A stretch of 64,000 nucleotides of DNA, from the NCBI GenBank assembly GCA_030386875.1, contig CM059568.1, positions 23,988,120 to 24,052,119 on the forward strand, given 5' to 3'. Source of the stretch: Morinoia aosen (lineage: Eukaryota; Arthropoda; Malacostraca; Amphipoda; Talitridae). Every line of letters starts with the position of its first letter. Position 1 is the first letter of the stretch. Below are positions 1 to 64,000 of this stretch, in pieces. A program made the position numbers and the translations under genes. The notes under the pieces are model-generated. The model ran no database searches. It saw nothing but the letters and a program-made list of their open reading frames with translations, and had not been told where the DNA came from.

Positions 1-281
1 AACCACGCCTTCAGAAGAAAAAAGGCACTGCGCTTTTTGCATCACTGATCTTTAAAAACGAATTCGGAGTCAAGATCGTGAAACACTGAGAAGACTCATC
101 GTCAAGGTAAGTTAAGGGTACGCGAGTTCCCCGTCAGCTGAATCCGATAATAAAGTTATCAATTCAAAATATTCCATTTTTTTCAACCTACACTCTTGTA
201 CAAACACCCCTGGACTACCCGTATCAAACGTTCCCACATGGACCCTACAAAAGGTGAGTACACTGAAATTTTTACGTGTTT
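1..281 (-). pseudogene. BEL/Pao-type retrotransposon integrase C-terminal remnant
   Basis: Read on the minus strand, this stretch translates in pieces into the end of a BEL/Pao integrase. One frame gives VYSPFVGSMWERLIRVVQG near 190-270, the 'WERL' block just after the catalytic core. After a frameshift and a stop near 183, another frame gives EYFELITLLSDS. A third frame gives PLTYLDDES followed by TPNSFLK near 30-90, which corresponds to the conserved 'NSRPLTY...LTPNSFL' end of the family. At least two frameshifts and several stops show that it is dead. The DDE catalytic residues lie upstream and are not visible here, and the element continues past the window edge. Nearby GT-rich sites (for example position 112) lie inside this relic and should not be read as host splice sites. 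Family-level confidence is high; the exact clade is not determined. Confidence 0.8.
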
Positions 282-1119
282 TATATTGTGATACAGTAAA
301 TATCTTGAAAATTTGTCTTTAGACGATAGCTCAAATTCAAACACAAAAAAAAACAAAAGAAATCTCAAACTGAAGAACTATGGACTTTTACCCTTTTGTC
401 GCTTATAAACTCATTAAACAAACACATTTCTAATGATACGGTACACAATGATTGAATTCGTTGAGCAGCTAATTTTACACTCCTCATACATTTCTATAGA
501 TGCTCACTCATTTTAGTTTAGCCCGGCGTCAGTTCCCCTTTGAACATTGGATGCGGTGTGCAGAATTGTTCTAACTCTCATAGCCTTGTAAAATTTGAAA
601 TCGATATTCTAAGATCACTATGTATCTCTGTTTTACGATATAGATGAAGTAATTTTCGTAATACCCTCCATTTGCACTGTAGAATCGTGTATTATTTAAC
701 AAACCCATTTTCCTTGAGTGTAGATCAATTTATTTTCTTGTATTCCTACCGTTTCATATATTTCAACATTTTTTCATCATTTCAAAGAAACTTTCGAGCA
801 ATTGAAGTTGAACGAAGACAGTACTCTTATATTAATACAGAACTTGCTTCCGAATTCACCCAGTCCATTCCAAAGCTTTCACTATCTCCAAATAATTTTG
901 ATTCATAACACTAGGGAACGATGTAAAAACCATTTTCTGTAGAGTTAGATATTTGAGCATATTTAGACTAAAATTGAAATGATGATTCCAAATCTGTATT
1001 TAGTTTTTATAGCACTACTTGTTCTTTCTCCACCGCCTATACTCACCCGCTAAGCAAAATTCCACTGGTTAACTGAAGTAAAGCTTACCAGCTGATTACG
1101 ATTTGAATTCTAGTGTGGA
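282..1119. other. AT-rich DNA without a recognisable gene
   Basis: I see no gene here. Open frames are short and of low complexity, and there is no splice-bounded exon. This may be flanking or internal DNA of the BEL/Pao relic, but nothing shows it directly. Confidence 0.5.
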
Positions 1120-1960
1120 ATCGGTGTGTCGAGAGTTCACGGATGTGGACCAAGGGAACACATGAAAAGATGCCATTTGGTATTCCCGTAGTTTGCCGAG
1201 AGCGAAAAGATCATTCCGTAGACTGTTACGTTAATCAGTGAAAACATCAGGATTAAAAAAAATAAAAGTCAAATAGGATATCCTAACATACCGTCAGCTA
1301 AAAGACTATTGCCTCATTCAACTGAAATTCCAGTGCCATTTTTCGAACTACTACCTCCTCTGGAAGATCTAAGTGATGTTGAAGAACATAGTGACAGCAA
1401 TGATGCAGAGTTTGACTTCACGAGGATCCAGTTCGTAGGGGATTTGGTCAACACGAGTTGAATGATTTAGTATGTGATTTGAGCCTAGCAGAAAAGTTTC
1501 AGAAATACTAGAATCAAGACTGAAAGAAAAAAACATAAATGAAAAAGGGGTGAAGGTATCCTGCTTTCGAATCAGAGAAAGTACATTCCTGTAGTACTTT
1601 CGGAATGACAGCCGTTTTATGTTTTATCATTACATTCCTGGTTTTGTGAATGAATTAGGGCTTGCAATCTGCAATCGAAATGAATGGTGACTGTTTATTG
1701 ATAGCTTAAACCGGAGATTGAAGTGCGTCCTTCTACACAAAGGCAGTCTGTTTGGCGCAGTCTCTACTGGGCATTCGACGGGTTTTCAGGAAAAATATGA
1801 AGATGTAAAGAGAGTTATTGAGTTATTGCAATATGACATTCACAATTGGATCATTTGTGTTGACCTTAAGATGGTGTTCTTCCTTCTCGGTCAGTAACGT
1901 GGATACACAAAGTATCCTTGCTTTCTCCGTATGTAGGATAGCAGAGCTCGAAAGAAAGAA
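1120..1960 (+). pseudogene. Degenerate transposon-encoded protein of an unnamed widespread animal family
   Basis: Piecewise translation on the + strand recovers, in the right order, the landmarks of a protein that recurs in arthropod and cnidarian genomes as an unnamed repeat ORF. They are MPFGIPVVCRERKDHSVDCY (about 1170-1230), EDLSDVEEHSDSNDAEFDF (about 1360-1420), HELNDLVCDLSLAEKF (about 1455-1500), LFIDSLNRRLKCVLLH (about 1697-1740), KYEDVKRVIELLQYDIHNW then ICVDLKM (about 1795-1872), and GYTKYPCF (about 1896-1920). The pieces lie in different frames and are broken by stops, for example where the usual Trp of 'WRLFID' and a residue after 'LLGQ' should be. It is a pseudogene. I recall the family from recurrent sequence patterns and cannot assign it to a named transposon superfamily. 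Confidence 0.65.
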
Positions 1961-1980
1961 AGAAAAGAAAGAAAAAAAAG
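1949..1980. repeat. GAAA-rich simple repeat
   Basis: Imperfect GAAA/AAAG tandem tract at the downstream edge of the transposon-protein relic. Its reverse complement resembles the TTTCTTTC tract near 15895, within the foldback MITE family. Confidence 0.8.
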
Positions 1981-3331
1981 TTCATTTCAAATGAAGTTGA
2001 TGCATGAAATGTATTACATTGGTTTTTAAAATCTCTTAACATTAATATCGTTAGTTGAGATTCACACATGGGTATCGTAATACCCATGTCAATTGTCTAA
2101 TCAAATGATTGCGAGAAAAGCACTAATCAATGCGTTCAGTTCGTTGCGCTAATCTGATTTTGACAATGCATATAAATTTATGAAACTAAGAAAACATAAT
2201 CCCAGTGACTCATTGTTGAAAAGACTCTCGTTAGTGCGCCCATATATTGAGATGTGAGTATACGAGCATAAGAATTAGTGATATGAGGGATTAATGTTGA
2301 AAGTAAAATGGGCAGATTTACATTATTCTGCGTTAAAGACTATGTATGAATGAGGTCGACATTCGAAACAATTTTTCACCCCTACGTATCAACTAGTATG
2401 CCAAATAACGAGCTCGAAGAGAATAAAATATTTTCCCATAACACAAATTTGTGATATTTCTTACGCTAATAACACTTGCGCAAGAGAGTTTACCGCAGTC
2501 AAAAACATGAGAAAGATTATTGTGCAATGCTAGCCATAATATTACAACATATCTGGAACAAAACGAAAAGTTAACTACCTGAATAGTGTTGTCAAAATAC
2601 GAGTATACTCACGAACGTACGAAACGACAAATTACCACACAAAACTTACAAAAACATTTCGGACAGGAATAAGAAAATAATACATTGATGTTCTATAAAG
2701 TGATTACATAAGATGAATTACGTCGTCTTTTAAAATGTTTTAATATGAAAGGTCCTGAGTGGATATCCATAGATGGGTGCCATGACGGCCTATGTCAATG
2801 CTTGCGCAAAAGACTCAGAGAAAAACATAAAAATGTATCCCATAGCTAGTTAGTTGAAGTTTAATCATGTTTATTAATGAATGGAGTAAAAGAAATACAG
2901 TATATAGAGGATGAAGTCAGTGGGTGAAAACACCTGTGACAGTTTCTACGTATATTGACGTATGAGATTTGGCTTTCTTGACATCAGGGAATGATATTGA
3001 AAGTGTTTGTGGATAAATATATCTATACCTACCAGGTCAAAAATGCAGATATTAAAAAATATCTTTTGAAGCGAGCACAATAAAATATAAGTAAGTTCAC
3101 TGCCTCCAAGAACATGTTTTAAATCATTCAACAAATTCACAATATTTCTCATTTAAATTTTCCACAGTAATGTAAGGAGGAGACGAAGTATTGGTAATTG
3201 GCAAATTAATAGATATTAACAAAATTTGAAAAATACAAATTAACAAATTCAAAAAATTCGGTTTTTATTGCAGAAATGCAAGTCGCTTGATTAGCAATTT
3301 TACAGAAACTGTTGTTTGCGCCTATACAGTC
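1961..3331. other. AT-rich DNA without a recognisable gene
   Basis: No gene is recognised. The reverse complement of about 1930-2070 shows loose similarity (CGAT...TTAAG..ATTTTAAAAAC pattern, then a TTTCTTTC tract) to 15790-15905, suggesting a decayed copy of that repeat. A 10-bp perfect hairpin lies at 2066-2089. Confidence 0.4.
2066..2089. repeat. Short perfect hairpin (10-bp stem)
   Basis: ACATGGGTAT, then CGTA as loop, then ATACCCATGT. It is one of several perfect small-loop inverted repeats in the window. Confidence 0.85.
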
Positions 3332-3400
3332 TATATATATATATATATATATATATATCCTATATCCTATATATATTATGTATATATATGTTTATATGCA
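3332..3400. repeat. (TA)n microsatellite
   Basis: A pure TA run from about 3332 to 3358 is followed by degenerate TATATCC / TATATG repeats. It explains the low-complexity ORF read through it. Confidence 0.95.
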
Positions 3401-5513
3401 CATACACACATTGGGTGTGTATGGGAAGCATTGGGTTGAGACGAATTAACATCCGAGATCTGATCTTAAATCTGGAGATCCTAACGTTGTACATATGAGC
3501 CACTCGTTGATCGGAAGAATGCAATATTCCCACCTTTGCACATAAAACTGGGTCTCACGAAACAATTTATGAAGGCAGTGGCAACTGATAGCATGTGTTT
3601 GTAGCACATCATCTTGGGATTTCGTGGACCGTCAATCGATAAAATCAAAGTCGGTGTGTTTAATAATTCATATATTGGACTGCTCATCATAGATGAATAG
3701 TTCATCGGTACCCTGTCAGACCTTGAAAAAAGTGTTTCCTATAATTCAAAGACGTCTTCAATAACTTTTTTGAAAATACACGTGAAGTAATTACACAGAA
3801 ATTTTTCAGAAATTGTTGGAGCGCTGCAAAGCGCGGATCTTTTCAAAATAAGCCCCGCCAAAAAGTTAACAACCGCCACCCAAAAAATATTATAATAAGA
3901 GAAGATGAAACTTGTACCTTTAGTTTTTATTGAAAAAGGTGAAATTAGGGAGTATCATTAATAATTTTCATGAAAAGGTTCGTATTTCGGTATCTTGCCA
4001 GCTTTCCGTAAATTCTTGGTGACGCTAGCGACGAGCAAGATGAACGACTTCACAAAGATTTGAAGGCTAAAGAAAAACGTTACCAGAGTAGATGAGATGT
4101 TCATATGATGGCTGACTATTGTTAATTGCAGCATCAAATGTGACAGTCCTCGAACTGATCACTCCATAAAAATCTGCAAGCGTAAATTTTTACCTTAACC
4201 TGTACAAAATAATAGCCTGATCCTTTATAAAAACACGATAAATGCTAAACAAGCCTATTTCTTTTTTATTATTTGTTAATATTTGCAGTTTTTTAGAAAA
4301 CAAACACTGTAACTGTTGCGTACATAATGTTAGATATTTTTCCAGAAAATGAAAACCCTATATATGGGTCAAAAAGTTGACGTGAAACAGAAAAAAGTGA
4401 GATCAGTTTTGGATTCAGCACCAAAAAATTACCTAATAAGAACTGTCAGACCAAACTCAACAAAAATTATGTTCCCTAATGTAATTAGTGAACTTCTTGC
4501 TGTAACACTCTGAAATAATAATTGACCTATTATCATCAAAGCTTTTTCTGTTGAACTAATGAGCTATAATTATTGAAATATTTTAATACATTGGGACACT
4601 TTTCATACCTAATTTTCAATACGGCATGTTCCTCTTCAAACCTTTTTTTCAAAAATTACAGCAGAAAATTTTACGACACCGAATGATCTTTCTATTTACC
4701 ACGTATTGCTGCCACCTATTAATATCTCAGTTATTTTTATGTTTTCAATTCAATATGAAATGAAGTGCGCCGACGCAGATTTCACCTCTGTTCGCATACA
4801 CTCTATCTGACTGCTTGGTTCGATACTAAATTTTATTTTCGAATGCTGAACGCGTTACGCTAACCTTTTTTTACGAAACTTGCGCTTAAAACCACCCAAC
4901 TCGATCTTTCATAGAAATTTTACTTATCATTATGGCTACTCAAATCGAAGGGTATGCTATTATTTCGCCAATCTCGATCTTTCCATTGAATTCTGCTTCG
5001 TGTCAATCCAATCTGAAAAAAAGTTTTTTCCACGAGTAGACACAGCCGTCCTTGTTCAGCCTGAAGAAACACCAGTGACGTACCACATTATTTCCCGTGT
5101 AGTCTGGCTCAAGCTTTTAGTTAACGTTTTACACTCGCTCAAGTTTGACATTCAAGTTGATCGCAACTTTAGCACGTGTTTTATTCGCTCGAATATTAAA
5201 AACGAATTTCCTTTTTAGTCCTTAAGTGTAAACGAACACCTTCCACATGTATGATGCCTTCATTTAATCGCATCCTAACTTAAGCCAACTAAACCATTAA
5301 TCCTCCCTGCTTTACTCAGGAGAAAAGACAACTTATAAATGTCAGACAAAAATCGCATAGAAGACTTAAAATGTACCATACAGAACCTAATCGTATGGAG
5401 CACACTCATTCGTGTTTACAATGATCAGACACGCAAACGGGATAAAAAAAAACGTATACTACATGAGCTAAACAAACCCTGAAACTTTGTGCAAATATGT
5501 CAATAAAAACCAA
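3401..5513. other. Unassigned DNA; a small MITE fragment at 3835-3859
   Basis: No gene is supported. GGATCTTTTCAAAATAAGCC at 3835 matches the terminal sequence of the foldback MITE family found at 15171-16000 and 53291-53690, so a fragment of it probably sits here. The 112-codon open frame at 4880-5218 starts at TTG and has no recognisable motif. Confidence 0.4.
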
Positions 5514-5551
5514 TAGGATACTTTTGGGCCATTAGGATACTTTTGGGCCAT
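5514..5551. repeat. Perfect 19-bp tandem duplication
   Basis: TAGGATACTTTTGGGCCAT occurs twice, back to back, with no mismatch (5514-5532 and 5533-5551). Confidence 0.95.
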
Positions 5552-7302
5552 ACAGACATTGACGATCAAGCCCAAACAGATTGGACAAATAAAGCCAGAA
5601 TCTTAAAACAGCATATACTGCACCTCTGGGTGCACGAGAGAAAATTCAACTAATTTCTTTACATCAAACCTTGGTATACATCTGCCCTCTAAAAAAAACA
5701 CATAATTTCGGTAGAAGAGGTTCAAAAAGAGCTCGCCATCCATATCCCTTACAAATCGGCTGGCATGATTGCCTAGCGTCTCGGATGATTGAAGACAAAA
5801 CTGAAGTAATCAGCGAACCTGTTAGAAATTATAGACTTTCTAGAATTATCGCTAGCAAAAAAGTAAAAGAGCTGTGCGGAATGGACGTGCTTGGGTCGCA
5901 GAGCGGTTGAAGGATGTTGTCTGGACAGATCAATAATTATTAACTATGGCGGAATCTACGTATATCCTATTTTTTGTTTGAGTCATCACTCTTTAGTTTC
6001 TTTCTGTTTAATTTACATTACTATAGCATGGTCGCACTTCTATATAATTAAGACGCGAGGTCTGGTATGTCTTCCTAGCTGTGTATTTAATTAAATTCCT
6101 TATGCACCTGTCCTGAAGAACTTTATACCTTAACTATTGGTCGTTATTACCTGTTAAAATTAAATTTAACATTTTACTGAAAAATTGATTTTCTTATCGC
6201 ATTAACATCAATGAAATTATAAAGTACCAGGCCTTCTCATTCTCTAACTTTCGATATTTTCCTCTTGAAGCCTTTATTTGGTGCCTCGTGAAAAGTGCCT
6301 TTAAAGTTTCAAGGTTGGTATTGATTTGATTCTTATTGACTCAAGCTTGGCGTAAATTAAATGAAACGAGGTCGAAAAAGTATTTAGTTTATTGGCGAAT
6401 TCGTTAATACAGCAATTTTCCTCTAGAAAACACCGAGGTTCTGCCCGAGACTACCAGTTTTGGCCTGGCTTTATTATGCAGTTTTCCGTACTCTAAACTG
6501 GACAAACCAGCCAGCCCAGCTCCATCGGTAAATTGTCCTCCTAGTGGTCCAGGAAAATCGTGCTAGTCTGAGAGGTGTGTACAGTAACATTATGAATTAT
6601 TCTCGTATTTTCTGGGAAAATAATTGAAATCTTATAAGTATTCCTCAGTAGGTTATTTACAACATATATAGCGTATTTTTTTGTGCAGTTGCGTTAGACC
6701 ATATACCGTAATCGAACCCACACGTGCTCTGCCCGGATTTTACTACTTCAAGTGAATTTTGGGATGAAACAATACACCCACGAGGGTTACCATTCTAGGG
6801 TTAAATAAAGCACTAAGAGGCTAAATAAGTAAATTAATGAAGTCTTTTCCCTATGAAGTCCTTTCTTTAACTTAATTCTAACAAACCCTTCTTGAACATC
6901 ATCAGGCGGCCGCTCGTAACTGTTAAAATTATACAATGCAGTTAGCCTTACCCTTGCAATTAGTACAGTTTTTTCTATTTGTTAATTGCTTTCATGCCAT
7001 TTCCATAATTTACTGTGATTGTTTGTTCGTACTTTGATGTTTTTTAGAACGAGTTACTGCATTTTAACATCCTTCCAAAAGTTGAAAATGCAGTGATTAG
7101 TCGAAAGCTTTTCTAAGTATTGACTAGTTTCAATAAAATTGGTGCGAGTGAGAGCAAGACGCTTGGCGATTCTACTCATATATTGTATAATTAATTATAT
7201 TTACCTATTTCACTTGCGTTAAACTTTTTGTCTTTTGAAGCCTGAAACTTCTTTTTAGAGACTTAAGCTCGGCAGTGGGGAAACTTGCTTGAAATATCCT
7301 TA
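5552..7302. other. Unassigned AT-rich DNA
   Basis: I see nothing I can name. Short open frames at 5671-5910 and 5891-6094 have no family motifs. A GGTTCGATT-like string on the minus strand near 6715 is not accompanied by a tRNA fold. Confidence 0.4.
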
Positions 7303-7652
7303 AGGCCCTATTACACGGGGCAACAATTGCTCCAAAAAGCAGCGACGGATGCTTCTGAGAGCAATGGACTGCAGTTGCTGGGCGAGTTTTGGTTATCACG
7401 CTTGTTCAAAAATCTCGTGCTGAGTCGTGCACCTCAGAGCGACTCAGCGACAGAGCAGTGCTCGACCATGTGCTCGACTGAGCGTCGTAGAGTGAGGATG
7501 TCTGCAACACCGTCTCCGTCTGGTTCACTATGGTCTCGATCCGTCATACAATTGATAATAGAAGCCTTTCAGCAATGTCCTATGCTATGAAACACCGCCT
7601 CCCACTAAGCCAACATAAACTTAGTCCACCATTCAATAGAAAGTCGAAGGAT

Positions 7653-7886
7653 TTAACACTTTGACTGCGGCAACTAGGTATTAATTAAGTTCACCACCAA
7701 ACTCAAATTTTTAAGTCAATTATAGAAAACTATTTTGGAAATATCAAACATAAACGGGATCGTGCATGTATTTAGTTGTGATTAAATATTTATGAAAATT
7801 GAGTTTGCGACTATTGGTCGGTGAGCAGCATTATGAAAATTTCCTCCGTGTACCACCGGTGGCGCACGTCGCAGTCAAAGTGTTAA
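7653..7886 (+). mobile_element. piggyBac-type MITE, copy 1
   Basis: The element begins TTAACACTTTGACTGCG and ends with the inverted form CGCAGTCAAAGTGTTAA, with TTAA at both borders (7653-7656, 7883-7886) as expected for piggyBac insertion. There is no ORF. The interior matches copy 2 (8378-8598) in reverse orientation and, more weakly, copy 3 (24965-25186). It is nested inside the Harbinger-type element. Confidence 0.8.
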
Positions 7887-8377
7887 TAAATCGCGCAGTG
7901 TTCTATAATATGGAAGCTAATAAGTCTTAAATAAGCAATTATGTGTCATTTTATTCATATAATTAGTCGTAATTTCTGTATAAAATAAAGCGGAATATTA
8001 CCATTTACCGTGACGTTTCATTCGTGACGTTTCATTTTCAAATGCTGTAACTTTTCCATATATCGGAATGTTTATCAGGTAGAATTTTATGATAAATAAA
8101 GTGGTCAGAAATTTGAAAAAGAATAGTCCATAGGTTTATAAGTTCAAACAGTTTAGCTGGATATGATGTAACTATCGAAGCCACAAAAAATAGAAAAAAC
8201 ATTTAAGAAGATTCACTCTATGAAGTCAGGTAACTGAATGTGCATGCATTTTTAATTTTCTATCATAAGTAGCGGGTAGAAAAATAGGCAATAATTTATT
8301 CAGCTTCTAATGATCAAACCATTTAATATGTTTTTTAGGCTTGAACCTAACTATATCAATATACCAAATGAATGGGG

Positions 8378-8598
8378 TTAACACTTTGACTGCGACGTGC
8401 GCCACCGGTGGTATACGGAGGTAATTTTCATAATGCTGCTCACCGACGCAAACTCAATTTCCATAAATATCTAATCAAAGCTAAAGGAAGGCACGATCCA
8501 GTTCATGTTTGGTATTTTCAAAATAGTTTACTACAATTGACTTAAAATTTGAGTTTGGTGTTGAACTTTATATTTAGTTGCCGCAGTCAAAGTGTTAA
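8378..8598 (-). mobile_element. piggyBac-type MITE, copy 2 (inverted relative to copy 1)
   Basis: TTAA-bounded element with TTAACACTTTGACTGCG at the left end and CGCAGTCAAAGTGTTAA at the right. Its interior is the reverse complement of copy 1: the ACCGGTGG segment is near the left end here and near the right end in copy 1. Being slightly shorter than copy 1, it has small internal deletions. The two copies form a 0.95-kb inverted pair inside the same host element. Confidence 0.8.
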
Positions 8599-9159
8599 TT
8601 AATTAAATTACTGTTCCTTTTGTTTATTTCTGTGCGATATAAAAACACAAATTATTATATTTATATGCAAATATGAGCTGTAAAAAAGATGTTAAAAATT
8701 TATTACAATATTATGTTTATATTGCTCCATTTTATATTGATTCTCATAAATTAGATATTTTACTAGAAGTCAATAATACATCAAAAGAATTATTTTAAAT
8801 CAACAGTCGTACGACCCTTCAATCTCATCCATTGTTAGAAAATAAAGACAATAAATTATGCAAGGACATTTAAAAGCGCAAAACAGGATCTAAGTTTTGT
8901 ATACGTTCTTAATGCATTTCATTTAATGATGAAATGAAGATGTCAAATGCCGCAGTCACTGCGAGCTACAACCTACCTCTGCAATTGGCAACGCCACACT
9001 GGTTGCCTTGTGTGATAGCGCACCCACAAGTTGCGTCATTTCAGTTGCCGTAACCGAGGCAAAGTGTTGCCCCGTGTAATAGGGCCTTTACATAGCAACT
9101 GCATAGGTTGCCTAAGACCCCTGTTGAAGGATGGATCAGGGTAGAAGTGTTCATTTAAA

Positions 9160-9512
9160 CCGGGTGTTGCGTAATGCGATGCACATATTTTAATCATATG
9201 CAGAAAAACGCTAAATAAAACTATTTTCATGAGTGACAAAAACCTGGAAACTCCTTTTTTAAGAAATGACGACCTGAAATAATTTTAGATTCCCGTAGGA
9301 ATAGGCTTACAATTTAGTTAACGAGTAAAATCTAACTTCTTGGGCAGGCTGATGGCGCGCGCTTTAGCCTGTTCACACGAGAATCTAAAATTATTTCAGG
9401 ACGTCATTTCTCGAAAAAGGAGCTTTCAAGTCTTTGTCACTCATGAAAATTGTTTTATTTAGTGGTTTTCTGTATATGATTAAAATATGGACTAGAATTC
9501 CACAACACCCTG
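9160..9512. mobile_element. Palindromic MITE with ~115-bp arms
   Basis: The left arm (about 9184-9298) and right arm (about 9376-9490) are near-perfect inverted copies, sharing blocks such as CATATTTTAATCATAT, TTCATGAGTGACAAA and CCTGAAATAATTTTAGATTC. Weaker pairing extends out to GGGTGTTG (9162) and CAACACCC (9503). The roughly 77-bp centre contains GGCGCGCGC. No ORF is seen. It lies only about 70 bp from the end of the Harbinger-type element. Confidence 0.75.
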
Positions 9513-11782
9513 TACACACGTTGACTTCTTACTTGTAAAGAATCTAAATTTTAAATCCACTTTTGGATAACCTATACGGACTACAGCTAACAATCTGTTT
9601 CTCCCCACATTTTGTAATTCACTACATTTTCGTAATACGCAAGCATATTATTTGTACTAAGTAATTAAATGCTACCCGTACCAGCGATTCCTTCGAGTGT
9701 AACCGAGCTGTGTAGGAGGAAAATGTCTCTGTGACCTTGACGTCTTGAAGGCAACATTTTCGCACAAGTTTTGGTGCAAAAACTTGCCATGCGGTTCATC
9801 ATTTTCTAGAAGGATTGAATCAAACTTACTTAATTAATTGAGTGTGCTGTCTGGCTGGGCAGAGCCTCGCCTAATAACTTGCAGTTGAAATTTTCAATTA
9901 GGCAACTGAAACTCAAATGAATAATTCATGAAAAATAGCGCTCAGACAGCTTATAATGCTCCTTTACATAAGACTACGGCCACCAAAATTCATCTCTATT
10001 TAAATTTTTTCAGTTTTCTACTTAATTTAAATTTACTCTTACTCGTGAAAGTTGTTGAAAGATTGTGCAAAGTACAGAAAATTATTTCATTAAATCATTC
10101 AATTGTGTTCTACTGTAGAGCTACAATAAATTTCACGTGAACTATACTGCCTTATGCTGTAAATATACACTAGGGTCGTCTGTTCTGGCAAAGGCGGTTT
10201 CAATTTAATTTCATAACATCGACTTTGGAAAATCGTCTGATAACATACGTTTCTGCGTTTCAGTCAATTGAGGAAGAGTCAACATAAGTATTTGGTCCTC
10301 ATGAAGCCGCGAGTGGAGACGGATTCATGTGCAGAATAGTTGTAATATGAATTTTACAATTGAATGCCCCATGCGATGTGAGGGATATCGTTGCTTCTAC
10401 TCAATATTTTCCCTGAAATTACGTTACAATGACTGGCTATAAGTGCTATGAAAAACTGACATTCCATTCGGGCTATTCTCTGCGTCGTGTAATCTTTTAT
10501 CGAAAAAAGATTTCACCTTCAGACACACGCTTGTATGATCGTACGATGCATATAAGTGTCAGAAAATACCTGCACTCATGTGATGGTCTCGTGCAGCCTA
10601 TCAAGATCTGCATGTGGTGTTGTAGTTTCAAGAGCCGACTGCCATAAGATGGACAAAAAGTTTTTTCATGGTGCCTACCTAGACAACAATGTGCTGTGAA
10701 AAATTTAAGTTCAATAGTTTTATAATTTTAATTCATGCTACCTTTTACACAGTCAAGAATAACATGCAAAAATTTTACTGATCTAAAATTATTAGCATTC
10801 AAACTTATAGAACTGTAACGCGAAAAAACAGAAGAACTGAAGAATGTCACTACCACGCAAGATAAATGGGCGATCATTTCTTTATCTATAATGCGTATTT
10901 ACTTCCATCTGAAAACGCTTTCTCCTTTATATTATTTTCTTCTGCACAAATAGAGCTACACATTTTATAGCAGGACAACTTTGCATTCTGCATTTGTAAC
11001 CATTTAATTCATATAAGTCCTCTTGTCGATCTAGCATATTAAGAACATTGCTATTTCCGTTAGGTCATACTTTTATTATTAATTTCTCTGGGACTTCTCT
11101 AGTGTCCTATCTATTTCTAATGAACTGCTTGGAGAAGTGATGATACATTTTCACACGAGTACTCTACAAGAGATATTCGAAAACAAGCTTTCATAAAATT
11201 GAGTTTCATTGATGTTTTTAGTCAAGGTTAATTTTTTCATGATAAATTTTATGAGTGTGATCAAACTACCCAACGCTGCCCAGTGTTGAGAACTTACGTG
11301 GTAGAATTCGTAATCAGAGGAATGAGAGAGACTTAATTATCCTCTACTTTCATGCCTTACAAAGAGATCCGGGCTACATGAGAAAAGGGTATCATTAGAG
11401 GTGATAACTGCTACAGCCAGACTACAGTGCCACCGTCTGCACAGCTCCACTTGACCGATATCTCGGGTCATGCGTGAACTCCTAACTTAAATACCCTCCG
11501 AGACAGACAAGCGTAGAGACATCAGGTGCAGGAGAATGCTTCATGGGAGCACTCGATAGTTCAGCTGTCACGTGCAAGGTGACTCGAAGATGCAGAACTT
11601 TGAGACAAGGGGTTCGTTCCAGCTTGCACTTGCCTCGAGTAAAATGTGCATCTCAAAAATCTAGGCCTGCAACCTGGACATAACTGAAGCAAATAAATAT
11701 AGAGACCGAGATGAATGATAAATGAGGGCGGAGTCACGGAGTCAACACCACAAGATCGTGACGTCATTGGATAAGTACACGG
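9513..11782. other. Unassigned DNA
   Basis: No gene is recognised. The segment 11720-11765 (GGGCGGAGTCA...AAGATCGTGACGTC) recurs near 16138-16175, so part of this is dispersed repeat. A GT/AC microsatellite follows at 11783. Confidence 0.4.
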
Positions 11783-11832
11783 ATATACATATATGTATAT
11801 GTGTGTGTATATGCACACACACACACATATAC
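11783..11832. repeat. TATATG/GTGT/CACACA microsatellite
   Basis: Alternating purine-pyrimidine tract: ATACATATATGTATATG, then GTGTGTGTATATG, then a run of CA. Confidence 0.9.
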
Positions 11833-11930
11833 TGGGTAAGATAAAAAAGAACCAACGTATGAATGATCATTTTTATTTAAGCAAACGTTTCAGAATCTTA
11901 TAATTCCATCTTCAGTGCTAAAACATACAA
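11832..11930 (-). mobile_element. Penelope-like 3' module with hammerhead-like core (single copy)
   Basis: On the minus strand the order is CACTGAAGATGGAATT, a short loop, GATTCTGAAACGT, then a tail ending GGTTCTTTTTTATCTTACCC. The same order (CTGAAGA or CTGATG, an imperfect stem, GAAAC, then GGTTCTTCTTTTTATTCTA) recurs twice at 16725-17054. Core positions are CTGAAGA at 11909-11915 and GAAAC at 11887-11891. Penelope-like elements carry hammerhead ribozyme motifs of this general layout, so I assign it to them with moderate confidence. No reverse transcriptase is adjacent. Confidence 0.5.
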
Positions 11931-12619
11931 CAAGGTTAAAAAAATACAGAAAAAATTCAATAAAATTATTAAAGAAACATCTATAAAACTTAGATCCCAA
12001 TACTCATTTACACTCAGTAGAACTGAATGCTCTTATTGGGTTACCTAAACACCCTTGCACAAGCACATACAACCGTAGATTTACACATGCATGGGAACCT
12101 TACATACACAGATGCTCGCAAACACACACACACCCAGAAATGTCAGAAGGTAGACGCAATGTTGAGTTTGACAGCACACAAGTCTCTATTTAGGTTAGGC
12201 TTATGGATAGATAAGAATAAACATTCCAAAATACGAAGATCTTGCTCGTTATTAGTGGTACTCAAAGTATAAAAATTATTTATTCTGAAAGTATGTTTGA
12301 ATAGCTGACAAGTGATCTCGGATTGGTGAAAAAGGAGGAAAGGAAAGTATGCGATCAGTTCTATGGGAAATCTGGCTGTGTCTAATAAATTGTTGACGTT
12401 TAGCACTACCAACATAAGTTTGCATTCAGCAGACATGCCGCAAAACGAGTATTGCGAGTAATATTGTGTATTTGAATCTTATCCCTTAAAACAATGAAAA
12501 ACGAATATCTCAAAAACCCGATTTTTTTTGGAAAATTTAATTGAAGAAAAAGTGTTTATTTAACTATTTTCTACTTGGTCTGCAATTTTGAGCCTCATGT
12601 TCTGAAACACCCTGTTTTC

Positions 12620-12724
12620 ATACATATACATTTATCTATATTAATGTATATAAATGTGCATATATGTATATATTGGACAAATATATATGTATATCTGGTG
12701 AAATAATATTCTAAATACATATAT
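12620..12724. repeat. TATA/CATA-rich low-complexity tract
   Basis: Degenerate ATACATATA / TGTATATA repeats, interrupted by single-copy bases. Confidence 0.85.
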
Positions 12725-13013
12725 TTGCATCTGTATGCTAAACTAAGGATATGCAAAAGGGACAAAAAGTTCCAATAGGCCTTGTACCCGGTGTCCCACG
12801 AAAATGTCCCCGACTTTTTAATCGATTATATCTCTGCTTTAAATTAACATACTTGAAATGTCTTTTTTTACAATATAGTAAATCAAAGGAAAAATTTTTA
12901 AAACAATTTTGATAATTTTCCTTATTTTGTACTTTCCCAAAAAAACGAACAAACAAGAATTTAAAAGAGTAACAAATCATTAACTTAAATAACGTTTAAA
13001 TAAATAAAGTACT

Positions 13014-13104
13014 TTAGTATCCTTCGACATCCCCTCCAATTCTCTCAAGGCAAGTATTACTTCTAGCCACCATTGAACGAAGAGTTTTACTGAATATGTC
13101 ACCG
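13014..13104 (-). pseudogene. C-terminal fragment of a mariner-like transposase
   Basis: The minus strand reads GDIFSKTLRSMVARSNTC, then LERIGGDVEGY, and ends at a TAA (13014-13016). The spacing of 'R...R...C..R.GG..E' before the stop resembles the final residues of mariner/IS630 transposases, which commonly end in a C..x.GGHFE-like motif. No DDE catalytic residue is present. It lies inside the TIRs of the 12785-13512 element, in the position expected for the end of its original gene. Assignment is by motif only. Confidence 0.5.
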
Positions 13105-13111
13105 TTTTCTT

Positions 13112-13162
13112 TACTACTGAAACTACTACTACTACTCTTACTACTACCACTACTACTCTTGA
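13112..13162. repeat. (ACT)n trinucleotide repeat
   Basis: Runs of ACTACT interrupted by CTT/ACC, lying inside the mariner derivative. Confidence 0.9.
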
Positions 13163-13542
13163 AACACTTCTTCAATTCGTTGTCGAAGAATTATTGATGA
13201 TGGAGGTGATACATACTTGGTGGTATGTATGATACATTATTATGAAATTATTTTAACAGTAGGCATTGAGAAATGAATAAGAACACCAGTAATGTTTAAA
13301 AAACTTTTCCTTTGAATAATTAGTTTTTATACCCCCTTCAGTAAATCGATCATTGTAAAGTAGTTATTCATTCGATTTTCAAAAACATAAATTATTCGAA
13401 AAGGAAACCAAAATTTACTACAATGTTAAAAAAAGACAATTCAAATATGTTAATTTAAAGCGGAGATATAATCAATTTAAAAATAGGGGACATTTTTGTG
13501 GGACACCCGGTATTCTGAAATTATTAGATGTCATGAATAATT

Positions 13543-14803
13543 TGAGTGAATAAAAGTATTAATACAGAACAAATTTTTTTGTTCTTAGTATGTACAAATG
13601 CCCTTTCCGTTAAGTATTTGTTACTAGAACATTCTAGTTCGCTCCAATAATGTTAACAGCTGTCACTTAGAGGTGTCAAAGTGGTAACGTGTTCATTCAT
13701 CATTAAGTAGTGCCGTGATAGATAATTGTTAGAAGTAAAGAACTAGCGGATTCGGTGAAAACCTTGATTATCGAACAATGGAAAGATGGTAAAAGCTACA
13801 TGAAAAAATCAGACAATCTTCGAGTTCCTTTTTCTAACATTTTTTCAATCATTCAAAGGGATAAGAAATAAGGAACTGTACAAAACAATTTAAGATCTGG
13901 AGCACCACGTAAGATTTCCTAAAGATCCTCAGGGCAAATGAGATAAAAAATTTGTAATAACCCAATCACCACCAGAAAGGAGTTACAAGCAGGTTCTTTA
14001 GCTTCAGGAAATCTCGTTTCTGTACTAACGAGCTATTACCTTCATAGAAATCAACTCAAGTCACGCTATCCTAGAAAAACTTCACTGTTGAATGGAAGGC
14101 ATAGAGTTGTTCCGTTGAAATTTGTTTCTGAACATAAAGATGAACGGGATACATTCTGGAAAAATATACAAAAAACTGACGAGTGAAAAATTGAATTGTT
14201 TGGATGAAATTCCCGTATAAATGTTTGTAGGAAAGATGGTACGACGGCCGATGCGTGCGCAGAAAAAGTTTCAACTGTAATGTTTGGAGGAGGCAACATC
14301 ATGGTTGGGGGTGTTTCTCCTCAAATGACACTGGCACTTTACGTACATGTGAAAGATGGTAAAATGATAGCAGAGAAATATCAAAATATTTCGAACGACT
14401 ATTCTGGGGCCTCTGTATAAGAGCTTCATCTTTATGAAGAGTGTGTCTGAAACAGCAGGATAGCGATACTAAGCACTCGGGATGGTATGCTAAACAATGG
14501 ATTGGCAATCACTGCATATAATTGCTAGAATGGCCAAATCAGTCGCCAGACTCGAACCCCGTAGAAAATTTGTGGCGATATTTAAAAAATGGAAATTCAC
14601 GCAAGAGCTCCAGCGTGCATTGGAGATTGGAAAAAAAAATCGTTAGAGGAGTGGGGCAAAATTTCTCAAGAAATGTATGGGTCATTGATTAAAAACTACA
14701 GAAGACTACTGATTGCTGTTCCTATGAAAAAGGTTATGTTATGAAGTATTAAATCAAAAATATTCATTATGTTTTTTGTATGAATACTTTTTTCGCACCT
14801 AAA
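13543..14803 (+). mobile_element. Tc1-like transposon, near full length, inactive
   Basis: A transposase relic on the + strand is bracketed by imperfect inverted repeats: AAAAGTATTAATACAGAA at 13552 and the inverse of AAAAAAGTATTCATACAAAA ending near 14793. The overall length of about 1.26 kb is normal for Tc1 elements. Exact outer borders and the TA duplication cannot be fixed by eye. It abuts the TA-flanked mariner derivative. Confidence 0.75.
13722..14744 (+). pseudogene. Tc1 transposase (DD34E) pseudogene
   Basis: Piecewise translation follows the Tc1 order. The first helix-turn-helix is RSKELADSVKTLIIEQW then KDGKSY (from about 13733), then SGAPRKIS (about 13897-13920), FGGGNIMVGGVS (about 14280-14316), QQDSDTKHSG (from 14453) and WPNQSPDSNPVENLWRYLK (from about 14532). 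The Asp of QQD (14459-14461) and the Glu of PVENLW (14564-14566) are exactly 34 residues apart in one frame, the DD34E signature of Tc1. An in-frame TAA just before LLEWPNQ, several earlier stops and at least two frameshifts inactivate it. The family's usual VWGCFS is GGVS here, losing the Trp. Intact proteins are about 340 residues. Confidence 0.88.
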
Positions 14804-14862
14804 TATCCATGGCTAAATATAATTTCAATATTTAATGGAATGTTTTTTTTATATTCCTAGTT

Positions 14863-14885
14863 TAAGCATATATATATATATGCAA
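14863..14885. repeat. Short (TA)n tract
   Basis: GCATATATATATATATGC, itself a palindrome, lies just beyond the Tc1 element. Confidence 0.85.
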
Positions 14886-15170
14886 GTATAGAATCCTGCG
14901 CGTGCTATTTTTGTTCACCATAAATTCATAAAATAAAAATTTTTGGCATGTTATTGGTTTCAACCACTGCATCTATATTCTTAAAAGTTTACGTTGGCTG
15001 ATAATGCAGACGAGCCACAAACGGAACAACAAACGAGGATAGGTACTGACGACGCTAAGATTATAATTATGAGTCTCTGCTTTAAATATTTTTAGGAAAG
15101 CAGTCGAAATGTATTTCTTGAGTTTACGCAAAAAATTTAAGGACTACTAATTATTTTGTTAATGGATCGT

Positions 15171-16000
15171 TTCCAGATAAGCCCAGCCACTAATGCAACA
15201 CGTAAGTTCACCCACTTATAACTTTAGAAATAACGCACCTATCGACTTCAAATTACTCTCAAACAAAAGATTAAAATATGCTTATACTTCTTTTGAAATG
15301 TTAAAATACTTCTATTTATTATCCGAAAACTAGTTTCTTCAGGTTGTAAACATTCTCAGATACATTTATAAGACGAAATAGTTTTTTTACTGAATATCGT
15401 AGTATTATAAAAAGTAATCTGTGTGTGCGCGGGAATCTGGTGAGACTAGTAACATGGGCATTATAATGCTCATGTGTGTGCATCATATACGTGTATTTTC
15501 CTTGCTTTGAGATACTATAAAACACCAATGATGTTTTCTACCATCTCTGTGGGAAATAAACTGTTGTTCTTTTTCTTTCTAAGTTAAGGTATTTGAATGC
15601 GATTTTTGCTTTTATTACAATATAGGTGTGCACAAACTTATGCATTTTTCAACTATGCGTTGCGAGGATTCTGTTCTCTTATTTACTTATATTTAAATAC
15701 ACTGTCAAAATCAGATTACGCAACGAAGGGAACTCATTTTTGTTGTGCTTTTCTGTCAATCATTTTTTGTTTCAACATCTTGCAAGGGTATTACGATGCC
15801 AATTTGTTATTATCAGGTAAGGATTTTAATCTTAAGGTATTTTAAAAACAAATGTATCAACATTTCATCTTTTTACTCTATTGAAAATAAACTGTTTTTC
15901 TTTCTTTCGTTTGAGAGTAATTTGGAGTCGATAGGTGCATTATTTTGAAAGTTACAAGTAGGTGAACTTATGTGTTCCATGCGGGGCTTATCTGGAAAAG
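15171..16000. mobile_element. Foldback MITE family A, copy 1
   Basis: Roughly 90-bp inverted ends: TTTCCAGATAAGCCC, then AAGTTCACCCACTT, then CACCTATCGACTTCAAATTA on the left (15171-15265); the inverse is on the right (about 15905-16000, reading CTTATCTGGAAAAG at the border). The second copy is at 53291-53690, and a terminal fragment lies at 3835. The interior contains a segment (15308-15431) that recurs at 17095-17221, and two similar AAATAAACTGTT...TTTCTTTC blocks near 15555 and 15888. The open frames inside are low complexity and I do not call them genes. Confidence 0.75.
15308..15431 (+). repeat. Dispersed 120-bp repeat, copy 1
   Basis: Matches 17095-17221 in the same orientation across blocks such as GGTTGTAAACATTCTCAGAT, ACATTTATAAGACGAAATAG and GAATATCGTAGT, ending GTGTGCGCGG. 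Confidence 0.9.
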
Positions 16001-16137
16001 ATCCCCGTAAATACCCAATACTCTGTAGAATTGCTTCTAAAACATTGAGGTATTATTTCGTCAGCTATTTACATGATACCGGGAACAAACGTGGCCCTAG
16101 ATCAGGTGATGTTTTCCACCAATAGTAGAGTCCCTTG

Positions 16138-16175
16138 TGGGCGGAGTCAATGTCGTAAGATCGTGACGTCGTTGA
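16138..16175 (+). repeat. Short dispersed motif shared with 11720-11765
   Basis: GGGCGGAGTCA...AAGATCGTGACGTC occurs at both places in the same orientation. At both sites it lies upstream of a Penelope-like module, about 60 bp away at the first and about 550 bp at the second. Confidence 0.55.
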
Positions 16176-16724
16176 CTCTGGAATCTATTGACTACAGCCC
16201 AGTAAAGTATGTTTCATGACATACTTCATTAAAACAAACGTGAAACCTAATTTTTCAAACAAAATGATATTAATCCGCCAAAGTGAAGTTGTCAATAAAC
16301 AAGATCGAGATAAGATAATTTGAAATATCCATTTATCTTACGAATGATGGCAGTTTAAGACACGTCATGACGCGCCCCTGCGTTGCTGACAACGTGGTCA
16401 CTTACCCCACTATCGCCACCGTGTTTTCGGTTCAGAGTTCAGACTGTTGGAAACTTGTTTCAGGGAAGCGTGATAAACAAGTGATGTGGACGGTGCTCAG
16501 TTGTGTTGGATTACCTCTTAACTCACAAACTTTCCTCTGAAAAGTAGTTGTTAGTGCAAAAGAAATTCTAAACCGAAATAACTGTTGTATTTATCTTCGA
16601 ACCTGTTGACATGTACTGGGTGCATCATTGACTGCAGCTCACTCACTCAGAAGGTATGTTATCTCCTAGGGTATCCCGATAAGCCACTCAAGGTTGTAGT
16701 GTGAAATACTTCTTTTTATAAAAT

Positions 16725-17054
16725 AGAATAAAAAGAAGAACCAGAGTAAAAACGAACATTACGTTTATTGCATTCGTTTCGGAAATTTTAAAATTCCATC
16801 TTCAGTGCTGAAACGTGAGAAAACAGAAAAATTTCTCAAGATCCTAGTAAAAACAAACATATATCTTCCACAAAATTTTCCTAATGTAAGAACCCTAATT
16901 TGTATTCATTCATAAAAATACAGTTGCATACTCATAATTCACAGAATTTTCCTGTTTTCTCCTGTTTCAGCACTGATGGTGGAACTTTGATAATTCCGAA
17001 ACGTATGCTATAAACGTAATGTTCGTTTTTACTCTGGTTCTTCTTTTTATTCTA
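16725..17054. mobile_element. Inverted pair of Penelope-like 3' modules
   Basis: The left unit (16725-16845, minus orientation) and right unit (16939-17054, plus orientation) are inverted copies with the tails outward. Each carries CAGCACTGA, a GGAA/TTCC-type stem, GAAACG, ACGTAATGTTCG, and the tail GGTTCTTCTTTTTATTCTA. Plus-unit core positions are CTGATG 16973-16978, GGAA 16981-16984 paired with TTCC 16994-16997, GAAA 16998-17001, and ACGT 17001-17004 complementary to ACGT 17014-17017. Minus-unit core positions are CTGAAGA 16799-16805 and GAAAC 16776-16780. Inverted terminal segments are common in Penelope-like insertions. No RT/GIY-YIG frame is present. Confidence 0.5.
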
Positions 17055-17094
17055 CGAGTAAGATTCTCTACGAATCGTCCAATTGGAAGTATAA

Positions 17095-17221
17095 ATTCTT
17101 TTTATTATCCGATAACTAGTTTCTGCAGGTTGTAAACATTCTCAGATACATTTATGAGACGAAATAGTTTTTTTTCACTGAATATCGTAGTTAAATAAAT
17201 AGCAATTTATGTGTGCGCGGA
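17095..17221 (+). repeat. Dispersed 120-bp repeat, copy 2
   Basis: Second copy of the segment at 15308-15431, differing by scattered substitutions and small indels. It lies between the Penelope-like pair and the RT relic. Confidence 0.9.
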
Positions 17222-17339
17222 AAAAAGATGAAATTATATGGAAGGGCGTTATTTTTTGTGAGCACATTGAATTTACTTCTTACTTAAATTGCAGGCACTT
17301 GACCTCAATTTGTTTTTTTCATTGATTGGTATTTTTTTA

Positions 17340-17700
17340 AATGAAAACTGTCAATTATTTAAGCCATTTTATAAATCTGGTGGGATCGATAAAGCGTCAA
17401 ATTACAGACCAATCAATCTCCTACCTGTTATGTTCAAAATATTAGGAAAAGTAATAACAACTAAATCAGCTCTCGTCTTACAGAGACGAGTCACATCTAC
17501 TTCACCGCAATCAATATGCTTACAGGAGAAACACCGGTACTCAAGACGCCTTGCGTAACATAAGAGAAAAAATATACAATGATATGGACCCTAAAAAATT
17601 AACTCTTCTTCTATTGCTCGATCTCTCCAAAGCTTTCGCCAATGTTGAGTATAAAAAACTTCTACAAAAAAATTTGAACCTCATAAGACACTCATTGGTT
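17340..17700 (+). pseudogene. Non-LTR retrotransposon reverse transcriptase fragment
   Basis: Frame 0 reads FKPFYKSGGIDKASNYRPIN then LLPVMFKILGKVI, matching RT domains 1-2 (the 'SNYRPISLLP...K..E.' block) of jockey/CR1-type LINEs. After a frameshift near 17535, another frame reads TQDALRNIREKI, then LLLLLDLSKAFANVEYKKLL (about 17620-17670), the domain A block. The catalytic pattern is normally DLSKAFD; here the second Asp is Ala (DLSKAFAN), so the polymerase motif is lost as well as the frame. Only about 120 codons remain and the 5' and 3' parts are missing. It sits in a cluster of other transposon relics. Confidence 0.88.
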
Positions 17701-17961
17701 TGAAAGCTACCATGCTAACTACTAAGCCGGTGGGAATATGCGTTTTTTCCTTATTCTTTCTCTGCGCAAAGTTTGCGATGAACTTCAAATTAGAATTAAC
17801 TCTAAATTTTAGTAAATAAACTCAACACACTGGCCCACTGTTCCATCTACGTCTACGTGCCAAAATTTTGTAGATACTGCTACTCATAAGTGATATCCGG
17901 CTATTTATATCCGGCACCATTTATCCCATGTACGCATGTCCGTATGACGTTGAAGATTCTC

Positions 17962-18000
17962 TTTCACATCCTCTCAGTATTCTACTGAGAGGATGTGAAA
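17962..18000. repeat. Perfect hairpin, 18-bp stem, 3-nt loop
   Basis: TTTCACATCCTCTCAGTA, loop TTC, then the exact inverse TACTGAGAGGATGTGAAA. It is the longest perfect small-loop hairpin I found in the window. Confidence 0.95.
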
Positions 18001-18236
18001 CCCGAGATGTTTTTTGTTGTTGTTCCTAGACTGTAACTTTATTTTCCTTAAAAATTCCGTTAGAAAATTAAAAACTGGTTTATTTTTACGTTTTTCGTAG
18101 TCTTTTTTCTTTTTAAGTATTTTTCTTCAAGTAATTTATTACGATTACACTAAGCTCGATTGTTATTCTCGATGTAGCAAGAGGAAGATTTTATTATGTT
18201 TATTATTTATTCTTATATTTATTTTCATTACGTAGA
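18001..18236. other. AT-rich spacer without a gene
   Basis: T-rich sequence between the 18-bp hairpin and the TA repeat; nothing recognisable. Confidence 0.5.
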
Positions 18237-18261
18237 TATATGAATATATGTTTACATTATG

Positions 18262-18305
<44 letters not shown>

Positions 18306-18376
18306 TACGCATACAGTACATGCATATCTGCGTGTATATATGTATGTATATCTGCATACACATATTCATATATATG
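18237..18376. repeat. TATA/TGTA microsatellite cluster
   Basis: A (TA)n core near 18276-18300 is flanked by degenerate TATATG, CATA and GTATAT repeats. The ORF read through it (ICICIYIYIY...) is a repeat artefact. Confidence 0.95.
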
Positions 18377-18736
18377 TTTCTACTTCTAATTTTGCGTAAA
18401 AGCAAAACCTCAAGGTCCTTTATTTTTCACTTAATGCTCTGCGACCAGTTAACACCGAACCATACTTCAGAAATAAATATATTTATTGCTCTTGCTAAAT
18501 GATCAAAAAATAGACCAATCACTACCCTCAGAGGGCGTTTCTGTGAAGAGAAAAAATGAAAAATTTATACAGACAAATGAAATAAAGCACAATTTGATCA
18601 TACGATGCGTGAAAAAATTATGTTTCTGTCCGTATGTTGAAGAAGCCATGAATTTTATTTTGATTGTATGTTTGTTTACGCGTTTTCATATGTGCGTGTT
18701 GTGTTGCGCGATGTTTTTTATAAATTGCTTCGTGAT

Positions 18737-18780
18737 ATCAAGTAGTGAGAAAAGGTTAATACATTTTCTCACTACTTGAT
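18737..18780. repeat. Perfect hairpin, 17-bp stem
   Basis: ATCAAGTAGTGAGAAAA, a 10-nt loop, then TTTTCTCACTACTTGAT. No T-run or other sign of a dedicated RNA gene accompanies it. Confidence 0.95.
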
Positions 18781-19296
18781 TATCATTTACGACAGTGCTT
18801 CAATCTGCTTTGTTATATTTTGTCTTTTTAACTTCGCTTCAACTGATTATTAAGAAAAACCTAAGAATTCTCTAGCAGTATGTTGGGAATCATAAGATCA
18901 AGAAACGAGCACGTTTATTCATCAAGTTTATTTTATTGATTAGACGCTCGCTTAGACCTCGGTAGAATCCCAGTCTTACAAAGACGGGAGCTGCCAAAAC
19001 TTTATTCAAAGTAAGAGATCGTCGGCGCTTCCGCAAGCGTGTCTAGGAGCGTTTTGACGAAATTTAGGAAATATATTGGATCGAAGCCAGAGATGAGTTG
19101 AGTAGATTTCGCTTAAAAGATACACGATGTCACTAGCTTTTCTTCATTAAGAACACTAGTCCACCCCCTTTTATTTGGAAGAAGAAAAAAGGCAAAATGA
19201 AATCAAGGCCGTAAGAAATAAAAACGTTCACTCCCTCAAGAGTTGATGAGGCCGAGCTTGTATCACAGATACGCTCATCATACACTTTCGGCTGGC

Positions 19297-19337
19297 TTCG
19301 GACGGACAGACAGACGGACGGACGGACGGACGGACGC
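19297..19337. repeat. (GGAC)n tetranucleotide repeat
   Basis: GGACGGACAGACAGACGGAC followed by uninterrupted GGAC units up to CGCGG. On the minus strand it encodes a TDGR-type run, which has no gene meaning here. Confidence 0.95.
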
Positions 19338-20185
19338 GGCTCTTATTATAGTATAGATTGAAGAACATTAAAGGTTCCACATCAACGATAGGTGCGACGT
19401 TCATCAACGGGAGTTCTGTCATAAAACAGAATATTCTCTTAAATACTTAATTGTACATGACGAAAACTAACTCATAACTTCAAATGATTTCAATAAGCCA
19501 AAAATTACCAGAAATTTCATTTGACATTACCTTGAACAATAATCCCGATCAAGTGGCAATTATGCCGGGTCAAAGAGGAAAAATTGGGGTTAGTAACCTT
19601 ACCCAGGGTTCGCATTTAAGATTAAGGTTTAAGCATTCCAATAGGTTAGAGATTTTAAGGTTAGTTTTGGAATGTTTAAAGTAGGAATTCTATTTTAGAA
19701 CTTAAAGGAGCAGTAGCTCAAAGGTTTCAAGACTTATCTTATTAAAGGCCGTAGCCAACATTAAAGCCAACTGGCAGCAGTCAAAGAGACCAACGAACAA
19801 TTATTAGGGACACCCCGGAAGGAGCCCTTGAACATTTAAGTACTAATCTTCTTCTTAACACAAAGTTTAATGGAAACAATTGAATCTGGGCAAGGCAAGA
19901 AGCTCTGACATGCAAAGAGATAAAAAAAAACAGAAAAATAGAATTGCAGCTGCAACAACTTAAACAGAAAAAAAAGATGTCATGAAGATCCCGGCTTGGT
20001 TCAGACTGCCCTTTCGACTGGGTCAGGCAAGAAGTAACATTTCTTCCTAGTAATCGCATTTAAGAAAGTCGGAATCATAAATTTCTAACAAGTATTTAAA
20101 TTATTTATAAGTCGTCAGCCATCTCTTGGAGTATAAAATATCCAAGAGATGATATTTTGATTTAATTCGCCCCTGACAGAGGTAA
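19338..20185. other. Unassigned DNA with weak internal repeats
   Basis: No gene is recognised. A 13-bp imperfect inverted repeat (TTTAAGCATTCCAA / TTGGAATGTTTAAA) lies at about 19628-19680. An 11-bp perfect hairpin, CATCTCTTGGA / TCCAAGAGATG, lies at 20120-20151. Confidence 0.45.
20120..20151. repeat. Perfect hairpin, 11-bp stem
   Basis: CATCTCTTGGA, loop GTATAAAATA, then TCCAAGAGATG. Confidence 0.9.
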
Positions 20186-20263
20186 TCTATTAGCACGCCT
20201 CGTATGGTTTGTCTATTAGTATGCCTCGTATGGTAAGTCTACCTTAATGCCTCTTATGGTTTG
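20186..20263 (+). repeat. 26-bp minisatellite, three copies
   Basis: Three consecutive 26-bp units based on TCTATTAG, then YRYGCCTCGTATGGTTTG, followed by a TCTAT start of a fourth. The first two differ at about four positions, and the third is more diverged. Confidence 0.9.
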
Positions 20264-20554
20264 TCTATCAATTAAGGAGGTTTTAAATTAAGAAATTTTA
20301 AAAACCCAATATGTTGTAATGCATCTCATGTGTAAAATTTTCTGGGAAAAATTGTTTTCTTTCTTTTGTTATGATTTGAAAAAATGCCGAAGTTTGTGTT
20401 ATTTCCTGGGTTTGAATATTTAGGACTATAACGTATCCAACTTGTGACATTTTTTCACATGGTACTGAAGTGTGTGGTGGTGGAGTTCCTGGTCTTCAAG
20501 CTGTGATACAAGTTTCTAATTTTGCTCAATCCATACTATCAAAAAAAACTTTCT

Positions 20555-20720
20555 CCTACTTTCAATGATCGCAACTTTCCATTACCTTCAACTATCGTAA
20601 CTTTCCATTATTCTCAATCATCGTAACACCTATTACCCTCAATCTTCGTCGTACATTCTCAATACCTTCGATCATTGTAACTTTGCGCTTTCTTTAATTA
20701 TCACAGCTTTTCATCACCAA
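20555..20720 (+). repeat. Decayed ~26-28-bp minisatellite
   Basis: About six degenerate units of the form CTCAATCATCGTAACTTTCC followed by ATTACC. Each unit carries an ATCG/ATTG core and CAACTTT or TAACTTT. Confidence 0.8.
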
Positions 20721-23700
20721 CAACCACCTTGAACTTTCCTTTATAGTGTTAGATTGCTTCAGCCCGTGGACACGGTTCCGAATCCGTAATGACTGAGCAT
20801 CATTCGCATGAAGTTGGATGATATCATGACATAATTGTCATGAAGTTGGAGTATTGTAATGTTTGTAAAGTTTCCCACTTACTGAAGGATGCAATGTCTA
20901 CAATCGCTTTCTGCAGTGCTGCGGTCTGAAGCAGTTTAGGTTCGATTTATAGTACATTGCGTCATTAGTTGTCGTTGCAGCGAAGATTGATTGGAGCCGC
21001 TTGACAGTTAGCTCTGTGAAAATTTGATGTAAGCTGCATACTGAAGGTCAATGGTGGCGCAATGAAATTTTCATGTACACGAAAGGTCGATACTGGGCAT
21101 AACCCTATGGCCGTCCAGTGGAGTAATTAGTGGAGTAAACTGGCCGAATTATTGTAGCGATCCTCGCGGTCATGGTATCATATAACTTTTGTAAAATCTG
21201 ACATGAGGTTTATATTTTTTGTTATTTATATTGCACCGAACTGCTGTAGTACTCTGCTGATTATGAAAAATGACGCGGAAGTGTATCATTTGTCGGTTTC
21301 CAAACCAAAACAAATATTTGGGTTTTTTCTAGTAAGAACCCTAGTGTTTGCACTTTTCTTTGAAAAACTAGTCTTACTATTTTTGAGGCGTAATATTTGA
21401 GAAAAAATGCCCGAATAACCCTGCACTAGGGAGTTGTTCAATTTCCGGCTTAGTGACTATATCTCGTAGTTTTTAGGAAATAATTATTACTTGTTTTGTA
21501 GTAGCAGGCAGCTTAATTTCTTCTTGAAGCATGAAAATGAAAGTTTTCTTTACGAATAAACGTTGAACTTGCACGTGGTTCATTAACTTCATTTGATGCA
21601 TTACTTTCACTCAGCAGTTGTGAGACGGCAATGCGTAGATTACAGCGATCGGTTCATCACGTATCACTGATGACCGCATAGGCGGCGAAATTGTGTCATC
21701 GAAAATTTAACTAAATAGCAGACGTGCTTTTAATTATTTTCGCAAATATACTTGGCACACAGATGGTCGTTTCGAAAAGTCTGAAGACACTGTTAGGATT
21801 AGTTAGCGAAAATAATGTAGCATAAAAATACTTTTGACACTTGAAGGTGAATGTTTCATGAGCAAATCCCTTTACCTATGTCGCTTTAGTTTGTGGCCGA
21901 GCGGAGTGTGACGTCCATGCTGCTGGCAAGCACTTTCTTATGTCATAACTTCATTATTTTGGGGCTACAATTTCGATTTATGTCGATAGAATAATCAGGG
22001 TTCGATATAAGCTTTCCTTTGTTTATATATTCTATTTCTTTTGTTCTAGGTATCCTTACACTTGCACGACTCATCTTACCCTTACCTGTTACTGCGCCCA
22101 AACGACCCAATTTAGTGTAAATTGTTCTCGTTAACTTTGAATGTTTCTTGCGTTCGTTCCATAGACCTAATATGTCTAAATTTGCCCGTGTTGTCTTGAC
22201 TACAATGGACTAAAAGTGTTCCGTAAAGCTGACTTGTCTTAATATCTAAATTCCGTTTCTTTGTAATTTATTATCCTTAGTGAGGCGAGAATCCTCTACA
22301 CGAACTTAAGACGGGGAAAGTCTTAACAAACACCAATAAGAAGCATGTCACCTCTTTCGCTTATGATTCAGTAAATTAACATGTTAGATTCGTCTTTAAG
22401 CAAAAACATACTCAGTGTACAAAAATGACGTTATTGTCTAGTTTCCAGTGCAGTGTTGAAGCAGAAATTGCTACGCTAAATTTACATGCATAGTATTTTA
22501 TTAATTTACGTTGTTTTCTGCTGGTGTCAAATTCTAGAATTCGTTGCCTGGCGATGTTTGCAAAGTGCTCATATTTTTCAACATCCCAAAGTGTCGTGGA
22601 AAACTTATGAGCTTTCAAATTAAAAGACAAATAATGGCTAAGCAAAGTTAAAATGAATGATCAAACCAAATCAAAAACTATTGCATAATTTTTCAAAATT
22701 TATTCATCGGTTAAATTTATAGGCAAGATAATACTCTGACACAATAAGCTAGCGATATGAATGATGAAAATACGTCTGTTAAACATCAATTTTGCTTTGA
22801 CTTCGAATTGTACTTCCTCTCAGTATGACAGGGTAACTATTTCGCATGTTCAACTAATCATAAAAAGTAAAAGTAAACTAAATAATTTTTCATATTTTAC
22901 TTCAGAATTTGTTCCTCTCATCATTACTTGACACACAAGTTTTATTGATCAATTGGTCCATGATGCTCAATATCGCTGACTGTTGGATTTCAAGTTCATT
23001 CTTCGGTCGTACTAGAAACTATGCATACGCCTGCTTGTGGCAAACAAATATTTCAAAGCCCGCACGCTGCGCACGTGAAAAAATTAGTTGGAAGAATTAA
23101 TTTTCTTTGTTGATTTTTTTAAATTAAATTTGCGTGTCTTGCATTGAATGTTTACTTCAGTTCCCCTCGAGAAAATCGCTAAAATTCCATAACACCTCAA
23201 ACTAAAAAAGTCCGTCAACCAGGATTGCCCTTTCCGACGATTCGCTACCTAGTCCTTGGTGAATGAAATTTACGTTTGAAAATGCATATAAGAAAACTCT
23301 AAAATAGCAATAAACATAGGTGAATTAATAAAAATTCGGCTCGACGTAGAGACAGCAAAAGAATAAAAATAAATATACTGCAAAGAGATCGAGACGATCA
23401 TCTGGAATATAAGTTCGATGGCGGTCGGTTCATGATGGAACATTTATTAGGAGTTGTGAGTTTTGATTTCATGTAATGATTATTTATGATTGAGAAATGA
23501 AATTTTCATGGAAATTTTATATCTGGAAAAGACTAGGCTACGTGACTTATGTTTTTTTCCTCGAAAGGTAATAAATTCGTATTTTATACCTCGTTTATTA
23601 TTTTCATAAAAATGTTTATATTATTATCGTGCTTTATGTATTTTTTAAAATAATTTTCGGTGCTATACGTATTGTTATATAATAACGTTGTTCGTTCAAA

Positions 23701-24964
23701 CTTCAGCTTTCATGATGTTATTAATTTCTTTTCCAATTTTTCAACTTTTCGAGACAGTTCAAGTTCATCACGTGTTAAATTAAGAAGAAAGTCTTTCGAA
23801 ATTTTTTTTGATTGGGACACTGTCAATCGCTAAAAATATAATACCTCTGTAGTCTATAAAAAGCAACGTTCCGATTGAGTGTTCCTGCTTCTAAATTTAA
23901 CATGGGATGAACTTGAACTGAGATGTTATTAGTTTTTTTTCCTACTTACTTCATTTCTGCAAATTTGGTGTATAATCCTGATTGTTTTTTATCATGAAAA
24001 CAATCTACTAGCACAAGCGTCAAAATATTAATTTAAAGTTTTATCTTTCAGAGGAATATTTTTAATGATTAATTAAAACGAGAGCAAATAACTTTTACCA
24101 TTTCTAATTTTGGACGATAAAATATATACTGTATTTTTCAGTTCTTGCAATCTACCATCTATAGATCCTTCACCCATTTTTGTCCAGTCTTCACCACTCC
24201 CTAATCTTACTTCCTGGTCTCCTCGTCTACGCAGCGCTTTCTTCGAGAAGTGGAGCAGCCTTGCGGAACACTTACTTCTACGGTCTTTATATCCACGAAC
24301 CTAATATCTCTCGGGACTCAGTTCCTTCACAACGAACCAAATCTTTCGTGATGAACGAGCCTTGGAACATTTTCGTCAGTATCATAGCCACCTCCCTTAA
24401 AATAGATTTCATGAACTATGAGATTCAACTCGTCTTAGAAAATAGAGGTCATCAAATCTGTCTATGTAGGCTTTGCTAAAGTTGAGTCAGGTGTATTGGA
24501 ATATACAATGTAGGCACTGGAAATACAGTTGAATTTAACAAAAATGAACATAAGTGTTGCTGGATTTTTGTATTTTCGAAAAACTAAATTCAGTATCATA
24601 TCCGACAGGGATAAGTCAATGAAACATTTTTCTGAATGGATTTCTCGCTCAATTCCTCTGAGGGTCTTATATTTATTCTAGTATTTATTACTAATAGTTC
24701 AACAATGCTTGCTTAGAATCATGTTTTCACATAAGAATTATAGAGGCGTGATTTACGACGCACGAGTGAATTGAACGCTTCTTAGTATTTGTCTAATATC
24801 GATCTTAGTCGTTTGTTTTATAGTTTTTGTGGACATTGTATATGCTGAGAAACGAATTGCTGAAATTCAGTGGCTTGAGGATTAGCAAGTTTACTGCTCC
24901 ACTTCTTCGCTAAGAGCCCTAGCGCTACACGAACTAAACATTTCTATGGATAATTCTGTCACAC
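20721..24964. other. Long stretch without a supported gene
   Basis: No exon or transposon protein is recognised. The part 20985-21265 shows scattered collinear similarity to 50740-50975 (GATTGNAGCCGCT, then about 170-230 bp later CCGAACTGCNGTAGTACT), suggesting an old dispersed repeat. The two overlapping frames at 24110-24479 have no family motif. Confidence 0.4.
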
Positions 24965-25186
24965 TTAACACGTTAACTGCGATGAGCTAAACTGAAGTTC
25001 AACATTCAGTTCAAATTTAAAGTCAATCGTAGAGAGCGATTTGAATATAGCACACATGGATCGAGCCTTCATTTAACTTTCGTTGAGTGTTTATAAAAAT
25101 GGAGCGAGTGACTGCAAGTCGGTCAGACGCATTATGAAAATTCCCTCAGTGACCAACGGTGGGTCCTTTCGCAGGAAAAGTGTTGA
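24965..25186 (+). mobile_element. piggyBac-type MITE, copy 3 (old, diverged)
   Basis: Starts TTAACACGTTAACTGCG and ends CGCAGGAAAAGTGTTGA, imperfect versions of the ends of copies 1 and 2. The right TTAA has mutated to TTGA. Interior landmarks match copy 1 in the same order: TCAAATTTAAAGTCAAT, then GGATCG, then GTCGGTCAG, then GCATTATGAAAATT. Its greater divergence implies an older insertion. Confidence 0.75.
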
Positions 25187-27193
25187 TCGCCAGGACATCA
25201 AGCTCTAGTAGTCTCTCACAGCACCACTACAGTTCGCTATCGATGTCCTATCGATGCCAGACTTGCAGGCAGTAAAGGTCATATGTTAATGAGCACGCTC
25301 CTCATCTTCCGTAAAAACATAAAAACTTGACTAGATACGTCCTTCACGAGTTCTTTGGTAGAATGTTAAGAGGAAGAGGACAAAGTACTCGCGTTTGTTG
25401 TCATACGCCAGCCGTTGTGCTCGTCTGATTAGCAACAGTTAGTTCATTATTTTCATTAACGTAGCTTGACTTCCTTGTTCAATGAAGGCTTCTTATGACC
25501 TTCATAAAATTGTCCTTGCTAAATCATTTTTGGCGTTCCATTTCGCATGCAGGTGCACAGTAAGTAAGACTCGCTAGCACCTAGAGATCTATGCAGCATT
25601 TTGAATGCATTTTGTAACAGGGCATAAGAAAGCGAGCACTGTGTGAGTATCGGTAGGTACGTGTAGTCCATTTACCTAAGGAAAAAGAAAGTGCCAACGA
25701 AAAATGATCATATGTTAGATAATTTCAAATGTGCATCCTTTTGCGTAGTGTGTTTTATTTTTTCATATAACATTTTAAACAATCTTGATGTAAAACAGTA
25801 AAATAATCTATTATTTGCGTGCAATAAGCGAATTTATTTTATTTTTTAACAAATTTACCCAATCACAATACTTGTATTTCAGAAAAATTGGAAAATTAAC
25901 CATCGTCTGTCATATTGTGATTGCTTTTTTTATGTATGTTACAACTTGACATAGTAATTACCTGAAAGAATATAAATTAACTGTGTTTCAATGATACATC
26001 CTAAGTTAGAAGTTTCATCATCATCACGTCAATCGGCATAATAGTCAATGTATGGACGGCGAAAATTGCAGATTTGTGGAAATGCAAAAAAGAGCTGCAA
26101 ATTGTAGGCAGGAGTTGTCATTCAGGAAGACAGATAAGAAAATCAGGAAATTCCATTGATGTTGGACAAACGACTTGAAAACAGACTAAAGTCTCAATTG
26201 TCATATTTTAACTGGGATGCTAATCGTTTCAAAATTTTGCTTAGTTAGAGGAGGGCTATACTTAGCTGATCACACATTGCTGATTACACTTTTACTTCAC
26301 CTTGCCTAACACTTACTTTCAATGCCTAATGCCTATGGAACTTCGTAGAATAGATGATCTGAGTAGAAATGCATTTGGTAGTTTATGTGACTCCCGCAAA
26401 ATATTTTGCATTATCCCTTGATAATAATTATCCAGGCAGAAAACTACCTCTGACCACTCAATCGTTTGAACTACAGATTATGTCGCATTTAATAATGTCT
26501 AACAACGGATTCTACCAACTTCAGGTTACACCTTTTAATTTTACGGATTATTCCTTAATTACTGTTCATTATTTATCGCATCATGCAAGTGTGGGGGTTG
26601 TCGATTCTTTTCTTTATTACTGAATTCAAGCGCTAAGATACGAGTACATTATCATGGAGAATAAAGGACATACGGATTTTATAGTTAGCACTGTAGGATT
26701 TGCCAAACTCTTCTACTATTTTTGGGATTTTAATAACCTAGCCTGTAGCTCGTCAGAATTTAGCTGGTCCTAAGGCATGTACAGGGTATGAGGGGTATTT
26801 GAAAACAGATCAGGATAATTTATTAAGAAATAAATTTCAGCGTGAACATCAATATTTGAGGATCATTTTTGAGAAAATAGTTGTTTTAATGATAGTTACG
26901 TAGTTATTCTATGAAGCTGCCTGTGACTGCTCTAATTCTGGACCAAACTTACTGACACGATGTCAAAAAACACAATCATTTGTTTCGGGCATCTTTCAGA
27001 AAATGGAGGCCTGTATTGAAACTATGGGATCATGACGGTGACAATCGGTCTCTCTATCGAAAGTGCTCACCTGTTTGAGTCTCTGGGATCAATTTTAGCA
27101 AGTTAGGAGCCCACATAATGATTGATACACGATCATAAACGTCTTCTGACAACCTTTCATGCTTTAGTTAAGCTCCACGAGAAACAACTGAGT

Positions 27194-27220
27194 CTTGCCT
27201 AAATATAAAATTTAGGCAAG
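27194..27220. repeat. Perfect hairpin, 11-bp stem, 5-nt loop
   Basis: CTTGCCTAAAT, loop ATAAA, then ATTTAGGCAAG. Confidence 0.9.
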
Positions 27221-27684
27221 GCTATTTGATTTTCATGCGAAACAAGGAGGGCGGCATCAAATGACCAACGCTACTGGCTCCTTCTGACTTCATCCAAGTT
27301 GAAAGGAATTGGGTGTGCATCACTATCACTATGAAACGTGCGAAGGAAGGATAGACTATCTCTAGATTATTAGCACTCACAAGGAGAAAACTGTTCATTT
27401 GCCTAGAAAAATTTCTTGATTTATAATGCATTGAGAACTAATATTTAAGAAAAATGGGCGGAAATTTTTACAGCGCCTGAAAACCTAACGAAATTAATCG
27501 CCATCATGATATCCCGCCTTCAATTTTTTCTATCCTCATTAAATCCTCATGATGTAACACTCATGTACATAACTGCAAACTTCTATAATAAAGTCTCATT
27601 TTAGCCTGGATACGGACCTGCTTCACAAGAAGAATTAGCAAACATGCATTCGTCCTTGACGACGATATAAGCCGTCGTCTAAGA

Positions 27685-27720
27685 CGCCATTCAGCCGGAA
27701 ATCGCCATTCAGCCGGAAAC
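27685..27720 (+). repeat. 18-bp tandem duplication
   Basis: CGCCATTCAGCCGGAAAT followed directly by CGCCATTCAGCCGGAAAC. Confidence 0.95.
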
Positions 27721-28147
27721 ATGGACTATAACAATTTCGTTCCGTCGATTACTACGAAAAGCTATCAGCGAAATGATTCTCTCCGCTGGATTTCATAGGC
27801 ACTCACACCGATACAAACTATTAGATATGAAATTTTCTATACCTCGTTTTTGTCAACAAACGAAAGCAAGTTTCCATTCGATCTTCAGCCCACACAGTTA
27901 ATTTCTTAAGGTACTGGGATAAGACGTAGTTATATGTTTAGAGGTTTCAAAATTCAGCCAACATCTTTTATTGTTCCTCTCAAGTAAATTGCAAGTTCAG
28001 ATAATACTCTGATTGGTTTCAGTTTGTCATTGGTAAGTTTGACTACTTATCAATAATGTGCCATTTTTAGAATTTCCTTGGATATTCTTCTCTCTTCAGT
28101 TAGCCTTGAATAGTCTCGAGTTCATATTTTTATTGCTTATAAGCCCG

Positions 28148-29159
28148 TTTAAGGCCATCGAACGGTTTTTTCCTCGATATTTCCAAAAAACAGATAAAAA
28201 TACTTCCGGAGTGAAATAGGCTCTGAGGTATTAACAACATGTTTATAACAATCTAATAAACATTCGTAGCCCATAAAATTTTAAAATTTACCCACACCCC
28301 CTTCCTCCCCCTCGAAGGGAAATTTTAAAAAAATCTTATTTCTCAACCAATATTTTACATAGAGATGATTAGTTTTTTTGTTCGATTCAAAATAAACTGG
28401 TCTACAAAGTCAAGATTCAGTTTTTTGATATCGCTTCAAAAAAATGTAAAAAATGTTTGAATTAAAAAAAAAAATTTTCAATTTTTTCTTCAAATGGCTG
28501 TAAAAATTTTCTAATCAACTTATCAAAAAGCTACATCTCATCTTTATAGTACTCACCTTGATCTTTACGATGCTGAAAAGATCACCTTCATAAATGAAAA
28601 ACTGTGGGAGTAATAAAGCAGCGCAGCCAAAAAAAAATCACTTCGAGGAAAAAGCGCTCAACTTTTTCAAGTATATCTCCAACAGTTTTTTACTTTGGAT
28701 GAGATCTTTTTTTGCATTTTAAGGATCAAGGTGAGTACTATAAACCTGCATAGTTGTTTTTTGATAAGTTAAATAGACATTTTTTTACTGCCATTCAAAG
28801 TAAAAACTAAAATGTAATATGTAATAGAGATCAAAAATTCAAAACTTCCTTAATTTTTTTTGAAGCGATATCAAAAAACTGGATCATAACTTTGTAGACC
28901 AGTTCATTGTGAATGGAACAAAAAAATTAATCGTCTCTATGTACAATATTGGCTTAGAAATGATATTTTTTAGAAATTTCCCTTTGAGGGGGGGAGGAGG
29001 GGGTTGCGGGTAAATTTCAAAAAATTTTGGGCTCTGAACATCCATTCGAATGTTCTAATTTTCTAAACATGTTGTGAACACCTCCAAGCTCATTTCGCTC
29101 TTGAAGTATCTTTTACTAATTTTGAAGTTTTATAAGAAAAACAGTTCGATGGCCTTAAA
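28148..29159. mobile_element. 1.0-kb foldback element (palindrome, ~480-bp arms)
   Basis: Both ends begin TTTAAGGCCATCGAAC when read inward. The arms are inverted copies along their whole length, with small mismatches and indels. Paired blocks include AACATGTTTA, TTTACCC followed by a CCCCCTTCCTCCCC tract (G-rich on the other arm at about 28985-29010), ACATAGAGAYGATTA, ACTGGTCTACAAAG, CAGTTTTTTGATATCGCTTC and ACTCACCTTGATC. The centre is near 28640-28680. No ORF is present. The absence of a unique spacer of any length distinguishes it from an ordinary MITE and fits the foldback type. No target duplication could be fixed. Confidence 0.85.
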
Positions 29160-30987
29160 GGTGAGGCTTTTCTGTAGTTTGTATTTTAGATGATATTCAT
29201 AGAAAATGATACAAATCGTTCGTTGTTAGCTTATGTAATTCTGAACATGTTGAGTACAAAACGTTTCATCTTCCGATGGAAATATTGTCCTTGATGAAGT
29301 TAACGGAGTTTCATTCATGATGTATAAACTTTTTAATAGTCTAACAAAGTCACTGATTGATTTCAATATTTAGACCCGAAGGGTATGATTATCAAACATG
29401 AATTTTTTCCGTAGTATTGCTAGGCCTGCTATGAGTACTGAAATCGGTGTTCTCAGTAGATCTCGTTGAATTTACTCGTGAAGTCGGTTCCGTAAAAGAA
29501 AACTTTCGCAAGTCATACTTTCACGAGTTGTATTGCTTCAAGAGTTTCTAGCATCGTTCTATCCATGATTCGATCATATTCGTTTGCAGTTAGTTGAATT
29601 ACTCTGTAGTTTTCAATGCTAAGTCTTATACGAATGAAGTGAAGAAACTTCAACGTTCTAAGAAACTGGTGAGTCGTGTTTTCCATTGGTGCCCGTTGCA
29701 TTTGAATAACCTGAAACGATTATTCTCCACGGTTCTATGAACGACCCAGCTATACATTGTCAATTGTATTTTTCATCCAGTGACTCTTCTTCTGATTCAA
29801 GATGAGATTTGATTGTTCTCTTTATTTACCGGCCGTAGAGCAGTGTTAGGTTATCTGAGTAGACGAAAACTCATCTTTTGTCACTTACTTTTCAGCTCCT
29901 GGGTTCTTGCCCTTCAAATCACAAGTAACACCACTGCAGTAAAATGCTCTCTATCTACTTATATGATTTTGACTTTCTAGTATAATGTTTGGTAGTTCAA
30001 TTAAAAAAAATTGAGTGATTATCACTGGCCTTCAATGTGAAGCGACGCTGACATTAGAAGTGGGTCTAAATTTCATTTACAGTTTGAAATTACGAAATTA
30101 TGAAGATAGTTTAAATTGAGTTTATCATTTCTCCGTTTGCACTGTAGGAAACGTAGTCTCGCGACAGTATTTTAACATCAACTAGTGCACCGTACTCGAG
30201 CCGTCATTAATGGCCGCATTATTAACATACCCTGCTGGCTTCTATTTTTTAGTTGATGTCCCCTTCTGGGAAATCTTTTATAATATGTTGATCATTGAAA
30301 TGCGGACTACGTTATTTTGCACTTCAATGACTCTGTTAATTCGAAATTTGTATTGGATAAAATCAGTTACTCTTCGCTCATCTTATTCATGCTGGAACCG
30401 AACTCTGTATCTGAGAGCTGTGCTCTTGCCACGACAATAGCCCATTAGGTATATTTTCGGAAAAAAGAATTTGGATCACGTATTTTTTCTACAGATCTAA
30501 TCTTATGTTTCAACATTCGACTGTTCACGATGAAAAAATATAAATAAACTAGCGTCTGTGGTTCGCCAAAAGCTACATTCTGTCTTGTGACGTTTGATAT
30601 AACATGTAAACTATTTGCAATTTTAAAAACAGAGAAACCGCATCTCAGACCACATATCCTACAAAATAGACCCGTACACAGGCGCAGCATACTTGAACAT
30701 ATGTTTTATGTTGTCGAAGAGAAACTGACAAGAGGACAAACTCGCCTCTTAATATAGCTTAGTTTGAACGCACTTTTGAACCCATGGAAATAGAAAATTC
30801 TGTTCTTAAATTTGATGAGCGTATTATCAATTTCGTTAACTCAATAGTTCAAATACTGAAATTAAAAAAAAAAAATTGTATTGGAAACGAAGGATAATTT
30901 TTAACTAAGGCGAAACAACAAATTTTCAAGGGCAAGTGTTCGTGCTTTTGTGTTGATACACAATTAAAATAGGCGTAAAATGCTGGT
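29160..30987. other. Unassigned DNA; a weak exon-like frame at 29519-29710 (minus)
   Basis: The only exon-like signal is on the minus strand. A 192-nt open segment lies between TTTCAG|GTT (acceptor at 29711-29712) and AAA|GTATGA (donor), exactly 64 codons in phase 0. The pyrimidine tract is poor and the peptide matches nothing I know, so I do not call it. Confidence 0.3.
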
Positions 30988-31085
30988 ATGTTGAAGATCG
31001 AGTTGTGTGCGCGGTATACACACGCTGACCGGGCTCGAGTACGGGAGTACCTTATTATTAGAGTGAGTGGGTCGGCCACATGCAG
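30988..31085 (+). CDS. Possible first coding exon (speculative) with a perfect donor
   Basis: An ATG at 30988 (purine at -3) opens a frame that runs 32 codons to TGCAG|GTAAGT (exon end 31085), a perfect match to the CAG|GTAAGT donor consensus. The surrounding 31000-31160 is clearly richer in CpG and GC than neighbouring DNA, as promoters or exons can be. The peptide (MLKIELCARYTHADRARVRE, continuing for a dozen residues) matches nothing known to me. The exon ends in phase 2, the phase needed by the acceptor at 54939, so it could splice to the exon at 54940 and recreate an Arg codon. An overlapping upstream ATG at 30980 stops after four codons. One in three random exons would also fit the phase, so this is weak. 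Confidence 0.25.
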
Positions 31086-33944
31086 GTAAGTCGCGCTGGT
31101 TACCGCTTGACGCTCTTCTGGATTCGGATAACACGATCTGCCGGCGTTTCTGAGAAGTGAACGACGATTTTATACAATCTCTGAACATGAAATGAAGAAT
31201 TAGTTTTCCATCGCAAAATTTAAACAAAATATGACTGTTTTGAAAATTGGATTTTTTATTTTCATGTCAGAACATACAGAAGTGTGAAAGGTGTGTACAT
31301 TTCGCAGTGAAGACAAGTCGATTTCACTCGAGCATAGCCGTTGCTGTGGACACATCGATGTGGTACACACATACCATGTGAGGCTACGCTCTGCACTGTC
31401 AATGTGTGCCTGTAATATTCACATGCCTTCTTTTATTCACGCCGCCCTTCCTTCCACGCTACGCACTCGTGTGTCAGCTTCCCATTACTGCAATCGAACG
31501 GAGCCCTGCTCTCCTGGCCAGGTCACTTAACTCGAGTGCTTTCTGATTCATTATTGTGCCATGTACATACCAGAACTTATGGTGAATTAATTGTATTTTG
31601 TTGCTGTTACCGTTGAATATATTGTACTTTCCCTAGTACTATATCAGGGAATGAAACTGAATGTATTGTAATTTGTTTTGAGTATGTGTTGCCTGTATGT
31701 CAATTCGTCGAAAAGCCAGTTTCAGGACGTGTGTTTAATAATATGATTATGAATTATATCGTGGTTGATTGCATCACAATTGTACGAAATGCCGTGAAAA
31801 CGAAACCCCTTAATGCCTCGTAGTTTATCGCAATGTTAACAAATAATCGTATTGAATAATTAAGACGCCAACCTTTGCTCCCTAAGTGATCATTTTTCAT
31901 TTTATTTGACTCCACAATGAATACGAACGAATTTTATTCTTTGTGATGCTTTGCAGCAGGTGCACGCGCAAGTCCGTACAGCCTTCAGAAATGAGGTCGC
32001 TGCAAGAACCTCTCACTTTGAATCAATATAGCCTTTGCATGTTATGAAACGTCCAGTTTTTACGCTGCTGCATAAGCTTCAAATCTTATGCCATCCTCAA
32101 TGCACCATAACTCTCTTTTAATTTCAAATGTCATGTTGTGTCTGCTAGCGGCAATTTGAAGGAGTTACGCAATCGATGCATGAAAGCTTATAACCCTTCA
32201 AATCCGATACGCTTCAAAGGATTAGTTCTACTGAGTCGGAATTTTTCTCACGTCCTGGGTGTCATTAATATTCTTTTGTATTCTTCATATTAATTCCTTG
32301 ACTTCTGGTGACTTTATTTCTGATGCCTCAATTTGTGTCGGAGATGCCTCAATAACTCTTGGTAGAAATTATACTCTGAGCACCCTCAATTAATACGCTC
32401 ACCTTGAACTGCATCTGGTACTCACGGTCAGTTATAGTATCAAAAAATCCATTGTATCCTGTCAAACCGCGCAACACGCCTTGCGTGACACTTGATGCAA
32501 GGACTGCCAAATTTCCATTTGATTTGCACTCGCAGTCAATGTCTTCACTTAATTCACTTGACTTTTATTTCGAAGAATAATACGGTTTCTTTGAAATAAA
32601 CCTTCAATTACTATTCTATCATTTTTTTTATTTGCAGTAGAGAGCAAGCCTGTATGTCTTAACTACATTGCCTCTCGTGGTGTAATCTCAACCTATTATA
32701 ACTTCTGTATAAAAAACACAGGCAATTTTAATACTGTTGCATATTTTTCCAATGAAGGTCCTTTAAACTTCCGAGTTTTGAAATATGCACAGCTACCGAT
32801 TACCAGACCAACAACTGCACGTGGGGCTTCTGTTGAGGGCAACACTGGGCACTTCTGGGGAGTTGGTCATGAGTAATGCAGGAGTATCTGAAGTTCAGTA
32901 GGGCGTGATTTAGCCAATACTTGACTGGCCAAGCGAGCGTACGTATTCCACCAGTTTTGACCTAGACGCCGTGACTCCTGCACTACACTCCAGTCCTCGT
33001 CCTCTGCCACGCTTACGACCCCGTGACTGCCCTTGGCCGAGTTCTTATTCTATTTAGCTTCGAACATTGGAAATTGGAAATTTATGAGAGTTTCTAAACC
33101 TGTTCTTTGTTCTTATTTGCTTTTTCCCGTGAATATCAGGGCTCGGAATGACCAAAAAGCCAATTCTGTCTTTCTTACTTGAAAGAAAAAATGTTACTTC
33201 CTTTAGTTTTTAGTGTCGGCATCGCTTGATATCTTATCTCTGGATATATCATTTAAGAGAACAGAGCCTTGGAAGCCTTTATAGTTGTAGCTGTTTCTTG
33301 AGCTAACGCTTAAAGGACATTCGCATCACTGAAAAGTTTGAGGGTTTATCTGCTGCGAAGATGTTTCTCATATCATTTAGATGCTGCAAGTCAAAAGTTA
33401 TATTTCTCTGCGCAAGGATTTCACGGTGAACAGTTAAGTTCAATAATTTGAACCTTCTGGAGTACGCCACTTCAGAAGTTATCTTGTGGAAGCTGTGCAA
33501 GGTCTTAGGCTCATTGTGATGAAAAAGTGTTTACATTGGGACTCACAGCTCCCGCAAATAAAATCTGTAAAATTTTACCTAACGCAATGAAGTTAGTTTC
33601 AAAGAAAAGTTATCCACACCTCGAGTTAAATTCGTCGCTTCGAGAGAAACATAGGATTTGTGCTGAAAACTACTTTCGATTTTCTTTGATGGAACTGAAA
33701 CTTAACTATTTGAATTGACCTTGACTTAAAGAAAATAATATACACAGTGAATAAATGCTATATTTTTTAGTTGCCGTAAATATCGTGAATCATGATTAAG
33801 TTATTAGCATGTTATATAGGACATGAGAATTTTAGTGACTACTTAGCAAAGTTATTTCGTAGTACCTTGCATTTTCTGAGTATCCAGGCCAGGCCCCCAA
33901 TTTTCGCACCACCAAACCCCCAATTTTACTGAGGTTCCATAAAC
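31086..33944. other. Stretch without a supported gene
   Basis: CpG-rich for the first 100-400 bases, then ordinary AT-rich DNA. The open frame at 31291-31530 has no motif. A GATGCCTCAATTTGTGTCGG / GATGCCTCAATAACT partial duplication lies near 32318-32355, and a CCCCCAATTTT pair near 33895-33928. Confidence 0.4.
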
Positions 33945-34320
33945 ATCACACACGTCAGGGGAATACAGCTATTATTTGTTTTGGACTTAGAGTTCCGAAG
34001 GGGACAGTGTAAAGCCCCGAACTAAAGGTAAGGTAGGCCTTCTTTTTCTTGAAATATAACTGTTTTTTTGTTTTGTTACAGACCCCTTTTTCTCGGTTCA
34101 CTGCTGTAGTGCTTTTCAGCATCGGCTACTTTCTTCTTCAGCTTTTATTCTCATTTATGAACTTCTTTCCTAACGTACTATTTCCATGCGCTGGGAAGCA
34201 TGTTTGGGAACACGCATTGTGCGTAAATTCCGCGTTCCTCCAACTCTATGCTAACTGGTGCCTTCTTCTTTCCTCTCTGTAGGACATTTTTTGTGATTAA
34301 GAAGGCCTAAACTAAGTTAT
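33945..34320 (+). repeat. Dispersed repeat B, copy 1, carrying a shared short ORF
   Basis: This 375-bp segment is homologous to 60684-61055 in the same orientation. It begins with CRTCAGGGRRATACARCT and continues through GTAGGCCTT and TTCACTGCTG to the ORF end. The ORF tail reads QLLFSFMNFFPNVLFPCA here and QLLSCFLTFLLNLMFVCA in the other copy; both then carry EHA.C..SAF..L...WC and end LSSL at the same stop position. Several codon differences between copies are synonymous. It may be a fragment of a transposon or of an older duplicated gene; I do not recognise it. Confidence 0.7.
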
Positions 34321-35782
34321 CTGCTCTAATCTAAGCATAGAGTCAGGTTTCGACTCACGCTCGACAATTGTTTCATGTGGCAATTTTGGCATTCTGTGGT
34401 AAATTGAAAGTAAGAACAGTAAAGAGAACCGGTGTAATGACGCAAAGCATGTTTATACAGGTTCATTTACCGAGACCCAAATTTTAATGAAGCAAAAAGA
34501 AACGCTTGAGAACGAACTCCATCAGCAATCAGTATAATACGAAGTGAATAATTTGTTTGTCTAAGATCGGGATGAAAGCGTAACTACTTTGTGAAAAATC
34601 ATGTGCAAGAAGAAAGTAGCTGCAATACAATGAACCATTCGATAATATATGAATATACACCCACTGCTATAATCGTTGATAATTTAATTGAGTCTATTTA
34701 AATACATTTACTATGGAGTCCTATTCTTTGTCCTCAATTACATCAAATTTTGAGCTAGTTGATTCTCAAGCTTAGCTGTAACGTTTCATTTCCTGCGTTA
34801 TTCCAACCAAGATTGACAAACGAATGGCAGAATAAATGTTACTTGCGCAGTGGGTCTGCTTCTGCTGCAAATCCTAAAGCTCAGCTAGTTAAATAGGATC
34901 AATTAGTAGAAATACGTACGAGGATGAACAATATTTACTCCTGCGCATAATTTTAACCTGAAAAATGAGAAATTGAAGCGTAGAAATGAACCGGACTGAG
35001 GTGATGCACAATACCTTCTTATTGAGAAGAGTAAATTTTCTATAATATTTGAAGATGTTCTCTGTCCATTCCACTTCTATTAAGTATTTTAAATTTATAC
35101 AGACGCTTTATATTATAAAACCTGTGTTCGCCCTGGAAGGGTGTACTGGAATTTGTTTACAATTTTTATTAACTGCTCATAAAAATGGGACAAAAATACA
35201 TGTCAAAACATACTCTGAGTTTTTACCTAGGTTCATCCCGCTCGTTGACTTAAATTAGAATTCGTTGAGTTATTCACGAATTGTTCACCTCATTCTTGAA
35301 CAGAATGCGTTTATGAGCAGAAAGTATGCAGCATATCTCAGCTTTTGAGCACATTGCTGATGGCTAAGGAAAAACAATCATATAACGTTCAGCTTTGCTT
35401 TATAGTTTTATGATACGTTTTTCCATTTTCAAGTTCAGTAGCGGTGTTAAGGATTCTTCTGGTGTGAGGATAAGGTCACTTTAGTCAAATTTTTCGTGAT
35501 GTTGAAATCGCCTTGACAGAACTCCGCATAGCTTTACCTGAGACATTAAGTACCTTGGTTTACACGTAATGAAAGTAGCCACGTGTACCGTTACTTGTAT
35601 AGAAAAGGTTTACTCCTCTATTAGGATCAAGGAAATCATCTGCCATGAGGAAGCCTCTTATAGTTATGTCCAAAATGGATCGCTGCTTTTGCCCGAGTTG
35701 AAAGCGATTTTGTACAGATCAGTAGTGTTTCTGTCCCCAATTCGTAATTTCATGATCTTTCTCTCGCTCGCTGTCTTTTCAG

Positions 35783-35806
35783 GTATCGAAACTGAACGAG
35801 CTCTAG
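35783..35806 (+). other. Possible 24-nt microexon or recursive splice site
   Basis: A strong acceptor (CTCTCGCTCGCTGTCTTTTC followed by AG) is followed after 24 nt by a strong donor, CTAG|GTAAGA. Only the reading frame entering in phase 1 is open, giving a seven-residue IETERAL insert that leaves in phase 1. The other two frames stop. The acceptor is directly followed by GTATCG, so CAG|GTATCG could also act as a zero-length recursive splice site. No flanking exons with matching phase are proven. Confidence 0.25.
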
Positions 35807-38800
35807 GTAAGAATGAAATAGTGATTCATTTTATCTTTGCGAGTGTTCTTATTTTTTTCTAAAAAATTATTGATCGCTTTAAAATTGCACTTGTCTCGCG
35901 CCTATCGAATAAACAACTAGGATGTAATTGCAATTTTCTATTCTATCCTGATTTTATGCTATCGCGTAGTCTGTGACATTGAACATTAGGTATTCGTAGC
36001 ACCTCTAGGTTAGCAAATTAGGTCGTGGTTTCCTGGCGCACCAAACAGCGTTGTAGCTATGCCCTTATGTCCTCAACAGGAAAATTGGGCATCGTGAATG
36101 ACAGGTGCAAAGTAGGAATATTGTTATGATAATAATCGACGCATGTGTCACCAATTAAGATTTAGGTGGCAATGTTATCTACTGATCTAAATCGCCCAAA
36201 CAAATGGATCCAAATCTTTCGCAAATACAATTATTTCGTTGGAGGGAAAATAGACGTATCAAAATATCCTCTGCTTGACCGCCATGAAAACGATATTGGG
36301 GGCACGAATGTTATACCAATTATTAAAAAAATACACTGCTGTATACTGCTTGTTTCGGCGGCCTCAGTTGCCACGAGGTAAGCGGTAAATGAGGTTTATT
36401 ACTTCATAAGGAAACGAACGGTAAAATTGTTTAAATTGCTACTTTACTATCAAATGAATCAGAAGGAAGTTATCACTTACAGATAATACTGCAACCAACC
36501 AGATCTACGATCGTCGCACTCGTTTTCTTGGTTGTTGGATTTCAATTAAGGTCTCTAAATTGTCTCTCCCTATTGCGCAACTTACAGGCATCAGGTCAAA
36601 TATAACACGATTACGTGTTAACTGAGGCTTCTGATTTTAGGCCCTTATGCTTATCCGGGCATTTTGGAAGGAAATTTTCCAAAATTTATCGCTGTATTTC
36701 TCTGTTTATTAATTTTCTGGAAAAACGGTATAAACAATAATAAATAAGGGAATTTAGAGCAGAGAATAAAACGTGAGGCACTACTAATGTCTTTCTGCCT
36801 TTTTTTCTGCTTTTTAAAGAAGATTTTAATTTCTTCAATTTTACTGATAGCAACTGAAGTGTTTTCTGTGCCGGCATCGTCATAGGGTAATCGATGCCTT
36901 GATTCTATAATTTACTGCTTTCAGATTGCTGGTAACTATCTAGGATAATACGCTCAAATCACCTTCCTCCTTGAATTTATTACTGTCAGTACTCTCATTT
37001 ACACTTTCACCGGCCGCTGCAGTAGCTTCTTGTTTCACGAGTAAGAACGGACAGTGAGGTCTGTGCCATGATCGTAACAATTGGTGATCACGAAGTTAAC
37101 TTGACAAATTCTGTGCAGTCTATTCCATGTGCCGCTATTCAAATTAAGAAGATGCATTCACTCTCCGGGATTTCAATACATCGCAGTGAGGCTTTTACTT
37201 TGTGAATAGAATTTTTCTCATTGCTGCTTTCGATTTAAAATAATTACAATTTCTATCGGTAAGAGATTTTCTCACATTTTGCAAATACTGTTATCAAAAC
37301 CCATCAACAGCGCAAGTTTCGAGGCTAGTCATTCATATATTTTTTAGTGAAGTAGGTAATTTATGTTTGTTGCACACTGGATTCATTGATACTAATTAAC
37401 ATCTTATTGATAGCTGGACCCTTTGCTGATAGTATAACACGTTGAAGATTTCTCTCTATAGTTCTTAAATATTAGATCCTTAAATTTTGTATTGTTCACA
37501 TTAAAAACAACCTGAAAACTCCTCTGTTGATATTTTTATAATAACTAGCACACCTTCAAAAACATAAATAGCAAATACATCTTTAGGGATTTGAGAAGAT
37601 TTCACCTCAAAACAGCGCCCTAAGTCGTACTTGCAGGAATCCCGGACTTGAAATCCTACTGGCAACGCAATAAATCCCCGTTGTTTTAATTTTTTGAAAT
37701 TTCACTAGTCGGAAGCATAATATTTTACATTCATCACCGCCTCGGACTGAGACCGTTCCAAAGTTTGAAGTGTGGAGATAAATTGATTGCAGCTCCTCTG
37801 ATCACTGTTGCCTAGATTAAAAGTCAATAGCATAAAAAACATAAGAGCCACCGCACATCTGTTTTGTTGCAGTGTCAAGAGTAAATTGTCTACTTCATAT
37901 CCTGCTCATGTAGTAGCGATGGGGTTAGTTTGACCAACTGACGCGTGCGTTTATTTACCACAGCATGATGCTCATTTACCGCTCTACTCAGGTAGCGACT
38001 GTGTTTGCCAAATTAAAACAATTTTAATTTCCCGCCACCTTTTGGAAGCAGTGTGTGATTTTGATGCAATCGCAGTGGCGCAGCGGATGCTCGTGGACGT
38101 CTTTGTCCTACTATTGAGTATACTTTTTATCGTTGTGGAAGGTTTATATCGCTGCTTTTCAGCGATATACATTGTTTAATAGCATAGCCATAGAAATTTT
38201 ACATCACCGCATATAAGTATCAGCCTTCTAACAATGATTTCGGTGACTTCTGTTTTCATAATTTTTTTCTATAACCTAATTAAACAAACAAAATTTTAGA
38301 TCGGTAGCTGTTATTTATCAAACATGCCATTTCTTCTGCAGAGGTTTTGCGCTTAAAAAATTCTGTGATGTGAGGGTAGTGTTGTACTACCCGTGACCTT
38401 GTTAAGCAGTTCGATCCATGCTCATGTGAAGAACAGCATAAATAGAATTCAGAAAAAAATATTTCGGCGATTAACACAGATGCATCTACATCACCCGCCG
38501 TTTATGGACTAATGCTGGACCTCTCTCAGGACAAAGCTTCAGCCTTTCACTCTGAGATCGATGCTATCGCATTCTATTGATTGTGTACTTCAGTGAAAGT
38601 TCTATTACATTTTAGGGAAGACTGGCATGAATCTGCTGAGGTGCCGATGTTGCGTCAGTGCTGCGAACTCAGTGATACCGGCTGAAGTATATTGCGGTTA
38701 CAGGTACTCGTAAGCCTCGTATACTGTTCAACAGAGTGATTCATCGCTTGCGTTTATCGCAATTCACAGTCTTCAACGCAGATGACTGCTGCATGTTAAC

Positions 38801-38980
38801 TTGGTCAATTAGCAAAACAGAACACTGAAAAATTTTACGTCACGTTTGGAGTGAAGAATTTGTGTGCCACACTTCTGTTTTCCATAATTTACAGTGCTTT
38901 ACTATTGCAACTTATGATTGACTTTTTTTTTATCTTGTACTTTGATTAATTGGGAGACTTACACACTAAAGTCTATCTTC

Positions 38981-39017
38981 GAGTTGGACACTTTTCTAGA
39001 GAAAAGTGTTTCAACTC
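38981..39017. repeat. Near-perfect hairpin, 16-bp stem with one bulged base
   Basis: GAGTTGGACACTTTTCT pairs with AGAAAAGTGTTTCAACTC across a 2-nt turn. Confidence 0.85.
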
Positions 39018-39461
39018 AGATTTTACATTGAGTAGACGTTACACTTGAATACTTTCATTTATTCAAGAACGTGACGTCAATCAAAATTCATTTTTGTGAG
39101 CTTGTGAACTTTGATATAGGTGCTTTTATCTTCAATTTATTCGGTTCTCGATTCACCTACAAATATTGAGTGTGAACTTCATCGAGGTGACCTAACCAGT
39201 TTTTTCCCTACATTTTCTACCATTTACACTCGCACTGGTCCCACTCCGCGAACAGTCGCCACACGTAACATTGAAATATATCACTACGGTGATATACATT
39301 ACTCTTGTTTATACAATCTACCTTTCCGTTGGTTGACTTGAGCAAGAGTGGAGCGGGTTTTCACTCGCGTTCCTTTGACATCTGAAGCTTCGTCTCGTGC
39401 ATCATTTCACTGCCAGAAATAATGGCTCCAACGATAACATCAAAGACTCCATACTATAGTA

Positions 39462-39546
39462 GGCATAGGTAAGCCTAAATTTACTACACCAGACATAATC
39501 AAGCCGAAATTTCCTATAATCCGCATAGTTAATCTAAATTTACCAC
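39462..39546 (+). repeat. Decayed ~30-bp tandem repeat, three units
   Basis: Three units of the form GCATAGGTAAGCCTAAATTT followed by ACTACA, each with CATA...AA.C..AAATTT; the units are diverged. Confidence 0.7.
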
Positions 39547-40814
39547 AGAAGGATTGAGCTCACTGCATGTGGTATATACAGATCAGGTTATATTTATTTC
39601 ATCAATACTTTAATTAGCTAGGAAAATGGCAAAAAAAAAGATGAACAATTATTTGTTTAGATCTATGATGAAACACGTATACAACTGATAATTATTCGCG
39701 ACTTACTTTAGTGGACTAATTTGAATTTTACGCCTAGCCAGCTATACTGATGTTTAATAACATGCGATCACTAACATTGGTACATCTGTACTGTCTTTTA
39801 CAAATTGTTTTGTTTTCCTACAGTCTCCCTAAAGCGACAAAATCACCGAGGTGTGTGTCTTCTCGTTATTTTGTGTAAAATATTCATTTGATGCATGTAT
39901 CAATCTACCATGGTATCAGTGCTCTTTAGTGTTCAAGGCTAAATTGCACTTGTGCATCACTCTTGCATGAATGTGTGCGGTTGTTATTCACCAGCACCTC
40001 TGTTGTTTATTAACCCAGCATACAAATAAAAACACGCTCATATGCATGCTTCTGTTTGTATCAGACTGGCATTTATGCATGCATCATACTGTGACTACTT
40101 CGTTGCATGCCAAGCATCAAGTTCAAAGTCTCATATCTGGATTATAGAGATAATAGAACTACTTATCTCTGCAATTGCCTTCAAGTCTTTCATATGTTAC
40201 TTTTCGCTTTCGTCGTCACCCGCCTGTACCCTTGTAGGTTGCTGGATTCAGGACGGGTAGCCTAACGCTTCCTGGTTACGTTAAGTGGAAAAGTTTCACA
40301 TGTTTGAAGAAACGCTTTGGTAAGGTATTCTTAAACCGTGACTGCAGCAGTCAAAATGATAATGACATGTGCTCTTTGTGTGTGTAAATGGATTATGGAA
40401 TGTGTAATGAGTAGGTTTTTATTCAGAGTGTAATTTTGTTGCTCGCCGCACTCATGTTCTGTCGATCAATGAGACTGCTGTCGATATATTGATGATAAGT
40501 TAACGTGGGCCACGTAAGGCATCAAATCAGCGTGGATTCTTCCATCCTCATGCTACGTTTACGTTTGATAGAGATAGGTTGCTATTTGCGTACTCTGACA
40601 GTTTCTTTCATTACATTATTGATGGCTTTCTTTTTTCTGCAGATTTTTATGAGCCTGTTCTTCCTACTGTATGTTAATACTCGCTCTTTGAAAACTGTGA
40701 GAGCGACCACATTAGTCTAGCAGTTCGTTGAAAGCTTTTGAACAGTTTTGATGGCTATGTTGTTTGATTAAGGGGAGATATTTTACATTTATCTTTAAAT
40801 ATTATGAATACAGG

Positions 40815-42089
40815 TGTCGTGACCCTATTTATTTTATCTCGCTGAGGTCACGGTCTTCATTTTTCTCTGCCGTTATTCTTTGTTGCGATGCATGATATTT
40901 TTTCATGTTGTTATTAGTCGTGACATCAAGATTATTCGTCACTATTCATATATTTTCTACTTGGTAATATCAAGGTAGCTGCCACCAATACAGGGTTTCT
41001 GTATAAATATTTAATTCAATCTTCGGTAAGCGTTACGAGCGGCTTAAGGCCATAAATTAATCGTGCATTTTAGCCGTGTTTCCTGGCTTCAAACATTATT
41101 ACTTTCCTTCTGAATCATCATGTCCTCTCCTCCTATTTATCTGAGGGTTATTAAAGACACAGGAAATATCAAAGAAATTCACTATTGAACACAGGAAAAT
41201 ATTGAGACATTAATCATCGAAAATACGCATTAATTGAATGAATGTGACTTACGCATTCGCCAGCCTAATATACTTAGAAGCTTGAGTGGGAACTGGGATT
41301 TGACATGAAATCAGAGGGAAACTTATCTTGAGATTTGGAGATCGGTCTCGCAGTCTGAATGTCGCCTGGCTGGCGCGCTGGAGCAAGGTCGCCATGTTTG
41401 GTTGAGGGCAGAGAGACCAGGTTGATGGCTGGGGCTATGCCGACAGTTAGCAATCTAGGTTGACAATCTCTAATTTACGTTATTGGCACTGCAGTTGAGT
41501 ATTCTTGAAGTTAATCACTTTCGAGCGAATGAGGGCACAGATATCCTAGGATGGCTTTGAGTAGTGAATTTAAGAGGCAAGCCTCGGCCCAACTGGACCA
41601 AGGTAGAGGAACAAACTCGTATGCGGCTGCTTGTGATCGTGTCCTCGCCTCAACTGCCGCTCTCCCTCAGGCAACCGCGTCTGGCGTCCCCTTGAGGTGC
41701 CAAGTTTGAATATCGACCTAACAAGGTTACCAATAAGAACGTGATATATCCCTATTATCAAATAGAAAACATACATCATTAACCTTACCCTCATTACTAT
41801 ATAAAAATCCCCACAAAACAATGTTAAACATATGAATTAAAGCAAATGAAGACATCCGTTGAGGTTCTTAGCATCTTCCGTTAGCGTCTTCGTTCGTAAC
41901 GCGTATCGACGACGTCTGGGCGTTGTTCCTGACGAGTCGACTGTTCTTGAATTTAATGTTGCAATGCTTCCTCGCAGAAATCAGGCTTAATATTTGGTCT
42001 TTTGAATCATTTATGAATAAGTCGTTGGCCGGACGATTATTCAGATCCTTAGCGGTATTCCTTACACAGTTATGCGGAGAAGCATGACA
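40815..42089 (-). repeat. Long terminal repeat (3' LTR in element orientation)
   Basis: 1275 bp. It differs from the partner LTR by three substitutions and a 5-bp GGCCC segment (near 41584) present only here. Both LTRs contain the same 5' part of a minus-strand open frame (MFCGDFYIVMRVRLMMYVFY...); the 5-bp difference shifts its end, so it is not a conserved protein. Confidence 0.95.
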
Positions 42090-42101
42090 TCCCCCGTGGC
42101 C
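42090..42101 (-). promoter_or_regulatory. Candidate polypurine tract
   Basis: The minus strand reads ACGGGGGA immediately before the TGTCATGC start of the LTR, the position of the plus-strand primer of reverse transcription. Confidence 0.55.
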
Positions 42102-43020
42102 GAACAAATCACAAGCTCCTGCTTGTGCTCGAAAGGCTTATCTTCGACGTTGCTCATCACGTGCAGCCGACGCCTTAATGCGTGGATTATGGGAAGAGTC
42201 AAGATGCTTACAACTGGAGTTTGCTCTTCTGGCGAGCGCTGATTCAGAGTCGTCAAATAAAGGAGTCATTATAGTCGTCCTATGGGCAGAACCGTGTCCT
42301 ATAGATGACACCGACTTCTCCCTCCGTTGCGTGGATCACTGCAGTAATCCTTGAGAGTGAAAACCCTCGGAAGTGTAGCGAACACTTCCAAATACACCCA
42401 AGTCGTATAATCCTGGGCTGCATGACTTGCTCCACCACTTGCAGAAGTCTTATAGAGATCTCCGAAATATATTCCGTGTGTCGTCGGTCGAAGTGGACTA
42501 CTATCTCGTGGAGTTCATCATCTTTTTTGGGGTTGCGTAGGACTCGCTGCCTTTATGCTGAGATCTTTGAGTTGATACGTTGATTTTCATCCGGGCCTCC
42601 GTATTATTTTCATCGTCGTTGATTACATCAGAAGCCGTCGTCGTCGAATCCATCCGAAGTCCGAAGTCGTGATTGAAATCCCTATGTTGAGCTGTCCTTT
42701 AAATTTTAAATGCCCGTCGTTTTCTATTCACCGTGCCTCAGTAGAAAATTAGCCGCGGTCGTCGACCCAGTCCGCTGATAAGAAATTTTCTTCGCGTACT
42801 CGTTTTCTACGAGTCGGTGCGCGAGCTCAGATCTGCCGCTGCGTGTCGTGTTTCGAGCGTCGAGGTAGATGGTGGAGTATGGAGCGGGGTGCAGCGTGCG
42901 TTCGTGTGTGCGCGGCCAACCCGTAGTAGTGATGCCGTCCGAGCAGGGCGACCGTGATGCGTCTGTGGTTGAGTCTCTCACCACTCCTGGTGACTGGCGA
43001 GTGATGGTGCGCCGGCGCAA
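42102..43020 (-). pseudogene. Internal region with short minus-strand frames, possibly Gag-derived
   Basis: This GC-richer part of the element holds several overlapping minus-strand frames. A 98-codon ORF (42724-43020) starts at ATG and is rich in Arg, Thr and Ser (MRRRTITRQSPGVVRDSTTD at its start). Further on, near 42300-42540, another frame reads DDELHEIVVHFDRRHTEYIS, then LLQVVEQVMQPRIIRL. There is no CCHC zinc knuckle, protease DTG or polymerase motif, and frames change more than once. Position after the leader and before the polypurine tract would suit a decayed gag. That is an inference from position, not homology. Confidence 0.35.
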
Positions 43021-44723
43021 GCGTTCAACCGCGCTCAGCTGATGTCATCCACCACTCCTGAAAGGTCAATCCCATTAAGTGTTTGTTCTGATGTTCTTCT
43101 TTAATTTTTCCCAAGTCTCCCTCTTACATCACATCAATCAAGCCTTCCCTCTCAAACTCCCAAGTATTTACAAAAAGACTTAAGCATCCTACGTTTGAAT
43201 TTTACGTTATTATAAGCAAATTACGAATAGAACATAAGGTTCAAAAAAATTATTTAAGTATAGATCGCAAAGTTTAAAATTAATTACATCCTACGAGTAC
43301 ACACACATTTACGGAATTATCGAAATACATGAAAGTGAAACAAATTGAACTATTTTCCCCACACAGAAATATTAATTACAAAAATTATACATAGTATTTA
43401 AATTTGACCAACTCGACGCAATGAAATTCATAGTCACGTTCAGGACCAGTAGAACATGTATGCGCAAACATATTAATATGAGATCGTCGTGATCGAATAA
43501 ACCCGTTTGAAACAAATCATCACCCTTATGAAGTTTTAGATTTCTGAATTACCAATTCACTGTATTATTCAGATGGATTATGGATTATCGTGACTTCACA
43601 GCTGTTTCCATGTTATTAATCCATATCGCTCATAGCTAGAATCATTATGTGACGTACCTCGCAGGTAACTAATTATTTTAAGAGTAATAGTAAATCTAAT
43701 TCTTTAGATTATTCGCCAAAATGAAATTGTTCCGAAGAATCGTGATTAAATTTTGAAACCTTAACTAACTAGTAACTCTAATAGCAGACAAACGCCTCTG
43801 GTTTACATTCATTCTAGTTGAAACTGTGCCATTTGGTATTTAAATTGAATCTATTGTATTTAAATATCAAATTTAAAATTGTTAAAGAATGCTATCTCCG
43901 GAAATTGGAATAAAATTATCTATAAGCTGGTTTTGATCATTAGTATTTAAATTTTGAATAAAAATTCACATGATATTGACATAATTATGCCGTGGTATCC
44001 GCATGAATTTGTTTGATGAACGTCGAATAAGAAATTTTACACGCAGTAATGATGAAATAATTAAATTTTTACGTTCTCACATGTAATTAAATTTATTTTT
44101 CATTAGAAAAACGTAAATATTACATGCCTAAACTAAGAAAATCGTGATTCACAACATTTATCGTTCGCGTTATTGAAGTTTAGAATCATGGAAAGCTCTA
44201 GCGTGTGGCATTTGTGGCAGTTCGTACGCGGGTACGTGGGCTTTGTTTATGTATCACATGCCATTGGCGTGGGGAAGCGAGCGGCTGCTGCGGTAAGCCA
44301 GCCCTACCCAAGGACTTAGGAATGTTCGATCTTAACATTCGTCTCCAACGTAGCATGTTGTTACATTTCAGTTTTTACATTACAGTTTTAACGTTGGGTA
44401 GTGCAGAAAATGTTACATACATGGTAGTTAAAATTACTTGATGAAGGGATACGTTGCACATCCGTACCTATTATGAGTCTATCGACAACATTGAAATATG
44501 AAACATTAATACATTACTTTATCGTTCCAAATGACATTCTGCAAATAAGTATTCATTAGGAAGAGAGAGATAAGATGATTCAGATAAAGAAATTATTTTT
44601 AGTCGGCCAAATATAAATTTTTAATTTTGAATGTTTGAATGCACGTATATATTTTTTTTCGGAGGTGTGAGTCCGGTAGGCATGAGATTTTACAGTAACA
44701 TTCACATTTAAAGCAAAACTCAA
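43021..44723 (-). other. AT-rich internal leader of the LTR element
   Basis: About 1.7 kb with no open frame of note and AT-rich composition unlike the GC-richer half next to it. The + strand frame 44205-44441 has no motif. It may be an unrelated insertion or a long untranslated leader. Confidence 0.5.
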
Positions 44724-44743
44724 ATCCCAACGCTCAGCCACCA
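44724..44743 (-). promoter_or_regulatory. Candidate tRNA primer-binding site
   Basis: The minus strand reads TGGTGGCTGAGCGTTGGGAT, two bases after the LTR. It starts with the TGG complementary to tRNA CCA, and the GGGATTTGA a little further on resembles the complement of a tRNA T-arm. The exact tRNA is not identified. Confidence 0.6.
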
Positions 44744-44745
44744 TA

Positions 44746-46015
44746 TGTCGTGACCCTATTTATTTTATCTCGCTGAGGTCACGGTCTTCATTTTTCTCTG
44801 CCGTTATTCTTTGTTGCGATGCATGATATTTTTTCATGTTGTTATTAGTCGTGACATCAAGATTATTCGTCACTATTCATATATTTTCTACTTGGTAATA
44901 TCAAGGTAGCTGCCACCAATACAGGGTTTCTGTATAAATATTTAATTCAATCTTCGGTAAGCGTTACGAGCGGCTTAAGGCCATAAATTAATCGTGCATT
45001 TTAGCCGTGTTTCCTGGCTTCAAACATTATTACTTTCCTTCTGAATCATCATGTCCTCTCCTCCTATTTATCTGAGGGTTATTAAAGACACAGGAAATAT
45101 CAAAGAAATTCACTATTGAACACAGGAAAATATTGAGACATTAATCATCGAAAATACGCATTAATTGAATGAATGTGACTTACGCATTCGCCATCCTAAT
45201 ATACTTAGAAGCTTGAGTGGGAACTGGGATTTGACATGAAATCAGAGGGAAACTTATCTTGAGATTTGGAGATCGGTCTCGCAGTCTGAATGTCGCCTGG
45301 CTGGCGCGCTGGAGCAAGGTCGCCATGTTTGGTTGAGGGCAGAGAGACCAGGTTGATGGCTGGGGCTATGCCGACAGTTAGCAATCTAGGTTGACAATCT
45401 CTAATTTACGTTATTGGCACTGCAGTTGAGTATTCTTGAAGTTAATCACTTTCGAGCGAATGAGGGCACAGATATCCTAGGATGGCTTTGAGTAGTGAAT
45501 TTAAGAGGCAAGCCTCAACTGGACCAAGGTAGAGGAACAAACTCGTATGCGGCTGCTTGTGATCGTGTCCTCGCCTCAACTGCCGCTCTCCCTCAGGCAA
45601 CCGCGTCTGGCGTCCCCTTGAGGTGCCAAGTTTGAATATCGACCTAACAAGGTTACCAATAAGAACGTGATATATCCCTATTATCAAATAGAAAACATAC
45701 ATCATTAACCTTACCCTCATTACTATATAAAAATCCCCACAAAACAATGTTAGACATATGAATTAAAGCAAATGAAGACATCCGTTGAGGTTCTTAGCAT
45801 CTTCCGTTAGCGTCTTCGTTCGTAACGCGTATCGACGACGTCTGGGCGTTGTTCCTGACGAGTCGACTGTTCTTGAATTTAATGTTGCAATGCTTCCTCG
45901 CAGAAATCAGGCTTAATATTTGGTCTTTTGAATCATTTATGAATAAGTCGTTGGCCGGACGATTATTCAGATCCTTAGCGATATTCCTTACACAGTTATG
46001 CGGAGAAGCATGACA
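44746..46015 (-). repeat. Long terminal repeat (5' LTR in element orientation)
   Basis: 1270 bp, three substitutions and one 5-bp deletion relative to 40815-42089. About 0.24% substitution divergence indicates a recent insertion. Confidence 0.95.
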
Positions 46016-47234
46016 CAGGGTTTTTGAATCTGTGGATTGGCATAAAATTTGATCTCGTTTTCTTCACGGTCCTTCATTTTGCAAGGTTAACTCCGTCCAG
46101 GTATCAAACTCATTCCTTTGAAATCATTCTCGTGATTCTCATAGGTAGAGTAATCCATCTCTCTTTCCGCAAATAGTTCCGCAAATTGTTCGCTATTCCA
46201 TTAATTCACGCAAATCTTTCGGTGTTAAACGAAGACAACAAAATTTAGGACACGCATTTAGTATGTGTTCCTATTTTTGCTTGATGCAATGTTTTTTTTT
46301 CTCCAACAGAGCGATAATTTCTAGCGCGTACAATTCATTTGAAATTGCCTTGTTTTTGTTCGTTTGACTTAAACTGTAATTCAATATTGTAAATTTTACG
46401 GGTGACAAAAAGCATGTTTTTTGACTTGAATATACAGCAAAGCAATTACAGTATATTGTCGGCTGTATCTATTAGTGCTTATGGTCTTAGCAACGAGGAA
46501 GAAATGAAAATAATTATCCTGACTTGCCTTTGGTTAGTGCCCACACGAGGCAGTGATCGAGACGCAGTAGGTACTATTTATATGACTGTCACGCGCTCCG
46601 CTGACGTCAGGAGGCATGCCCTATTTCTTTCGAGGAAGTGGCTACAGAATTAAAAGTCAGAGCTTAGGGCTAAAGTCCAGGATCTTGACGACGTAGGTGT
46701 GTCTCCTTGGAGAAACAGAAACCAGACTACTCTTTTCAAAGGAAAAGTCCTTTCGCGTTGATTTTTTTCTCTATTATTGATCGTCAATTGTTTTCATATT
46801 CAAAAAACTAGTTGATGTTAGAAATTTACTACGCTATCTCAAAACCTGAATTTACCAACGAAATTCTTCAACTGGTAGCACTCGCTTGTTATCAAACTCA
46901 TAACACTGGTGGTTTCGAAGACGAAGTACAATTGCGAGTTCGGATTTAGTTTTTTTCAGAAAGTCTGTTTTTAATCAACGCTTTTTTATTGAACGCGTCA
47001 TTAGAGCTAAAGGTTGTGTTGAGGGACACGTTTTTGTATTTTTAACAAAACGTAAGCAGTACTTGTATGGGATATTGCACCAGACTCTAATTAGAACCCC
47101 GATACAATAAAATAAATTGGTAATATGTACCTTATCAGCAGTCGAGGAGTGTGTTATGTGTGATGTCTCATTCTCTCTCAGCCCTTGTCTTGCGTCGGTG
47201 ACAATGCGTTGTGATGCTAGCGTTTGATCAAAAC
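46016..47234. other. Unassigned DNA between the LTR element and a foldback element
   Basis: No gene is recognised. The frame 46402-46653 has no family motif. GCTGACGTCAGG near 46606 is a palindrome containing a CRE-like octamer, but nothing nearby suggests a promoter. Confidence 0.4.
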
Positions 47235-48227
47235 ACTACAGCTTTTTAACGTTAATTTAAAAGAGCTCAAGTTCAATTTAAAAAAGCTTAAGTTTAATTT
47301 AAAAAAGGTCCAGTTCAATTTAAAAAAGCTCAAGTTTAATTTAAAAAAGATCAAATTTAATTTAAAAAATCTCAAGCAGGCTATATTTAAAAAAAAGATG
47401 AATTTCAATTTTGAAAAGCTGAGGTTTCTGAAATTTCATACTTATGTAATAATAATATAAGTAAAGTTTATTTGTGAGAAGGCATATTTATTTAAACGTA
47501 GTGGCCCTGAAAATAGAGTTAATCGAATATCAGACAAACCGAGCTGCTGTGATTTTGTACTTTATTTGACATTCTTTAAGTTTTACCTATGAGTCATTTG
47601 CTAAATCATTTGCTAAACAGATCATAGGTACTTATTTCTATTGATAAAAATGATGCGAATAAACTTTATGTAATAAATAATTGTGTGACAATTAGTAAAT
47701 TGAAATGACTGAAAAGTTGAAGCTCAGTAATGTTCAATTTTTCAGTCAGTGCAGTTTGCTAATTGTCACACAGTTACTTATTACATAAAGTTTATTCGCA
47801 TCATTTTTGTCAATAGATATAAGTACCGATGATCTGTTTAGCAAATGATTCATAGGTAAAACTTAAAGAATGTCAAATTAAGTACAAAATCACAGCAGCT
47901 CGGTTTGTCTGAAATTCGATTGACTCTACATATTTTCAGTGCCAGTACTTTTAAATAAATATGCATTCTCACAAATAAACTTTTCTAATATTATTATTAA
48001 ATAGGTATGCAATTTTAGAAACATAAGCTTTTCAAAATTGAACTTGATCTTTTTTATATATAGCCTACTTGAGACATTTTCAATTAAACTTAATCTTTTT
48101 TAAATTAAACTTGAGCTTTTTAAATTGAACTTGAGCTTTTTTAAATTGAACTTGAGCTATTTAAATTGAACTTGAGCTTTTTTAAATTGAACTTGAGCTT
48201 TTTAAATTAAAGTTAAAAAGCTGTAGT
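47235..48227. mobile_element. Foldback element with minisatellite arms
   Basis: Ends ACTACAGCTTTTTAAC and GTTAAAAAGCTGTAGT are inverted, and the two halves pair almost to the centre (about 47728). The outer arm segments are tandem arrays of a 21-bp unit (AAAGCTCAAGTTTAATTTAA plus A), about six on the left (47257-47385) and about seven on the right (48060-48215). The inner arm is unique sequence matched at near identity: ACTTTATGTAATAAATAAT against the inverse near 47790, GATCATAGGTACTTATTTCT, and ATTCTTTAAGTTTTACCTA. This design, long inverted repeats with tandem outer repeats, is that of Drosophila FB-type elements. No transposase and no clear target duplication are seen. Confidence 0.88.
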
Positions 48228-49149
48228 TCGAGCTGATAGGTAGGCGGGAATATTTTTTTCACTTATTTGATGACTGTGGTACCGAATTACGTCGTAAATC
48301 TGCCTGAATTAAAATCTTCTTGAATTTTTTTGAATTAAATAGAATCGGATACCTTGCAATGCAAAAATATATGATAATAGAAACGAGTAAAGTAGCCCAT
48401 TTCTGAGTGGTCATCAAGTTTGTGCCCTCAGACACAAACCATGTCCAGGCACCCAAGCAACATATTTACAGCCATAAATTTTCATGAACAAATTCTAGTA
48501 CATTCATGTCATGTGATATTTCTGAACGCAGTCGTTACGTAAACTATGATCCTATTGTTTTAAAGGTTTCTTCGCATTTTTAGTAATGTGATGGCAGAGG
48601 TCACCTCATTTTTCACGCCATCCTGACGCTACTGTCCTATGGGGCATTTCTAATTGAATCGGGAGTATATCGCTTAAAATAACTTCGTTTCTGATAATAC
48701 CTTCTGAATTACGCAGGAAGCTTTTCTCATCTAATCAACCTCAAATTCTGGTAAACCCTCGTACTTCAGAAACATAGGAGTTTGCTAACCCTGCTATGGT
48801 CAAGACGATTTTTGAACGTATTCAACGTGAGTAGAGACAGCATTTTCCCCCGAGCTGATTCCAGATTCTGTCAATTTTTAATAGAATAAAATTCAGGGTT
48901 TGGGCTGTCTTGAATTGTTTTTCTCACCAATTTCCGGCTGTTATTTCTGGTTCAGACGAAATCCCATCAAAGGAAACATCAATAAATCAATGGAGGTATA
49001 TGTAGGTCTCTATCAATCGACCTCGCAATCTTCTTTTTCAAACGAAATGAGTTCAGTCAGTTGAAGACGTCGCTCGTGGCTGAGGTCACGGATTTTTGGA
49101 ATAATTTTCGTTACTGTACGCTATTCTCTCCATTTTGTTTATATTTCGT
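48228..49149. other. Unassigned DNA
   Basis: No gene is recognised between the foldback element and the RT relic. It may include the 3' part of the LINE relic, but I see no poly(A) or motif to prove it. Confidence 0.4.
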
Positions 49150-49900
49150 CGCAGGCTAGACACGAGAGTTGGACTGCGTTTTATTTCTTGTTTTGAAGAC
49201 AGAAATTCTACTTCTGTTCTTAACGCTTTTTGTTACTTGTCTATCACGCATGTGATCTCTGATGACAACGATGCCAAGATTTCTTTGTTGGTCTACTGCT
49301 TCAATTGAAGTATCATTCACGGTATGTGGGAACTGTCGATTATCCCTTTTAAAATGCTGACAGTGCATTTCTCGATATCCAATCTCGTTTACCAGGTTTC
49401 GGTTTATTAGTGAAAACGATTCAGGTCTACTTGAAAAGTAAGTTTGTCTTGCTCGGTGAATGCCCTGTGACAAAGTTCCATGTCAGCCGCGAAGTTGTTA
49501 ACTTTATCGATGATTCCTTGGCTAAAGTCATTTACATAAGCGCTACAGAGCAGCGGACTTGGTGCGCTCCCTTGGGGGGATCCCCTACAGAGTCACTAAT
49601 GTCCAATCACTATATTGTTCGTGAATCATTACTCTTCGAATGAGACCATGGAGTGAGCAAGTTTCGTATTCATCGACAGTAAAGTTCCTCTGAAAACCAT
49701 GGCTTCCACTTTGGCCATAAGCCTTTCATGGGAAATTTTTTTGAAGGCTTTCTGACAGTCAAGATAGGAGGTATATTGGTTTCGTACGCACAGTCGACGA
49801 TTTGGTCGAATCCTCCGATAAAGGCGAGTAGGTTTGTGAGACAGCTACGTTTTTCCTGTAACCCCTGCTGAGTGTCTATAATCAAATTGGTTTGGATTGT
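49150..49900 (-). pseudogene. Non-LTR retrotransposon reverse transcriptase remnant
   Basis: The minus strand gives RT motifs in order but in shifting frames: QQGLQEKRSCLTNLLAFIGG then FDQIVD (about 49870-49790); YLDCQKAFKKISHERLMAKV (about 49770-49710, domain A); YVNDFSQGIIDKVNNFAADM (about 49525-49465, domain C); and later EAVDQQRNLGIVV with RDHMRDRQVTKSVKNRSRI (about 49320-49190). Domain A, usually DFxKAFD, reads DCQKAFKK, and domain C, usually FADD, reads FAAD, so an Asp is lost in each block. Several stops and frameshifts occur. The GVPQGS block is decayed to DPPKGA. It belongs to the LINE type whose tail has a 'DLGV...' block. Confidence 0.85.
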
Positions 49901-51378
49901 TATTCGGACTTAAAGCATTTTACTGATGGTGCTTTGCTTGTTTCTGGCTTTGCGGACCTAGAACAATTACAAGCGATCAATTAAAGATGTTTGCAAATCA
50001 TTCGCAGATTACGTAGGCTGTTTCTTCGAGTATACGAGAAGCTATTTGATTTGTTTAGTTTCATGAGGAAGAGCTCTTTTTCGACGCCTTCCACCTAGAT
50101 AAGTGATTCGTAATAGAAAGCTGGATGTTCAAGACTTGTGTTTATGAAATTTCAATTGAAACCTCCCTAGTAAACATTGAAGTAAAGTACGTACATATTT
50201 CGGATTGTGACTGTCTTGTTTTGCCATGTACTGCAACTATGATTTGGCTTACACTGCAACTGCAATCATTCGTTTGACGACTCTGCAAGCTCGAGTTTGC
50301 TAATGGTGATGGCTTCTGTTTATTACATTTTAGGTTTTCTTCACGATTGTTGCCGGGCTTTTTTGAAGTGCCTATATCACGTGGGTAAACGATTATTGGT
50401 CGGCTTCAGTCGCTTTGTTAGGATGTGATGCTCTAAAGCGTTGAGAATTTTTCTTCCTTCATTATGAAGCATTGTTAGATACTCTGAGTATCTATCTCAC
50501 ACTTAATGTTCTTATGTAGATATAGCTATTGTGGATAATTTCTCAATTACATGTTTTAAAAAAAACTAGAGGATTACAATTTTATAAGAAAGGTCGCTCA
50601 ACCGAGAAACCCCTTACTTTCCGCAGAAAAAACTTAATGGATTTCAAGTCGAGAATAAGCGCAGTGTCTCCATTGATTTTCTGCAATAAGGCTCTGTGTT
50701 GTCGATTTAGAGCTGTGTTTGATCAAATAGTTCTGGGTGCCGTAAAGATCGATTGCAGCCGCTAAATATTTAGAGTCGTGTCAGCTATGGGCGAGTTGCA
50801 GCTGTATATATTACCTAGAGACTTAATACATCATTAGTGGGCATTTCTATGAGCTCAGCTACGGTGCAAGAAAACTGCCGTAAAAGCGTCGGTATCTCTG
50901 CATTCTTACCACTGCGCCGAACTGCGGTAGTACTGCACTGGTATGATCAAGGCGCTGCTGTACTCGTCCTCCTGTGAGTAGCAGCGGCCGTGGTAGTGTT
51001 GGACGTGTCAGGAAGTTTTCTTCGCTCCTTTGATGAGTAGCCCATATAGCAATGTGTCAGTCGTCATTGTGTAGTTCCCTATAGGCCAAAAAGTTATGTA
51101 GGGTGTTATAAAAGAATCCTTTTTTTCAAAATTGATGATGAAGTGAAAGAGTTTTGTCTCTAGGTAAATTTTCGGTCGTCTGCCCACTTTCTTCGATTTT
51201 TCAAACATAATTTATAATTCTTGATTCCTTAGGGCTATCAGTTCACTTTAATTAAGAACCCGTGCTCGAAGATCTTTTCATAAAATGCTTTCGCCCGCTA
51301 TGTGCTTCTCTAACGTTGGGTTGGATGTCGATCCGTTTGCATATCATCACAAAAAATGTCTTGTTTCTTTGTATAAAG

Positions 51379-51464
51379 TTTTTAGTTTTTATGAATTTAT
51401 GAAATAAATAAAGATTTTAGTTTTATGAATTTATGAATTAAATAAAGATTTTAGTTTTATGAAT
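51379..51464 (+). repeat. 34-36-bp tandem repeat, about 2.5 copies
   Basis: Unit TTTTAGTTTTATGAATTTAT followed by GAATTAAATAAAGA. The first copy (51379-51414) carries two extra T, the second (51415-51448) is the reference unit, and the third is truncated. Confidence 0.9.
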
Positions 51465-52930
51465 GAGTGCAGGGTTTATTTATGTACAAGCACTTGCTGT
51501 GTGACTATATATGTTTGACTGTTGCATTCGTCATGTGTATAGAGTAATAGTTTCTGGATATGATGTTCTAACTCTCCAACAACGGATTAATGCAGTGAAA
51601 TCGTAAAGATGGGTCTGATAATTGAGCCCAATAATTACGTGTGACGAGGTTTTAAACGTTAAAGTATTATAAACTTTTGGTAAGAATTCACACTGAAGAA
51701 TTTTCCACGAGGAAAAGAATATTTTTTTCCGGAAGAAAATATGAAGCATTTGCGTGGGTTTCTAGAGAACTACGTTCTAAATTTAAATGAATAATAAGGG
51801 TACCAAGCGTCAAGTTCGTTTGCATTAAAGGGAAAATATTCCCCCTACGCCGGACTTCCTGCATGCATTTTCCTGCTAGTAAGTAGTGACGCCAAGTTCG
51901 TTTGTGATTAAACGTGCGATGAATTTGTTGAACATATTATTTATCGCACGTGCCTGCCACGTATGTTCATGATGAGTGCATTAAATTATAACAAGGAGCT
52001 AAGCCTTTAAAATAAGCGTCGGACTTTGTTCTGCTGATGTGCCACACGCTCGAATCATAGTCGCGAGTGACAGCTGTAGAGGAAACTTGAGATGTGGCAA
52101 CGTGCTTCAACATCGTACGATACGTTTAGAAACCTCTAGCAATCGATGGCATAGTGTAATGTGCATTACCGCTCATTAGCGTCTCGAGGGGCTATGGGAA
52201 GCTTCATTAGTATAAAAAGACACCCTACGCTTACAGAAAAATATTACCTAGCGAAATGTGAATTACGGGCTAATTTTTCTGTCTCGCATTCGCATCCATT
52301 CGTTTTTTCCTTGTAACACCTCCCAAAAATTATTTCCGAAGAGTCTAAATTGCTCTATGATCTAGTTTATTAATTTTCTTCATTGATTAATCGCAAAATG
52401 CATCTCAACTTAGGCATGTTTTCCAACAAGAGGAAAGGATTGTTGGAAAGGATTGAAAGGATTGTGCCGTAGGCTGTTTTATTATACAAAATGTAAACGA
52501 AAATATGTATCGCTATTGATGTTTATGGGAGTTGTAGAATGTTTTTTGTTGGTCTGATTTCATTCTATGAATTTCGTGCAGAAGAGGAAACAAGTCATTT
52601 TAACAATTATGGCAGAAAATACAACCAAATCTTGTTGAGCATTCGTTCAATCTCAGCATAATTGTTGTTTTACAAGGATTGAAAGGCATTGACAAAATGT
52701 TAAATTCTTTTGTAATATGAGTGCGTTGCTCGTGTGTATAGTAAGAATATAAAAAGTGTCAAAACTGATATTGAAACAGTTAATTCGATTGAAATGTTTT
52801 CGGGGAAAAGAGCCGCCTTTTTTAAGTTTTCGTGATGGGAAAATGAATTAACGGGCTATTTAATATCATATCAAGATAGAAAATTTGTGAATTTCAAACT
52901 TTCGTTTATTATTATTTCATCAATAAGGAA

Positions 52931-52956
52931 ATGATGTTTGTATTTACAAACATCAT
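52931..52956. repeat. Perfect hairpin, 12-bp stem, 2-nt loop
   Basis: ATGATGTTTGTA, TT, TACAAACATCAT. Confidence 0.9.
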
Positions 52957-53290
52957 ATTTAGTTTCGCAAATGTGAAACAAATTCATCGCATATAGCTGT
53001 TGTTTCTGTGCTTGAACCCTGAACAGCTTGAAACATCCGTAAAGACTTGCTAGGTTGGTTGTGAACGCTACTCTGATTGGCTGGCTGATCACGCCATGTT
53101 TCCGGACCAACCAGAGGCCGTGGAGTTAGAGGCGTGTGATGACGTTGTAACCCGCATTCGCGACGCTGCTTGCTTCCCGCGCTGGCCCAGCATGTGCATA
53201 GATAGCCTGGCGGTCAGCGAGGAGAAATTGTGGACAATTTCTACTGAACTTCGCATTAAAAATAGTGAGAATTTTAGCACAGCTCAACTG

Positions 53291-53690
53291 ATATTTTCCA
53301 AATAAGTCCGGCCACTAATGCCACACATAAGTTCACCCACTTGTAACTCTCGAAATAACGCACCTATCGACTTCAAATTACTCTCCAACGAAAGATTGAA
53401 ACATTATTTCTTCCCGTATTATAGACGGTACGGAAACGGTTTTCTTTAAATTACATAAATTTCTGGATATACCTATCCGACTCGCGCGCCGTCGTAACAC
53501 ATCAGTTCACCCACTTGTAACTTTCGAGATAATGCACCTATCGACTTCAAATTCCTTTTTAATAAAAGATTAAAACATTCTTTCGTTTGAGAGAAATTTG
53601 AAGTCGATAGGTGCATTATTTTGAAAGCTACAAGTGGGTGAACTTATGTGTTGCATTAGTGGTGGGGCTTATTTGGAAAAGATCCAAATT
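53291..53690. mobile_element. Foldback MITE family A, copy 2
   Basis: Left end TTTTCCAAATAAGTCCGGCC with AAGTTCACCCACTTGTAACT and CACCTATCGACTTCAAATTA. The right end is the inverse, closing CTTATTTGGAAAAGATCC. It is half the length of copy 1 (15171-16000). A third, internal block of the same terminal sequence (from about 53497, CACATCAGTTCACCCACTTG onwards) stands directly before the right arm. This shows that the unit was partly duplicated or that one copy inserted in another. There is no ORF. Confidence 0.8.
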
Positions 53691-54939
53691 CAGTGACACG
53701 CAAACATTCTCAGCGTTCTTTCTTGAATAACACGTCAGCAATTACAGGGATGAACAGGAAACCCCCTAGTCCGTTAAAATTTCAGATTCAGAAAAAAATT
53801 CTCCAAGGGAAAAAATAGAGTTTCATAGTTTTCAAAGTCAGCACTTGACTTAGGGCCATGAACCAGTGTGAAGTATTGTGGTGACGGCCTGTAAGATATT
53901 TTCAAGACGTTATATTCTGGACGTTTTGGTTGACATTACAGTCGTTATTTGATACTTTTGTAATTTTCTTAAGAAGCTAATATCACTGTTGAAATTAGAT
54001 GAAAATAGGTTCATGTATCGTGAAATAATGTATTCTTGAGAGCTCGTGCTTGTTTCAAGTGGACACGCTCATTTCATTCACCTGCTACTCTGAACACCAA
54101 ATTTCTTCGGAATTTCTAGCACAACTCATTGAGTTTACTTAGTCTCGCGGTCAACGGTCTCATTTGCAGAAAGATCATAAGCAAGCATGCTTGTTGAACT
54201 GCACCAGTGTAATGACTGACCTGAGACTGTCCTGACCTAATGACTGTCCTGAGTTTAACTGCTGTGATTTTTCGTACGTCTACGCACATGATTTCACATA
54301 GAGAACAAATTTACCTCTCGGGTCACATAGCCCAGTGCATGCAGAAGTGCGCGGAAAACACGTAATGCACACTGACGTCAGCAAATTAAACTCAGAAGCT
54401 TGTTTCCTTATTCATCTATCACCTTATCACGTTCAGCTATTTCCGGTTGTTAGTTTGTCTAATGAACTTTTCCGGTAAAATTTTCTATAAATCCAAGCAG
54501 TCTGGCAGCTGCTCTGCAGGATAAAATATCATTTTTCATGATTTTGAACTCCATGGTGATTACAAGATAACATTTTCGATCTTATACGTAGCTCCTGTTA
54601 AATTAGTTTCATACGAATATAATTCAAACTAGTTGTATCAGAGCTCTCTGCATTCCCTGCATACTATGACTTACCAACGTAGCTAACTTAAATTTGAAGC
54701 TTTAAATACAGGTTTTCGATCAATTGTAACGTGACTTTTGCATAATATTGTTTTTATACTCGCCATATACTGTTTTTCCCTACTGTTTTTCCCTAGTGAA
54801 AACGTGAAAATGAAAATAAATTGAATATTAATCTAATTCATTCACTTGAATACTGTATTACTAGAAATTTTGCTAATCTTGTTTTTTGGGCGAAGCATGC
54901 TTCCGAGCTCCCTATAATGTTAATACTTTTTCTGGACAG
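53691..54939. other. Upstream intron or intergenic DNA of the exon pair
   Basis: No exon is recognised. Tandem-like ACTGACCTGAGACTGTCCTG units occur near 54215-54255. The 3' end (ACTTTTTCTGGACAG) is the acceptor of the exon at 54940. Confidence 0.5.
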
Positions 54940-55448
54940 AGTTGAACAAACAGAAGATATCATTCACTACTCATCTGGGCCAAGAATTTCGAGCGGATAC
55001 GTTATAAGTAGCAATACCAGCATCCATTCGAGTCCTGACTCAAAAATTCTCGGACGGCATTCAAACATCAACAAGCACAAAGTTATTCCAGATATTAAAC
55101 CCAGAAACGCGGCTTTGGCTAGAACTGTCGGTAGCAAATCAATTTCTGGTCACCGAAATCCCGATATTCCTCTGGCTTTTGGAACGCGTGCTCCAGTTCC
55201 CCCTAAAGGACGCACAGAAACAGAATCCAATCGTCGACCTAAATTCGTTAACAAGAAATCAACTCCAAGAGACAAAAATTCAAAAATGGCTCCCAATCCT
55301 CGGTCCCAATCACAAGAAGATGGCAGCGCTGTTATTTCTGGGCATAAGATCGCCCCCAATCTTCGCTATAATGGAGAAAATGCCAATGGTCACCCATTGG
55401 AACATTATGACCAGAACAGCCGCATCGGGTCTCCTCAGAACTCTGACG
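54940..55448 (+). CDS. Coding exon of an unrecognised protein: basic, Ser/Asn/Pro-rich segment
   Basis: The frame is open for over 200 codons, by far the longest in the window, and ends at a textbook donor, GACG|GTAAGT. The acceptor is probably TACTTTTTCTGGACAG|A at 54939. An alternative acceptor (ACAAACAG) would start it at 54954. The 170 residues read VEQTEDIIHYSSGPRISS at the start and GHPLEHYDQNSRIGSP near the end. They are rich in Ser, Asn, Pro, Lys and Arg with few hydrophobics, with no membrane segment, and they contain short recurring pieces (ISGHRNPD / ISGHKIAPN / APNLR / APNPR). This points to a disordered region. The exon ends in phase 1, and its last base plus the first two of the next exon make a Gly codon. 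No family is recognised, and upstream exons are unknown. Confidence 0.8.
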
Positions 55449-55667
55449 GTAAGTTGAGGTAGAACTCTGATAGTATACAAACTTTTTTGTCAGACAATGG
55501 AATTTGATTCGTATAATAGATTGAAGTTTTATATTTACGGCGTAGAGAAATGAAGTGGTCAATTTTTTTCGAGTTTATTTTGTTGTTCTTCGTTCTTTTG
55601 CATGAAGCTCGTGTTCATCATTTTCATGTCACTGCTTAAAATCTGATGTAATTATTTTATCAAAAAG
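55449..55667 (+). other. Short intron between the two exons
   Basis: 219 bases, GTAAGT at the 5' end and TTATTTTATCAAAAAG at the 3' end. The acceptor's pyrimidine tract is weak, but the reading frame joins exactly. Confidence 0.8.
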
Positions 55668-56131
55668 GTGTGCATGGAGAAGTCACTCCTGTTGTCATCG
55701 ATGAGACTCCCGCCCTTCGGGAGCTCGATGAAGCCATCGCTTCATCTCAGCGAAGTTCTAATTCCTCTCCGGTCAAAGCAAATGATGAATTTTTCAAAGA
55801 AACACCTGTAAAAGTGGAACACAAGCCGGTTGATAAGCAAACTGAAGAAGTTGCTGTACAAGCTGAAGTTCCAATTGCCGACCAAGGCGATAATGCTCAA
55901 GCTGATAGTCAAAATAATGAACTTTCTCAGACTGATGATAGAACTCAAGATCCTTCTGAAGATGAAAAAAAGACTTTAGAAACAGAGCAGACTGAAAACT
56001 ATAATGAAGCTCTTAGTGCTTCTCAATCCATAGAAAACTTCGTTGACGCAGCAGAAGAGCTCGACAGCCCTGAGACAACAGGGGAAAAAGCTATTCATGT
56101 TGAAGTCTCTCCTAAGGAGACAGACGAGACG
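55668..56131 (+). CDS. Coding exon of the same unrecognised protein: acidic segment
   Basis: Joined to the previous exon, the sequence reads ...NSDG-VHGEVTPVVIDETPALRE and stays open for 154 codons to GACG|GTAAGA, leaving in phase 0. It is strongly acidic (Glu, Asp) with Gln, Ser and Thr and hardly any aromatic residues, for example EDEKKTLETEQTENYNEALS. It has weak helix-forming stretches such as ALRELDEAIASSQ. This is the reverse charge of the preceding exon and again looks disordered. Low-complexity acidic tails of this kind occur in cytoskeletal, chromatin and adaptor proteins, so composition does not identify it. A GTG at 55670 is internal, not a start. The next exon downstream is not found; TTATTTTAG at about 56773 is a possible but weak acceptor. 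Confidence 0.8.
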
Positions 56132-59100
56132 GTAAGATTTTAAATATTATTACCTCATGCTTACTAAACCGCATCTATGTGTGTTAGATACGTCAATTTC
56201 CTTTTATCTTTTTCCACTCTCAATTTATTTTTGTTTTTCTTTTGCCCTGCCCTTGCCGCCACAACTCTATTTTGTTCTTTTCCTAGTATGTGACCGTGTT
56301 TAACGTCTTCAGAAAAATTGCATTTACCGTTTTGTAAACGCCTCAATCTAGCTGATCTATGGTCTTCGTACTTCAACTAGTAGTTTCAACTCATAATTAT
56401 GCGTGGCTCGTCAGTTCAGAGTTTAACCAATCAGTTGTAGGAAATTTTTATAAGTTTTTACAACCGATTGGATTTCTTTAACCTATGTATGTAGCGCTAA
56501 TGCTTCATTAGCACATATAATGAGAAATTATTTTTCTGAAACCGTATTCATACATTTTGGTGGATTTTTGAAGTTTCATCCTGAAGTCACTCAAGTGTTT
56601 AGAGTGAGGGTGTGCGATATTCAAAATTTGTTACGTCGTTGACAGTTATGTTTTTTATTAAATAACTGGATTTAAGCGGAAGCATAGTTCGCAATTTTTG
56701 AGGGGAATAAATAATTTTTTTCGTAATTCTTGGCACTTTTTGCTTTCTCCGAAGTTCAACTGTAATTTATTTTAGTCACGTAGTAGACTAGTGGTCTCTT
56801 TTCTTTTGACACTTCGCACTTGTGGAGATTACTAAGTAGCGACCGCCAGCATTGCGCAAAACGGACTCTGCCCTCTGTTGGTTCTTCCGCCAGCTTCTAT
56901 GCTCTGTTTTCGCGCCAGAGACTTGGGCGATGTGCTCTGCAGCTTGCGGTGCCGGCAACTGCGTAGTGGGGAAAGGCGGTTTGTTCTAGATTTAGTAAGC
57001 AGGCAAAAAATTGCCTTGCTTTATTATTGAACTTTAACATAGAATTAGGATATTATAAGTTACGGTTGAGCTCCGATTGAGAAAAATACAGGTTGTGTAC
57101 ATCATATACTTTTTGAATGCACTTATGACAGACATATTTAAGGAATGCGTTAAAAACTGAAATTTTATGATGTAACTGCGAATGCTAGAGACTGTTTTGA
57201 TGCCTCATTACTATGTGATTATGATATTCTAAATTATGAGGATTGTGCATGTTTCTCAAGTTCTTGCTGCTGTACATAGCATAAGCGCGAAAGCACCGTG
57301 GCTGAGATGCGTTTGCGGACAGGTGAAGCGCACAGGAGAAAAATATTTGGAAAACTTTCCCTAATTCAATTCCCGCGTGAAATTGAAGAAAGGGGCATCT
57401 CAGTGCTGCAATCTTTATAGTGCACTTCTGACGTCAAATGTCTGAGTGAGGGCCAAGACGGCTTGAAATAGCGTTGCGTCTCGCTTAACCCTGCACAGGG
57501 GACGAAGCGTCTGCTTATTTATGGGCAACTCTTTGTCATGATGTTATTTTTTTTATTGATTGTCATCCAGCGTACGCAAGTCACTGGCGTTTGATTTTAT
57601 TGGTTTCCATTAGAAAAAGAACTAGCGTGGGCTCACTGCTGCTCTGAAAGTAACAAGCGCACGTTTATTTTTTAGTGCCGTTTTAATTTTGATGAAACCT
57701 ATAAGAATGGAGAGAAAATAATACTATTTGACACTGGAGTTTTTCAAACTGTTGGTTAGTACATTTTTTTGAGTATGGGTGGATAGACACCGAAGTCAGG
57801 CGAGGAAAATAAAGTGAAAATAAATGAAATGAATAAATAAAATTCACTTCGACGTCAGTGGCGACTGCTTCAATATTTCATATGCATTTGGACAGTTTTT
57901 GGACGTGTTCGAGATCCAAGCCGCTGATAATAGAAAAATTAAAAAATGAATTGTGTCTCTGGCAACATACTGTAATATTTTTGTGTGCGTTGGAGAAAAC
58001 GATTTTCAAGCACAAGACGATTTTTTTCGTTTTGTGTGGATTGTTGAAACAAAAATTTTCGTGTAGATTTGAATTTTGTATAAAAAATGCTTATTAAATG
58101 TTTTCGTATAATCCGATTTATACCTGTGCAATAGTGACAGGAAGTGAAAAACATGGCTTCCAAAAGAAATTTAGCGCAAATTTATTATTCAACAATTATG
58201 TAAAATTCTTTTTATCCGTTATGAGCGATTGTTGCTTATAAGCTCCATTATTTTTTTAATAGTTTAACAGATTCTTTTTTTCTGGGTGATCAATGTATAG
58301 TCGTGTACATATAAGTTTTACCATAAACAATTTTCTTGGTTGTATAAAATCTAATTATGTATACAATCCTTCACCTATCTTTGATTTTTTAAACTCTTTG
58401 TGGACTTCCACTGACATGGCAATGCATTTTCCTTCTATTTTATGACCGCGATGAGTATTTGAACTCGGATAAAATGTTTTGTTAGAAAATGCTTGCGAAA
58501 TGCCGAAATTTTTCACTTGTATAAAATTTCGCTGCTCGTTTGAAGTCAAAGACATGAAACGAAAGACGCCCCATCATCATTGTGCTTGGAGAACCTTGTG
58601 ACCGCCAATGGGAGCTCGCGCGCATCGTACGATTGCTCAGGGAACAGGTTTCCTCTGTCATGGTGGTAAAAACTTGCTGCTCAGCAATTGCAGATGTGTT
58701 GGTCCACGTTTATGTTTTGAGATCATATAACATTATGGAATCATTACATGATGAAATACTGATTTTTGCCCATTTTCGGATGTGGATCAGGTTAACCACT
58801 TCTCTCTTCGTGTAACTCACGTTTTGTTCTCTAACTCTCAAATCTTTCCAGTCGTAGAATATTCAGTCGTGCTATTTCACGTGTATAAATCGAATTTATA
58901 CATATTGGTCATTTCAAATGATTTTATTTGTTTCTTTGACGCAACAAGAAATGAAACTTGACATTTTTATGTTTTTTTTACCATAAAATTAATTGTAACT
59001 TGATTACTCCAGTTTTGGCCGTAAGCTGATAACTACTACTGATTGATTCTAAAGTTTTAATGCTATCTAATAGTAGTCGAGTCACGTTCTCAATAGATCG

Positions 59101-59204
59101 TGGTGTTGCGTGATGCATTTACTGGCACGTAGCCGAGCTTGAGAAGCGGACACCCGCGCCCACCGCCGAACGTATTGTTGGCGGTGTTCGGCAACGTGGC
59201 GCTC
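56132..59204. other. Downstream intron or intergenic DNA
   Basis: Starts at the GTAAGA donor. No further exon is certain. GC-richer patches occur near 56830-56970, but with no recognised coding sequence. Open frames here are short and motif-free. Confidence 0.4.
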
Positions 59205-59391
59205 AGTTCGCCTCAGTCAAGTCAGCCATCGAGGTGTGAGCGCAAGCCTTCCATAATAACTTCAACAGTGGTCGAAGATACATTGGTATTGATGCCACTG
59301 GCGTTAATATAGTTGAGTTTGTTCACTTCGTTCATTCAAGTTTTACTTCTTCGGTTAAATAATCTTCGAAAACTTCAGTGATTGTAGCGTG
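59205..59391 (+). promoter_or_regulatory. Possible core promoter and untranslated first exon
   Basis: A local GC-rich patch (59130-59230) contains CTCAGTTCGCC and TCAGTCAAGTCAGCC; TCAGTC/TCAGTT fits the arthropod initiator consensus TCAGTY. About 180 bases further on, GTAGCGTG|GTAAGTTCC is a strong donor (exon end 59391). The stretch between is closed in all frames by stops, so any exon would be untranslated. There is no independent evidence of transcription. Confidence 0.25.
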
Positions 59392-60683
59392 GTAAGTTCC
59401 TTATATTCATATTGTTTTTTTCTTAGATAACTCCTTAAGGAGAGTTGCGCTCCAAGGTCAACAAAAATTACAGGAAATATTTCGTTGCCTGCCGCGAACA
59501 CTTAACAATGACCAAGTTTCAGTGGGCACTGGGATTTCCCATTAGGAGATGTGCGCATAATACGTGCAATTTTGACTTTTTTTTGAGAAAAGTGTGATTT
59601 TTATGGAAATATAATGTTTGCAAATTCAGTGGGTGGTTCTTAATGAAATATAAGCTTAGATTTCTACTGAGAGTTTGGAATGCTGAGGTACCCTCGAATT
59701 CTAAGGTAGTCTTTCTCAAGAGTGTTTCATTGATATTTGCCGTGATATGCCTAGTTGAGTCATCGTAACTTGAATGCTAGTCTTAAAAATATTTTGGAAA
59801 AATATCAGAATTTTACATTTCAATTAACCTAGTGAAAAAATAATTCTATGTTATAAATTCAAATTATAAAATACAACTTTTTTCGAAATGATGTCACCAA
59901 CAGTTCACTCAGGAAAATGTTTTCTTAAAAATCATTTTTATTGGTTATATTGATATGAAGATCATTTTCACTTCTTTTCAGTAGAGCTTCCCATTTAGCC
60001 ACGACTGTTTTCTTTGCTGATCCTTTATTGTACTTGAAATTATATGATAGGCAAGCCATTATCAATCTTTAGATGAAATGGCGCTCACTTGCAAATGACG
60101 CTTGAGGGTAATAAATTTATGTGCAGCAAGGCTTCTTCGAATGAATTGGTTCTAAATTTTTTATAATATATTTTATCAGGGCAATATTCTGGGAGACATT
60201 AACATCTTTCTAGTATATCTAATTGAGCGTCTAAATCTCTCCACCAGTTAAGAAGTTGGCTGGAATTTACAAGACGCGTTTGTGTTGGCAAAGAAAATAA
60301 ATCAATTTTTTTAAATTCTTTCATTGATTACCGATCTTTCAGCGACCTTCAAGAAGTTAGCGTAGGTTTTAGAGTACCGCCATCCTTGAGACGGATTTAA
60401 TCGAATGCAACAAACACGCTAACACTGATGTTTCTTTTCTTATACTTCTGCTCAGAGCCGCCACTACTGATACAAGTAGAGCGTTGCCAGATTGTAGCGT
60501 TGCTTGATTTCTTTATGTACCGGTATGACTTCGTTCCCTCAATTCTTAATAGTTTGGTATCAAATCGTATTGAAGAACCATCAAATTTTGTAACTTTCCA
60601 AAGCTTGCATTAAAACTTCCGAGCTCCTGATGTCGATGTCATATATAAAATTTGTATATATTCATTAGTATGGTACTGTAAAA
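59392..60683. other. Unassigned AT-rich DNA
   Basis: Nothing recognisable; would be intron if the donor at 59392 is used. Confidence 0.4.
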
Positions 60684-61055
60684 TACAAATACCATCAGGG
60701 AGATACAACTACTTTATCTATGGGAATTAGCACTCCCAGGGGGAAAATACGAGGTCTCGAGCTGCCTATTTATGTAGGCCTTTCTATTCCTGAAATAAAA
60801 TATGCTTTTTCTTTTGTTAAGGACCATCTTTTTCAGTTCACTGCTGGACTGTTTTTCAGTACCTTTAATTTTCTTCTTCAACTTTTGTCTTGTTTCCTAA
60901 CCTTCCTTCTCAACTTGATGTTTGTATGCGCACGGGATCCTTCGTGTGAACACGCCTGGTGCACAGATTCCGCGTTCCGTGAACTGCATACTGAATGGTG
61001 TTTTCATCTTTCCTCTCTTTGAACTTCTTTATCGTGGTAAGGGGGGCTGAAACTA
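60684..61055 (+). repeat. Dispersed repeat B, copy 2, carrying a shared short ORF
   Basis: Homologous to 33945-34320 over about 370 bp. Here the ORF runs 100 codons (60720-61022, start at ATG) with a hydrophobic stretch (FFSTFNFLLQLLSCFLTFLL) that could span a membrane, followed by a Cys/His/Trp-containing tail (CEHAWCTDSAF, EWCFHLSSL). The other copy ends at the same codon but has a different N-terminal part. I do not recognise the protein, and the matching DNA upstream of the ORF argues for a transposon fragment rather than a gene pair. Confidence 0.65.
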
Positions 61056-61684
61056 AATAACTAACTAACTGTATCTACTTTCTAATTATTGTATAAAAGT
61101 TTTCATTATCATAACCCACAGCGAATGAATATCAACCATCGTTTTCTCTGATGCACGTTGTTCTTCTACGAATTTATTTGCAGCCGTCCGGTTTATGTTC
61201 ATCTGTTTCACGCTTGAATATTTGAGTGCAAGTTCTTTCTTCAGTTAACTCACATTTGTATTTCCAATTATTCTACTGTTTTAATAGAATCTTTTACACA
61301 CATATTGGATCATCTTCACCGTTTTGTAAACTCGCCCTTATTCCTTTATAAGAAGCTGCGTGCTTCATCTCCGTTGAATTGTTTATTATTTGAATCACTT
61401 CAGTCCAGGCTCCCTGTTCTCAACGTAATGAGGGTGTTGGAACCTCGTTTCCTGTTTGCTCTCATCTGTTGCGTAGGTTCCAAGGCCCGTCGCCGTGTCC
61501 TCAGATGAGAACAGGGCTAACTCACCGTTCTGTGCCTCTTCTGGTGAAGAAACGAGACCATTTGCACACCCTTCAGTGATACATCTGTTCTTTTACTGGA
61601 AAATGATTTAGAAGTTTACAACTTAATTCATATTTCACTGAGAAAACGGAATAATTTTGGTATTAATTTCTGTTGTTATTTCAA

Positions 61685-61717
61685 CGTCACCGCTATTTCA
61701 ACGAAATAGCGGTGACG
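61685..61717. repeat. Perfect hairpin, 15-bp stem, 3-nt loop
   Basis: CGTCACCGCTATTTC, loop AAC, then GAAATAGCGGTGACG. Confidence 0.95.
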
Positions 61718-61721
61718 CTAA

Positions 61722-61785
61722 ATGTCTTATGAATGTCTAAAATGTCTTATAAAATAAAATGTCTAAAATGTCTTATAAATGTTAA
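61722..61785 (+). repeat. AATGTCTTAT / AATGTCTAAAATG tandem cluster
   Basis: Repeated ATGTCTTATAAA and AATGTCTAAAATGTCTTAT units, two to three copies, directly after the hairpin at 61685-61717. Confidence 0.85.
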
Positions 61786-64000
61786 TTAGGAAAATTTAAA
61801 CCTTTGGATGTACAAATTCATGAAATGTGCTTTTTTGGTTGTTTTACATTTTACCCACATTCATCGAATTTCTTTATTTTAGTTACTGGACCATTATTTT
61901 AGTATCATTACTTTCATCCTTTCATTCAAATGGCATGAAAACCTTGTGAATTGGGTAACATTATCCCCTATTGTGCTGATTATTCGAATATAGCCCTGTT
62001 GCTTGTTTTATGAACAATCAAGTCGATGAGTTGCCGTGCGCGAGCTGTTTTTCTCTAGTAGTTGTGACCCTCAAGTGAAGCTCATAGCAGTTCTTCTGGC
62101 AAGCGATGCTCTAGGGAGACTAAAATAGATTCAGAAGTAATTTCTGTCTTTGGCTCGTACTCAAGCTCATTTATAACTATATCATTTTATATTTATGCAT
62201 TCTGTGTACAGTTTGGGCGTCTGTCAGAAAGAATTGTTAGGCGGCTATTAGATCAAAATAACAGCGAATACGTGTACATCGTTCGTTTTTCACTTGTTTT
62301 AATAATTCTGGATCCGAAATGATAAGTTGGTATAGTAGTTGAATTTTTAAAACGAGCAACAATACGGAAGGGTGAAAGTGTGCTTCATACGTTTTTCCTG
62401 TGTCACATGTTGGCTTGTTTCCGTGGGGAAATAACTTTACAAATATTGAAATGATCTAATGAACGTTCGTGTCCTCTTTCGTCATCAGTGCCGTAGAAAA
62501 GAATAAATTTATTAGAGCTTTGTCGTAGTCCCTGTGTCAGTATAGGAGTGGATAAATTATTAGATGATGAAGAACTTGAATTTAAAAATTTGCAGGTTAG
62601 ATTAACAGTATGAAGTTGGCTGGACATTTTAGTTGATTTTGATTCGGATATTCTAGCGGTGATGATCCGAGTATCATACTTTTTTCTGTGTGCCGTCAGC
62701 TGTTTGAGTGATTGTCACTTCACCTTGAGTTCTGCTGTTAACGCTACTGATAGCTGTTACCAATCAGTTTATTTTTTCATGAACAGCCTTTTCACATCTA
62801 ATACAAGAGATTTTAATACGAATGTCATGATACTCTTCGTGGGAAAACGTACTCGGCGTTGTGCACTGGTATTTTACTTGCCTCACTCCCTAGAGCAATT
62901 GTCTTTGTTTTATCCAAATGAAAGAAGAATTTTTTTACTGTAGCCCGTGTGTAGTTGTTTGTGCTTCTCTGCTGTTTATTCGCTTTTATTTAGGAAGCTT
63001 AAGCGCGGTCGAGGCTCGTTCTCGCTTGGTGTCGACCCTGAAGAATGTTGTTGAGTCTCATTAGAAGAGTATTGTGAACGAATACTTTTCTCGGCCAAAG
63101 TGAACTATTTCGTTATAGTTCACTGTCATGTACCCAAGAACCGTTATTTGTACGCTTCACTCCTACTTCACGCGCCTTTCTACTATTTTTTACAGACACG
63201 CATACTTTTGCCGTGCTGCCAAGATTTCGGAGACAGCGGGCTGTGACTTGAATTGTTTATGAAATCACTTTTGAATATTTACCACCGAACAAAAATTTGA
63301 CTAGATTTTGGCATGATACACACATTCCTTCTCTTTTCGATATAAGTTCAAATTTGAAAATCCTTTCTTCATGTTACGTGAATTGTAGTTCTAAAATCTG
63401 GAATCTTTGGCTTTATTAAGAACCATGATTTCATTCTCGTCCCTAAAAAAATCCAAGCTGTCAAGTTGTTCTGTTGTTTAGTTGTTACAGGTGTTCTACT
63501 ATCATGATTAAGCGTGTAAGAAACATTATTGCAAGCTTAAAACGAGATCTGGTATCATCTAGCGGTCGAACCAAACTTCAAAACTGTTTGAGACGATGCA
63601 TTAATTTCCATATTTCTGAAGACTTTTCATTCAATTTCATAGAATATTCGACCACCTGTTAATTTTTCATTTTTTTTGAAAGATGTGAGAAGTGCCCAAT
63701 ATAGTTTTCACGGAAAATATTTGGTGAACACAATAGGGGGAGTCACTGGATACATTTCTGATGCGCTTGTAATCAGACTCAGGTATGATGGTAGTGTCCA
63801 GTGATGCGCGCTGTTAACATCTCAAATTAATGAAGATCTCACGACCCCATGTTGAATCCCCTAATAGGAAGAGAGGTTAAAAGAGGGTTTTCGATACCTC
63901 ACTTTCTTCATGGTAATGCTCAAAATCTCATAAATCCATGGCCATTATAAATCGTACGAGAACATTTCTATTACAAATGAAAGCAGACAAAAAAATCTAG

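Follow-up and report, generated by a model that had tools for sequence, protein, structure and literature searches.

Our analysis indicates that the element at positions 40815 to 46015 of the window, the 64,000-nucleotide stretch of the Morinoia aosen genome analysed here, is an LTR retrotransposon of the LARD type (large retrotransposon derivatives), with its sense on the minus strand, that would be mobilised in trans. This reading is based on its LTRs, 4-bp target duplication, polypurine tract (PPT) and non-coding interior and on a tRNA-Leu-type primer-binding site (PBS) in the family, together with a dispersed, homogeneous family that includes solo LTRs and mosaic copies. That its core identity is a non-autonomous LTR retrotransposon moved in trans we consider very probable. 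The element is laid out as follows.

40811..40814, no strand: left target-site duplication CAGG, exact
40815..42089, minus strand: 3′ LTR in the sense direction, 1275 bp, the sense being set by PBS and PPT
40818..40852, minus strand: hairpin at the LTR 3′ end, 8-bp stem, AATAAA in the loop, from folding and copy alignment
42090..42099, minus strand: short PPT region CCACGGGGGA adjoining the 3′ LTR, present across copies
42110..42127, minus strand: hairpin CACAAGC-AGGA-GCTTGTG upstream of the PPT, a predicted fold
42090..44745, minus strand: non-coding interior, 2656 bp, common to other copies
44719..44743, minus strand: PBS, a variant 2 bases longer than the tRNA-Leu PBS of related copies, from copy comparison
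44746..46015, minus strand: 5′ LTR in the sense direction, 1270 bp
46016..46019, no strand: right target-site duplication CAGG, exact

The hallmarks of an LTR retrotransposon are all found, namely near-identical LTRs with TG..CA ends (termini TGTCG...TGACA), a target duplication, a PPT and, in the related copies L009 and L027, a tRNA PBS. The LTRs account for 2545 of 5201 bp (49%). Alignment of LTR1 with LTR2 gives mismatches at 41263 (G/T), 41827 (A/G) and 42055 (G/A) and a single indel, a 5-bp gap at 41585-41589; the first-pass annotation had described the LTR lengths, these differences and the CAGG duplication correctly to the base. It had also called the LTRs very long. At 1.27 kb they are indeed long, but unexceptional compared with the 2137-bp LTR of an Osvaldo-lineage element of Culex (PMC3286476). 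No second copy was detected within the 64-kb window at E 1e-3.

By eye, the PBS and PPT are compatible with minus-strand sense only. In L009 and L027, 19 nt of the PBS match the complement of the tRNA-Leu 3′ end plus CCA; the PBS of the window copy pairs with tRNA-Leu only via a 2-nt bulge. The 22-nt tRNA-Leu 3′ end, searched as an unfolded sequence pattern, occurs at 24 host sites, 16 of them on contig C25 at 34.2-36.5 Mb (reversed-pattern control, 0), and the canonical PBS plus leader has 30 exact host sites (control, 0). The hairpin at the LTR 3′ end folds with a z of -2.0, with 4/200 shuffles equally stable, and is possibly a poly(A) hairpin. Its stem was unbroken in 25/26 aligned rows; one L015 LTR was counted twice, hence it is intact in 24/25 LTRs and broken in one LTR of L020. 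The hairpin upstream of the PPT is predicted in a 6-7-bp form in 13/13 interiors, where its columns are nearly invariant.

The absence of coding capacity was supported by several analyses. The longest stop-to-stop frame in the interior is 106 aa, a length reached by 39.6% of 500 first-order Markov sequences. A six-frame Pfam search of the window LTR1 plus interior, with X at stops, returned only a chance-level YolD line (E 0.15), and a search of seven ORFs, five of them inside the element, likewise gave chance-level lines only. Across 10 copies, none of the 12 frames of at least 60 aa showed an excess of third-position variation. Counting against it, a 65-aa sense frame and an 87-aa antisense frame, located at the conserved ends, stay open in 9/10 copies, but with just 5 and 8 variable sites, respectively. 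The Pfam searches covered the window copy; for the other interiors, gag and pol were judged absent by length and homology. The interior contains a single repeat array, of 33 bp and low copy.

The element belongs to a family dispersed through the host genome, whose assembly (29 contigs totalling 1.99 Gb) was searched in part. For the LTR, 40 of 1259 first-look candidates were scored, giving 41 rows; for the interior, 40 of 464 gave 47 rows. Among the matches listed, 27/47 interior rows, the window included, cover the full-length interior at 93-100% identity on 15 contigs. We read 26 fetched regions, which take in all 38 further full LTR rows. Of these regions, 11 are complete LTR-interior-LTR loci, among which one contains a pair of interiors; 12 are solo LTRs and 3 are damaged copies. 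The 13 complete interiors are 2621-2723 bp long and homologous throughout; those of other copies are 92-97% identical to that of the window, rather than unrelated between copies, the outcome that the first-pass annotation had named as contrary to its view. With two duplicated pairs merged and the 3 damaged copies left out, 19/22 insertions, including the window, have an exact 4-bp target duplication, L012, L017 and L029 being the three without. LTR-LTR divergence in 10 independent complete insertions is 0.16-0.94% (mean 0.50%). This low divergence supports the annotation of the element as young. Among the 11 complete loci and the window copy, a minority of the 1259 LTR and 464 interior candidates, no member with pol was found.

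Three copies that match only in part, L022, L032 and L034, were followed as candidates for larger partner elements. L032 and L034 carry the same inserted 1.85-kb repeat (93.8%) and are therefore interrupted, partly deleted copies. L022 is accounted for only up to interior position 2030. In two copies on contig C7 the interior match ends at 2148/2149.

Some copies are mosaics. The L009 LTR is 1.8% from both the window LTR and the L013 LTR, but the L009 interior differs from that of L013 by 6.7% and from that of L027 by 2.1%. The window interior itself switches from one group to another within alignment columns 553-1039. Such conflict between LTR and interior distances, with sharp breakpoints, is what template switching would be expected to produce when RNAs are packaged together. 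The mosaics, like the young insertions, fit mobilisation in trans. Based on these observations, we propose that one LTR drives an RNA ending in the other LTR, and that an autonomous Ty3/gypsy element primed by tRNA-Leu would supply the Gag that packages this RNA. tRNA-Leu would then prime minus-strand DNA, the foreign reverse transcriptase (RT) would jump between co-packaged RNAs to give mosaics, and the foreign integrase would insert the DNA, duplicating 4 bp of the target. Recombination between LTRs could subsequently produce solo LTRs or LTR-interior-LTR-interior-LTR arrays. The mobiliser is probably a tRNA-Leu-primed Ty3/gypsy element, and an Mdg3-like partner appears most likely as judged from just the PBS and duplication length.

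The first-pass annotation had held that an active autonomous partner must exist in the genome; the searches made for one did not show it. A pattern that kept the LTR end and PBS and barred the family's leader bases gave 4 sites, and a looser one gave 28; one site was common to both, leaving 31 distinct (controls, 0). The first pattern led to other tRNA-Leu-primed LTR families, in which CACGACA plus the two-base spacer recur. Three of the 31 sites were read in part, L039 (6.0 kb), L040 (2.6 kb) and L041 (1.9 kb), and Pfam searches of three sense frames each gave no match. L039 is a different LTR element, with its LTR end recurring 4.56 kb downstream, and is likewise without a Pfam domain when read from PBS to 3′ LTR; the L040 and L041 stretches are too short to exclude pol farther on. 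The genome is rich in long open frames with integrase, the H2C2 search having 16374 candidates. Among the 150 scored, none lay within 15 kb of the 31 other tRNA-Leu PBS sites (0/31) or of 30 family PBS sites (0/30), a result that is weak either way because 150 were scored against 16374 candidates. Viral contigs gave 0 matches to the LTR end plus canonical PBS. Among the sites read and the integrase hits scored, no autonomous partner sharing LTR, PBS and PPT was found, and no integrase was linked to the window family.

Two alternatives concern the origin and the partner of the element, and both overlap with the core explanation. The family could have arisen by internal deletion from an autonomous one that has these LTRs and of which pol-bearing members survive. 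Many non-autonomous elements arise in this way, and the LTR and interior candidates were scored and read only in part; nevertheless, we think this rather unlikely, given the length and homology of the 13 complete interiors, the 27 of 47 listed interior rows that cover the whole interior, and a window copy with no Gag or Pol remnant. It is more doubtful that an unrelated Ty3/gypsy or BEL element mobilises the family through loose packaging. The partial reads revealed no tRNA-Leu-primed pol element, and the abundant integrase-bearing frames are unassigned to families, but the 19-nt tRNA-Leu PBS, and the fact that other families also have CACGACA plus the two-base spacer, suggest an RT and integrase in common.

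Other alternatives would deny the element its identity or add a function to it. Segmental or assembly duplication of unique sequence, which the first-pass annotation had raised against itself, does apply to two locus pairs: L013/L014 and L025/L026 have common 300-bp flanks (99.8-99.9%) and are segmental duplicates. As the origin of the family it has next to no likelihood and is refuted by dispersed target duplications, since other sites, solo LTRs among them, have distinct flanks with their own 4-bp duplications. It is also highly improbable that the element is more than selfish DNA, with a selected regulatory RNA encoded in its interior or LTR. Variation is low in the last ~700 interior alignment columns (2-10 variable sites per 100) and the best folding lies near sense positions 3501-3750 (z -2.6 and -1.9). 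However, packaging and priming signals would be expected at the ends of an element, folding is mostly ordinary over 51 windows of 150 nt (z -2.6 to +3.1), among which one z of -2.6 is unremarkable, and Rfam returned nothing above cut-off, only three chance-level lines (best E 0.39).

LARDs were described in plants and have also been counted in honey bee and whitefly, and the barley type elements have LTRs longer than 1.27 kb. The window family resembles them in its LTRs, PBS, PPT, kilobase-sized conserved non-coding interior and dispersed copies, with no gag or pol in the members read here; it differs in its shorter LTRs, and the assignment is by structure rather than by sequence comparison with a named LARD family. 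TRIMs are also non-coding LTR retrotransposons thought to move in trans, and one of them, Cassandra, likewise has LTRs in tandem arrays (PMC7215508), but TRIMs are short with little interior. With 1.27-kb LTRs and a 2.66-kb interior, the window element is not a TRIM. The cqUNK families of Culex quinquefasciatus (PMC3286476) are non-coding LTR elements that share with ours an LTR pair, a tRNA-type PBS, a target duplication, a lack of coding capacity and the lack of a master copy; they differ in having tandem repeats, against one 33-bp array here, and LTRs of 208-389 bp in the rows seen. The same paper includes cqgypsy_29 of the Mdg3 lineage, whose Leu PBS and 4-bp duplications (gttg, atag) are matched by the window family. 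In contrast, cqgypsy_29 is protein-coding and its LTRs measure 263-264 bp; the window element lacks pol and is therefore not filed in that lineage.

Taken together, these analyses uphold the annotation of a young, complete, non-autonomous element with PBS and PPT on the minus strand and an interior free of coding motifs. A protein-less lifestyle mobilised in trans is already known, and the window family is a further, mostly ordinary LARD-type example. It is nevertheless a clean one: recent, in a genome of long contigs, and represented by complete, solo, tandem and mosaic copies. We tentatively raise the possibility that unrelated non-coding LTR families share only a tRNA-Leu PBS, a two-base spacer, a similar LTR terminus and one enzyme source, selection having kept just the few bases that the machinery reads. 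In that case the window element would belong to this set of families, and its longer PBS would mean either that a second primer is recognised or that a bulge is tolerated. If tRNA-Leu-primed families without pol do depend on one autonomous element, this would show which few bases suffice to parasitise the machinery of LTR retrotransposons.

The LTR pair alignment defined two repeats, listed here with the minus strand as the sense strand of the element:

40815-42089, minus strand, LTR1 (LTR pair alignment)
44746-46015, minus strand, LTR2 (LTR pair alignment)

Three substitutions and a single 5-bp gap separate the two, their termini are TG..CA, and CAGG abuts the element on either side. Within the 2,656-bp interior, frame length does not rise above chance when compared with 500 Markov sequences (the longest frame, 106 aa, was reached by 0.396 of them), and a six-frame Pfam search of this copy gave no domain, its single line having an E of 0.15. 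On the minus strand, a stretch resembling a primer-binding site (PBS) lies directly downstream of the 5' LTR, with a short purine tract, CCACGGGGGA, ahead of the 3' LTR; judged by eye, the plus strand has neither. The first-pass annotation had described an LTR pair with CAGG, an interior without pol motifs and a candidate minus-strand PBS and polypurine tract (PPT), and was therefore right in its particulars.

On sequence evidence, the pol-less LTR element of the window is a member of a family. The host assembly comprises 1.99 Gb in 29 contigs, with the window at C13:23988120-24052119. Scoring 40 of 1259 first-look candidates for the LTR gave at least 41 matches at 94% identity or more, and 40 of 464 for the interior gave at least 47; both counts are lower bounds. 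At least 27 of the 47 interior matches listed span the whole interior (93-100%, 15 contigs, the window's own counted). An exact pattern of canonical PBS plus leader matched 30 sites (control 0), a count that leaves out copies with a variant PBS, the window copy among them. All 38 full LTR matches outside the window were covered by fetching 26 regions: 11 complete loci (L009, L013, L014, L015, L016, L020, L025, L026, L027, L030, L033), 12 solo LTRs (L010, L011, L012, L017, L018, L019, L021, L023, L024, L028, L029, L031) and three damaged copies (L022, L032, L034). A 1.85-kb repeat, 93.8% identical, is inserted into two of the damaged copies (L032:7834-9706 and L034:5475-7316); in L034 a 45-bp inverted LTR piece adjoins it. 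The pairs L013/L014 (on C22 and C12) and L025/L026 (about 1 Mb apart on C25) are duplicated loci, 99.8-99.9% identical including 300-bp flanks, and may be either recent segmental duplications or assembly duplicates.

With these pairs merged and damaged copies left out, 22 insertions were inspected (the window, 9 complete and 12 solo). An exact 4-bp target duplication was present at 19, L012, L017 and L029 having none. The solo LTRs and these duplications speak against one outcome that the annotation had named as refuting it, that the LTR pair is a segmental or assembly duplication; the other such outcome, interiors unrelated between copies, does not agree with complete interiors 92-97% identical to the window's.

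The 13 complete interiors, window included, measure 2621-2723 bp. None of the 12 window-interior frames of at least 60 aa showed a third-position excess of variation among 10 copies compared; each is open in between 2 and 9 of these copies, and the two that reach nine lie at the conserved ends, where they have 5 and 8 variable sites. The Pfam search covered the window copy only, to which the other complete interiors are, as noted, closely similar (92-97%). Judged from these sequences, no coding capacity is seen in the family interiors.

The divergence distribution proposed in the annotation alongside a copy count was also computed. LTR-LTR divergence in 10 independent complete insertions was 0.16-0.94% (mean 0.50%), and 0.24% in the window element. 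An insect-like substitution rate is about 3e-9 per site and generation; at this rate, which may not be the host's, the window insertion would be about 0.4 million generations old.

Several copies are composite. The L009 LTR is 1.8% from the window's, 1.8% from L013's and 5.3% from L027's; in the interior, L009 differs from L013 by 6.7% and from L027 by 2.1%. For a mosaic test we chose two groups, L013, L015 and L016 versus L025, L027, L030 and L033, with 122 separating interior sites. In columns 347-553 the window interior matches the second group at almost every such site, and from column 1039 it matches the first, one isolated site excepted; the four separating sites before column 347 are mixed. 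Such sharp switches are what would be expected of reverse transcriptase template switching between two co-packaged RNAs, and gene conversion between copies may also have given rise to mosaics. L015 consists of LTR-interior-LTR-interior-LTR within one TAGT duplication, its second and third LTRs identical, and is most simply read as a product of unequal LTR recombination. Two canonical PBS sites 3,962 bp apart in one orientation (C25:3766458, C25:3770420) suggest a second such array. On C6, tRNA-Leu PBS sites at 83665024 and 83669346, in one orientation and about 4 kb apart, suggest a further LTR tandem array.

The PBS of L009 and L027 is TGGTGGCAGCGGTGGGATTTGAG, the first 19 bases of which are the complement of a tRNA-Leu 3' end plus CCA. 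This 3' end, GGTTCRAATCCCACCGCTGCCA, occurs at 24 host sites (control 0), of which 16 cluster at 34.2-36.5 Mb of C25; these are sequence-pattern matches, candidate tRNA-Leu ends, with the letters inspected for two. The PBS of L015 departs from that of L009 and L027 by one change, L025/L026 have an intermediate form, and the window (44719-44743), L013, L014, L016, L020, L030 and L033 carry a variant two bases longer, TGGYGGCTGAGCGTTGGG. One family has two main PBS forms, the longer exceeding the tRNA-Leu complement by two bases.

The annotation had also supposed an autonomous partner. A pattern keeping the LTR end and PBS and barring the family's leader bases gave 4 sites and a looser one 28 (31 distinct); 14 of the 28 have the leader ATCTTTATC in common and the others mostly differ. 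L039, a region at one such PBS, belongs to another LTR family: the end of the LTR is repeated 4.56 kb downstream (93%), the longest frame has 169 aa, and the three sense frames of the 6 kb read contain no Pfam domain. The leader at another, L041, is related to the leader of L039 (140 nt at 71%, 41 nt at 83%). Of 16374 candidates in a host search for the integrase H2C2 domain, 150 were scored; all 150 passed the cut-off in stop-free frames of up to 1571 aa, which indicates that enzyme sources exist in the host genome. Of the 61 PBS sites listed, none had any of these 150 within 15 kb. Integrase is thus represented in the host, none of the 150 scored is linked to the family, and we infer the partner rather than having found it.

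A hairpin with an 8-bp stem and a loop containing AATAAA is predicted at the LTR end (z -2.0; 4 of 200 shuffles fold as well); among 25 LTRs, 24 keep the stem unbroken (26 rows, one LTR twice). Another hairpin is predicted immediately 5' of the PPT in all 13 interiors. Covariation cannot test either because the columns barely vary. Folding elsewhere along the element is ordinary (best of 51 windows, z -2.6).

Other features were observed in the window. A near-palindromic foldback element of about 990 bp (47235-48227; arms 86.6% complementary) has 21-bp tandem repeats in each of its outer parts and ends in ACTACAGCTTTTTAAC.../...GTTAAAAAGCTGTAGT. At 7653-8598, terminal inverted repeats start with TTAACACTTTGACTGC, and TTAA also lies just outside the right end; this resembles a piggyBac-type MITE. 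An inverted-repeat element at 28148-29159 (arms 76% over 489 bp) has similar ends, TTTAAGGCCATCGAAC. The window's only open frames of at least 130 aa (220, 149 and 163 aa) lie at 54800-56143; they have no Pfam domain over the cut-off and are perhaps host-gene exons.

According to passages of PMC7215508, large retrotransposon derivatives (LARDs) are LTR elements that have a core domain, yield no protein products and are presumed to rely on trans-complementation; the passages also describe Cassandra arrays of about three LTRs. LARDs are counted in passages on honey bee (PMC4028053) and whitefly (PMC9143410). Portions of PMC3286476 report 38 non-coding LTR families without a master copy in Culex and others, without tandem repeats, in Anopheles. 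The same portions list a Culex Mdg3-lineage element with a Leu PBS and 4-bp duplications, and Mag-lineage elements with a Leu or Ser PBS and, among the rows listed, five-base duplications. Given the published LARDs and non-coding LTR families without a master copy, the window family is therefore a further example of an already known kind of non-coding LTR element.
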